A stretch of DNA of 43,042 nucleotides from Clostridiales bacterium (GTDB taxonomy: Bacteria; Bacillota; Clostridia; Christensenellales; HGM11417), in contig JAAYQN010000052.1 of assembly GCA_012519285.1 (NCBI GenBank), positions 1 through 43,042 of the forward strand, written 5' to 3'. The notes below the pieces were generated by a model. That model was not told the DNA's origin. It did no database searches and was given only the letters and a program-made list of their open reading frames with translations. Shown one piece after another: positions 1 to 43,042 of this stretch. The translations under genes and the position numbers were made by a program. The first letter of the stretch is position 1, and every line of letters starts with the position of its first letter.

Positions 1-38
1 AATTGCTTTCTTTTCTCTGTATCTTTTGTTGTCAGCAT
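1..38 (-). CDS. Transposase, N-terminal 12 codons only (partial at window edge)
   Basis: The ATG is at 36-38 on the minus strand and 12 codons (MLTTKDTEKRKQ) are visible before the window ends. The first eight residues match the start of the decayed transposase at 18209 at six positions, and four of the matching codons (Leu, Thr, Lys, Glu) differ only at the third base, as expected for a selected coding sequence. An AAGG about 10 bases upstream may serve as a weak ribosome binding site. Whether the gene is intact cannot be judged from this window. Confidence 0.55.
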   Translation of the reverse strand, partial: MLTTKDTEKRKQ

Positions 39-68
39 AATCAAAAACCTTATTATATTTTATACCTA

Positions 69-78
69 TATTATACCA
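69..78 (-). promoter_or_regulatory. Extended -10 promoter element of the insertion sequence
   Basis: On the minus strand this reads TGGTATAATA, an extended -10 box (TGnTATAAT), 31 bases upstream of the transposase ATG. No good -35 box is present. The second copy has the same box at 18172-18181. Confidence 0.5.
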
Positions 79-127
79 CAAAACCCCTCTGAACTTAAGC
101 GTTCAAAGGGGTTTTTCTACAGTCTGA

Positions 128-152
128 ACCGCTCTTTTTGAGCGGTTTTTTA
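128..152. terminator. Hairpin terminator between the insertion sequence and tRNA-Thr
   Basis: An 8-bp stem (AACCGCTC / GAGCGGTT, the first A shared with the IS end) with a TTTTT loop is followed by T6 on the plus strand. Read from the tRNA (minus strand) the hairpin lies 3' of the gene, but its expected U-run is replaced by the end of the insertion sequence. This suggests the element landed in the 3' flank of the tRNA-Thr terminator. Confidence 0.6.
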
Positions 153-228
153 TGGAGCTGTTACCGGGACTTGAACCCGGGACCTCGTCCTTACCAAGGA
201 CGTGCTCTACCTCCTGAGCCATAACAGC
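153..228 (-). tRNA. tRNA-Thr (anticodon GGT)
   Basis: The 76-nt cloverleaf on the minus strand starts GCTGTTA and ends TAACAGC plus discriminator T and encoded CCA (153-155). The anticodon stem CGTCC/GGACG encloses the loop TTGGTAA, giving anticodon GGT, which reads ACC and ACT codons. The T-loop GTTCAAGTC is standard. A consensus promoter lies just upstream (255-283). Confidence 0.97.
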
Positions 229-254
229 GTGCTTGCTTATAAATCAGCTTACTT

Positions 255-283
255 ATTATATTTTATACTTTTCACATTGTCAA
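255..283 (-). promoter_or_regulatory. Sigma-A promoter of tRNA-Thr
   Basis: The minus strand carries TTGACA (278-283), a 17-base spacer and TATAAT (255-260): a perfect consensus promoter whose start point falls about 20 bases before the tRNA. Confidence 0.9.
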
Positions 284-310
284 GCAAAACGCCGTAAAAT
301 TAACCTCCAC

Positions 311-355
311 AGCCCTTAGGATACACTTTTTGACAAAAAGTATTCGGGGAGGGCT
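311..355. repeat. Long inverted repeat beyond the 3' end of the helicase-loader gene
   Basis: Outer arms AGCCCT (311-316) and AGGGCT (350-355) enclose an inner near-palindrome (ATACACTTTTT then AAAAAGTAT). The structure begins a few bases after the stop codon of the 358-1287 gene and could act as its 3' end, although no U-run follows it on the minus strand. Confidence 0.5.
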
Positions 356-357
356 TT

Positions 358-1287
358 CTACGTTATCCTCCTCAGGTTCTCCCCCGTAAACTGAAATATA
401 TAAGTCTTTCTCTTGTCGGTAAGCCTGGAGTACAGCCTCTCGCCGTACCTCGACATCAGCTGCACGCCGTCGAGGTTGGTGGTAATCAGAGTATGAGCGC
501 CCGAAAACATCCTTTCGCTTATCAGCGACAGCAGGTACTCTACCGTCACGTTTTTAAAGATGTTCTCGGTGCCAAGGTCGTCTATTACCAAAAGGTCGCA
601 GCCGTATATGTTCTCAAGGTAATCCCTGCCCCCATCCCTGTGGTCTAAATGGTATCTTAAAAAAATCTCGTTGAGCTTGAACGCAGTGAGGAAAATGACG
701 GTGTACCCGCGCTCCATCACCCGCTTTGCCACGCAGCAGGCGAGGTGCGTCTTTCCCGTGCCCGTAAGGCCGCTGAACACATGGGTGGCGAACTTGGTGC
801 TCGGGAAGCCCTCGCAGTACTTTTTCATTCTCTCGTACACGCCGCCAAGATGCGCCTTTACTGCCTCGTCGAGGGCGGGGTCTACGTAGTCAAAGGCCGG
901 CAGCTGGGCGACGTTTATGCCGTAGCTTTCCGTTATTATATTGTTTATTGCCTGCCTGAGGCAGGAGCACGGAGAGCCATTCTTGTACCCGCTGTCGCTG
1001 CAGGAGGGGCAGTTGTACCTGGGCAAAAAATCCTTCTCGCTAAAACCGTATTTCTTAAGAGCTTGCTTCCTCTTTTCGCGCGCCTTTTCGTATTTTGCCC
1101 TTTTTTCCTCGTCTATAACTCCAAGCGCCTCGCAGCGGCAGTAGCGGGGAAGCACGCTGCCATACTCCTTTTCCGCCTCCATTATCTCGGGAATCTCGAG
1201 CGCCTTCCTGTAATTGTCGGCGGCTGCCTGCTCCGCCATCTGCTTTCTCTGCGAAATTATGTATTCGGCCTGCTTAAGTAAGCTCAT
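358..1287 (-). CDS. DnaI/DnaC-type replicative helicase loader (AAA+ ATPase)
   Basis: This 309-residue protein is a probable helicase loader that places the replicative helicase on DNA at initiation or restart. The N-terminal third is helical and charged and carries a cysteine cluster (C93, C96, C107, C109; CPSC...CSC) like the zinc-binding domain of DnaI. A Walker A motif (GLTGTGKTH, about 173-181) and Walker B (LLVIDDLGTE, about 232-241) follow, then an arginine-rich end. The family also contains IstB transposition helpers, but the cysteine cluster and the DnaD-like neighbour favour the primosome role. The gene overlaps the upstream DnaD-like gene by 4 bases (ATGA), so the two are probably translated together. 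I leave the symbol blank because dnaC and dnaI are used inconsistently. Confidence 0.85.
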   Translation of the reverse strand: MSLLKQAEYIISQRKQMAEQAAADNYRKALEIPEIMEAEKEYGSVLPRYCRCEALGVIDEEKRAKYEKAREKRKQALKKYGFSEKDFLPRYNCPSCSDSGYKNGSPCSCLRQAINNIITESYGINVAQLPAFDYVDPALDEAVKAHLGGVYERMKKYCEGFPSTKFATHVFSGLTGTGKTHLACCVAKRVMERGYTVIFLTAFKLNEIFLRYHLDHRDGGRDYLENIYGCDLLVIDDLGTENIFKNVTVEYLLSLISERMFSGAHTLITTNLDGVQLMSRYGERLYSRLTDKRKTYIFQFTGENLRRIT

Positions 1288-2726
1288 ACCTCGTAATCCT
1301 CGACGCTGGTGAACATCGCGTTAAGCTCTTCCCTGGTGTACTCGCGGCTATGCATGGCCTGCTCCTTCCTCTTCATTCCGCCCAGTACCGCTTCCACGTC
1401 CACTTCCCTCGCCTTTTCCACGCTAAAAATGCCGTTGCTCTTGTAGTAGCTGAGCAGCGCGTGCAAGTTTTTGAGCGGGTTAAAGTAATCCCTGCAGCAG
1501 CTTGCCGCATACAGCACAAGCTGCTCGCCCAGGCCCCACGTTACCGTCCACAGGCGGAAGTTGCTCCTGTCGTAGGTGTTGACCTGCCTGTTTATGCCCG
1601 CTCGCTCAAGCATCTCGGAAATGGTTTTTTCTGTATGGTATTGCTCCTCTATGTACTCGTTTATGCTCTCGAGCGAAATGAGGCCCAGCTTGTGCAGCCT
1701 GATTATCAGCTTGTCCATGCCCTCCAGGCTCTTTATGCCTACCTTGAAGCAGTAGTTTGCTATCTGGCGAAGCGTCTTTTCATCGTAGCCCTTGTCCATC
1801 CACGGCAGGATATAATTTTCTATGGCGGGCTCGACGTTTGGCAGGTACTGGCCGAGCTCTTTTAGCACCGAAAACGCCGCCTCCCTGTACCTTTGCTTTT
1901 CGGCGTTATAGTCCTCGATTTCCTTGATGGAAAACTTCTTGTTCTTGTAGTACTCGTCGAGAAGAAGGTTGAGCTTTTCCATGTTGCCTTTTTTTTGCCT
2001 AAGAAGCCTTGCGGCGTACAAAATGGTGTCCACCGAAAAACCGTACTGCTCCCGCCACTTGGTGTAGAGCGCGGTGTCGTTAAAGTCGGCTCCCCCGCGG
2101 TATCCCATCGCCTTGTGAACGCTCTTTATCTCCTCGGCCTGGCGGTTGTAGCTGCAAAGCTCCTGCTCTGCGGCGGCAAGAGTCACAATCCCGCGCGAGA
2201 TCCAGTTTTTGGCCACCGTTACGATGTATCGGTAATTTATGTTTGTTCCTTTCAGCAGCGTGCAGTACTTTATCACCATTATGAGCGCCTCGGGTTCTAT
2301 GTGGTAGGTTTCGATGAGGTTGAAATACTCGTTGAACTCGTTGAGCGTTATCATCCTGTCGGGCAGCAGCGTCTGCACCTGCTTGGTGAATTCGGAGTAC
2401 TTTCCGGGCCTTATCTTCCTGGGCTTGCCTTCGGAGACGGGCAGGTACTTGACGTCAAGGGGACTTGAGCTTACCACCTCGACCAGGCCCATCTCCTCGA
2501 GCTGCTCAAAGGCCTTTATTATCTCCTCCTGGGACAGCTCAAGCACCGATGACATCTTCTCCAGCGAGTTGAAGCTCTCACTTCCGCTGTTCAAGCCAAA
2601 CAGCGCGTAGATGTACACCTTTAAGGCCTTTTCGGGGCAGTGGGGAAGGTATTCGTTAATAAAGGCGTTGTCGAGCAGCGTGTAGCCCGACCTGGCAAAC
2701 TCTCTGGAGTATCTCGCAAGGCCCAC
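1284..2726 (-). CDS. DnaD-domain primosome protein
   Basis: The 480-residue protein is DnaD/DnaB-like, the Firmicutes primosome component that remodels DNA and recruits the helicase loader. The N-terminal ~110 residues look like a winged-helix domain. The DnaD C-terminal motif YxxxVxxxW is at residues 167-175, followed by basic residues and a Gly-Ile, and a second related repeat (YYKSNGI) occurs near residue 430. That makes it about twice the length of DnaD and similar to DnaB of Bacillus. The start is GTG at 2726, with AGGAGGAG seven to eight bases upstream. It is first in a two-gene operon with the helicase loader; a TATAAT at 2762-2767 (minus) is a likely -10 box. Confidence 0.85.
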   Translation of the reverse strand: MGLARYSREFARSGYTLLDNAFINEYLPHCPEKALKVYIYALFGLNSGSESFNSLEKMSSVLELSQEEIIKAFEQLEEMGLVEVVSSSPLDVKYLPVSEGKPRKIRPGKYSEFTKQVQTLLPDRMITLNEFNEYFNLIETYHIEPEALIMVIKYCTLLKGTNINYRYIVTVAKNWISRGIVTLAAAEQELCSYNRQAEEIKSVHKAMGYRGGADFNDTALYTKWREQYGFSVDTILYAARLLRQKKGNMEKLNLLLDEYYKNKKFSIKEIEDYNAEKQRYREAAFSVLKELGQYLPNVEPAIENYILPWMDKGYDEKTLRQIANYCFKVGIKSLEGMDKLIIRLHKLGLISLESINEYIEEQYHTEKTISEMLERAGINRQVNTYDRSNFRLWTVTWGLGEQLVLYAASCCRDYFNPLKNLHALLSYYKSNGIFSVEKAREVDVEAVLGGMKRKEQAMHSREYTREELNAMFTSVEDYEV

Positions 2727-2979
2727 TTTTTCTCCTCCTCGCTTGCTAATTTCGGCTGTTGATTATATAATTAAGGGAAACCAATTTCCGATGCCTTTGC
2801 GCTCTTTTTAGGGAAACTTCAGGCCGAAAGATAATGTCAATGTGGCCGCCGCTGCTTTAGAAGAGCTTGGGATTTTAATTATAGCACAAAGGCGCATCTT
2901 ATCAAAACCTTAGCGGAAATAAAAATTTACACCCAACATATTGTGTACAATTTTTCTTTGGACACAAGAAGGAGGGAGA

Positions 2980-4134
2980 ATGAGGATACTGCACACATCC
3001 GACCTTCACCTCGGAAAACGCATCGAGGGAAAGGACAGGCTGGGCGAGCAAAGAAAGGTGCTTGAGGAAATCTGCGGCATAGCGGAAGAAAAGTCAGCGG
3101 ACCTTGCCCTGATATGCGGCGACGTGTACGATTCATACATCCCCCCCGCCGAAGCGGAGGACCTTTTTTACGAGTTCGTCGAGGCCTTGAGTTGCTGCGG
3201 CAAGAGGCTTGTCGTCGCCATCGCGGGAAACCACGACGACCCCGTCAGGCTGTGCGCGGCGTCCTGCCTTGCCCAGAAGCAAGCCATTATAATAAGCGGC
3301 GGGGGAGATGAGCGCTTTAAAATCCCCCAAAGCCCCGACATAAGGCTTTTGGAGCAGGGCAAAAATTATATAAAGGTGGAAATCGGAGGGGAGAGGGCGA
3401 CCATAGCCTTTTTGAGCTACCCTTCAGACGCGCGGCTTGGCGAGGTGGCGGACGAGCGCGGCTACAGCGAAAAGATAAGCGGCTACCTTGGGGAGGCAAG
3501 CGCAAGTTTCAGCCCCGACAGCGTAAACGTCGTCATGGCCCACCTATTCGCAGCGGGCGCCGCTCCCATAGGCGAGGAGAGGGAGATAGAGGCGGGCGGG
3601 CTCAAGGCGTGTTCTTTAAACGTCTTTTCCGATAAGTGCCATTACGTTGCGCTGGGCCATATCCACAGGTGCCAGAGGCTGAAAGACAACGCCTTCTACA
3701 GCGGCTCCATACTGCAGTACAGCGCGGGCGAGGAGAGCTCAAAGTGTGTGCTGCTGGCCGAAGCCTATAGCGACGGCTTGAAGAAGGTTGAGAAAATACC
3801 GCTGCTATCTGGCAAAAAGATAATAACCTACGCAGCTGAAGGTGTTATGCCCGCGCTTAACTTTTTAAAAAGCGGCGTGGAAGATTACGTCTACCTCAAG
3901 ATAAGGCAGGACAGGCCCCTTTTGTACGACGAGAGCAGGCTGCTGAGGTCCTTTGACAACGTATTGGGGATAGAGCTTGAGACAGAGCTTTCCCAGTGCG
4001 GGCAGGAGAGGGCCAGCCGCAAAGGGCTTTCCAGGCGGGAGCTTTTCTGCGAGTTTTACAGGCACAGATACGGCGGCGAGCCCGAACCAGAGCTTGTCAA
4101 CCTGTTTCTCGAAATAACGGAGAGCGAGACATGA
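2980..4134 (+). CDS. sbcD: Exonuclease SbcCD, nuclease subunit D
   Basis: The Mre11-family metallophosphoesterase subunit of SbcCD cleaves hairpins and protein-blocked DNA ends. All phosphoesterase motifs are visible in order: DLHLGK (N-terminus), GDVYD, GNHDDP, MAHL and GHIH. The length, 384 residues, is normal. The start is ATG at 2980, preceded by AAGGAGGG; a longer reading from 2941 lacks conserved sequence. The gene overlaps sbcC by 4 bases (ATGA), which fits translational coupling of a two-subunit complex. The 253 bases upstream hold two divergent promoters, the one for sbcD being weak by eye (TACAAT at 2946-2951). Confidence 0.95.
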   Translation: MRILHTSDLHLGKRIEGKDRLGEQRKVLEEICGIAEEKSADLALICGDVYDSYIPPAEAEDLFYEFVEALSCCGKRLVVAIAGNHDDPVRLCAASCLAQKQAIIISGGGDERFKIPQSPDIRLLEQGKNYIKVEIGGERATIAFLSYPSDARLGEVADERGYSEKISGYLGEASASFSPDSVNVVMAHLFAAGAAPIGEEREIEAGGLKACSLNVFSDKCHYVALGHIHRCQRLKDNAFYSGSILQYSAGEESSKCVLLAEAYSDGLKKVEKIPLLSGKKIITYAAEGVMPALNFLKSGVEDYVYLKIRQDRPLLYDESRLLRSFDNVLGIELETELSQCGQERASRKGLSRRELFCEFYRHRYGGEPEPELVNLFLEITESET

Positions 4135-6749
4135 AGCCGCTTAAGCTTTACATAGAAGGGCTGCAGAGCTTTATCCAGCCCCAGAAAATAGACTTTGAGC
4201 TGATTTCTGGCAGCGGGCTGTTCGGCGTCTTCGGCAATACCGGCTCGGGAAAGAGCACCATTTTGGACGCCATCCTGATAGCCCTTTACGGAAAGGGCAG
4301 CCGCCGGGAGGATTACATAAACAAGACCGTGGACAGGGCGCAGGTGGCGTTTGAGTTTAAGATGCTCGGCGAAACTTATAAGGCCGAAAGGGCATTCAGA
4401 CGCAAGAGGGAAAATAATATAGAGTGCTCTTTGGCAAGGCTTTACAAGAGGACGGCGCAGGGCTGGGTTTGCCTCGCCGAAAACTACAGGAGGATGAACG
4501 AGGAAATCGAGAAAATAGTCGGTCTTGGGCTCGAAGACTTTAAAAAGTGCGTCATTTTGCCGCAAGGGGAGTTCGCCAGCTTTTTAAAAGCCGAAAAGGG
4601 CAAGCGCAACGAGATAATAGGCAACCTCTTTGACCTCGAGCAGTACGGGGAGACCCTGGCGCAGAAGATAAAGGAAAGGAAAGCTGCCGCCGACGGGGAA
4701 AAGAGCTCAATAGAGCGCTCGATAGAGGCGATAGGGGATTTCGAATACAGCCTCATTGAGCAGACCCAAAGGGAGATAGAGGATGGGCAAAAAGAGGCGG
4801 AGCGGCTCGGGGAGATGGTAAAGTCTCTTGAGAAAGCTCACAGGGAGCTTGAGGAAAAGCTCAAACAAAACGGACAGTTCCTTGAGGCAAAGGGTCTTCT
4901 CGAACAGCTCTTTGCCAAAAAGGGCGAGATGGAAGGACAGAGGGCGCAGTTGGAGCAGTACAAGAGGGCGGAAAAGCTCAAGCCATACATAGCCGAATAT
5001 GACAGGCTGAAGGGCAGGATAGGGGAACTGGAGAAAAACATTTCGGCCGCCAAAAAAGATTCGAGCGAGCTTGAGGAGAAATTATACAGGGCGCAAACCG
5101 AAGCGGAGCGGGCAAAGAAAGTGCATGAGGAAAGGTCTTTTGCCATAAACGAGCAAATCCCCAAACTTAAGGCATGTAAGGAGATAGTAAATAACATAGA
5201 GAAGGAGAGCGAAGAGCTGGAGAAAAAGCGAAAGCTCTTTCAGCAGAAGAGGGAGGAATTAAACGAGTGCAAGAGGAAATTTGATGAGGTCGAGGGCAAA
5301 CTGGGTGAGCTAAAGCGCCAAAAGGAAGCCTTAGAGGAGAGGCTGGACATAGTCTCAACGCTGAAAAAGAGCAAGGCGGAAGGCAGACTGGAAGAGGTGA
5401 AGCAGGCTATCGAGTACGCCTCGCCGCGCTTTGAGGGCATGCTGCCCTACCTTAATGGCAGGAAAAGGGCTTTGGAAGAGGCGCTTTCGGCATATTCCCG
5501 GCAGGCGTCTTCGGATTTTTTGGGAGATTTCGGCGAGCTTAAGAAAATCGAGCAAGAGATATCAAAGTATGAGAATCAATGGACAGAAGCGAGAACAAAG
5601 CTCGACTCATTAACATCTTATCTTAAGGAAATAGAAAGCGAAGGCAAGCAGATAAAGGCGTTTATAGAGCTTTCAAAAAACCGTCTGACAGAGAACGGCG
5701 CCGAAGAGGGCTGGGATGAAGAGCTTCTTGAGAAAAAGATAGCCAAGCTCAAGGCAGAGCTCAAATCGCTTGAGGAGAAAAAGAATAGCGCAGAGAAAAC
5801 GTATCAGGAACTCAACCTTAATCATGAGAATAAAAAAGTGGAACTCAAAGGGCTTTTAAAGAGCTATTCCGATACTTTGAGCGAACTCGAGAGGAAGGAG
5901 AGGGAGATAGAAAGCCTTTTAAAAGAGAGTAACTTTTCAAGCTCCGACGAGGCGAGGCGCATTTTGAGCAAAAACCTCGACGCCGAGGGTATGGAGAAAG
6001 CCCTCAGGCAGTTTGAGCAAAGCCTCTTGCTAACGGAAGATAACTATGATAAATTAAAGGTTAAATACGACGCCTCCGTCACCGAGCAGAGCGTGGAAGA
6101 GAGCGCGAAAAGGCTAAATGAGCTCAGAAAAGAACATCAGGATAAGCTTTCCGACCTCGCGGTAAAGAGGAGCAGGCGGGACAACCTAAACATCAACTGG
6201 GAAAAGCTGTCTATGCTTAAGAAAGAGCTCAAGGGCGCCGAAAAGCTATGCGGCCACTTGGAGACGCTGCAGAAGCTGGTTCGGGGCAAGAGCTTTATGG
6301 AATTTGTCGCCGAGGAATACGTTCAGGACATAACCGCGGCAGCCTCCCGCCATACCTCCCATTTAACCGGCGGCAGGTACAGGCTGTGCTACCAGGGCGG
6401 AAATTTCTTTGTGGAGGACAATTACAGCGGCGGCGAGATGAGGGCGGTGGAGACGCTCTCGGGCGGCGAGACCTTTCTGGTCTCCCTCTCCCTGGCGCTG
6501 GCGCTCACCGAGACCATAGTGAGGATGTCCGACAAGCCCATAGAATTTTTCTTCCTTGACGAAGGTTTCGGCACGTTGGACAGGGAGCTTTGCGATACCG
6601 TGATGAATATACTGGAAAAGCTCAAGAGGACAAATTTCACCATAGGCATAATTTCCCATGTTCCCGAGCTGATGCAGAGGATGGGAAGCAAGATCATAGT
6701 CTCTCCTCCCGACGGCGAAAGGGGAAGCACAGTGAGACATGTAATTTAA
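4131..6749 (+). CDS. sbcC: Exonuclease SbcCD, ATPase subunit C
   Basis: The Rad50-like SMC-family ATPase that partners SbcD has 872 residues. Walker A (GNTGSGKS) lies at residues 35-42 and the Q-loop region PQGEF at about 143-147. Two long coiled-coil segments rich in Glu, Lys and Leu follow, then the ABC signature LSGGE and Walker B FFFLDEGFGTLD near the C-terminus. The protein is on the short side for SbcC and contains no CxxC anywhere, so the zinc hook that normally joins two coiled-coil tips is missing. The start codon at 4131 overlaps the sbcD stop. A bidirectional terminator follows at 6773. Confidence 0.95.
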   Translation: MKPLKLYIEGLQSFIQPQKIDFELISGSGLFGVFGNTGSGKSTILDAILIALYGKGSRREDYINKTVDRAQVAFEFKMLGETYKAERAFRRKRENNIECSLARLYKRTAQGWVCLAENYRRMNEEIEKIVGLGLEDFKKCVILPQGEFASFLKAEKGKRNEIIGNLFDLEQYGETLAQKIKERKAAADGEKSSIERSIEAIGDFEYSLIEQTQREIEDGQKEAERLGEMVKSLEKAHRELEEKLKQNGQFLEAKGLLEQLFAKKGEMEGQRAQLEQYKRAEKLKPYIAEYDRLKGRIGELEKNISAAKKDSSELEEKLYRAQTEAERAKKVHEERSFAINEQIPKLKACKEIVNNIEKESEELEKKRKLFQQKREELNECKRKFDEVEGKLGELKRQKEALEERLDIVSTLKKSKAEGRLEEVKQAIEYASPRFEGMLPYLNGRKRALEEALSAYSRQASSDFLGDFGELKKIEQEISKYENQWTEARTKLDSLTSYLKEIESEGKQIKAFIELSKNRLTENGAEEGWDEELLEKKIAKLKAELKSLEEKKNSAEKTYQELNLNHENKKVELKGLLKSYSDTLSELERKEREIESLLKESNFSSSDEARRILSKNLDAEGMEKALRQFEQSLLLTEDNYDKLKVKYDASVTEQSVEESAKRLNELRKEHQDKLSDLAVKRSRRDNLNINWEKLSMLKKELKGAEKLCGHLETLQKLVRGKSFMEFVAEEYVQDITAAASRHTSHLTGGRYRLCYQGGNFFVEDNYSGGEMRAVETLSGGETFLVSLSLALALTETIVRMSDKPIEFFFLDEGFGTLDRELCDTVMNILEKLKRTNFTIGIISHVPELMQRMGSKIIVSPPDGERGSTVRHVI

Positions 6750-6772
6750 AGGTTATTTTTGGTAAAGATCAA

Positions 6773-6804
6773 AAAAGGCTGTCCGCTTTGGGTGACAGCC
6801 TTTT
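6773..6804. terminator. Bidirectional terminator between sbcC and tkt
   Basis: The stem AAAAGGCTGTC / GACAGCCTTTT with a 10-base loop sits between two convergent genes and ends in T-runs on both strands. Confidence 0.9.
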
Positions 6805-6807
6805 AGC

Positions 6808-8787
6808 TTACTTGTTTCTCTCTATCACTTCCAGCGCTTTGTTTACCACATTCTCGACGGTGAAGCCGAAGTGCTCGAAGAGCTGGTTTGCGGGGGCGCT
6901 GGCTCCGAAGGTGTTTATAGTCACGGTATCGCCGTCAAGGCCCACATACTTATACCAGCTGTGAGCCGTGCCCGCCTCCACCGCAAGCCTTGCCCTTACA
7001 GATGAGGGAAGCACCTTTCCCCTGTAGCTCTTTGGCTGGGCGTCGAACAGCTCAAGGCAGGGCATGGAAACCACCCTGGCATCGATGCCCTTTTGGGCAA
7101 GCTCCTTCTTTGCCTTCATGACGAGCTCAACCTCAGAGCCGCTCGCCATCAGTATTATGTCGGGCCTTCTCTTTTGTGAATCGGAGAGGACATAGCCGCC
7201 CTTTAGGGCATCTTTCCCCGTCTCCTCATACTGTGGCAGGGTCTGGCGGGTGAGCACAAGCGCCGTCGGCCCCTTGCCCGTAAGCGCCGAAATCCATGCC
7301 GCCGCGGTCTCCTTGCCGTCGGCGGGGCGGAAAACTTTTAGCCCGGGGATGGAGCGCAGCGAGATAAGGTGCTCCACGGGCTGGTGAGTGGGTCCGTCCT
7401 CGCCCACGCCTATACTATCGTGCGTGAGCACGTAGGTGACGGGAATGTTCATGAGAGCGCTCATCCTCAAGGCGTTCTTCATGTAATCGGAGAACACGAA
7501 GAAGGTGGCGCAGTATGCCCTCAGCCCGCCGTGAAGCTGTATTCCGTTAGTGATTGCCGCCATGGCGTGCTCGCGCACCCCGAAATGCAGATTGGTGCCC
7601 AGCCTGTTCTCGGGGCTGTATGACGGCCTCGATTTCATTATTGTCTTGTTGGAAGGAGCGAGGTCGGCCGAGCCGCCTATGAGGTTGGGGATAAGCTCCG
7701 CCAGCTTGTTGAGCACGGCGTAGCTGGTGTTCCTGGTGGCGTCGGGCTTTTCAAACTTGAACAGTTCCTCGTTACCCAAAAGGTCGGGCAGCCTGCCCTT
7801 AATGTAGTCCTCGAATTCCTTTGCCAGCCCGGGGTATTTCTCCTTATACTGCTTGAACATCCTCTTCCACTTGTTGTGGGCGCGTCTTCCCCTCGCGGCG
7901 ATCTTTAAGGTGTGTTCCCTCACTTCCTCGGGTACGGTGAACGGGGGACAGTTCCAGCCCAGGGTTTTCTTGGTGGCCTCGAGATGCGCCTCTCCCAGCG
8001 GAGCGCCGTGGCAGTCGCATTTTCCGGCGAGGGGCGAGCCATACCCTATCGTCGTCTTGCAGACAATCAGCGAGGGCTTGTCTTTGACCTTTTTTGCCTT
8101 TTTTATCGCCCTCGAGACGGCGGCGATGTCGTTGCCGTTTTCCACGTAGAGCACGTGCCAGCCCTGCGCCTCGTGCCTTTTGCCCACGTTTTCGGTAAAG
8201 GTGATGTCCGTGCTGCCCTCGATGGATATGCCGTTGTCGTCATAGAGCACGATGAGCTTGCCCAGCTTGTTGGTGCCGGCAAAGGACGCCGCCTCGTACT
8301 CGATTCCCTCCATCATGCAGCCGTCGCCCGCCAGCACGTAGGTGTAGTGATCCACGATGGGGAAGCCTTCCCTGTTGAACTTGGTGGCAAGGTGGCTCTC
8401 GGCGAGCGCCATCCCCACGGCGTTGGCTATTCCCTGACCGAGGGGGCCCGTGGTGGTTTCCACGCCCGGCGTGTGCCCGTACTCGGGGTGGCCTGGAGTC
8501 TTGCTGCCCAGCTGGCGGAAATTCTTTATGTCCTCCATGGAAACGTCAAAACCGAAAAGGTGCAGCAGCGAATAGATGAGCATGGAGCCGTGGCCTGCCG
8601 ACAGCACGAACCTGTCCCTGTTGGGGAAGGACGGGTCGCGCGGGTCGAATACCCTGTGCTCCGCCCACAGGGCGTATGCCATGTCGGCGGCGCCCATGGG
8701 AAGGCCGGGGTGGCCCGAATTTGCTCTCTGTACGGCTTCGGCGGAAAGTATCCTTATGGTGTCGGCGGTGAGTTTCTTTATATCCAT
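6808..8787 (-). CDS. tkt: Transketolase
   Basis: Thiamine-diphosphate enzyme of the non-oxidative pentose phosphate pathway, moving two-carbon units between sugar phosphates. At 659 residues it is full length. Recognisable elements are the sugar-phosphate/TPP His motif ([12 protein letters not shown]) near residue 25, GDGCMMEG of the TPP-binding fold, [14 protein letters not shown] in the pyrimidine-binding domain and a C-terminal domain ending in [13 protein letters not shown]. It starts with ATG at 8787 behind GGGAGGAG and follows the sugar phosphomutase gene by 14 bases, so both are probably one transcript. rpiB, another pentose phosphate gene, is far away at 38108. Confidence 0.97.
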
Positions 8788-8801
8788 TTGCTCCTCCCGT
8801 A

Positions 8802-10313
8802 TTAATTATTTATAAAATCGGCAAGTCTGGCCGTGTCCAGTCCGTCGAAATCTTTTAAAAACTCGTACAGCTTTTTGGCGATGAGCTTGGTTCCGCCCGG
8901 GGAATTGCTCTCAATATTGAGCGGCATTATGGGATCGTGAAGGCTCATCCTGAGCAAAAACCATCCGTCGCCCTCGCCCTTTGCAAAGGACACCCTATAG
9001 CCCTCGTAATTCTCTTTTGCGGGGATGAAGTCAGCCCTCGCCTTGACATACCCTTTCAGCTTTTCCAGCACCATGTTGCCGTAGGCGGCAAAATCGGGGG
9101 CCTTTATGTTCATCCTTATCTCCTTCTCCTCAAGAGGCACCTTGAGGCCCTCTATGAGGTCGGTCAGCTTTTTGCCCTGCTTTTTAAGCTGCGCCATCTT
9201 AATGAGAAGGCGGATGATGAGGTATGCCCCGTCGTCGAGGAAGAAGTTTTCCCTCAAGGCGGCGTGGCCGCTGGTCTCGATGGCGAGCGGGCAATTCTTG
9301 CCTTCCCTGTTAAGCCTTATCGCCTCGTTGATGACGTTTTTGTAGCCCCTTTTAAACCTGTGATGGTGGCCGCCCCTCTCCTCAATGAACTCGGTGAGGC
9401 CGTCACTGGTTATGCTGTCGGTGACAATCCAGGCGCCTGGCTCTTCCTCGAGCAGAATAGCTGAGATAAGCGCGATCAGCCTGCTTTTGTTTATCTCCTC
9501 GCCGTCGGAAGACACCGCTCCCGCCCTGTCGACGTCGGTGTCAAAGATTATGCCGAAGTCCGCCTTGCTTTCAACCACCGCGCGGCAGATCGCCTCCATG
9601 GCTTCCTTGTCCTCGGGGTTGGGGACGTGGTTTGGGAACCTGCCGTCGGGCTCAAGGAACTGGCTGCCCGAAGTGTCCGCCCCGAGCGGCTTCAGCACGA
9701 GCTCGGCGAAGAAGCCGCCCGCGCCGTTGCCAGCGTCCACCGCTATCTTAAAGCCCTCGAGGGACTTCTTTTCGCCGGTGGCCTTTCTTATCTTGTCCCT
9801 TAGGATGCCGGCGTATACGCCCATGAAGTCTGTTTTCTCAACCTTGCCGCCCTTTCCCTTTCCCTCGGGGAGGAACCTCTTCTGCTCGGCGTATTCCAAA
9901 ATTTTGGAGATATCGCTTCCCTCGAGGCCACCTTCCTTGGTGAAGAACTTGAGGCCGTTTTTGTCAAACGGGTGGTGGCTTGCCGTAATCATCACCGACG
10001 CGTCGCAGTCGAGCGTGTCTTTAAGCGTCGCCATGAACATCGCCGGGGTGGATATCAGCCCGAGGTTGAACACGGATATCCCGCTCTCCGTCAGCGCCCT
10101 GCAAACGCAGGCGTTTATCCTCTCTCCTGAAAGGCGCGAGTCGTTGCCCACCGCGACTTTGAGCTGACGGGGGCTTTTTCCCAGCTTTTCGCAGATATAA
10201 TACGCAAAGCCCCTCGCTATATCGTAAACCACGGGGTCAGTGAGCGCGGCGTCGGGACCCAGGGCGGTGCCCCTTATGTCGCTTCCGCTCTTAAGCTTTT
10301 TAAAATCCACCAT
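8802..10313 (-). CDS. Phosphoglucomutase/phosphomannomutase (alpha-D-phosphohexomutase)
   Basis: Alpha-D-phosphohexomutase interconverting hexose 1- and 6-phosphates through a phosphoserine. The catalytic serine motif [11 protein letters not shown] is at about residues 110-120, the metal-binding loop DTDVDRAG lies near the middle, and a sugar-specificity loop (ETSGH) follows. At 503 residues it is longer than typical ManB or GlmM (about 450) and shorter than Pgm/PgcA (about 570), so the substrate preference (glucose or mannose) is uncertain. I choose ATG 10313 with GGGGA upstream over the in-frame TTG at 10325. It is cotranscribed with tkt. Confidence 0.9.
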
Positions 10314-10345
10314 ATTTGTCCCCAAAGGCGTATTTTACCTTCATT

Positions 10346-10374
10346 ATTTTACTTGATAAGAAGGCAAAAAGCAA
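10346..10374 (-). promoter_or_regulatory. Putative sigma-A promoter of the phosphomutase-tkt operon
   Basis: On the minus strand, TTGCTT (10369-10374), a 17-base spacer and TAAAAT (10346-10351) lie about 33 bases before the phosphomutase start. Confidence 0.6.
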
Positions 10375-10444
10375 GAACTTTGGAAGTTTGGGGAATTTGT
10401 TTTTTATAAAGGGATTTTTAAACATTACCCTTTTAAGGGCCATC

Positions 10445-10468
10445 AAAAAAGCCCCTTTTGAGGGGCTT
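10445..10468 (-). terminator. Rho-independent terminator of cpsC-cpsD
   Basis: On the minus strand the stem AGCCCCT / AGGGGCT is followed by T6, immediately after the cpsD stop codon. Confidence 0.92.
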
Positions 10469-10472
10469 ATCA

Positions 10473-11180
10473 TCAGGTTATATACCTGTAATAGTATTTG
10501 TTCTTTTTCTTGGGGACGTCGTTTAAGACAAAGCCGAGCACTTTGGCGTTGGCGAAATCCAGCTTCTTGAGCGCCTGGTGGATGAACCTGTGGGTGGTGT
10601 ACTTTTGCCTTGCCACCAGCACGGTGCCGGAGCACAGCTTGGAGACCACCAGAGCATCGGTGACCTCGAGCAAGGGAGGGCAGTCTATAAAGATGTATTC
10701 ATAACTCTGCGAGAGGGTATCCATCATTTCCTGAAAAACCTTGCTGTCAAGCAGCTCCACGGGGTTTGGCGGAATTGCCCCCGCGTAGATGACGTGCAGG
10801 TTGGGAATTTCCGTCTTCTTTATTATGCTGTCGAGGTCGTTTTCCCCAAGCAGGTAGTTTGACAGGCCGGGTATGCTCTTGTCCTTGAAAAACCTGTGCA
10901 TTCGGGGCTTCCTCAGGTCGCAGTCTATAAGCAGCACCTTGGCGTTGGTCATCGACACCGTGATGGCAAGGTTGACCACCACCGTGGACTTTCCCTCCTT
11001 GCTCACCGAAGAGGTAAAGAGCAGCTTCTTGCAGCCCTCAACCTGCACCAGCGAAAAGAATATGCTGGTACGAATGGTCTTGAACGCCTCGACCTCTGTG
11101 GCATCCATGTCCTTTAAAAGGATATCTTTGCGTGGCAGCCTGCTGAGCGTTACGCTATTGAGATTCTTAGTTTTTGCCAT
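10473..11180 (-). CDS. CpsD/CapB-family bacterial tyrosine kinase (BY-kinase)
   Basis: A 235-residue cytoplasmic BY-kinase controlling polysaccharide polymerisation and export. It has a modified Walker A (SSVSKEGKST), Walker A' (LLIDCDLRKPRMH), Walker B (YIFIDCPP) and a C-terminal tyrosine cluster (KYYYRY), the autophosphorylation tail. Its membrane activator is the adjacent CpsC-like protein; the genes overlap by 14 bases. GGAGAT precedes the ATG. No glycosyltransferase, flippase or polymerase gene is nearby, so the exopolysaccharide locus it serves must be elsewhere, or the pair has another role. The symbol is left blank because cpsD, capB, ywqD and others are used for this family. Confidence 0.9.
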   Translation of the reverse strand: MAKTKNLNSVTLSRLPRKDILLKDMDATEVEAFKTIRTSIFFSLVQVEGCKKLLFTSSVSKEGKSTVVVNLAITVSMTNAKVLLIDCDLRKPRMHRFFKDKSIPGLSNYLLGENDLDSIIKKTEIPNLHVIYAGAIPPNPVELLDSKVFQEMMDTLSQSYEYIFIDCPPLLEVTDALVVSKLCSGTVLVARQKYTTHRFIHQALKKLDFANAKVLGFVLNDVPKKKNKYYYRYIT

Positions 11181-11895
11181 TGTTATCTCCGTTTTCCATT
11201 AATTCGTCGGCGCTCGTATTGGTGTAGACCACGCCGAGCAGAGGCAAATTGTAATTGTCAATCAAATCGTTTTCGTCCTTGACGCTGTTGTCTATCATGT
11301 GGAGCACGATTATCACGAGAAAAGACAAAACAATGCCCAAAAATACCCCCACGACGGTGTTTAAAGTGACGTTAGGGGAAATCGGGATGGCGTTGTATTT
11401 GGCCTCATTGATTATCTCAATGTCGGTGCCGCGGAACTTGGTGGATTTTTTGTAAATCTGGGAGGCGCTCTTTTCTATTTCCCTGCAGATGGAATACGCT
11501 ATGTTGGGGTCTTCCGCCACCACGACGATGTCAAAGGCAGAGGAGTTAGTGTTGTTCTGATTTACGGAAAGGTATTTCTTGATTCGGTTTACGTGAACGG
11601 CTTCCCTTAGGCCGTACTGCTCCAGGTTTTCCTCGGTATTTAAATTCTCATCCACATTGGCCAGAAAGACGTCGCTCCTCGTGAATTCCATATAGTCCGC
11701 CTTGAGCTGGGTGATGTTGGCCGGAAGTTCGGTATCCGTCTTGATTATCATCACGGTTGTGCTGCTGCTGTACTTAGACTGTATAACAAAACTGGATATT
11801 GCGAAGGCGCTTATTCCGGAAATTATTACAATCAAAACGATTAGCCATATCTTCTTCAACATCAAGTCGATGAGTTTATTCAGGGTCAGCTCCAT
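11167..11895 (-). CDS. CpsC/Wzz-family polysaccharide co-polymerase, membrane activator of the BY-kinase
   Basis: A Wzz-domain protein of about 242 residues with two membrane helices (about 17-37 and 178-200) flanking an extracellular domain, the standard CpsC/CapA layout. The short cytoplasmic C-terminus would activate the neighbouring CpsD. Two consecutive ATGs occur; I chose the second (11895) because the AGGTG upstream is too close to the first. A strong promoter lies at 11922-11950 and the transcript probably ends at 10445, giving a self-contained two-gene unit. Confidence 0.87.
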   Translation of the reverse strand: MELTLNKLIDLMLKKIWLIVLIVIISGISAFAISSFVIQSKYSSSTTVMIIKTDTELPANITQLKADYMEFTRSDVFLANVDENLNTEENLEQYGLREAVHVNRIKKYLSVNQNNTNSSAFDIVVVAEDPNIAYSICREIEKSASQIYKKSTKFRGTDIEIINEAKYNAIPISPNVTLNTVVGVFLGIVLSFLVIIVLHMIDNSVKDENDLIDNYNLPLLGVVYTNTSADELMENGDNNGKN

Positions 11896-11921
11896 CATTC
11901 ACCTCAAGTTGTAATAAAAAT

Positions 11922-11950
11922 ATTCTACATCATAATTATGTACGTGTCAA
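11922..11950 (-). promoter_or_regulatory. Sigma-A promoter of cpsC-cpsD
   Basis: On the minus strand: TTGACA (11945-11950), a 17-base spacer and TAGAAT (11922-11927), about 27 bases before the start codon. Confidence 0.85.
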
Positions 11951-11991
11951 ACAATAAGAAAAACAAAGTGCTATTTTTTTCAAAGCGCATC

Positions 11992-12765
11992 TCACCATAT
12001 CCGCGCTATGAATATGTTGGTAAAGACCAGGGCAAACAGCAAAAAGAGGTAGGCAGAGAACCACCTGTAATTGCTCTTTTTTATCGCCTTCATCATAAGC
12101 TTTATGGATAAGATACCGGTGACGAATGCCGAGGCCATGCCCAAGAGAAGGGGCAGCGCGTCTATCTGCAGGGTGGAAATTTCCAGCGCTGAGACAGCCG
12201 AAGAGCCCAGGATGACCGGCACGCTCATCAGAAAGGAAAATTTTGCCACTGCCTCCCTCTTTGCCTCCGAGAGCACTCCCGCGCATATCGTCGAGCCGCT
12301 CCTGCTTATGCCGGGGATTACCGCGACGGCCTGGGCGAGTCCCATCGCCAGCGCCTTTTTTGAGTCGACCTCTTCTGCCGGCGTCCCTATATTCTTTTTT
12401 GAAATAATCTCGGTGAGAAGCAGAACCACCGCGGTTATGAGAAAGCCGAAGCAGTAAAATGTCGGGCCGAACAGCGCCTCCACGTGTTCTTTGATAAGGG
12501 GCATGACAAGGGCAGCAGGGATAGTGGCAATTATCAGGTTTAATAAAGTATTATAGGGTTTTTTCAGCAGGGCGAGAAGGTCTTTAAAAAAGAAGATTAC
12601 CACGGCGAGCAGCGTCCCAAGGTGCAGCATTACGGAAACGAGCGCCCTGTTCTCGTAAATTCCCATTATATCCTGCAGCAGCAAGAGGTGCCCCGAACTC
12701 GATATCGGCAAGAACTCTGTCAGCCCCTGCACCAGACCAAGCAAAATAGCCTCTAAGATGTTCAT
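11992..12765 (-). CDS. uppP: Undecaprenyl-diphosphatase UppP (BacA family)
   Basis: A 257-residue polytopic membrane enzyme that dephosphorylates undecaprenyl diphosphate so that the lipid carrier can be reused for peptidoglycan and other wall polymers; loss of activity usually gives bacitracin sensitivity. The signature regions are present: QGLTEFLPISSSGH near the N-terminus and PGISRSGSTICAG in the middle, with about eight hydrophobic segments. It starts 6 bases after the kinase-like gene and so belongs to the long leftward run beginning at oadB-like 16609. A DUF368 lipid-carrier transporter at 18901 completes the recycling theme. Confidence 0.95.
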   Translation of the reverse strand: MNILEAILLGLVQGLTEFLPISSSGHLLLLQDIMGIYENRALVSVMLHLGTLLAVVIFFFKDLLALLKKPYNTLLNLIIATIPAALVMPLIKEHVEALFGPTFYCFGFLITAVVLLLTEIISKKNIGTPAEEVDSKKALAMGLAQAVAVIPGISRSGSTICAGVLSEAKREAVAKFSFLMSVPVILGSSAVSALEISTLQIDALPLLLGMASAFVTGILSIKLMMKAIKKSNYRWFSAYLFLLFALVFTNIFIARIW

Positions 12766-12771
12766 ACGCTT

Positions 12772-13602
12772 TTACTCCCGCTTTATACCTATGGTGGTGC
12801 AGGGTGCCCTGCCCGCCATGATGTCGCTAATCCTGTACTTGGCGTTAGCGATTTTTACTGTGGTGCCGCCGATTACGGCGTCCTTTATGTATTCGAGCTT
12901 GGCGCGCGCGCCGTTTGAGCCCTTTCTGCTTGAGCCCTTGCAGGATGCCTTGCAGCGCTCTATATTCCGCAGCACCTCCTCTGCGCTTCTGCCCGAAATC
13001 TCTTTAACCAGCGTCGAAGGGTCGGCGAAGTCAAAGTAAATGCCGTCGACGCTCGTCAAAATTAAAAGGTACTTTGCGTTTAAAAGGCACGCTATCTGGG
13101 CCGCGGTCTCGTCGTTGTCCACGCACTCGACCACCTTTTTACTCTTTGCCGAAAGCAGCGCTATCTCAAGCTTCCTGTTTTCCTCAAAGCTGACGGCGTC
13201 GTTGTAGTTAATTATGGGGATGGCGTTTTGGGCGGGGCACCTTAAGAGAAACTCCTTAAGGTGCTTTCTCTTTTCAGGGTCGTTGAAGTGCAGGTGCTCG
13301 ACGAGCACCTGCCTCACCGAGTAAGAGGGATGGATGAATTGCCTGTAATTCTGCATGAGGATTGCCTGACCCTGCGCCGCGTAGTCGGTCTTCACCTCGT
13401 CGGGGTCGCCCACAAGCTCCCTGCCCGTCCTCTTTATGTAGTCCAGCCTGCCTATCTCCGTGGCTCCCGAGGACACGAAGACGTATCCCGGCCTTAGCTC
13501 CTTGGAGATGCGGCAGAAGATGTTGTAATCTATGTCGTTGTCTTCCTTGTTGATGAGAGCCATGGAGCCGATTTTGCCCACCAGCTCTATCTCTTGCTCC
13601 AT
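12772..13602 (-). CDS. Amino-acid-kinase-fold protein related to glutamate 5-kinase, no PUA domain
   Basis: A 276-residue member of the amino acid kinase superfamily. Similarity to glutamate 5-kinase (ProB) is visible in VFVSSGATEIGR, AAQGQAILMQNY, IPIINYNDAV and TSVDGIYF. The substrate-side motif that should read GTGGM is replaced by GSNGARAK, so phosphorylation of glutamate is not assured; the true substrate is unknown. There is no C-terminal PUA domain and no proA or proC nearby. ATG 13602 has GAGGTG upstream and is preferred to the in-frame GTG at 13611. It sits between an amidohydrolase and uppP on the same strand. Alternative readings are a divergent ProB or a uridylate-kinase-like enzyme. 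Confidence 0.7.
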   Translation of the reverse strand: MEQEIELVGKIGSMALINKEDNDIDYNIFCRISKELRPGYVFVSSGATEIGRLDYIKRTGRELVGDPDEVKTDYAAQGQAILMQNYRQFIHPSYSVRQVLVEHLHFNDPEKRKHLKEFLLRCPAQNAIPIINYNDAVSFEENRKLEIALLSAKSKKVVECVDNDETAAQIACLLNAKYLLILTSVDGIYFDFADPSTLVKEISGRSAEEVLRNIERCKASCKGSSRKGSNGARAKLEYIKDAVIGGTTVKIANAKYRISDIMAGRAPCTTIGIKRE

Positions 13603-13644
13603 TTTAAACACCTCGTCTTAATGATGAGCCCCGATATGGGGCGC

Positions 13645-14451
13645 TTAGCCTATATTATAAAACTTTTCAGCGTTTTTGTACAGTATACACTCCACATCTT
13701 TTGAGCTTAAACCAAGGTTCAATAGCAGCTTCAGTTCCTCCTCGTGGCTCCACATGGGAAAGTCGGTGCCGAACAAAAACCTCTCGGCGCCGAAAGCACA
13801 GACAATGCGCCTCGCCTTCTCCCTTGGCAAAAACTTAAGTGAGGAGCAGGTGTCGAAGAATATGTTGTCAAGACCCTTGTAACAGTCCAGGCTGTCCCAC
13901 TCGCTGTAGCCGCCAAAGTGCGCGGCAATGGCCTTAAGCTGCGGAAATTCCCTCAGCACCTTTGCCAGCCTGTAAGGGTTGGAGTAACTGTACCTTTTGT
14001 CTCCGGTATGTATCAGGATAGGCAGCCGCCCCTGCGCCGCACAATATATATTGTACAATTTTCTGTGGTCAATGGCAACCTCTTGGAAGTCGGGGTGCAG
14101 TTTTATTCCCTTAAAGTCGTTTTTTACGGCAAAGCCTATCTCCTCTTCTATTTCCTGCGGTGACATGTCCTGGTGGAGCGTCATCAGCCCAACAAACTGG
14201 GGGTATCTTTTTGCCGCCTCGGCGATAAAGCCATTTATAGCCCTCACCTGCTCGCGCTTTGTGGCGGTGGAGCTTACCACATACCTTGCCGCGCCTATTT
14301 TAGAGCCGCTCTCGAGGAGCTGCCCAATGGTGCCTACTGCAGCCATGGGCAGGCCGTAGAATTTGCCTATGCTCTCGCTCGCCTTGAGCGCGATCTTATG
14401 CGGAAATATATGGGCATGGGAGTCAATTATCCTGCCCCAAAAATCATTCAT
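13645..14451 (-). CDS. Amidohydrolase-family (Amidohydro_2) metal-dependent hydrolase or decarboxylase
   Basis: A 268-residue TIM-barrel enzyme with the complete ligand set of the family: HxH (IIDSHAHIF) at about residues 9-13, GIKLHPDF and LPILIHTGD in the middle, a histidine in AIAAHFGG, and the catalytic Asp in FLFGTDFPMW. The family includes hydrolases and non-oxidative decarboxylases; the substrate is not evident. I place the start at ATG 14451. The frame is open further upstream to 14565, but that extension is a degenerate tandem copy of the gene's own beginning in which HxH is lost. No good ribosome binding site precedes the ATG, only GAG. The flanking SDR and kinase genes suggest a small catabolic or modification pathway. 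Confidence 0.8.
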   Translation of the reverse strand: MNDFWGRIIDSHAHIFPHKIALKASESIGKFYGLPMAAVGTIGQLLESGSKIGAARYVVSSTATKREQVRAINGFIAEAAKRYPQFVGLMTLHQDMSPQEIEEEIGFAVKNDFKGIKLHPDFQEVAIDHRKLYNIYCAAQGRLPILIHTGDKRYSYSNPYRLAKVLREFPQLKAIAAHFGGYSEWDSLDCYKGLDNIFFDTCSSLKFLPREKARRIVCAFGAERFLFGTDFPMWSHEEELKLLLNLGLSSKDVECILYKNAEKFYNIG

Positions 14452-14561
14452 TCTCGGCACTTTGCCATATATATATAACAATCTTTTGCGGAAATATATT
14501 GGCGTGGGTCCATTATTTTGCCCAAAAAAATCATTCGTCCTCGGCACCGTACTTTTTTGCC
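14394..14561. repeat. Imperfect tandem duplication across the SDR/amidohydrolase junction
   Basis: Copy A (about 14394-14466) covers the first codons of the amidohydrolase. Copy B (about 14482-14561) covers the last codons of the SDR and its downstream sequence. They are offset by about 88 bases and align over about 70 bases with scattered substitutions and small indels; for example both contain GCGGAAATATAT and AAAATCATTC followed by CTCGGCAC. In copy B the amidohydrolase reading frame has lost its metal-binding histidines, so only copy A is functional as a gene start. Confidence 0.75.
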
Positions 14562-15316
14562 GCAAGCGCCATCATTGCCCTTTGAGGCAATATTTTTTGC
14601 AGTAAATAAAAAAACTTGTACTTTGCGCCTATTATATATAACGGGGAGAGCCTCTTTTTTTGGCAGATACCGAAGATTTTTTTTGCAACCTTCTCGGGGT
14701 CCATGCGCTTTTTGCGGTTTTCCTCGAACTTCTTGGCGATTTTTTTAAGCCTTGCGGCGTGGGGGGACCCCTCGTCTATGTGCCACAGCCTGTTTTGTGT
14801 AAACGGGGTGTCTATCTCCCCGGGGCAGATTGAGGTTACCTCGATGCCGGGCTCTTCCATGGAAAACCCCCACAGCATTAGGTTGAGCGCGGCCTTGGTG
14901 GCGGCGTACAGGCTGCGGTAGGGCAGCGCGAAGAAGGCGGCGGCGGAGCTTATGCCGACAAGCCTTCCGCCCTTTTTTAGGCACCTCGCCGCGGCTTTGG
15001 CGGTATAAAGGGCGCCCAAAAGATTCACGTCGAGCGCCCTTTTGGCAAGCTCCGACGGCATGAGCGCGGTCTCGCCCGCAATGCCTACGCCTGCGTTTAT
15101 TATCACGAGGTCGACCTCGCCGAACCTGCCCTTTATGCCCTCAAAGGCCGCCTCTACGCTCTCCTCGCTGGTCACGTCGCAATAAAAAAAATTGTCAAGG
15201 CCGCCGGGGTTTGTCCTCGACAGCTCGCACACGGTATATCCGTTTTTAGTAAACACCTGCGCCAGGCTGCTTCCCAGCCCGCCCGAGGCGCCGGTTATAA
15301 CAACCGTCTTTTCCAT
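14531..15316 (-). CDS. Short-chain dehydrogenase/reductase (SDR), NAD(P)-dependent
   Basis: A 261-residue classical SDR. The nucleotide-binding motif TGASGGLG is at residues 8-15, NAG in IINAGVG, the catalytic serine in GISSAAAF and YAATK supplies the Tyr and Lys, and PGEIDTPF follows. The last ~60 residues are basic and hydrophobic (KYKFFYLLQKILPQRAM), resembling membrane-associated lipid- or steroid-type SDRs. The C-terminal codons lie inside the tandem duplication at 14394-14561. It lies 7 bases downstream of a tiny OadG-like gene. The substrate is unknown. Confidence 0.88.
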   Translation of the reverse strand: MEKTVVITGASGGLGSSLAQVFTKNGYTVCELSRTNPGGLDNFFYCDVTSEESVEAAFEGIKGRFGEVDLVIINAGVGIAGETALMPSELAKRALDVNLLGALYTAKAAARCLKKGGRLVGISSAAAFFALPYRSLYAATKAALNLMLWGFSMEEPGIEVTSICPGEIDTPFTQNRLWHIDEGSPHAARLKKIAKKFEENRKKRMDPEKVAKKIFGICQKKRLSPLYIIGAKYKFFYLLQKILPQRAMMALAAKKYGAEDE

Positions 15317-15323
15317 GGCAAGG

Positions 15324-15464
15324 CTACTTGTCCTGCCTCTTCTTCTTGTTTAGGTTGTCTAAACGGTTCATGAGGAACACGAAGAGGAACACTGCGCCTA
15401 TCACGATGAATATGGCGAGCATCCCCTTCCACAAGACGTCCAAAGACCTCAATATATTTTCCAT
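15324..15464 (-). CDS. Tiny OadG-like membrane protein (46 residues), sodium-pump gamma-type
   Basis: A 46-codon frame lies exactly between the sodium-pump beta gene and the SDR gene, 11 bases after one and 7 before the other. It starts with ATG 15464 behind GAGGT. The product has a short amphipathic start (MENILRSLDVLWKGM), one hydrophobic helix (about residues 15-32) and a basic tail (NKKKRQDK). This is the layout of OadG-type gamma subunits, which hold Na+-pumping decarboxylase complexes together, but it is shorter and lacks their usual C-terminal extension. The assignment rests on size, topology and position beside the beta subunit rather than on a strong motif. Confidence 0.65.
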   Translation of the reverse strand: MENILRSLDVLWKGMLAIFIVIGAVFLFVFLMNRLDNLNKKKRQDK

Positions 15465-15475
15465 AACCTTTTACC

Positions 15476-16609
15476 TCACGCCAAAAAGCTTAAGATCATG
15501 CCGCCCGCGATGACCGAGGCGATCTGGCCCGCAACGTTTGCCCCCACCGCGTGCATGAGCAAATGGTTCTGCGGGTCTGCCTCCTGGCCGAGCTTCTGCA
15601 CCACTCTCGCGGACATGGGGAAGGCCGAAATCCCCGCGGCACCCACCATTGGGTTTATCTTCTTCTTTAAGAACAGGTTTAAAAGCTTAGCGAACATCAC
15701 GCCGCCTACCGTGTCGAACACGAAGGCGAACAGGCCGAGGCTCATAATTAGTAGCGTTACGGGGGTCAAAAAGTCTTCCGCCTTCATGTTAAACGCTATC
15801 GTTATGCCAAGCAGCAGGGTTATGAGGTTCGAGAGCACCTTGCTCGCCGTCTCAGAGAGGCTGCTCAGCACGCCGCACTCCTTAATCAGGTTGCCGAACA
15901 TCAAAAAGCCCACGAGCGCGATGGATGCGGGCGCGATGAGCCCCGCGACCAGGGTCACCACAATGGGAAAGAGGATTTTCGTAAGCTTGCTCACGCTGTT
16001 GGAGCTATAGGGCATGGGTATCATTCTCTCTCTCTTTGTCGTTACGAGTTTGATGGCAAAAGGCTGAATGATAGGCACCAGCGCCATGTAGGAGTAGGCC
16101 ACCACGGTTATGGCGCCTACGTATTTGGTGCCGGAGGTTATGGCGACGAGGATGGACGTGGGCCCGTCCGCGGCGCCGATAATGCCGATGGAAAGGGCGT
16201 CCTTAAAATCAATAATGCCCGTCACGCTGCCGATCCAAGATGCGAGTATCACCGTCAGGAATATCCCTACCTGCGCCGCCGCCCCGAAGAAGAGCAGCTT
16301 GGGGTTTGAGAGCAGGGGCCCGAAGTCAATCATGGCGCCTATGCCGATAAACAGCAGCAGCGGCATGGCCTCGGACATCTCTATACCCACCTCGTAAAGC
16401 CACTGGATTATCCCGACGAAGCCGCTATCGTCAACCCCGATGACGCCCGAATTAGGCAGGTTGACCAGTATCGCCCCAAAGCCTATCGGAAGCAGCAGCG
16501 CGGGTTCCATCTGGAACTTGATCGCGAGAAAGATGAGAACCAACCCAATCAAAATCATTCCCGCCGATAAGGGGTCCAGCGAAGATATTCCCTCAAGCAA
16601 AAAATCCAT
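15476..16609 (-). CDS. Sodium-ion-translocating decarboxylase, beta subunit (OadB/GcdB/MmdB family)
   Basis: A 377-residue polytopic membrane protein matching the beta subunit of biotin-dependent Na+ pumps, which couples decarboxylation of carboxybiotin to Na+ export. Diagnostic stretches are PLLLFIGIGAMIDFGP, IGIIGAADGPTSI with its ion-binding Asp, PMPYSS and NPMVGAAGISAFPMSARVVQ. The start is ATG 16609 with GGGAG upstream and a near-consensus promoter at 16646-16674. The alpha (carboxyltransferase) and biotin-carrier subunits are not adjacent, so the specific substrate (oxaloacetate, glutaconyl-CoA or methylmalonyl-CoA) cannot be named. It opens a leftward run of six genes. Confidence 0.92.
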   Translation of the reverse strand: MDFLLEGISSLDPLSAGMILIGLVLIFLAIKFQMEPALLLPIGFGAILVNLPNSGVIGVDDSGFVGIIQWLYEVGIEMSEAMPLLLFIGIGAMIDFGPLLSNPKLLFFGAAAQVGIFLTVILASWIGSVTGIIDFKDALSIGIIGAADGPTSILVAITSGTKYVGAITVVAYSYMALVPIIQPFAIKLVTTKRERMIPMPYSSNSVSKLTKILFPIVVTLVAGLIAPASIALVGFLMFGNLIKECGVLSSLSETASKVLSNLITLLLGITIAFNMKAEDFLTPVTLLIMSLGLFAFVFDTVGGVMFAKLLNLFLKKKINPMVGAAGISAFPMSARVVQKLGQEADPQNHLLMHAVGANVAGQIASVIAGGMILSFLA

Positions 16610-16645
16610 TGATGTTCTCCCGAAAAATAGTCTCTAAGCAATACT

Positions 16646-16674
16646 ATTATAATTCCATAGCGGATAATAATCAA
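16646..16674 (-). promoter_or_regulatory. Sigma-A promoter of the sodium-pump operon
   Basis: Minus strand: TTGATT (16669-16674), a 17-base spacer and TATAAT (16646-16651), about 37 bases before the beta-subunit start. Confidence 0.85.
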
Positions 16675-16709
16675 ACATAAATCATTTGTTTTCAAAATAC
16701 GCAAAATGC

Positions 16710-16718
16710 TGGTATAAT
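16710..16718 (+). promoter_or_regulatory. Extended -10 promoter of tcdA
   Basis: TGGTATAAT, an extended -10 box, lies 36 bases upstream of the tcdA start. The -35 region (TTTTCA at 16689-16694) is poor. Confidence 0.6.
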
Positions 16719-16754
16719 TTTTACTGAAAAACCCAGGCTCTTTGAGGGCAAGCT

Positions 16755-17453
16755 ATGGAAGATATGTTTTCGAGGACCAGAATGCTTCTCGGACAACAAG
16801 CCATAGAGAGGCTGAAAAAGGCTAAGGTCGCCATTTTTGGACTTGGCGGGGTGGGCTCCTTTGTCGCCGAGGCGCTGTGCCGCGCCGGCGTGGGTAGCTT
16901 TGCGCTCTTTGACAGGGACGTGGTGGCGTTCTCAAACCTGAACAGGCAGCTCGTCGCGCTGCACAGCACCATCGGGAGGTACAAGGCGGAGGTGATGAGG
17001 GAGAGAATGCTCGACATAAACCCCGCCGTCTCGGTAGAGGTATACAACTGCTTTTACCTTCCCAAAAACGCCGACCGGTTTCCCTTGGGCGGCTACGATT
17101 ACGTGGTGGACGCCGTGGACACGGTTACGGCAAAGCTGTGCATAATCGAGAGGGCAAAGGTCGCGGGCGTGTCCGTAATAAGCAGCATGGGCGCGGGCAA
17201 CAAGCTCGACCCCCGCGCCTTTAAGGTGGCGGACATCAAAGAGACCTCGGTGTGCCCCCTCGCAAAGGTGATGAGGAGGGAGCTTAAGGCGAGGGGAATC
17301 GACAGCCTCAAGGTGGTCTATTCCACAGAGCCGCCGAAAAAGCCCCAAACGAGGATGGACGCCAGAAAGCAACCTCCCGGAAGCGTGCCTTTTGTGCCCT
17401 CTGTGTGCGGGCTGATAATAGCCTCGGAAGTGGTGAAGGACCTGATAAGGTGA
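16755..17453 (+). CDS. tcdA: tRNA threonylcarbamoyladenosine dehydratase
   Basis: An E1-like ThiF/MoeB-family enzyme of 232 residues that converts t6A37 in tRNA to cyclic t6A using ATP. The nucleotide-binding glycine motif GLGGVGS is at about residues 31-37 and the ThiF-type N-terminal arginine region MFSRTRMLLG is present. VCPLAKVMRRELKARG and the C-terminal PPGSVPFVPSVCG follow, as in the TcdA/CsdL group. It lacks the MoeB/ThiF zinc cysteine pairs, and no thiS or moaD neighbours occur. GAGGG lies 7-11 bases before the ATG. The sua5 gene of the same t6A pathway is at 36564. Confidence 0.9.
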   Translation: MEDMFSRTRMLLGQQAIERLKKAKVAIFGLGGVGSFVAEALCRAGVGSFALFDRDVVAFSNLNRQLVALHSTIGRYKAEVMRERMLDINPAVSVEVYNCFYLPKNADRFPLGGYDYVVDAVDTVTAKLCIIERAKVAGVSVISSMGAGNKLDPRAFKVADIKETSVCPLAKVMRRELKARGIDSLKVVYSTEPPKKPQTRMDARKQPPGSVPFVPSVCGLIIASEVVKDLIR

Positions 17454-17483
17454 GCTCTGCGCCCTTTATCTGCAAAAAAAGCG

Positions 17484-17515
17484 CAAAAAAATGCCGGCAG
17501 TTTTCTGGCCGGCGC
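17484..17515 (-). terminator. Terminator of tRNA-Arg
   Basis: On the minus strand the hairpin GCCGGCCAG-AAAA-CTGCCGGC (one bulged C) is followed by A and T7, three bases after the tRNA. It may also stop tcdA transcription from the other side, though there is no T-run there. Confidence 0.8.
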
Positions 17516-17517
17516 TG

Positions 17518-17594
17518 TGGTGTTCCCGGCGGGAGTCGAACCCACGGCCTAACGCTTAGGAGGCGTTCGCTCTATCCAACTGAGCTACGGAAAC
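17518..17594 (-). tRNA. tRNA-Arg (anticodon CCT)
   Basis: A 77-nt cloverleaf, acceptor GTTTCCG / CGGGAAC, discriminator A and encoded CCA. The anticodon stem AACGC/GCGTT holds the loop CTCCTAA, anticodon CCT, which reads AGG. AGG is a very common arginine codon in the genes of this window, so this tRNA is likely a major species here. Confidence 0.97.
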
Positions 17595-17621
17595 ACGTCC
17601 GCTTTATACTTGAGCTTATTT

Positions 17622-17650
17622 ATTCTACTAAAAAATAGGGCGGTTGTCAA
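17622..17650 (-). promoter_or_regulatory. Sigma-A promoter of tRNA-Arg
   Basis: Minus strand: TTGACA (17645-17650), a 17-base spacer and TAGAAT (17622-17627). Confidence 0.88.
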
Positions 17651-17754
17651 ACTTTATCAGGGCAAAAATTTTATCGCGGGCAAAATCCCCAAAAGCGCAA
17701 ACAGGGCAAGCGCCGTAAAGCGTTTGCCCTCGTTCTTGCCTTTTTGGAAGATTT

Positions 17755-18012
17755 TTACCTTTTTTTCTTCAAGAGATATTTTCTCCTCGTCGCCTCGCCG
17801 CCGCGCAGGTGCCTTTGTGAGAGGTTGAGCTTGAGAACATTCTTCACACTGGCGTAAAGTTTCCTGTCTATGTCATAGAGCCTCTCCGTGCAGTCCTTGT
17901 GCACGGTGCTCTTGCTTATCTCGAACACTTTGGCCGCTTCCCTCACCGTGCTGCCAGTCTCGATTATATAATTTGACACTTCGATAACCCGCTTGACTAT
18001 GTAATCTTTCAA
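17755..18012 (-). CDS. spoIIID: Sporulation transcriptional regulator SpoIIID
   Basis: A DNA-binding protein of 85 residues that tunes sigma-E- and sigma-K-dependent genes in the mother cell during sporulation. The helix-turn-helix (REAAKVFEISKSTVHKD, about 24-40) and the basic C-terminal box (RHLRGGEAT) match Bacillus SpoIIID closely. I place the start at TTG 18012, which aligns with the Bacillus start (MHDYI / LKDYI) and has GGGGG eight bases upstream; the open frame continues to 18027. A sigma-E-like promoter is at 18044-18072. It is a strong marker of an endospore former. Confidence 0.95.
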   Translation of the reverse strand: MKDYIVKRVIEVSNYIIETGSTVREAAKVFEISKSTVHKDCTERLYDIDRKLYASVKNVLKLNLSQRHLRGGEATRRKYLLKKKR

Positions 18013-18043
18013 GGCCACTTCCCCCAAATCAGTTGTCGGTAAT

Positions 18044-18072
18044 AATATATGGGAGAAAACGCGCCTTTATGA
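18044..18072 (-). promoter_or_regulatory. Candidate sigma-E promoter of spoIIID
   Basis: Minus strand: TCATAAA (18066-18072), 14 bases, then CATATATT (18044-18051), resembling the sigma-E pattern (ATA-rich -35, 14-15 bases, CATAnnnT). It lies about 32 bases before the TTG start. spoIIID is a known sigma-E target in Bacillus. Confidence 0.5.
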
Positions 18073-18093
18073 TATTTTTTGCCCTAAAACGAC

Positions 18094-18119
18094 AAAAAAA
18101 CCGCCCCAGCTACAGGGCG
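18094..18119 (-). terminator. Terminator-like hairpin flanking the decayed insertion sequence
   Basis: On the minus strand CGCCC-(8 bases)-GGGCG is followed by G and T7. No intact minus-strand gene lies just upstream of it. It immediately borders the insertion-sequence remnant, as the hairpin at 128-152 borders the left-edge copy. Confidence 0.7.
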
Positions 18120-18122
18120 ATT

Positions 18123-18361
18123 TCAGTCTGTAGAAAAACTTCTTTAAATTGTAGATTTTAAAGGGGTTTAATGGTATAATAAAGGAAAAAGGTGTAGGGG
18201 TAGGGAAAATGCTAACGGAAAAGGATAGAGAAGCGGAAGCAGTTAAGAGTAATATCAATAGAGGACTTGGTTTCAGAGGACCATTTATTGCGTAAGGCCT
18301 ATGGGCGCGAGAAAAGAAAACCCGACATCCTTTCACTAAACCGCCTTTTTCTACGCTCTGA
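18123..18361 (+). mobile_element. Internally deleted insertion-sequence remnant (MITE-like, about 239 bp)
   Basis: Terminal repeats TCAGTCTGTAGAAAAAC (18123-18139) and CTTTTTCTACGCTCTGA (18345-18361) are inverted copies matching at 13 of 17 positions. Inside are the same hairpin region, extended -10 box (18172-18181) and start codon as in the element at 1-127. The transposase start is followed, after a frameshift, by an IS1182/DUF772-type N-terminal motif (IEDLVSEDHLLRK) and then directly by what looks like the 3' end of the gene and the right terminal repeat. The catalytic core is therefore deleted. No target duplication is obvious. Confidence 0.75.
18209..18339 (+). pseudogene. Transposase remnant (N-terminus frameshifted and fused to the last codons)
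   Basis: ATG 18209 with GGGTAGGG upstream opens MLTEKDREAEAVKSN. The reading then continues in the +1 frame as ISIEDLVSEDHLLRK, the conserved N-terminal segment of IS1182/IS5-type transposases. The DDE core is absent; a third frame reads MGARKENPTSFH and stops at 18337-18339, just before the right terminal repeat, which fits the natural C-terminus. The unshifted frame stops at 18295 after 28 codons. Confidence 0.65.
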
Positions 18362-18428
18362 TTAATATAAAAATATTTTCCGAATAATATAGCCAATTTT
18401 GTTGAATAATATAAAATATGAGTATGTA

Positions 18429-18458
18429 TTTTCATAAATAAATAAATATTAATATAAT
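18429..18458 (+). promoter_or_regulatory. Possible sigma-A promoter of the small membrane protein gene
   Basis: TTTTCA (18429-18434), an 18-base spacer and TATAAT (18453-18458) lie just upstream of a strong AGGAGG. The surrounding 18362-18470 is very AT-rich and holds nothing else I recognise. Confidence 0.4.
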
Positions 18459-18478
18459 AGAATTAGGAGGATAATGAG

Positions 18479-18787
18479 ATGAAAATCGGCAAAAATTTGT
18501 CAAAGGTGCTCGACGTGTTGGGCGAAATCCTCGCGGTGCTCACCATAGCGTTCGCGGCTTTTCTGTACTTAGACGGGACGTTAAATTTCCTCACGGATGA
18601 CAACCTGGTAAGCCTTTTGTGGACGATCCGCGAGTACATGATACTTGGCACCATAATCATAGTGGGCCTGGAGTTTGCGGTAAAGCGCAGCTTCGCCTTC
18701 TTCGTGATCTTCGTGGTGCTCGCCGCCGTGGCGGTAATATTCAGCTTCTTCCCCGACGCCATTCCGCCTTTCTTGGCGCAGAGCTAA
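18479..18787 (+). CDS. Hypothetical small membrane protein (102 residues)
   Basis: I do not recognise the family. The protein has a short basic start (MKIGKNLSKVL) and about three hydrophobic segments (residues 12-32, 53-68 and 70-95). It ends PDAIPPFLAQS, with no obvious signal peptide or catalytic residue. TAGGAGG eight bases before the ATG is an excellent ribosome binding site, and a terminator follows at 18798, so it is a single-gene transcript. It lies between the insertion-sequence remnant and the DUF368 transporter gene; a functional tie to the latter is only positional. Confidence 0.75.
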   Translation: MKIGKNLSKVLDVLGEILAVLTIAFAAFLYLDGTLNFLTDDNLVSLLWTIREYMILGTIIIVGLEFAVKRSFAFFVIFVVLAAVAVIFSFFPDAIPPFLAQS

Positions 18788-18797
18788 AGCCAAAGTT

Positions 18798-18828
18798 AAA
18801 GGGCCTCTTGGGAAAGAGGCCTTTTTTC
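18798..18828 (+). terminator. Terminator of the small membrane protein gene
   Basis: The stem GGCCTCTT / AAGAGGCC with loop GGGA is followed by T6. Confidence 0.95.
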
Positions 18829-18861
18829 TTTGCATATTTCCTTTTTCTCGGGCATACTTTC

Positions 18862-18870
18862 TGGTATAAT
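18862..18870 (+). promoter_or_regulatory. Extended -10 promoter of the DUF368 transporter gene
   Basis: TGGTATAAT lies 30 bases before the start codon, giving a leader of roughly 24 bases. No clear -35 box is present. Confidence 0.6.
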
Positions 18871-18900
18871 GTTGTAAATAACTTTGGATGCGAGCTGAAC

Positions 18901-19743
18901 ATGAGCCATTTTTTCAATTTCTTAAAAGGTATAATCGTAGGCATTGCATTAGTGCTAGGCATGAGCGGCGGCACGATGGCTATTATCCTCGGCATTTACG
19001 ACAAGATTATAAACGCCGTCGGCAAGTTTTTCAAAAACATAAGGGAAAACTTGCTGTTCCTGCTCTTTATGGGGCTTGGGGCAGGGGCGGGGATATTGCT
19101 CTTTAGCAACATAGTTACCTTTGCGCTGGAACACGCCAGGCACGCCACCATCTTTCTGTTTTTGGGCATAATCGCGGGAGGCTTTCCGCCGCTGCTCGAC
19201 AAGGCGGGCATAAGGGTTTCGGGCGAGGAGGATGGCGGTATAAAGGCAAAGGACGTCGCATTGTTCCTGCTCGGCGCCGCCATCGTGATGGCGATGTCCT
19301 CTTCAAAGACCGCGGTGATTGACCTCGCCTCCAGCGAAGGCATCGTCAACATGGTGTTTATGCTTTTTGCGGGGTTTGTCTCGGCGATTGCGCTGGTGCT
19401 GCCTGGAATCAGCGGCTCATTTTTCCTTCTTACCATAGGCCTTTACGATATCACGATGGAGGCGATAAACGAGCTTAATTTTTCCTACCTGATACCCTTT
19501 GCCGCAGGGATTGCCCTCGGAACCATACTCACCGTCAAGGCAGTGGAAAACCTGCTCCGGAAATACCCCAGGGGGACTTATTCAATCATCCTCGGCTTTG
19601 TGATAGGTTCCATGATACAGATATTCATGGAAAACATTCCATCGGGGTGGGAAATACTCTTTTCCGTCCTCGCCGCTGCAGCGGGAGTGCTCATCACCCT
19701 GGGAGTGCAGAGGCTTTGCAGAAAGCTGAATATTGAGGAATAG
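18901..19743 (+). CDS. DUF368 family protein, probable undecaprenyl-phosphate translocase (PopT-like)
   Basis: A 280-residue polytopic membrane protein with the two DUF368 repeats: GIVVGIA-type start with LGMSGGTMAIILGIYD, and IALVLPGISGSFFLLTIGLYD in the second half. DUF368 proteins such as PopT return undecaprenyl phosphate from the outer to the inner leaflet for reuse. About eight hydrophobic segments are visible. The start is ATG 18901; no strong ribosome binding site precedes it (GAGC only) and upstream codons in frame are not conserved-looking. uppP in this window acts one step earlier in the same lipid-carrier cycle. Confidence 0.88.
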   Translation: MSHFFNFLKGIIVGIALVLGMSGGTMAIILGIYDKIINAVGKFFKNIRENLLFLLFMGLGAGAGILLFSNIVTFALEHARHATIFLFLGIIAGGFPPLLDKAGIRVSGEEDGGIKAKDVALFLLGAAIVMAMSSSKTAVIDLASSEGIVNMVFMLFAGFVSAIALVLPGISGSFFLLTIGLYDITMEAINELNFSYLIPFAAGIALGTILTVKAVENLLRKYPRGTYSIILGFVIGSMIQIFMENIPSGWEILFSVLAAAAGVLITLGVQRLCRKLNIEE

Positions 19744-19768
19744 GAAAATCAGGCTTGCTTTGCAGGCG

Positions 19769-19798
19769 AAAAGGGACTATTGAGGCCCCTTTTTTTTT
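19769..19798. terminator. Terminator after the DUF368 gene
   Basis: The stem AAAAGGG / CCCTTTT with an 11-base loop is followed by T8 on the plus strand. It also lies just beyond the convergent hypothetical gene. Confidence 0.75.
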
Positions 19799-19803
19799 GC
19801 CTT

Positions 19804-20646
19804 TTAAAAGAGCCTGTATATAAACAGCCCGGCGATAAAGGAGAGCAAGTTGGCGAGGAAGGAAAAGGCGATGGGATGGGAATTTTTGTCGGGATTAATC
19901 TTTTTGAAAAAGATGGAATAAACGGTGGCTTCCGCGATAAACACGATGATTTCAAGGGCGGGTAAAAAGAATATCGAGGAGAGCGCGCCGTGAAAGTAGG
20001 TGGAAAGCACCACTGCGGCGCTAAGGAAAGTTTGGGTGCCAAGGTTGGTAAATCCGATGACTTTAAGATATTCTTTTTTATTGTACTTTAAAAGCAGCGC
20101 CAGGCCAATCTCAATAGCGAGAGTAACGGCGACTCTCATCAAAAACTCCAACGCCTCGTTCAGGTAATCGTAGTTTTTTACTACCTGCCCCTCCTCGATT
20201 GCTATCGCCCCCGAGGATACCTCCACCTTGAAGTAGCTGTCAAAGGCGTACCTTTCGTAAGAGGACTTGCTGGCCAAAAACCTGTCCTCATCGGGGAAGT
20301 ACAGCAGTATCTTGAACTCTTGGGGCGGGTGATACGTCCACTCGAATATGTCGTTTTCCTCGCAAAGCTTATAGTAATTTAGAAAATAAAACCCGTCGGG
20401 GTCCTGATACTGCCTGAACTTTTGGGCTATCTCCTCGCTCACGTCGCCATAGGGCTCGCCGTCTACCGACCACGGCCCCGTAGAACTGGTTTTCGAGAGC
20501 AGTGTCACATAATAGCTCTTTCCCTCAAGCCCATAAAAGCTTATTGTCACCGAAGGCTTTGGACCCATGTCCGCGTAAGCGTTTATCCCGGGATAGGCTA
20601 ACACCATAAAAACCGCGATGAAAACCAATAACCATTTTTTCTTCAT
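19804..20646 (-). CDS. Hypothetical secreted/membrane protein with N-terminal ADMGPKPS motif
   Basis: A 280-residue protein with a clear signal peptide (basic MKKKW, hydrophobic core, cleavage likely near AYA-DMG). The mature N-terminus reads DMGPKPSVTISF, then an extracellular beta-rich domain (about 26-165, with STGPWS and many Tyr/Phe) is followed by about four membrane helices in the C-terminal half. I have seen the DMGPKPS opening in uncharacterised clostridial proteins, but no function is known to me. It has its own ribosome binding site (GGAG) and stands alone between recR and the DUF368 gene. The 239 bases to its right are AT-rich with no gene. Confidence 0.75.
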   Translation of the reverse strand: MKKKWLLVFIAVFMVLAYPGINAYADMGPKPSVTISFYGLEGKSYYVTLLSKTSSTGPWSVDGEPYGDVSEEIAQKFRQYQDPDGFYFLNYYKLCEENDIFEWTYHPPQEFKILLYFPDEDRFLASKSSYERYAFDSYFKVEVSSGAIAIEEGQVVKNYDYLNEALEFLMRVAVTLAIEIGLALLLKYNKKEYLKVIGFTNLGTQTFLSAAVVLSTYFHGALSSIFFLPALEIIVFIAEATVYSIFFKKINPDKNSHPIAFSFLANLLSFIAGLFIYRLF

Positions 20647-20885
20647 GACTTAACTCCAAAAGCTTACTTGTCTTGCTATTACAACATTTTACACGACGTT
20701 TTTGTCCGAAAAAATTGCAGTGCCTACTAATCGCTATCGAAAGGAAAAGATAAGGAAATTGATTAAAGGAAAATGGCAAAAAAATATTATGGATAGCAAC
20801 TTTGAAATATATAGGAAAAAATTCTCTATAATTGAATAAAATAGACTTACTTAAAGAAATAGATAATTAGGATAATTATTTAATC

Positions 20886-21479
20886 TCAATCCATGCTCTT
20901 CCTATCTTCAATCGCCTTTGAGAGCGTCACTTCATCCGCGTACTCTATGTCGGCGCCGATGGGCATACCCTGCGCTATGCGGGTGACCTTTACCCCCAGG
21001 CCCTTCAGCAGGCGGGCGATGTACATGGCGGTGGCGTCCCCCTCGGCGTCGGTGTTGGTGGCCATTATCACTTCCCTCACGCCGCCCTTTTCAATCCTCT
21101 TTAAAAGTTCCCTTATCCTGATGTCGTCGGGGCCCTTGCCCTCGAGGGGATTGATGGTGCCGTGCAGCACGTGGTACACGCCCTTGTAGCTTCTCACCTT
21201 CTCGAGCGCCAACACGTCTTTGGGTTCCTTAACTACGCAAATAATAGTCTTGTCCCTGGTGCGGCAGATGACGCACGGGTCGGCGTCTGTGAAATTGCCG
21301 CACTTGGAGCAGTAGCGCACCTTTCCCCGGGCTTCCCTTATGGCCTCGACGAGGGCGAGCGCCTCCTCTTGCCCCATGTTTATTATGGAATAGGCATACC
21401 TCTGCGCGGTCTTGGGCCCCACGCCGGGAAGCTTTGTCAGAGCGCTTATCAGTTTGGCGATGGGTTCTATAAAGCTCAT
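20886..21479 (-). CDS. recR: Recombination protein RecR
   Basis: A 197-residue recombination mediator acting with RecF and RecO in loading RecA at gaps. It has the N-terminal helix-hairpin-helix [14 protein letters not shown], a four-cysteine zinc finger ([17 protein letters not shown], about 57-73) and a Toprim domain ([12 protein letters not shown] through [15 protein letters not shown]). Length is standard. It is the last gene of the mrnC-to-recR run and follows ebfC by 68 bases, the normal dnaX-ebfC-recR order. Confidence 0.98.
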
Positions 21480-21547
21480 CTTTAAGATTTTTCCTTTTCC
21501 TTTAAAATCTTTTGGGGAAATTGCTTGCGGCGCGAAAAATCGCCCCT

Positions 21548-21883
21548 TTACAGCCCCAGGTTGCCCAAAGGGCCCAGCTTTTCTTCCCTCAGCTCATCCG
21601 CCTTGGAATAGGCGTCGCTCATCGCCGCCATTATGAGGTCCTCGAGCATCTCGGTATCCTCAGGGTCGCATACTTTCGGGTCAATCTTTATGGCCTTTAG
21701 CACCTTGTTTCCGTCAATGGAGACCTTGACCATGTCGCCGCCCGCGCTGCCCTCGAGCTGGGCTTGCTCTATCTCTTGCTGCGCCTCGAGCATCTTCTGC
21801 TGCATTGCCTGCGCCTGCTTCATGAGCTGCTGCAAGTTGCCGCCGCCGGAAAAGCCTCCGAAGCCGCCGAACCTGTTCTTCAT
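21548..21883 (-). CDS. YbaB/EbfC family nucleoid-associated protein
   Basis: A small DNA-binding protein of 111 residues. It has a Gly/Phe-rich start ([11 protein letters not shown]), a helical Gln-rich segment ([19 protein letters not shown]) and the conserved core [11 protein letters not shown]...IDPKV. It lies 14 bases after dnaX, as in most bacteria. Exact cellular role is not settled in the family. Confidence 0.95.
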
Positions 21884-21897
21884 ACAAACCTCCGCCT

Positions 21898-23568
21898 TTA
21901 TTCTTGGATTATGAGCTTATCCTGAGACAGCTCCCTGAGTTTTTCTATGTCCCTGGAAGTATCCTTTGCCGCGCTGCGCACTATAATATTATATTCCCTG
22001 CCCTGATTGACGATGCCCTTTATTCTGTCCATATTCTTGGGCTTTTTTATTATCTCCAGCGCCATCTCGTTTGAGCCGCATATGATAAAGTCGTTGCCGG
22101 AGATTTCGGCGGAGAGCCCCGAGCACAGCGTGTACAGCAGGCCAGCGCCCTCCTGCCGCAGCGCCCTCACCACGCCGCCCCAGATGGCGGCGGCGCTCTC
22201 GGTCTGCGCCTTCTCCTTTTCTTCTTTCTCTTGCTCGGCTTTGGGTTGCGTCGCCCCGGCCGCCGCGCCGTCCCGCTCTATGCCGCCCCCCTCCTTTTTC
22301 TCTTCAGGAGGCTGCGTAAAATCTTCTCTTTTCCCGCCGCTTTCCTCTCTCTTTGGCTCGCCTACCGCCGCTTGCCCTTGGGACTTTGGCTGAAGCCTTA
22401 TCCCTTCTTCCTTGAGCTTTTCAATCTCCTTCTCGAGCGCCGCCATCCTCGCATCAAGCCTCTCGGGAGAGTTGTCGAACGCGGGGACGGATGCCTTCAG
22501 CGCGGCCGCCTCGAATACCACGCGGGGATGGAGGCTGTATTTCAGCTCAGTCTCGATGGCTGAGAATATCTCTATGCACCTGAGCAGCGCACTTATATCC
22601 GCCTTTTGGGCGCTTTGGGCCAGAACGTCCAGCGTCTCCCTCGTATAGTCGAGGATGGCTTCCGGCCGCTCGCAGCTCTTTACCACCACGAGGTTCCTCA
22701 TAAACCCCAGAAGGTCCCTGTTAAGTACCGATATGCTCTTTCCCGCCTGCACGAGCTCCTCGATGCAGGACAGCACCTCCCCCACATCCCCCTCGAATAT
22801 GCGGCAGGCGAGCTGGGCGAGCTTTCCCCTGTCGGTCGCCGACAGTATCTCCAGCACGTCGCTGTACCTGAGCACGCCTCCTTCGCCGTACGAGGCGCAG
22901 GTGTCGGCGATGGAGAGCGCGTCCCTCACGCTTCCCTCTCCGAACCTCGCTATTTCGGCCACGGCGTCGTCCTCGTACTTTACGCCGATTTCGTCGAAAA
23001 TCTTTCTTATGAGCGCGGCGATCTGCTGCGATGGGATGAGCTTGAAGTCAAACCTCATGCACCTGGAAAGTATGGTGGGAGGGAGCCTGTGCACTTCTGT
23101 GGTGGCGAGGATGAATATGCAGTGGGCGGGAGGCTCTTCGAGCGTCTTTAGGAGCGCGTTGAAAGCGGCGCCCGATAGCATGTGCACCTCGTCAATGATG
23201 TACACCTTATACCTTCCAACCACGGGCGGGTACTGCGCCTTCTCGATTATGTCGCGCACGTCGTCCACGCTGTTGTTTGAGGCAGCGTCGAGCTCGAACA
23301 CGTCGAGGCCCTTCTCAAGCGAGGAAAGGCAAGCTTCGCATCCATTGCAGGGAGAGCCGCTCTCTTTCAGATTTTGGCAGCTTACCGCCCTCGCGAAGAT
23401 CTTGGCGAGCGAGGTCTTGCCCGTGCCGCGCGTGCCGCAGAACAGGTAGGCGTGGCCGACCTTGCCGCTTTTTGCCTGCGAGGAGAGAATCCTCACGATA
23501 TGGTCCTGCCCTATCACCGATTCAAAGTCGGCGGGACGGTATTTACGGTAAAGCGCGAGATGCCTCAT
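21898..23568 (-). CDS. dnaX: DNA polymerase III subunit gamma/tau
   Basis: The clamp-loader ATPase, 556 residues. The Walker A GTRGTGKTS is at about 45-53, a zinc-binding cysteine set (C64, then CNGCEAC) follows, then IIDEVHML, the sensor LATTEVHRLPPTILSRC and domain III. After residue ~380 the protein becomes Glu/Lys/Gly-rich and low in complexity (PPEEKKEGGGIE), the usual linker of tau, and ends in a short folded domain. The gene overlaps sigH by 4 bases (ATGA). Confidence 0.97.
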   Translation of the reverse strand: MRHLALYRKYRPADFESVIGQDHIVRILSSQAKSGKVGHAYLFCGTRGTGKTSLAKIFARAVSCQNLKESGSPCNGCEACLSSLEKGLDVFELDAASNNSVDDVRDIIEKAQYPPVVGRYKVYIIDEVHMLSGAAFNALLKTLEEPPAHCIFILATTEVHRLPPTILSRCMRFDFKLIPSQQIAALIRKIFDEIGVKYEDDAVAEIARFGEGSVRDALSIADTCASYGEGGVLRYSDVLEILSATDRGKLAQLACRIFEGDVGEVLSCIEELVQAGKSISVLNRDLLGFMRNLVVVKSCERPEAILDYTRETLDVLAQSAQKADISALLRCIEIFSAIETELKYSLHPRVVFEAAALKASVPAFDNSPERLDARMAALEKEIEKLKEEGIRLQPKSQGQAAVGEPKREESGGKREDFTQPPEEKKEGGGIERDGAAAGATQPKAEQEKEEKEKAQTESAAAIWGGVVRALRQEGAGLLYTLCSGLSAEISGNDFIICGSNEMALEIIKKPKNMDRIKGIVNQGREYNIIVRSAAKDTSRDIEKLRELSQDKLIIQE

Positions 23569-24143
23569 TTTTGCGACAGCTTCCTCTTTATTCTCTGAAG
23601 GGCGTTGTCTATGGTCTTTTTGGAAATCAAGAGTTCCTTGGATATCTGTTCGTAAGACAAGCCCTGAATGTACTTATATAAGACCCTCTTCTCAAGGCTT
23701 GAGAGCCTGGCGTTTATGCTGGCTGAAAGGTCGTCGGCGTCCTCTTTATCGATCACTATCTGCTCGGGGGAAAGCTCGCTCGCTCCGAGCACGTCTTTGA
23801 GCTCCAACTCGTCGTTTAAGTTCTGGTAAAAGGATATGTAGCTGTTTAAGGGGATGTGCTTGTGTCTGTTGGAGGACTTGAGCGCGGAAGCGAGCTGGCG
23901 GGAGACGCACAGGTTGGCGAAGGTCTTAAATTGGGAACTCTTGCCGGGCTGGTAATCCCTTATCGCCTTAAACAGGCCTATCATGCCCTCCTGCGCAAGG
24001 TCCTCCTGCTCACCGCCCATTAAAAAGTAACACCTCGCCTTGGAGCGCACCTTGTCCTTGTATCGGTAGATGAGCTCGTCGAGGCAGGCGGTGTCGCCTT
24101 CCCTGTACCTTTTGATAAGTTCCTCGTCGCTAAGCTCTCTCAA
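23565..24143 (-). CDS. sigH: RNA polymerase sporulation sigma factor SigH
   Basis: A sigma-70-family factor of 192 residues for early sporulation and stationary-phase genes. Region 2 contains DLAQEGMIGLFKAIRDYQPGK and the following FKTFANLCVSRQL; region 4 contains SLEKRVLYKYIQGLSYEQIS and a helix-turn-helix ending LQRIKRKL. It is slightly shorter than Bacillus SigH (218). It sits directly after rlmB, as in Bacillus, but is translationally coupled to both rlmB and dnaX (4-base overlaps on each side), which would tie its expression to replication genes. Confidence 0.92.
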   Translation of the reverse strand: MRELSDEELIKRYREGDTACLDELIYRYKDKVRSKARCYFLMGGEQEDLAQEGMIGLFKAIRDYQPGKSSQFKTFANLCVSRQLASALKSSNRHKHIPLNSYISFYQNLNDELELKDVLGASELSPEQIVIDKEDADDLSASINARLSSLEKRVLYKYIQGLSYEQISKELLISKKTIDNALQRIKRKLSQK

Positions 24144-24871
24144 CCTTCCATCAGCCTCTTTCTGTTAATCTCGTACACGATTATGCCGCACGCCACCGAG
24201 GCGTTGAGCGAATTGACCTTGCCATACATCGGTATGCTGACGACCTTGTCGCAAAGCTCCCGCGTCAGCCTGCGCATGCCGCCGCCTTCGCTTCCGATGA
24301 CGAGCGCTACGGCCCCCGAAAAGTCGGCGCGGTACATGCTCTCGCCCTCGCTGTCGCTTCCGAACACCCAGAAGCCGTTCTCTTTCAACGCCTTTATGCA
24401 GGAGGCAAGGTTGGTGACGCGCGCCACCTTTATGTGATGGGCCGCGCCCGCCGAGACCTTTATCGCCGTCTCGTTGACCTGTGCCGACCTGTCCTTGGGG
24501 ATGATTATTCCGTGCACGCCGCCGCACTCGCACGCCCTGATTATGCTGCCCAGGTTATGCGGGTCCTCTATCCCGTCGAGCACGACGACGAGGGGCGGCT
24601 TGCCTTCGTATTTTGAAAAGGCGATGAGCTCCTCGAGCTCGGCGTAACGGTAATCTGCGGTATAGGCTATAAAGCCCTGGTGCCTGTCCGCGGCGCTCTC
24701 CCTGTCCAGGCGCTCCTTGGGCGCAAACTGGTACTTTACCCCGCTCTGCCTTATGAGCTCGAACAGCTTTGCGCCCCCGCCCTTTTCCGCCCCCTGCTGT
24801 ATGAGAACCTTGTCGACCTGCCTGCCCGACTTTATCAGCTCGAGCACGGCGTTTTTCCCTTCGGTCTTCAT
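24140..24871 (-). CDS. rlmB: 23S rRNA (guanosine-2'-O)-methyltransferase RlmB
   Basis: A 243-residue SpoU-family methyltransferase that modifies G2251 (E. coli numbering) of 23S rRNA. It has an N-terminal substrate-binding domain (GKNAVLELIKSGRQVDKVLI) and the SPOUT knot motifs DGIEDPHNLGSIIR, VIGSEGGGM and IPMYGKVNSLNASVA. No Shine-Dalgarno sequence is visible before the ATG at 24871, and the upstream 79 bases are AT-rich, so translation initiation here is unusual or weak. Confidence 0.95.
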   Translation of the reverse strand: MKTEGKNAVLELIKSGRQVDKVLIQQGAEKGGGAKLFELIRQSGVKYQFAPKERLDRESAADRHQGFIAYTADYRYAELEELIAFSKYEGKPPLVVVLDGIEDPHNLGSIIRACECGGVHGIIIPKDRSAQVNETAIKVSAGAAHHIKVARVTNLASCIKALKENGFWVFGSDSEGESMYRADFSGAVALVIGSEGGGMRRLTRELCDKVVSIPMYGKVNSLNASVACGIIVYEINRKRLMEG

Positions 24872-24950
24872 ATAATATATTTTTGACGATTTTTCAAGAT
24901 ATTTTCGCGCGGGCGGGGCGGGATTTTATCATATATAATATATACTTTAT

Positions 24951-25688
24951 TCATTCGCGATAAATTGAGGTGAGCTCGCTGTGGCGCTTTTTCACTTCGT
25001 CCATCTTTCCGCAGCTCATCTTGCCCTCGCTGCACTTTCCCCGCACGCATGAAGGGCCCGCCGTGCAAAAGAGCGCCGGCGCCACGCCCGCTGCCAGCTT
25101 GAGCATGTCCCACGCCACGGCTCGTATCTCCCACTGGGCCCTGTTGCAGCACCTTAAGAAGAAAAAGTGCAGCAGCTCGCGCGCGTTCATGGTAACTATC
25201 ATTTTGGACTCGGCGGCGTTGGGCAGCACGAAGCGGGCGTCCTCGTTGCCCTTCTCGCCCTCCTCCAACCTGCCGAGCCATCCCTCGTAAAAGGAGTAGA
25301 TGGTATCCATTTGTGCCTCAAATTCCCTTACTGCGCCCTCGCCGAGCGCCTCGATGGCGGGCGGGATAATATAGTTGAAGCCTCCCCTCGCCCTGACGTA
25401 GCGCTGCGACTTTACCGAAAAGCTGGCTATCCTGTGCCTGGTTATCTGTGCGAGCAGCGCCCTGGAGACGCCCTCTATGGCGAAGGAGAAGCTTGCGTGC
25501 TCGATGGGCGAGAGGTGTCCCATGTCGATCAGCTTTTTAATAAATGCCGCGGTATCCTTTTTGGAAAGCTCTTCCATAAGGCTTGATAGGTCGGCGTCGG
25601 AATAGCACAGCTTGGCGGCGAGCGCCACCGCTTCCTCAGGTTTTTCCGTATACCTTATGAGCTCCACCCTGCGCGTTACCCTTGGCAT
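24951..25688 (-). CDS. thyX: FAD-dependent thymidylate synthase ThyX
   Basis: Makes dTMP from dUMP using methylene-tetrahydrofolate and reduced FAD. The family signature RHRxxSxxxxSQR is present at residues 84-96 (RHRIASFSVKSQR). The C-terminus carries a cysteine-rich stretch (GPSCVRGKCSEGKMSC) common to clostridial ThyX proteins. The start is ATG 25688 behind GAGGA. It lies between mrnC and rlmB, a common position in Clostridia. Confidence 0.97.
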   Translation of the reverse strand: MPRVTRRVELIRYTEKPEEAVALAAKLCYSDADLSSLMEELSKKDTAAFIKKLIDMGHLSPIEHASFSFAIEGVSRALLAQITRHRIASFSVKSQRYVRARGGFNYIIPPAIEALGEGAVREFEAQMDTIYSFYEGWLGRLEEGEKGNEDARFVLPNAAESKMIVTMNARELLHFFFLRCCNRAQWEIRAVAWDMLKLAAGVAPALFCTAGPSCVRGKCSEGKMSCGKMDEVKKRHSELTSIYRE

Positions 25689-25704
25689 CTTATGTCCTCG
25701 TTTT

Positions 25705-26112
25705 TTAAATTTCCCTGCAGCTGTGTTTCAAAAGCTCGAACAGCCTGTCGTGCTTTCCCGTAAGATAGAGGTAGCCGAGCACCGCCTCAAAACCCGTGGC
25801 CTTGCGGTAATCTGCGACGGAGGCGTTTTTTGGGCCGCTGTAATTCTTTGAATTGCGAGCGCGCCTGTAGATGTCCATCTCCTCGTCCGAGAGAAGGTGC
25901 TTGATCTCTTCGTATGTCTTAGCCTGCGCCCCGGCGCACACCGAGCGGCTGGCAAGCTCGTGCAGCTTGCCGCTCTTGAAGTCGTGGGAGAGCGCCAGCT
26001 TTGCCCTGATGTAAAGCGTCTGAACGCTGTCGCCGACGAACGCGAGCACGAGGGGATTCATTTCCCTTGCCGCCGCCTCGTCAATCGCATCGCCGCAAAA
26101 ATTTTCCATCAT
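25705..26112 (-). CDS. mrnC: Mini-ribonuclease 3
   Basis: A 135-residue RNase III-like nuclease lacking the double-stranded RNA-binding domain, which matures 23S rRNA ends. The catalytic helix LAFVGDSVQTLYIR and the second acidic motif (ATGFEAVLGYLYLTGK) are intact. Two ATGs occur at the start (26112 and 26109); neither has a convincing ribosome binding site. It is the first gene of the run ending at recR, with a promoter at 26122-26151. Confidence 0.95.
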   Translation of the reverse strand: MMENFCGDAIDEAAAREMNPLVLAFVGDSVQTLYIRAKLALSHDFKSGKLHELASRSVCAGAQAKTYEEIKHLLSDEEMDIYRRARNSKNYSGPKNASVADYRKATGFEAVLGYLYLTGKHDRLFELLKHSCREI

Positions 26113-26121
26113 ATTTGCTTA

Positions 26122-26151
26122 ATTATACCACAACTTCAGCCCTTTTCATAA
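26122..26151 (-). promoter_or_regulatory. Promoter of the mrnC-recR operon
   Basis: Minus strand: TTATGA (26146-26151), an 18-base spacer and extended TGGTATAAT (-10 at 26122-26127), just 9-10 bases before the first ATG, so the mRNA leader would be only a few bases long. Confidence 0.6.
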
Positions 26152-26224
26152 CCATTTTAAATAATAGGGGCGGCGTGAGCTGCCGCAGAAGCGCCCTTGC
26201 CGCTTTTTGCCTGCCTTTTTGTCT

Positions 26225-27265
26225 TCAAATATTTAGCTTTTTATTGAGATATTCCTTAATCTTTTTGCTCTTCTCTGTCGCAAAGAGGAAAGCGGCGACA
26301 AAGAGGCAGCAGGAGGCGGTGATGATTGACCATTGATTGAGAAAGGCCTGTGCCTTAAGGTTAAGGTTTATAAACAGGTTGATCAGCAGGCTGGCGATTG
26401 CCGCTGAGAGGGAGCTTAAGGAGAGTATGCCGTAAACGGAAAACCTTGCCGCTTTGGAGACTCCGCAAGTGAGTATGGCGGGCAGGCAGGCGCTCAGCGC
26501 TATGGGAAGGGCGAGGCTAAAGAATTTATCTTCAGCGCCGTTTACCATCAGAACGAGGTACAAAAAGAGCGCTATCGCGAGCGTGTCTACGATGAAGGAG
26601 ATGAGCGCTGAGTAGCTTTTGTTCAAATACAACGGCAGCATGGCAAAGCACCACAGCAAAACTATCCCGCAGGCTGCGTACAGCGACCAGCCCTTAAAGC
26701 CCACCTCGAAGTCGAGAGCAAAGAGGTACAGCCCCGCGCACGCCGCGAGAATAGTTATAATGTGCTTTGCGTTGAGCTTTTTTGCCAAGAGGGGGAGCGA
26801 CACCGCCAGGCAGGCGTATGCCGCCGAATACAGCGCTATAAGCGACCAGCGCCCAAAGCCCGTCAGAAGGTCGATGGCTATCAGAAAGAGCGAGGCAGCG
26901 CCCACGCACGCGCTGACGAGGATGACGGGGTGGAACCTGTGGCTGTACTTTACGGGAAAGATCATGCAGAACCACAGCAGCGCCAGCACGCTCAGCGGGT
27001 AAAGCGACCAGTTGAGCCCCCCGTTTACAGAGAGGTTTACGATGACGAGGATGAGCATCGACATAAAGATACAGAAGCGCACTATGGCGACGTACCTGTT
27101 CTTTATATACCTCACTGTCGCCCTCTCGGGGGCGGGCTGCCGCTCCTTTCCCTCGCACTCCGAAAGCAGCTTTGCCACCTCGTCGGGGTCGTATGCTTTT
27201 GTCCCGCACAGCGGGCAAAAACCCTCTTTTTCGGCAAGCTCCACTCCGCACCTTACGCAATACAT
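26225..27265 (-). CDS. Zinc-ribbon polytopic membrane protein (DUF6320-like)
   Basis: A 346-residue protein. The N-terminus is a double-CxxC zinc ribbon (CVRCGVEL...CPLCG, about residues 3-21), followed by a charged cytoplasmic linker to about residue 60 and then ten or so hydrophobic segments in pairs with repeated Trp-Ser-Leu turns (NWSLY, RWSLI, GWSLY, NQWSII). It resembles zinc-ribbon membrane proteins that neighbour alcohol-acetyltransferase-like genes in other Bacillota; function unknown. It starts 15 bases after the acyltransferase gene with GAGGAG before the ATG, so the two are almost certainly cotranscribed. Confidence 0.75.
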   Translation of the reverse strand: MYCVRCGVELAEKEGFCPLCGTKAYDPDEVAKLLSECEGKERQPAPERATVRYIKNRYVAIVRFCIFMSMLILVIVNLSVNGGLNWSLYPLSVLALLWFCMIFPVKYSHRFHPVILVSACVGAASLFLIAIDLLTGFGRWSLIALYSAAYACLAVSLPLLAKKLNAKHIITILAACAGLYLFALDFEVGFKGWSLYAACGIVLLWCFAMLPLYLNKSYSALISFIVDTLAIALFLYLVLMVNGAEDKFFSLALPIALSACLPAILTCGVSKAARFSVYGILSLSSLSAAIASLLINLFINLNLKAQAFLNQWSIITASCCLFVAAFLFATEKSKKIKEYLNKKLNI

Positions 27266-27280
27266 GGCCTATCTCCTCTT

Positions 27281-28552
27281 TTAAGATCCGCTCTTTACCT
27301 TTACCTTGACGCCCTGCTTTACCAGAAAGCTGAAAAACTCCCTCTCGATATGGCTTTCCCTGACCGTCCTCGTAAAGCTCACCACCAGCTTGTCCTTGTA
27401 GCAAACCGCGCCGCAGTTGGTGGGGTTGACGGTGTTTGGCGCGAGGTAGCACGAAAAGCTTTCCACAAACCTTTCCATGTCGGGCGGAAGCTTCACCACG
27501 CCGAGGTTTGAGAGGCTGCCGCTGTACTGGTTTTCGCCTTTAAAGTGATAGATGAGCGACAGGATGACGGTCTTCAGCCCCAGGGGCAGCGCGCGCACGA
27601 GGAAATTCTTCTCGCTGTTGACGTTGCCGGAAAAGCTCTTTATCAGATTGTTTTTAATCAGCCCCCGCCGCATGGTATGGTGAACCTGCGCCGCGATGTC
27701 CTCAAAGCGGTAGCTGCCCAGCCTTGGGTCCGCCTCGCACAGGATAAAGTTTGTAAAGTTCCTCATGCTCTTTGAGGGGAAGAAGTTGCGAAGATTGACG
27801 GGGACGGATACCCTTACCGGCCTCCTGTTTTTGGTCCGCCCCTGCACGTTGAGCAGCGCCCGAACGTATACCGCCACGAGGTATTCGGTCACCGAAAGGC
27901 CGTAATTTCTTGCGGTTTCCGCCACCTGCCTTCCGCTCATCTGCCCGCAGATGACGCTCGCTACGTCCTGCCTATGCCTCGTGCCCCTGAAGTGATATGC
28001 GGGCGACTTGATGCCGAGGGATTTTATGTCCTTGTTGTAGTATTTCAAAAAGCTGTCGGCAAACTCTTCCTCGTCGGGCTCCTCATCTATGTCCCACACG
28101 CCGAGACCCTTGTCGGGCTCTATTTTTTCCCCGCAAAGGCGCAGGTACTGGGCGACGAGCGTCTTTAAGAAAACCATGGAGCCCCCTCCGTCTGTGAGGG
28201 CGTGAAGCGCCTCGAGCGCCACCGCGTTCTCCCTGCACCTCAACCTGAACAGGTAATGGTTGTTGGCGCGGTAATCCATGCCGGCGCAGGGGTACGGCCC
28301 GTCGGGCCACACCACGGCGGGCTTTCGGTTGCTCTCGAGGTATGCCCAGAAAAGGCCCTTTTTAAGCCTCACCTTAAAGTAAGGGAAGCGTTTTAAGCAC
28401 ATGTCGAGCGCCTCTTTCAGGATTTGGGACTCCACCTTCCTGTCGAGCTCCGCCTGAACCCTGTAGATGGGCGCGGCGGAAAACCTCTCTATGGCGGGGA
28501 AGAGGTTTGCCATGTTGTCGAGGCGCATCCATGTTCTGTTAGCTTTGTCCAT
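27281..28552 (-). CDS. Condensation/alcohol-acetyltransferase-like acyltransferase
   Basis: A 423-residue member of the CoA-dependent acyltransferase superfamily (condensation domain, AATase, chloramphenicol acetyltransferase fold). The catalytic HxxxDG is seen in LHALTDGGGS (about residue 125). The channel motif region SVPVNLRNFFPS in the second half is also typical. It is a stand-alone domain with no carrier protein or adenylation domain nearby, so it is not a normal peptide-synthetase part. Its partner is the zinc-ribbon membrane protein downstream. The acceptor and donor are unknown. The ribosome binding site (AAGGAG) is unusually close to the ATG at 28552; Met9 is an alternative start. 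Confidence 0.75.
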   Translation of the reverse strand: MDKANRTWMRLDNMANLFPAIERFSAAPIYRVQAELDRKVESQILKEALDMCLKRFPYFKVRLKKGLFWAYLESNRKPAVVWPDGPYPCAGMDYRANNHYLFRLRCRENAVALEALHALTDGGGSMVFLKTLVAQYLRLCGEKIEPDKGLGVWDIDEEPDEEEFADSFLKYYNKDIKSLGIKSPAYHFRGTRHRQDVASVICGQMSGRQVAETARNYGLSVTEYLVAVYVRALLNVQGRTKNRRPVRVSVPVNLRNFFPSKSMRNFTNFILCEADPRLGSYRFEDIAAQVHHTMRRGLIKNNLIKSFSGNVNSEKNFLVRALPLGLKTVILSLIYHFKGENQYSGSLSNLGVVKLPPDMERFVESFSCYLAPNTVNPTNCGAVCYKDKLVVSFTRTVRESHIEREFFSFLVKQGVKVKVKSGS

Positions 28553-28571
28553 TTCTCCTTAGCACGTCTCG

Positions 28572-28602
28572 CCCCGTCGGCGCTTGCCGCCGGGGTTTTT
28601 TT
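28572..28602 (+). terminator. Strong hairpin plus T-run just upstream of the acyltransferase gene
   Basis: CCCCG-T-CGGC-GCTT-GCCG-C-CGGGG followed by T7 on the plus strand. It lies in the 5' leader of the minus-strand acyltransferase gene. In that direction it is only a leader hairpin; in the plus direction it would stop transcripts entering the his promoter region. Confidence 0.6.
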
Positions 28603-28623
28603 CCATATATACGAATTATATGT

Positions 28624-28632
28624 ATTATAGCA
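28624..28632 (-). promoter_or_regulatory. Extended -10 promoter of the acyltransferase/zinc-ribbon operon
   Basis: Minus strand TGCTATAAT, extended -10. It is divergent from, and only 15 bases away from, the -35 box of the his operon promoter. Confidence 0.5.
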
Positions 28633-28647
28633 TATTTAAAACATAAA

Positions 28648-28676
28648 TTGACATTCTTTTTTGGTTGTGTTATTAT
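28648..28676 (+). promoter_or_regulatory. Sigma-A promoter of the his operon
   Basis: TTGACA (28648-28653), a 17-base spacer and TATTAT (28671-28676). The transcript would carry a leader of about 95 bases before hisZG. Confidence 0.85.
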
Positions 28677-28693
28677 TATAAATAAGGTTTTTA

Positions 28694-28736
28694 CGCGGTT
28701 TGGGGCCAAAACGCGCCTTGCGGCCTCAAAACCGCG
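28694..28736 (+). promoter_or_regulatory. Long hairpin in the his leader
   Basis: Arms CGCGGTTTGGGGCC and GGCCTCAAAACCGCG pair almost perfectly (one bulge, one G-T pair) around a 14-base loop. No U-run follows, so it is not an ordinary terminator. The leader is too short for a T-box and has no run of His codons. Function unknown. Confidence 0.55.
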
Positions 28737-28779
28737 AAAAAGAAAAATTGGGGCGTTCCATAAGCGGGAGCGGGATGAG

Positions 28780-30420
28780 ATGAAGAGGCTGGACCGTTTG
28801 ACCCCCGAGGGGACGAGGGACCTGTTCTTTGAGGATTTTGAGCAGGTCAAGAAAATAGAGGACACGCTGGCAGCGCTCTTTTCGGAGAGCGGCTATCGCG
28901 GGATAAGCACTCCCGCGATAGAGTTTTACGACGTGTTCTCCGCGGGGGTGGGCGCCATCTCCCAGCAGGACATGTACATACTTGCTGACAGCAAAGGCAG
29001 GCTGATGGCGCTTCGGCCCGATTCCACAAAGCCCGTGGCTCGCCTCGTCTCCACGAGGCTAAAAAACCAAAGCCCCCCCTTCCGCCTCTATTACTGCCAG
29101 AGCGTGTACAAGAGGAACAAGGGCGAAAACCTCCTGTACGACGAGGTGCGGCAGGCGGGGATAGAGCTCGTCGGGCTGGGCGGCCTTGAGGGCGACATCG
29201 AGGCGCTCCTGCTTGCCGCTAGGAGCCTTGAGCGCACCTGCGGCAAAGGCTTTTTGCTCGAGATAGGCCATATGGGCTTTTTCACCCAAATTATCAATTC
29301 CACCGATTTTCCCGAGGAAGTAAAGCAGGACATAAAGGACAAGATAGAGGCAAAAAACTACCCCGCGCTCTCCACCTTGCTTGAAAAATTTCCAAAGAGC
29401 GAGAGCGTCGGGGCGCTTTTGAGGATGCCCGCCCTCTACGGGGGAATAGAGGTGCTTGACGAGGCGAGGCGGCTCATCCGAGGGGCGGCGGACGGCGTTC
29501 TCGGCCACATCGGAAAAGTGTACGCCGCGCTCAAAGAGCATGGCTTTGAGAAAAACCTCGCGATTGACCTCGGGCTTTTGAACGGCTACGGCTATTACAG
29601 CGGACTGGTGTTAAAGGGGTACGCGTTCGGCGCGAGCGAAGCGGTGCTCTCGGGCGGCAGGTACGACTACCTCTACGGCGACTACGGGCTGGGCTATCCC
29701 GCGATAGGCTTTGCCATAAACACCGAACAGTTGCTCAAGCAGAGGGAGCAGGGGGCGCGGCAGCAGGGCGAAAAAAGGCCTCTTTTCATAGCGCTCACCA
29801 AGGGGCGGCTTGAAAAGCATGCCATAGAGCTCTTCAAAAAGGCGGGGGTAGACTGCTGCCCGCTGGACAGCAAGGGCAGAAAGCTCGTGATAAGGGTCCG
29901 AGCGGGCGAGCAGGAGCTCGACGTGGTATTCGCCAAGGCGGCCGACGTCATCACTTACGTGGAGCACGGCGCCTGCGACATGGGCATCGTGGGAAAGGAC
30001 ACCATAATGGAGCAGGGAAAGTCCTTCTACGAGATGCTGGATTTGGGCTTCGGCAGGTGCAGGTTGGTGCTGGCGGCAAAAAAGGGCAGGAATTTTTACG
30101 GCGGCTACGGCGTAAAGACCATCGCCACCAAATTCCCCAAGGTAGCGGCACAGTTCTTTGAGGGCAAAAAGATGAACGTCGACATAATAAAGATAGACGG
30201 CTCGGTGGAGCTGACGCCGCTTTTAGAGCTTGCCGACGGAATCGTGGACATCACCGAGACGGGCACGACGCTGAGGGAAAACGGCCTCGAGGTGGTGGAG
30301 GAAATCGCCGACATCTCCGCCAAGCTCATCGTCAACACCGCCAGCTTAAAGACAAAGAGGGAAAAGCTCGAGAGCTTTATCAGCCTACTCAAAGGAGCGA
30401 TGAATGGTCGGGATATATAA
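28780..30420 (+). CDS. hisZG: HisZ-HisG fusion: ATP phosphoribosyltransferase, regulatory plus catalytic chains
   Basis: One uninterrupted 546-residue frame joins both chains of the short-form ATP phosphoribosyltransferase, the first step of histidine synthesis (ATP + PRPP). Residues 1 to about 322 are HisZ, a histidyl-tRNA-synthetase-like domain (TPEGTRDLFFEDFEQ, MALRPDSTKPVARL, YYCQSVYK, LSGGRYDYLYGDYG). A polar linker (QREQGARQQGEKR) leads into HisG from about residue 332 (LFIALTKGRLEKHAIEL, CDMGIVGKDTI, DGIVDITETGTTLRENGL). The HisG part is about 215 residues, the short form that needs HisZ. The start is ATG 28780 with GGGAGCGGGA upstream. It opens the his operon and overlaps hisD by 17 bases. 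Confidence 0.93.
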   Translation: MKRLDRLTPEGTRDLFFEDFEQVKKIEDTLAALFSESGYRGISTPAIEFYDVFSAGVGAISQQDMYILADSKGRLMALRPDSTKPVARLVSTRLKNQSPPFRLYYCQSVYKRNKGENLLYDEVRQAGIELVGLGGLEGDIEALLLAARSLERTCGKGFLLEIGHMGFFTQIINSTDFPEEVKQDIKDKIEAKNYPALSTLLEKFPKSESVGALLRMPALYGGIEVLDEARRLIRGAADGVLGHIGKVYAALKEHGFEKNLAIDLGLLNGYGYYSGLVLKGYAFGASEAVLSGGRYDYLYGDYGLGYPAIGFAINTEQLLKQREQGARQQGEKRPLFIALTKGRLEKHAIELFKKAGVDCCPLDSKGRKLVIRVRAGEQELDVVFAKAADVITYVEHGACDMGIVGKDTIMEQGKSFYEMLDLGFGRCRLVLAAKKGRNFYGGYGVKTIATKFPKVAAQFFEGKKMNVDIIKIDGSVELTPLLELADGIVDITETGTTLRENGLEVVEEIADISAKLIVNTASLKTKREKLESFISLLKGAMNGRDI

Positions 30421-31696
30421 TTCAAAGGACCTGGACAAATTTTTGAAAAAGCTTGCGACAAGGAGCTCGGGCGAAAGCGCCGGGCAGGCGGTGCGCGAGA
30501 TGATAGAGGCGGTAAGGAGCGAGGGCGACGCCGCCCTCAACAGGTATACCCAAAAATTCGACGGCATTCCCAAGGCGTACGAGGTGCCCAAGGAGCAGAT
30601 AGAAGAGGCTTACAGGAGCACCGACAAGCGCTTTATAAGGGCGCTCGAGAACGCCAGGGACAACATATACGACTTCCACATAAGGCAAAAGAGGCAGGGC
30701 TACGTGGTGGCGGAAAGGGAAGGCATAATCCTCGGCTACCGCATTCTGCCCCTCGGGAAGGTGGGCCTGTACGTGCCCGGCGGCACTGCCGCCTACCCTT
30801 CCTCAGTTCTCATGAACGCCATACCCGCAAGAATCGCCGGAGTGGATGAGATAATAATGGTTACGCCCCCCTCAAGGGACGGCGGGGCAAATCGGGACAT
30901 ACTCGCGGCGTGCAGGATATGTCAAATTGACAGGGTGTTCATAGCGGGCGGGGCGCAGGCTGTGGCCGCGCTCGCTTTCGGGACGGAGACCATCCCCAAG
31001 GTGGACAAGATAATAGGCCCGGGAAACGTCTACGTGGCGACGGCAAAGAAGTATCTCTTCGGAGAGGTTGACATAGACATGATAGCCGGCCCTTCGGAAA
31101 TACTCATCATCGCAGACGAGTTCGCCGACCCCGCCTTCGTGACGGCGGACATGATGTCCCAGGCGGAGCACGACCCCATGAGCTCATCGATGCTGGTCAC
31201 TACCAGTTCGGAGCTTGCCCGAAAGGTAATCTTCGAGCTTAAAGAGCAAGTGGAGCGCCTCGAGAGGAAGGGCATAATCTTAAAGTCTTTAAAAGATTAC
31301 GGCGCCATAATAATAGCGGAAAGTTTAAAGGAGGCGTGCGACATCTCCAACCTCATAGCGCCCGAACACCTCGAGATAATGACGGAAAGGCCCTTTGAGC
31401 TTTTAGGCAATATAAAAAACGCCGGCTCTGTATTTCTCGGAAGCCACACGCCCGAGCCGCTGGGCGACTATTATTCAGGGACAAACCACGTGCTGCCAAC
31501 AAACGGCACGGCAAGGTTTTTCTCCTGCCTGGGCGTGGACAGCTTTGTAAAGCGCTCGGCCTTTACCTATTATTCGGAAAGCGCTCTGAAAGAGTGCGCC
31601 GAAGACATCATCGAGATAGCAAACAGGGAAGGGCTTTCCGCCCACGCCAATTCCGTCAGCGTCAGGCTGAAAAGGGGCAAAGCATGTACAGATTGA
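30404..31696 (+). CDS. hisD: Histidinol dehydrogenase
   Basis: Oxidises L-histidinol to L-histidine in the last two steps with NAD+ and Zn2+. At 430 residues it is full length. Conserved stretches are GLYVPGGTAAYPSSVLMNA, GGAQAVAALAFGTETIPKVDKI, MSQAEHDP (Zn ligands Gln and His), DYYSGTNHVLPTNGTARF and GLSAHANSV. The ATG at 30404 lies 6 bases after GGAG and 17 bases inside hisZG; the 13-base overlap with hisC at the other end is equally tight. Confidence 0.97.
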   Translation: MVGIYNSKDLDKFLKKLATRSSGESAGQAVREMIEAVRSEGDAALNRYTQKFDGIPKAYEVPKEQIEEAYRSTDKRFIRALENARDNIYDFHIRQKRQGYVVAEREGIILGYRILPLGKVGLYVPGGTAAYPSSVLMNAIPARIAGVDEIIMVTPPSRDGGANRDILAACRICQIDRVFIAGGAQAVAALAFGTETIPKVDKIIGPGNVYVATAKKYLFGEVDIDMIAGPSEILIIADEFADPAFVTADMMSQAEHDPMSSSMLVTTSSELARKVIFELKEQVERLERKGIILKSLKDYGAIIIAESLKEACDISNLIAPEHLEIMTERPFELLGNIKNAGSVFLGSHTPEPLGDYYSGTNHVLPTNGTARFFSCLGVDSFVKRSAFTYYSESALKECAEDIIEIANREGLSAHANSVSVRLKRGKACTD

Positions 31697-32727
31697 ACAA
31701 AAAGATAGAGGAGCTCCAGCCCTACCGGCCCCTCGAGGGCGATTTCGAGGTGAGGCTTGACGCCAACGAGTCCTTCATCGGGCTTGATGAGAAAATTGCC
31801 GAAGAGGTCTGCGAGGCGATAAAAAAGATACCTTTCAACAGGTATCCCGACCCCATGGCAAACAGGTGCCGCGAGGCTTTTGCCGCCCTTTACGGCATTG
31901 ATAAGGAATGCCTCACCGCGGGCAACGGCTCAGACGAGCTCATCTCGGTGATAATAAACGGTTTTTTCGAGCGGGGGGACAGGGTGGTCATTACTTCCCC
32001 CGATTTTACGATGTACGGCTTTTACTGCCACATCGCCGAGGCGGAGGCGGAGGTCTATCAAAAGAGGCTGCTTGAGGTCTCGGTTGACGAGATAATAGAG
32101 CGGGCGAGGGAAAAAGATGCCAAAGGCGTCATCCTCTCTAACCCCTGCAACCCCACCTCAAAGGGGCTTTGCAGGCAGGACATCTTAAGGCTTGCCGAGA
32201 GCCTGTCAGACAAGCTGATAGTTATCGACGAGGCCTATATGGAGTTTTGGGATGAAAGCATAATAAAGCATGTCGCAGATTTTGACAACGTCATACTGCT
32301 CAAGACCTGCTCAAAGGCGTTCGGGCTCGCGGCGATCAGGCTGGGCTTTGCGGTGGCAAACAGGAGGCTGTCGAGGGCAATCGCCGCCACAAAGTCGCCA
32401 TACAACGTAAACACTATGACCAACGTCGCGGGCTCCATAGTGCTGTCCCACGCCGATTACCTCAAAGACTGCATAAGGCAGATAAGGGAGCAAAGGGATA
32501 AGCTGTACTGTATGTTAAAGGAAGTCGAAAAGGAGAGAGGCGGAATAAAGGTTTATTCAAGCTGCGCCAACTTCGTGCTGGTAGAGTGCCCCGACGCAAG
32601 TGGTGTTTACGGGAAGCTGCTCCAAAGAGGCATCGCCGTAAGGCAGCTTGGGGGGTACCTTCGCGTGACCGCGGGCAGCGACGGAGAGCTTGCCAGATTC
32701 ATTTCCGCGTTTAAGGAGGCGCTATGA
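31684..32727 (+). CDS. hisC: Histidinol-phosphate aminotransferase
   Basis: A PLP enzyme converting imidazole-acetol phosphate to histidinol phosphate. At 347 residues it is normal for the family. LDANESFIG, GNGSDELI, NPCNPTSKG, IDEAYMEFW and the PLP lysine in TCSKAFGLAAIRLG are visible. I place the start at ATG 31684 behind AAAGGGGC; the frame is open further upstream only because it overlaps hisD. It overlaps hisB by 4 bases. Confidence 0.96.
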   Translation: MYRLNKKIEELQPYRPLEGDFEVRLDANESFIGLDEKIAEEVCEAIKKIPFNRYPDPMANRCREAFAALYGIDKECLTAGNGSDELISVIINGFFERGDRVVITSPDFTMYGFYCHIAEAEAEVYQKRLLEVSVDEIIERAREKDAKGVILSNPCNPTSKGLCRQDILRLAESLSDKLIVIDEAYMEFWDESIIKHVADFDNVILLKTCSKAFGLAAIRLGFAVANRRLSRAIAATKSPYNVNTMTNVAGSIVLSHADYLKDCIRQIREQRDKLYCMLKEVEKERGGIKVYSSCANFVLVECPDASGVYGKLLQRGIAVRQLGGYLRVTAGSDGELARFISAFKEAL

Positions 32728-33302
32728 GGAGTGCTGAAATAAAGAGGGCAACTAAGGAGACCGACATATATTTAAAGCTCTGCCTCGACGGGGGCAGGCA
32801 GATAGAGGTGGACACCGGGATTCCCTTTTTTGACCACATGCTCACCTCGCTGGCGACGCATGCGGGCTTCGACATCGAACTCAAGGCAAAGGGCGACCTC
32901 GGGGTGGACTGCCACCACACCGTCGAGGACGTGGGGATAGTTTTGGGCAAGGCGCTTTCCAAGGCGCTTGGCGACAAGAAGGGGATAGCGCGCTTCGGCT
33001 GCTCCTTCATCCCCATGGACGAGGCGCTCAGCTTCTGCGCTCTCGACATATGCTCAAGGCCATACCTCGTGTTTAAGGCAGAGTTCAAAAACCAGTTCAT
33101 AGGCAACTTCGACACCTGCATGGTGGAGGAGTTTTTCCGCGCCTTCGCTGTGTCCGGGGGGATAACGCTGCACATAGAGAACAAATACGGCGCCGACGAC
33201 CACCATAAGGCAGAGTCCATGTTCAAGGCATTGGCATACAGCTTAAGGCAGGCGGTCGCCATAAGGGGGGATGGCGTAATGTCCTCCAAGGGCGCGCTTT
33301 GA
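32724..33302 (+). CDS. hisB: Imidazoleglycerol-phosphate dehydratase
   Basis: A 192-residue monofunctional Mn2+ dehydratase, without the N-terminal phosphatase domain of enterobacterial HisB. The metal-binding histidine clusters are present: DHML, HHTVEDVGI and DDHHKAESMFKALA. hisH normally sits next to hisB in this operon type; here the next gene, 9 bases away, is hisA. Confidence 0.97.
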   Translation: MRSAEIKRATKETDIYLKLCLDGGRQIEVDTGIPFFDHMLTSLATHAGFDIELKAKGDLGVDCHHTVEDVGIVLGKALSKALGDKKGIARFGCSFIPMDEALSFCALDICSRPYLVFKAEFKNQFIGNFDTCMVEEFFRAFAVSGGITLHIENKYGADDHHKAESMFKALAYSLRQAVAIRGDGVMSSKGAL

Positions 33303-33311
33303 GGAAAAAGA

Positions 33312-34031
33312 ATGGTAATCCTTCCGGCGATCGATTTATATGACGGAAATTGCGTAAGACTATACCGGGGAGACTACTCCACGAGCAGCAAGGTGGCTGA
33401 CGACGCCTTAAAGGCCGCCCTTTCCTTTAAGGAGAGCGGAGCAAAGTGGCTGCACCTTGTAGACCTCAACGGCGCCAAGGGAGAGGCGGGGGTAAACGCG
33501 GGGATAATCGAGAACCTGATAACCGCCAGCGGCCTTTCCGTCGAAATCGGCGGCGGCATAAGGGATTTTGAGGCGGCGAAAAGGTACATCGGCATGGGAG
33601 CGAAGAGGATAATCCTCGGATCCGCCGCGGTGAAAGACCCCGCCCTCGTCGAAAGGTGCGTTGCCGAGCTTTCCCCCGAGGCGGTGGCGGTGGGCATAGA
33701 CGCGAGGGAGGGCTACGTAAGCACCGACGGTTGGCGAAAGGGCAGCGGCGTATACTTTCTCGAGCTCGCCGAGGCAATGGAAAAGCTGGGCGCAAAATAC
33801 ATCATCTTCACCGACATCTCGAGAGACGGCACGCTCGCAGGCCCCAACCTCGATATGCTCAGGCAGTTGTCTCAAAGCGTCAAGTGCCATATCATAGCCA
33901 GCGGCGGTATCAGGGATTTGGGCGACATCCTGGCGCTAAAAGAGCTTGGCTTCTATGGGGCAATCTGTGGCAAATCCATCTACAGCGGAACGCTAAACTT
34001 AAGGGAAGCCATACAAGCGGCTTTAAGGTAA
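33312..34031 (+). CDS. hisA: ProFAR isomerase (phosphoribosylformimino-AICAR-phosphate isomerase)
   Basis: A 239-residue TIM barrel. The catalytic Asp in LPAIDLYDGNCVRL, the phosphate loops VEIGGGIRD and ASGGIRDLGDI, and FTDISRDGTLAGPN with the second catalytic Asp are all visible. GAGG lies 8 bases before the ATG. It is followed 6 bases later by hisF. Confidence 0.97.
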   Translation: MVILPAIDLYDGNCVRLYRGDYSTSSKVADDALKAALSFKESGAKWLHLVDLNGAKGEAGVNAGIIENLITASGLSVEIGGGIRDFEAAKRYIGMGAKRIILGSAAVKDPALVERCVAELSPEAVAVGIDAREGYVSTDGWRKGSGVYFLELAEAMEKLGAKYIIFTDISRDGTLAGPNLDMLRQLSQSVKCHIIASGGIRDLGDILALKELGFYGAICGKSIYSGTLNLREAIQAALR

Positions 34032-34037
34032 CCATAG

Positions 34038-34811
34038 ATGAAGACAAAGAGAATCATCCCCTGCCTCGACGTCAAGGGCGGCAGGGTGGTCAAGGGAGTA
34101 AAATTCGTAGACATCAGGGACGCGGGCGACCCCGTCCTTTGCGCCGCCGAATATCAGAGGCAGGGCGCCGACGAACTCGCCATGCTGGACATTTCGGCCA
34201 CGGTAGAGGGTAGAAAGACCATGGCAGCCGCCGCAGAGGCGGTGGCAAAGAGCATAAGCATTCCGCTCATTGTGGGCGGAGGCATCTCCACCTGCCAGGA
34301 TATCGAGAGGATTTTAGGCTGCGGCGCGAGCAAGGTCTCCATAGGCTCCGCCGTTGTAACGGAACCAAAGCTCATCAGTGAGGCGGCAAAAAGGTTCGGC
34401 AGCTTTCGCATAGTCGCCGCGGTGGACGTAAAGAAGGGCAAAGATGGAAAGTACACCATAATAATCCACGGCGGCAGGAAGGACACCGGCATTGACGCCC
34501 TCGAGTGGATAAAGCAGGCGGAAGGGGAAGGCGCCGGCGAGGTGCTCCTGACTTCAATGGACGCCGACGGAACAAAGGAAGGCTACGACCTCGAGATAAC
34601 GGGGAAGGCCGCCGGCAGCGTGAGCATCCCCGTAATCGCATCCGGCGGCTGCGGCAGGCTGGAGCACTTTTACGAGGTTTTCGCTCATACTGAGGCCGAT
34701 GCCGCGCTCGCCGCGTCGCTCTTTCACTTCGGCGAGCTTACAGTGGGACAGGTCAAGGATTATCTGAGAGAAAAGGGAATCCCCGTATATGGACATAGAG
34801 AAGCTCTTTGA
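34038..34811 (+). CDS. hisF: Imidazole glycerol phosphate synthase cyclase subunit
   Basis: A 257-residue TIM barrel that closes the imidazole ring with ammonia supplied by the glutaminase HisH. The catalytic Asp residues are in [16 protein letters not shown] and [15 protein letters not shown], and VGGGIST and ASGGCG are the phosphate loops. HisF usually shows FGSQ where this protein has FGSF. The partner hisH is absent from the operon. It overlaps hisI by 23 bases. Confidence 0.96.
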
Positions 34812-35166
34812 AAAATCGCCGCTGGTTCCGGCGATAATACAGGAGGCGGACACCGGCGAGATTCTCATGCTCGCCTACATGAATGAGGAGAGCCTCAAAA
34901 AAACCCTCGAGAGCGGGTACACGTGGTTTTTCTCCCGCAGCAGGGGCCGCCTGTGGCAAAAGGGCGAAACGAGCGGCAACGTCCAGAAAGTGGTCAGCAT
35001 CCACGCCGACTGCGACTGCGATGCCCTTCTCGTAAAAGTGAGGCAGGCGGGGGCAGCATGCCACACCGGCAGCCGCACTTGCTTTTTCAACGAAGTGAAG
35101 TGTGAAAAGCAGCCTGCCCGCGGGCTCTCGGCAAAAAAGGGCATTTTGAAAAAATCCGAGGAGTAA
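34789..35166 (+). CDS. hisI: Phosphoribosyl-AMP cyclohydrolase
   Basis: A 125-residue zinc hydrolase opening the adenine ring of [39 protein letters not shown], the metal-binding DCDCDALL and [11 protein letters not shown] are intact. It is separate from hisE here, although the two genes are only 3 bases apart; in many bacteria they are fused. Confidence 0.97.
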
Positions 35167-35169
35167 GCG

Positions 35170-35493
35170 ATGGAAGCGCTTAAGAAGCTTTACCAGACCA
35201 TTTTCGAAAGGAAGGACAGCGGCGACCAGAGCTCGTACACCCGCTACCTCTTCGAGAAGGGGCTGGACAAGATACTCAAAAAGTGCGGCGAGGAGTGCGC
35301 CGAGATGATAATAGCCGCAAAGAACGGCGATGAGGGCGAGCTCGTCTTCGAGAGCTGCGACCTTATTTACCACATGCTGGTGCTGCTTTGCCATCAGGGC
35401 ATAGACGTCAGCCGGATAGAGGAGGAGCTTGAGAGGAGGAGCCTGAAAAAAGGCAACCTCAAGCAGCCAAAGAGCGTGGACAAGGACAGCTGA
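35170..35493 (+). CDS. hisE: Phosphoribosyl-ATP pyrophosphatase
   Basis: A 107-residue all-alpha MazG-fold pyrophosphohydrolase for the second step of the pathway. The conserved helix motif KKCGEECAEMIIAAKNGD and the ESCDLIYHMLVLL helix are clear. GAGGAG precedes the ATG. It is the last his gene; no terminator separates it from galE 51 bases on. Confidence 0.95.
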   Translation: MEALKKLYQTIFERKDSGDQSSYTRYLFEKGLDKILKKCGEECAEMIIAAKNGDEGELVFESCDLIYHMLVLLCHQGIDVSRIEEELERRSLKKGNLKQPKSVDKDS

Positions 35494-35544
35494 AAAAACC
35501 CAACGGAAACCAGATACATTTTGATTTATTTAAGGAGGTAACCG

Positions 35545-36558
35545 ATGTCAATACTTGTTACCGGCGGAGCGGGATATATAGGCAGCCATGCCGTGGTCGA
35601 GCTGCTCAATGAGGGCTACGATGTGGTGGTCGTGGACAACCTTTGCAACAGCAAGGAAGAGGCCTTAAGGCGCGTGGAGAAAATCACAGGCAAAAAAGCT
35701 AAATTCTATAAATACGACCTGTGCGATATTGAGCAGATCAGGGACGTATTCAAAAAGGAGAAGATCGAGTGCGTCATGCACTTTGCCGGCCTAAAAGCTG
35801 TGGGCGAATCGGTGACAATTCCGCTCAGATACTACCAGAACAACATCATCGGCACGCTGAATTTGCTCGAGGTAATGAAGGAGCGCGGCGTAAAGAACTT
35901 TATCTTCAGCTCGTCTGCCACGGTGTACGGCGTGCCCAAGAGCGTCCCCATAAAGGAGGACTTTCCGCTGGATGCCACCAACCCCTACGGCAGGACCAAG
36001 CTCTTCATCGAGTATATCTTAAAGGATCTTTACATGAGCGACAAGGAGTTCAACATTATACTGCTGCGGTACTTCAATCCCATAGGCGCGCACGAGAGCG
36101 GCCTCATCGGCGAGGACCCCAACGGCATTCCCAACAACCTTATGCCCTACATCACTCAGGTCGCCATCGGCAAGCTCAGGAAACTGCGCATTTTCGGCAA
36201 CGACTACGACACGCCCGACGGCACTGGGGTAAGGGACTACATCCACGTGGTGGACCTCGTCAGGGGCCACGTCGCAGCGCTGAAGAAGATCGGGCAAAAG
36301 CCCGGCCTCAAGGCGTACAACCTCGGCACGGGCAAAGGTTACAGCGTATTGGAAGTTGTAAAGGCCTTTTCTAAGGTCAACGACATAGACATCCCCTATG
36401 AATTTGTGGAGCGCAGACCCGGCGACGTAGCGATCAACTACGCCGACCCCTCGCTCGCCAAAGAGGAGCTTGGCTGGGAGGCAAAATACGGTATAGAGGA
36501 GATGTGCCGCGATTCATGGAGATGGCAAAGGCAAAATCCTAATGGATACGGGGATTAA
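35545..36558 (+). CDS. galE: UDP-glucose 4-epimerase
   Basis: A 337-residue extended SDR interconverting UDP-glucose and UDP-galactose. TGGAGYIGSH binds NAD, FSSSATVYG carries the catalytic Ser/Thr, and YGRTK the Tyr and Lys. IPYEFVERRPGDVA is typical of the C-terminal domain. A very strong ribosome binding site (AAGGAGGT) lies 6-7 bases before the ATG. It may be transcribed from the his promoter because I see neither a terminator nor a good promoter in the 51 bases between. Confidence 0.96.
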   Translation: MSILVTGGAGYIGSHAVVELLNEGYDVVVVDNLCNSKEEALRRVEKITGKKAKFYKYDLCDIEQIRDVFKKEKIECVMHFAGLKAVGESVTIPLRYYQNNIIGTLNLLEVMKERGVKNFIFSSSATVYGVPKSVPIKEDFPLDATNPYGRTKLFIEYILKDLYMSDKEFNIILLRYFNPIGAHESGLIGEDPNGIPNNLMPYITQVAIGKLRKLRIFGNDYDTPDGTGVRDYIHVVDLVRGHVAALKKIGQKPGLKAYNLGTGKGYSVLEVVKAFSKVNDIDIPYEFVERRPGDVAINYADPSLAKEELGWEAKYGIEEMCRDSWRWQRQNPNGYGD

Positions 36559-36563
36559 AATAT

Positions 36564-37562
36564 ATGAATACGGAAATACTCAATCCTTCCAAAGAAACTT
36601 ATGAAAAGTGCGCCCTCGTGATAAAAGAGGGCGGGCTGGTCGCCTTCCCCACCGAGACGGTGTACGGGTTAGGCGCGAACGCTTTAAACGGCGCGGCGGT
36701 TAAGAAGATATACGAGGCAAAGGGACGGCCGCAGGACAATCCCATAATAGTTCACGTAGCGGAGAGGGGAGAAATATCCGATTACGCCGAGATTTCGCAG
36801 ATTGCCAAAAAGCTCATGGAAGCCTTTATGCCGGGGCCGATTACCCTCGTGCTCAAGCGCTCCGGCAGAATCTGCCCCGAGGTGAGCTACGGACTGGACA
36901 CCGTGGGGATAAGGATTCCCTTAAACCCCATCGCGAGGGACTTTATCAAGGAGTGCAGGCTGCCCATAGCGGCGCCTTCCGCAAACTCCTCCACTCGGCC
37001 AAGCCCCACGGAAGCTGCGCACGTGCTCGAGGATTTGGGCGGGAAAATTCCCTACATCATCGACGGGGGAAGGTGCCAGATCGGCATAGAGTCCACCGTC
37101 GTCGACGCAACGGGAAACACTCCCGTCATATTGCGCCTCGGCAAGATAACGCCCGGCATGATAAGGTCGGTTTGCGGCGACGTACGAATATCTTTTGAGC
37201 AGCCCGACAAGCCCGCTTCCCCCGGCACCAAGTACATCCATTACACTCCCGCTTGCGAATGCGCGCTTATAGACAGCCACGAACCAAAGTTCATCGAGCA
37301 GGTGGTGAGGGCAGAGGTGGAAAAGGGCAGAAAGGTGAGCCTGCTGTGCTTTTCCCAGTTCGAGATGGAGGGCGCCTCGGTTTATCTTCTCGGAAATGAC
37401 AACTTCGAGGCGGCAAGCAACCTGTTTTACCTGCTGCGACTCGCCGAGAAAAATTCCGACATTATCTTCATTGAGGCAGCGATGGGAAGAGGGGAGTTTG
37501 CCGACTCGCTGCTCAACAGGATGATTAAATCCGCGGGTGGCAACGTCATAACCGAGCCTTAA
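36564..37562 (+). CDS. L-threonylcarbamoyladenylate synthase (Sua5)
   Basis: Makes threonylcarbamoyl-AMP, the precursor for t6A37 in tRNAs. At 332 residues it is the long Sua5 form: a YrdC domain (FPTETVYGLGANAL, KGRPQDNPIIVHV, PSANSSTRPSPT, ESTVVDAT) followed by the SPGTKYIHYTPA linker and the Sua5 C-terminal domain. It starts 5 bases after galE. The order sua5-ywlE-rpiB-upp is shared with Bacillus and many Clostridia. The downstream t6A dehydratase TcdA is encoded at 16755. Confidence 0.95.
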   Translation: MNTEILNPSKETYEKCALVIKEGGLVAFPTETVYGLGANALNGAAVKKIYEAKGRPQDNPIIVHVAERGEISDYAEISQIAKKLMEAFMPGPITLVLKRSGRICPEVSYGLDTVGIRIPLNPIARDFIKECRLPIAAPSANSSTRPSPTEAAHVLEDLGGKIPYIIDGGRCQIGIESTVVDATGNTPVILRLGKITPGMIRSVCGDVRISFEQPDKPASPGTKYIHYTPACECALIDSHEPKFIEQVVRAEVEKGRKVSLLCFSQFEMEGASVYLLGNDNFEAASNLFYLLRLAEKNSDIIFIEAAMGRGEFADSLLNRMIKSAGGNVITEP

Positions 37563-37575
37563 AGGAGGTAGCGGT

Positions 37576-38004
37576 TTGAAAAAGATTCTGTTCGTCTGCA
37601 CGGGCAACACCTGCAGGTCGCCCATGGCGGAGAGCATCCTCACCCACCTTTTAAAGCAGAGGGGCATAGAGGGAATCGAGGTCTCTTCGTGCGGGCTCGC
37701 CGCCGCGGAGGGCATGCCCATGAGCGAAAACGCCAGAAAGGCGCTCGAGGCGCTGGGAATAACGCCCAAGGAGCACAGGACTCGACAGTTCGACAGAAAA
37801 TTTGTGGATGAGTATAACCTCATCCTCACGATGACGGGCGCCCAGAAGAGGTTTATCGGCGACCACAAGAACGTGATGTCCATCTCCGAGCTCACGTCCA
37901 TAGGGGACATAAGCGACCCGTTCGACCTGGACCTTGAGGAATACAAAAAGACGGCCCAGGCGCTCCTGAAAGCCTGCCAGATTATTCTTGACACCATAAC
38001 TTGA
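37576..38004 (+). CDS. ywlE: Low-molecular-weight protein phosphatase, probable protein-arginine phosphatase (YwlE-like)
   Basis: A 142-residue LMW phosphatase. The P-loop CTGNTCRS is at residues 8-15 and the general-acid Asp lies in ISDPFD. The Thr in the loop (CTGNTCR) is the residue that makes Bacillus YwlE prefer phosphoarginine over phosphotyrosine, so the partner would be an McsB-type arginine kinase, not seen in this window. The start is TTG 37576 with a perfect AAAGGAGG seven bases upstream. Confidence 0.88.
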   Translation: MKKILFVCTGNTCRSPMAESILTHLLKQRGIEGIEVSSCGLAAAEGMPMSENARKALEALGITPKEHRTRQFDRKFVDEYNLILTMTGAQKRFIGDHKNVMSISELTSIGDISDPFDLDLEEYKKTAQALLKACQIILDTIT

Positions 38005-38050
38005 AAATGCCATAATTTAAAAAGGCCTGTCCCCCCGCGCGATAAAGCTT

Positions 38051-38078
38051 TTGCGGAAAAAGCGTTCGAGCATATAAA
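38051..38078 (+). promoter_or_regulatory. Possible promoter of rpiB-upp
   Basis: TTGCGG (38051-38056), 16 bases, TATAAA (38073-38078) lies 29 bases before rpiB. Confidence 0.4.
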
Positions 38079-38107
38079 TAGCAAATTGAGGACGGAAGGA
38101 AAGAGGT

Positions 38108-38545
38108 ATGATTGCGATAGGAAGCGACCATGGCGGCTTCAGCTTAAAGAAGGAGCTGACAGCCTACCTTGAGAAAAAGGGCATAGAGTATAAGGATTTC
38201 GGCACTCACTCCGACGCCTCGTGCGACTACCCCGACGTCGCCATCCCCGTCGCCGAGGCTGTGGCGGCGGGCGAGTACAGGTTCGGGATTTTAATCTGCG
38301 GCACGGGGATAGGCATGTCCATTGCGGCAAACAAGGTAAAGGGCATAAGGGCGGCGCTTTGCCATGACGTGTATTCCGCCAAAATGACCAGGCTTCACAA
38401 CGACGCCAACGTCTTATGCTGCGGCGCGCGCGTCATAGGCCTGGGCCTCTTTCTGGAAATCGTCGAGGCCTTTTTGAGTACGGGCTTTGAAGGTGGAAGG
38501 CACAGCGTAAGGACAGGCAAGATCTCCGCTCGCGAGGCGGAGTAA
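38108..38545 (+). CDS. rpiB: Ribose-5-phosphate isomerase B
   Basis: A 145-residue LacAB/RpiB sugar isomerase linking ribose-5-P and ribulose-5-P. GSDHGGFSLK opens the protein, the catalytic Cys lies in LICGTGIGMSIAANK, and LHNDANVLCCGARVIG follows. GGAAGGAAAGAGG precedes the ATG. It works in the same pathway as tkt at 6808. Confidence 0.96.
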   Translation: MIAIGSDHGGFSLKKELTAYLEKKGIEYKDFGTHSDASCDYPDVAIPVAEAVAAGEYRFGILICGTGIGMSIAANKVKGIRAALCHDVYSAKMTRLHNDANVLCCGARVIGLGLFLEIVEAFLSTGFEGGRHSVRTGKISAREAE

Positions 38546-38566
38546 AATTATTTACAGGAGAATTTC

Positions 38567-39196
38567 ATGGGAAGACTTATACTGCTTGACCATCCCCTCG
38601 TGCAGCACAAGATTTCAATGCTGCGCGACAAGGAGACGAGCACCAAGGATTTCCGCGAGCTCGTCGAGGAAGTCTCCATGCTGATGGCGTATGAGGTTAC
38701 GAGGGACCTGCCGCTCAAGGAGATCGAGATTGAGACTCCCATCTGCAAGGCGAGGACCAATGTCATCTCGGGCCGCTCCATAGGCATAATCCCCATACTG
38801 CGCGCCGGCCTCGGCATGGTGAACGGCATACTCAGGCTGGCGCCTAACGCCAAGGTTGGCCACATCGGGCTTTACAGGGACCCCGTGACCATGGACCCGG
38901 TGGAGTACTACTGCAAGCTGCCTTGCGACGCGGAGGAGAGAGACCTCATCGTGGTCGACCCAATGCTCGCCACGGGCGGGAGCGCCTCAATGGCGATCAC
39001 CTTCTTGAAGCAGAGGGGCTGCCAGAGGATAAAGTTCATGTGCCTCGTCGCCGCAAAACAGGGCGTGGAGAAGCTGATGAGCGACCATCCCGACGTGGAC
39101 ATCTTCGCCGCGGCGTATGACCTTGAGCTCAACGACCACTGCTACATAGTGCCTGGCCTCGGCGACGCCGGCGACAGGCTGTTCGGGACAAAGTAA
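38567..39196 (+). CDS. upp: Uracil phosphoribosyltransferase
   Basis: Salvages uracil to UMP with PRPP. At 209 residues it is standard. The N-terminal [24 protein letters not shown] (read in part), [12 protein letters not shown] and the PRPP loop [10 protein letters not shown] are clear. AGGAG precedes the ATG. It is the last gene of the sua5-ywlE-rpiB-upp group, with a terminator at 39229. Confidence 0.98.
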
Positions 39197-39228
39197 GGGC
39201 AGTTTTCCCATCGTTAGAAAAGGCATGG

Positions 39229-39264
39229 GCGCAAGGGCACGCTTTCCCTTGCGCTTTATTTTTA
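39229..39264 (+). terminator. Terminator after upp
   Basis: A perfect 9-bp stem GCGCAAGGG / CCCTTGCGC with an 8-base loop, followed by TTTATTTTTA. Confidence 0.95.
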
Positions 39265-39274
39265 CCTCTCCCAT

Positions 39275-39303
39275 TTGACAGGAACACATAAATATTGTAA
39301 AAT
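39275..39303 (+). promoter_or_regulatory. Sigma-A promoter of the DNA glycosylase gene, abutting the start codon
   Basis: TTGACA (39275-39280), a 17-base spacer and TAAAAT (39298-39303). The predicted transcription start, 6-8 bases downstream, coincides with the GTG start codon at 39310. Confidence 0.85.
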
Positions 39304-39309
39304 CTGCGT

Positions 39310-39939
39310 GTGAAGCTGCGTGGAAAACTGCTTACAAGGGATTTTTTCTTAAGGGACACCCTAATTGTTGCAAGTGACCTGCTGGGCGTATGCCTCATCG
39401 TGCTGCACGAGCAGGTATTAGCGGGCGATTTTCCCGGCGGCGCGGTGGAGCTTGAAAGGGAGCGGTGCGCGGGCGCGGGCAGGATAGTGGAGTGCGAGGC
39501 GTACCTAGGCTTTTCCGACAAGGCATGCCATTCCTACAAGGCAAACCCCAAGGGCAGGACAAACGTGATGTACGGCCCCGGCGGCCACGCCTACATATAC
39601 ATGATATACGGCTTGTACAATTGCATAAACGCCGTGACCCGCGAGGAAGGCGTGCCCGAGGCGGTGCTGATAAGGGCGCTTGAGCCGTTGTGGGACGAGG
39701 ACAAGAGAAAATATTCCGGCCCCGGCAAGCTTTGCAGGGAAGCGGGGATAACGAGGGCGGATTACGGCTGCGACCTCTGCGCCGAAAAACCCTCGAGGAT
39801 AATTATGGTGAGGCCTGAGAACTTTGTCAGCCCCGAGATAGTCGCCGCAAAGAGGATAGGCATAGATTACAGCGAAGAGGCAAAGGATTTTTTGTACAGG
39901 TTTTACGACAAAAATTCCCCCTCAGTGTCAAAGAGATAA
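39310..39939 (+). CDS. DNA-3-methyladenine glycosylase (MPG/AAG family)
   Basis: Excises alkylated purines such as 3-methyladenine, starting base-excision repair. The family core is visible: LLTRDFFLRDTLIVASDLLG, catalytic Glu in GRIVECEAYLG, RTNVMYGPGGHAYIYMIYG and the SGPGKLCRE loop. The 209 residues include an extra loop of about 15 residues (between LIVLHEQ and GRIVE). The start is GTG 39310; no Shine-Dalgarno is present, no alternative start lies before the conserved region, and the promoter places the 5' end at the GTG, so the mRNA is probably leaderless. Confidence 0.93.
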   Translation: MKLRGKLLTRDFFLRDTLIVASDLLGVCLIVLHEQVLAGDFPGGAVELERERCAGAGRIVECEAYLGFSDKACHSYKANPKGRTNVMYGPGGHAYIYMIYGLYNCINAVTREEGVPEAVLIRALEPLWDEDKRKYSGPGKLCREAGITRADYGCDLCAEKPSRIIMVRPENFVSPEIVAAKRIGIDYSEEAKDFLYRFYDKNSPSVSKR

Positions 39940-39976
39940 AAGCGGCTGCGCCAATGAAAGTTTGCCGGGCTTTTTT
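39938..39976 (+). terminator. Weak terminator after the glycosylase gene
   Basis: AAAGC-GGC ... GCC-GGGCTTT, an imperfect stem with a long loop, ends in T6. The rest of the gap to the tRNAs holds only their promoter. Confidence 0.4.
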
Positions 39977-40099
39977 GTTTGCCTATTGGGTGGCAGAGAT
40001 AAACAGCAGACGAAAAAGCGATATTATATTCAAGGCTTTAAAAATGGCGTAAAGAGAGAAAGGCGCCTAAAGTTTTTACGGCATTGTGCCCTTTAAATA

Positions 40100-40128
40100 T
40101 TGATTTTAACTGAGAATTGGTATATAAT
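40100..40128 (+). promoter_or_regulatory. Sigma-A promoter of the tRNA-Pro/tRNA-Val unit
   Basis: TTGATT (40100-40105), a 17-base spacer and TATAAT (40123-40128), 23 bases before tRNA-Pro. Confidence 0.85.
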
Positions 40129-40151
40129 AATTGAGCGATAAAAATAACCGT

Positions 40152-40227
40152 CGGGGTATAGCGCAGTTGGTAGCGCGCATGGTTCGGGACCATGAGGCCG
40201 CTGGTTCGAGTCCAGTTACTCCGACCA
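40152..40227 (+). tRNA. tRNA-Pro (anticodon CGG)
   Basis: A 76-nt cloverleaf, acceptor CGGGGTA / TACTCCG, discriminator A and encoded CCA. Anticodon stem CATGG/CCATG with loop TTCGGGA gives CGG. Confidence 0.97.
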
Positions 40228-40234
40228 TACTAAT

Positions 40235-40310
40235 GGAGTTATAGCTCAGCCGGGAGAGCGCTTGCTTCACACGCAAGAGGTCATGGGTTCGAGCCCCGTT
40301 GACTCCACCA
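40235..40310 (+). tRNA. tRNA-Val (anticodon CAC)
   Basis: A 76-nt cloverleaf, acceptor GGAGTTA / TGACTCC, discriminator A and encoded CCA. Anticodon stem CTTGC/GCAAG with loop TTCACAC gives CAC. It lies 7 bases after tRNA-Pro, so they form one transcript. Confidence 0.97.
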
Positions 40311-40344
40311 TCCTTGACATTGTATTTGTCTAATAAGAAAACGC

Positions 40345-40374
40345 AAAAAACAGCCCCAAACGAGCTGTTTTTTG
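40345..40374 (+). terminator. Terminator of the tRNA-Pro/tRNA-Val unit
   Basis: The stem AAAAAACAGC / GCTGTTTTTT has a 9-base loop and ends in a T-run. Confidence 0.92.
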
Positions 40375-40638
40375 CTCTTTGTCGAATTAATAAACAGCTT
40401 TCAACATCTTTTAATTTCTATGAAAATCACCTATAAGAATTAGGACAAACGCCATGCACAGGCAAATAATGGACTTTCACTGATGGTATGATTTTAATAA
40501 CTTAACTGAAATTTTGATATATGTTGAGATTTGCTTAAATCAATCCAAAGAAAGTTCAATATTTTAGTAATACGTGCGAAGAACTGGCCATTAAGTCCTG
40601 TATCATTAGCAAACCCTGTATTTTTGAATTAATTCAAA
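40375..40638. other. AT-rich intergenic stretch without recognisable content
   Basis: 264 bases between the tRNA terminator and the hppA terminator. I see no open frame with a ribosome binding site, no repeat and no RNA motif. It is more AT-rich than neighbouring coding DNA. Confidence 0.6.
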
Positions 40639-40675
40639 ATAAAAACCCCGCCTGAATGCTGTTTCAGGCGGGGTT
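40639..40675 (-). terminator. Terminator of hppA
   Basis: On the minus strand a perfect 11-bp stem CCCCGCCTGAA / TTCAGGCGGGG is followed by TTTTTATTTT. Confidence 0.96.
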
Positions 40676-40696
40676 AGCAGACCGCATATCCTCTTA

Positions 40697-42769
40697 TCAG
40701 AATATCGAAAATGCCAAGAACAGCGTTCCCATAAGCGTGGCGACAAGGCTTACGACAGTTATCTGCGTGTTGATGCTCGGTCCCGCGGTGTCCTTGAAGG
40801 GATCGCCTACCGTATCGCCGACAACCGCAGACTTATGCGCGTTGCTGCCCTTGCCGCCGTGGTTTCCGCTTTCAATATACTTTTTACTGTTGTCCCACAG
40901 GCCGCCGCTGTTGCTCATAAACAGCGCAAGCAAAAGCCCGCTTATAATGTTTCCCGCAAGGTATCCCCCGATAGCCTGCACGCCGCCTATAAAGCCCACG
41001 GCGATCGTGCTTATTATCGCGAATAAGCCGGCGGATATAAGCTCTTTCAATGCCCCATTGGTGCCGATTGTTATGCACTTGTCGTATTCAGGCATAACAT
41101 TCTCTTTGCCTTCCTTAAGCCCGGGTATTTCCTCAAATTGGCGGTGTATTTCGGCGACCATTCTCTGCGCGTTGCGGTCAACGCCGAGTATCTGTATGGC
41201 GGAAAATACCGCCGGTATAGCGGCTCCCACAAGCATTCCGAAGAATACGAGCGGGTTCATGATATCGAAAGACTGAATCACCACTTGTCCTGCCGCCGTA
41301 TTTACCTCGCTTACAAAAGCGCCCAAAAGCGCTATAACCGTAAGCCCTGCGGCGCCGATTGAAAAACCTTTCGTTATCGCTTTCACGGTGTTGCCGGCGG
41401 AATCAAGCTTATCCGTGATTTCCAGGACATCTTCTCCCAAGCCTCCCATTTCGGCAAGGCCGCGCGCGTTGTCCACGATAGGGCCGTATGCGTCATTGGA
41501 TATTATCATGCCCACAATGGAAAGCATTCCCACAGCGGCCATGGATATGCCGAACATCCCGTAACCTGCTCCGATAGGGTCGCAAAGCAGGTATGCCCCA
41601 AGCGCGGAAAGGCCTATCCCCACCATTGCCGGCAGCGCGCTCCAGAAACCGTAGCTTATTCCGGAAAGTATGGTAAATGCCGGGCCGCTCTCGCTCGCTT
41701 TGGCGACGTTTCGGACAGGCTTCCTCTCGTCGTTGGTGAAATAATCCGTGGCGACGCCGATTATCACGCCCACTATAAGGCCCAGAATTGACGCGCCCCA
41801 GATTCTCCACTCAAAATCGAACGCGAAAGTGGCAATTGCCGACAAAGCGCAAAAGAGCGCAGTAGTGATATATGTACTTGCGTTCAGCGCGCGGCCAGGA
41901 TTGTCTTTCTTGCCCATACGCGCCATACCGATTCCGATTATTGAGGACAAAAGTCCCAACGCGGCATAGCAGAATACCATCATGACGTTATTCGCTCCCC
42001 CCAGCGCGGTAGCCATAACCAGCGCAGCCGCCATAGACGCGACATGCGAATCGAATAAGTCCGCCCCCATGCCTGCCACGTCGCCCACGTTGTCGCCCAC
42101 GTTGTCGGCTATAACGGCGGGATTGCGCGGGTCGTCCTCAGGTATCCCGAGCTCCACTTTACCTACTATATCGGCGCTGATATCCGCCGTTTTTGTAAAT
42201 ATGCCGCCGCCCGCCTTGGCAAACAGCGCCAGGCTGGATGCTCCGAAGCTGAAGCCAAGAAGAAGCGTGGCGTTGCCTGTCGCGAGAAACAGCAGGGAAA
42301 TTCCAAGCAGGCTGCTTCCCACCACCGCAAGGCCCATTACCGCGCCGCCGCGGAAACCGCATAGAAAGCTTCTGCTTATGCCGTTTTTGGCGGCTTCGGC
42401 AGTCTTGACATTGGCAATTGTCGCGATTGTGATGCCCAATTTCCCCGCAAGACAACTGAACGCGGTGCCGAAAATGTAAGCGAGAACCATAAGCAGGCGT
42501 TCGCCTAAATTTGTCAGAAAATCGCCCTGCCAGATGGGGGAAGGCAGCAATACGAATATCACTGTGGAAACAACGCCCGCAAATTTGGCTAAAACACTGT
42601 ATTCCTTTATAAGAAAGGTGTTTGCGCCCTTTTTAATCAAAGCGCCTATGCTTTCAACCTTCTCGTTGCCGGATGGCTGTTTTTTCACCCATCTGTAAAG
42701 GAAGGCGGTTACAACGAACCCCAGCAGGCATATCGCGATGCCGCCCACAATGAAAAATGTTTGACTCAT
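40697..42769 (-). CDS. hppA: Membrane-bound proton-pumping pyrophosphatase, K+-independent type
   Basis: A 690-residue integral membrane protein with about 16 hydrophobic segments that couples hydrolysis of pyrophosphate to ion export. The PPi/Mg site motifs ADIVGKVELGIPEDDPRNPA, DNVGDNVGDVAGMGADLFDSH and the C-terminal SAVVGDTVGDPFKDTAGPS are intact. In the diagnostic GNT loop the sequence is GNTVKAITKG: Lys and Thr occupy the positions that are Ala and Gly in K+-dependent enzymes. This predicts the K+-independent, H+-pumping subfamily. It has GGAG before the ATG, its own promoter (42888-42916) and terminator, so it is monocistronic. Confidence 0.96.
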   Translation of the reverse strand: MSQTFFIVGGIAICLLGFVVTAFLYRWVKKQPSGNEKVESIGALIKKGANTFLIKEYSVLAKFAGVVSTVIFVLLPSPIWQGDFLTNLGERLLMVLAYIFGTAFSCLAGKLGITIATIANVKTAEAAKNGISRSFLCGFRGGAVMGLAVVGSSLLGISLLFLATGNATLLLGFSFGASSLALFAKAGGGIFTKTADISADIVGKVELGIPEDDPRNPAVIADNVGDNVGDVAGMGADLFDSHVASMAAALVMATALGGANNVMMVFCYAALGLLSSIIGIGMARMGKKDNPGRALNASTYITTALFCALSAIATFAFDFEWRIWGASILGLIVGVIIGVATDYFTNDERKPVRNVAKASESGPAFTILSGISYGFWSALPAMVGIGLSALGAYLLCDPIGAGYGMFGISMAAVGMLSIVGMIISNDAYGPIVDNARGLAEMGGLGEDVLEITDKLDSAGNTVKAITKGFSIGAAGLTVIALLGAFVSEVNTAAGQVVIQSFDIMNPLVFFGMLVGAAIPAVFSAIQILGVDRNAQRMVAEIHRQFEEIPGLKEGKENVMPEYDKCITIGTNGALKELISAGLFAIISTIAVGFIGGVQAIGGYLAGNIISGLLLALFMSNSGGLWDNSKKYIESGNHGGKGSNAHKSAVVGDTVGDPFKDTAGPSINTQITVVSLVATLMGTLFLAFSIF

Positions 42770-42887
42770 GTTATTCTCCTACGCAAAAAAATTAATCCGA
42801 TTATTCCATTCAATAGGCTTTTTTGAATCGGGGTAAGTTTTTTAAAGAAATGCACGCCGGAAAACCTGCAAAACTCCCTTGCAAAAT

Positions 42888-42916
42888 ATTATAAAACAAC
42901 GCAAAGGCAAACGCAA
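42888..42916 (-). promoter_or_regulatory. Promoter of hppA
   Basis: Minus strand: TTGCGT (42911-42916), a 17-base spacer and TATAAT (42888-42893). The leader would be about 110 bases, with a small ATTCAA/TTGAAT hairpin near 42811-42831. Confidence 0.65.
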
Positions 42917-42993
42917 ATGAAATTTTATGGCATAAGGCTGCATTGACAATTCTTAATATTCTTTCCAATTTATTTTGTACATGATGCATCCTC

Positions 42994-43038
42994 TTGCCGA
43001 TGGCAAAAAATGGCAAATTATTATTGACAATTTGCCAT
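42994..43038. promoter_or_regulatory. Cluster of TTGCC/GGCAA half-sites around a -35 box (candidate operator)
   Basis: TTGCC-GAT-GGCAA (42994-43006) is followed by a larger palindrome ATGGCAAATT ... AATTTGCCAT (43010-43019 and 43029-43038) with a 9-base centre. A consensus TTGACA (43024-43029, plus strand) lies inside the palindrome, so a gene to the right of the window probably has a repressor-controlled promoter here. The -10 box and the gene are outside the window. Confidence 0.5.
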
Positions 43039-43042
43039 ATCC

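Follow-up and report, generated by a model that had tools for sequence, protein, structure and literature searches.

Our analysis indicates with high confidence that an IS1182-type insertion sequence entered at the foot of the terminator hairpin behind tRNA-Thr, that it probably recognised the hairpin as a structure, and that the whole hairpin was duplicated on each side of the element. The site lies at one edge of our window, the stretch of DNA analysed here (contig C88, 43,042 bases), which belongs to a genome of 1.3 Mb in 94 contigs. Hairpins lie flush with the ends of such elements, are unrelated in sequence between copies, are duplicated whole (18-35 bp), and occur singly in sites free of the insertion sequence (IS). 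Hairpin targeting by IS1182 elements is already published; what may be new to the literature is that the entire hairpin is duplicated across the clade. The element in the window is thus of the IS1182 type with its known hairpin-targeting habit, not a new kind of element, and it is the insertion mechanism that is now better resolved.

The initial annotation had placed an insertion-sequence end beside the terminator hairpin of tRNA-Thr, which our results confirm (Table 1). A few bases past the CCA of the tRNA lies the hairpin AACCGCTC-AAAAA-GAGCGGTT, whose end is exactly where the element starts; in the window it reads AACCGCTC-TTTTT-GAGCGGTT, flush with the terminal repeat. The hairpin had been drawn at 128-152 and is real, but its unit is 127-147, the bases at 148-151 being the A/T tract on the tRNA side. 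Upstream of tRNA-Thr, on the minus strand at 255-283, there is a perfect match to TTGACA-17-TATAAT.

Table 1. Features of the two IS1182-type elements and the tRNA-Thr terminator in the window
Feature	Position	Strand	Basis
IS1182-type insertion sequence end, contig break inside the element	1..126	-	Identical 127 bases open C20; terminal repeat common to IS1182 elements
First part of the transposase frame (MLTTKDTEKRKQ...), truncated at the contig end	1..38	-	Sequence; N-terminus like those of the decayed copy and of IS1182 transposases
Subterminal 15-bp hairpin, terminator-like, facing transcription from the tRNA	80..115	-	Fold; comparable hairpins inside other ends
Terminal inverted repeat CAGACTGTAGAAAAAC	111..126	-	Sequence; like ends elsewhere
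Target hairpin, 21-bp target-site duplication, tRNA-side copy	127..147	.	AACCGCTCAAAAAGAGCGGTT on the minus strand
A/T tract, original, tRNA side of the bidirectional terminator	148..151	.	Sequence; tRNA-Thr terminators in three relatives
tRNA-Thr (GGT)	153..228	-	ARAGORN
Terminator-like hairpin, flush with the second element on its left	18098..18123	.	
Decayed IS1182-type element, 237 bp, internally deleted, with both terminal repeats and a remnant of the transposase N-terminus	18124..18360	+	

It was predicted that, given a duplication of the tRNA-Thr hairpin, the other end of the element would be bordered by a second copy carrying a T-run. Searching the genome for the window hairpin returned exactly one other match, on contig C80 (C80:4974, L103), where the junction CGCCTTTTTCTTCTCTCTG/AACCGCTCAAAAAGAGCGGTTTTTGC stands 125 bases from the contig end. 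This copy of the 21-bp hairpin is in direct orientation, carries the T-run, and adjoins the element's other end, with the partner terminal repeat CAGAGAGAAGAAAAAGGCG. The U-run of tRNA-Thr, which had been regarded as replaced by the element, is therefore displaced to the element's far side and not lost, being kept beside the C80 hairpin copy as a result of whole-hairpin duplication by the element. Without the insertion, the site would be CCATAAAA-AACCGCTCAAAAAGAGCGGTT-TTTGC, a normal terminator resembling those found behind tRNA-Thr in three relatives of the same family, which served as uninserted comparisons. The IS element was absent from the family relatives searched, and the source genus is represented by no other genome. 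From the duplicated hairpin common to both, we infer that the element links C88 and C80 as neighbouring contigs; no single contig spans it, and its body is absent from the assembly. A shared hairpin can in this way be used to scaffold broken assemblies.

The element end in the window also has a TATAAT-like stretch before its first codons, MLTTKDTEKRKQ, on the minus strand. Bases 50-152 fold with -38.4 kcal/mol (z -7.4), the element's hairpin having TTTT at its foot, and subterminal hairpins similar to this one were seen in the other element ends that were folded. In the predicted transcript, the element's own hairpin follows about 11 nt beyond the hairpin of tRNA-Thr. The initial annotation had raised altered 3' processing or read-through of the tRNA; damage by the insertion, or a strong effect of this kind, is unlikely, since the hairpin past the CCA is intact and the element brings a 15-bp terminator-like hairpin of its own at that short distance.

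Other copies in the same genome exhibited the same arrangement next to different hairpins. Contig C20 also begins with the 127 bases of the window, and C8 with 35 of them; the outer hairpins there (AGGCATGC..GCATGCCT and AATCCCTTTA..TAAAGGGATT; in full AGGCATGCTCAAAGGCATGCCT and AATCCCTTTAGCTTTAAAGGGATT) are unrelated to each other and unlike that of the window. Older, diverged element ends on C18, C28, and C65 each have a flush hairpin, while the hairpin at the C5 end is short and two bases off. A gene beside the C5 end was considered as a transposase and rejected, as it is not one. On C65, a 170-bp non-autonomous derivative of the same family (C65:11383-11552, L079) lies between two copies of the 22-bp hairpin AACTGCCTTTTTCAAGGCAGCT. 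Across nine independent insertions of the genome, flush-stem scores gave Fisher p values of ~2e-8 against random positions and ~1e-6 against intergenic positions.

The second element of the window had been described, at 18094-18361, as a matching case. It is an element with a flush hairpin on its left, but it is decayed, and its right flank (from 18361) offers only a weak A/T hairpin, without duplication. It retains the frame EKRKQLRVISIEDLVSEDHLLRK, which is the N-terminal motif of IS1182 transposases. The left hairpin is situated within 18028-18123, upstream of spoIIID (17755-18027, minus strand), in a divergent intergenic region, and hence at the 3' end of neither neighbouring gene; the gene that it once served may be gone.

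For the IS1182 family, ISfinder gives long or palindromic repeats. The terminal inverted repeats of our element are of the IS1182 type (CAGACTGTAGAAAAAC in the window and CAGAGAGAAGAAAAAGGCG on C80, with like ends across the clade), and its target is a hairpin, as in this family. The likeness to IS1182 elements (NF033551, e.g., ISEfa7) comprises CAGACTGTAGA-type terminal repeats, the N-terminal motif LVxxDHLLRK, probably related transposases with a DDE_Tnp_1_6 domain, and hairpin targets. Neither PF13751 nor an IS1182 transposase turned up in searches of the source genome, the body of the element being missing from the assembly; with its own transposase body unassembled, the placement of the window element rests on its ends, its N-terminus, and its close relatives. 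Both the N-terminal codons of the window element and the decayed copy agree with the N-terminus of IS1182. An exact scan of 84,980 species genomes with the 19-base terminus yielded nine records, seven of which are real ends, from Clostridia and one Streptococcus, contributing eight ends in total (L013 has one per side). All eight adjoin hairpins of unrelated sequence, with flush-stem scores like those of the source genome; the other two records (L018 and L019) look like chance matches in genes, and their scores are not alike. L006 likewise looks like a chance match within a gene, and L008 is probably another. Terminus and hairpin are both present in the Streptococcus record (L015), and its partner end was not found within the 8 kb examined. 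In L014, the terminus follows a transposase fragment with matches to both PF13751 and the NCBIfam model for IS1182 (NF033551), the score falling below the curated IS1182 cut-off because the sequence is fragmentary; full-length hairpin-duplicating relatives pass this cut-off.

In 27 insertions of the IS1182 clade (24 tabulated, plus L038, L040, and one from S. simulans), the target-site duplication is the entire hairpin. The tabulated repeats have a median length of 22 bp (range 18-35) and are as long as the hairpin, and 22 of the 24 are terminator-like, with five or more A among the eight bases before or five or more T among the eight after. The duplicators span Clostridia, Bacilli, Fusobacteria, and alpha- and gammaproteobacteria. 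When seven identical 1.58-kb copies in G573 were aligned, six were flanked by exact direct repeats that are whole, different hairpins. Whole-hairpin duplication was also seen in further Clostridia, Acetoanaerobium, and Cetobacterium, on plasmids of Enterococcus, Brevibacillus, Aminobacter, Rhizobium, Klebsiella, and Providencia, and in L038 and L040, both of which branch near the base of the clade. For the Klebsiella IncC insertion, the flanks joined with one hairpin were identical over 500 bases to IS-free IncC plasmids, with 415 records reaching at least 99%, and for the Providencia insertion, the corresponding query matched four IS-free plasmids at 100% (500 bases). Two more distant DDE elements found by the same transposase search (G762 and G634) differ in making 4-bp duplications, with no hairpin at their ends. 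In the transposase tree, all hairpin duplicators fall in one clade, separate from G762, a long branch whose place is unsure; G634 was too distant and was left out.

These data bear on several other explanations. Viewed from C88 alone, where the stem is followed directly by the element, part of the target might seem to have been replaced and the U-run of the tRNA terminator lost, and IS1272 and TnSha1 have indeed been reported to remove the hairpin wholly or partly. Stem-loop replacement removes the hairpin and leaves no target-site duplication, whereas at this site both hairpin copies are present; given the T-run of the second copy on C80, together with exact duplications elsewhere and perfect empty sites, replacement is very improbable. 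The presence of a hairpin at nearly every end, and of further hairpins just inside the element ends, could also suggest that the hairpins are part of the element or travel with it. However, identical copies carry unrelated outer hairpins, and the hairpins occur once in IS-free plasmids, which contradicts such an origin and reduces its probability to almost nothing. The initial annotation had taken the hairpins for target sites, and both comparisons that it proposed agree with this: C20, C8, and the eight scanned ends adjoin unrelated hairpins, and the IS-free IncC and Providencia plasmids show a single hairpin.

Selection after insertion deserves consideration as well, because sites behind genes are expected to be tolerated and most targets resemble gene terminators, A- and T-tracts included; the transposase could then be blind to structure, with only insertions behind terminators surviving. 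Yet the element ends abut the stem foot exactly and what is duplicated is the hairpin itself, a register that intergenic positions lack and that selection for harmless sites would not produce, and the 4-bp duplications of more distant transposases also count against selection alone, which we consider highly unlikely. Under insertion with recognition and duplication of the hairpin, the transposase of an IS1182-family element would have recognised the hairpin behind tRNA-Thr by its folded form, probably an extruded cruciform, and not by sequence, and would have placed the element at the foot of this bidirectional terminator. The 3' ends of the element would be joined to the 5' feet of the stem-loops of both strands, presumably cut at these feet, and gap repair would then leave each side with a full hairpin copy, one next to the original A-tract and the other next to the original T-tract. 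The duplicated hairpin and the subterminal hairpins of the element may together keep the flanking transcription units terminated. For the clade as a whole, we lean towards the view that structure sets the duplication: the extruded hairpin would be cut at its 5' feet, the length would equal the hairpin (18-35 bp), and both sides would receive an intact terminator, with the replacement by IS1272 as an exception arising from a cut at the 3' feet.

Most DDE transposons produce target duplications of fixed length. Here the length follows DNA secondary structure, so that recognition of extruded hairpins by the transposase is directly testable. This also explains how such elements can lie behind tRNA and other genes while doing little harm, and it offers a way to locate IS1182 ends, and the small derivatives of these elements, by seeking the repeated terminator.

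Insertion into terminator hairpins with partial deletion was described for TnSha1 and IS1272 by Furi et al. (PMC4923244), and IS1272, which is filed in the family of IS1182, is reported to replace hairpins (PMC5678879). Our elements share with IS1272 and TnSha1 (PMC5678879, PMC4923244) the insertion into stem-loops, often gene terminators, without a sequence consensus; there, however, the hairpin is reportedly replaced or partly deleted with no target-site duplication, whereas here it is duplicated whole, an outcome that the IS1272 papers (PMC5678879, PMC4923244) raise solely as a hypothetical route. No IS1272 record turned up in the collections searched. According to a review cited in PMC4923244, some IS1182 members target palindromes, and excerpts of a large survey of IS neighbours (PMC9208149) contain nothing on terminator targeting by IS1182. 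Group IIC introns (PMC7923331) also insert beside rho-independent terminator stem-loops but are ribozyme retroelements with a reverse transcriptase, and the analogy is one of target choice only.

Several insertions depart from the common pattern. Two different hairpins flank the element in L013, L016, L050, L069, L074, and L119, and no hairpin was present at the end on C60, on the left side of ISEfa7 in L114, or at one S. simulans copy. In L065, the hairpin copies (1451-1485 and 3008-3042) are reverse complementary with a flipped loop, unlike the direct repeats elsewhere. Among the several copies on the S. simulans plasmid, some retain a 27-bp hairpin duplication, and two others share one left hairpin in opposite orientations and differ in their right hairpins, as would be expected from recombination between copies after duplication. 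The mismatched hairpins could instead result from each end attacking a different hairpin and deleting what lay between; mismatched elements include tiny derivatives (59 bp in L013 and ~163 bp in L016), and homologous recombination seems more difficult at such sizes. The hairpin shared in opposite orientations by the two S. simulans copies points to a duplicated hairpin separated by recombination, and we regard deletion between two targets as a doubtful but still appreciable possibility. Neither for L119 nor for L074 did a joined-flank search reveal a plasmid in which the two flanks are adjacent. The derivative in L013 (5986-6044), hardly more than two terminal repeats, is a 59-bp palindrome with perfect ends and lies between two different terminator-like hairpins beside tRNA-Gly. 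In L115 (565-620), ISEfa7 is located in a hairpin beside the remnant of an earlier IS1182-type end, apparently a case of nested targeting.
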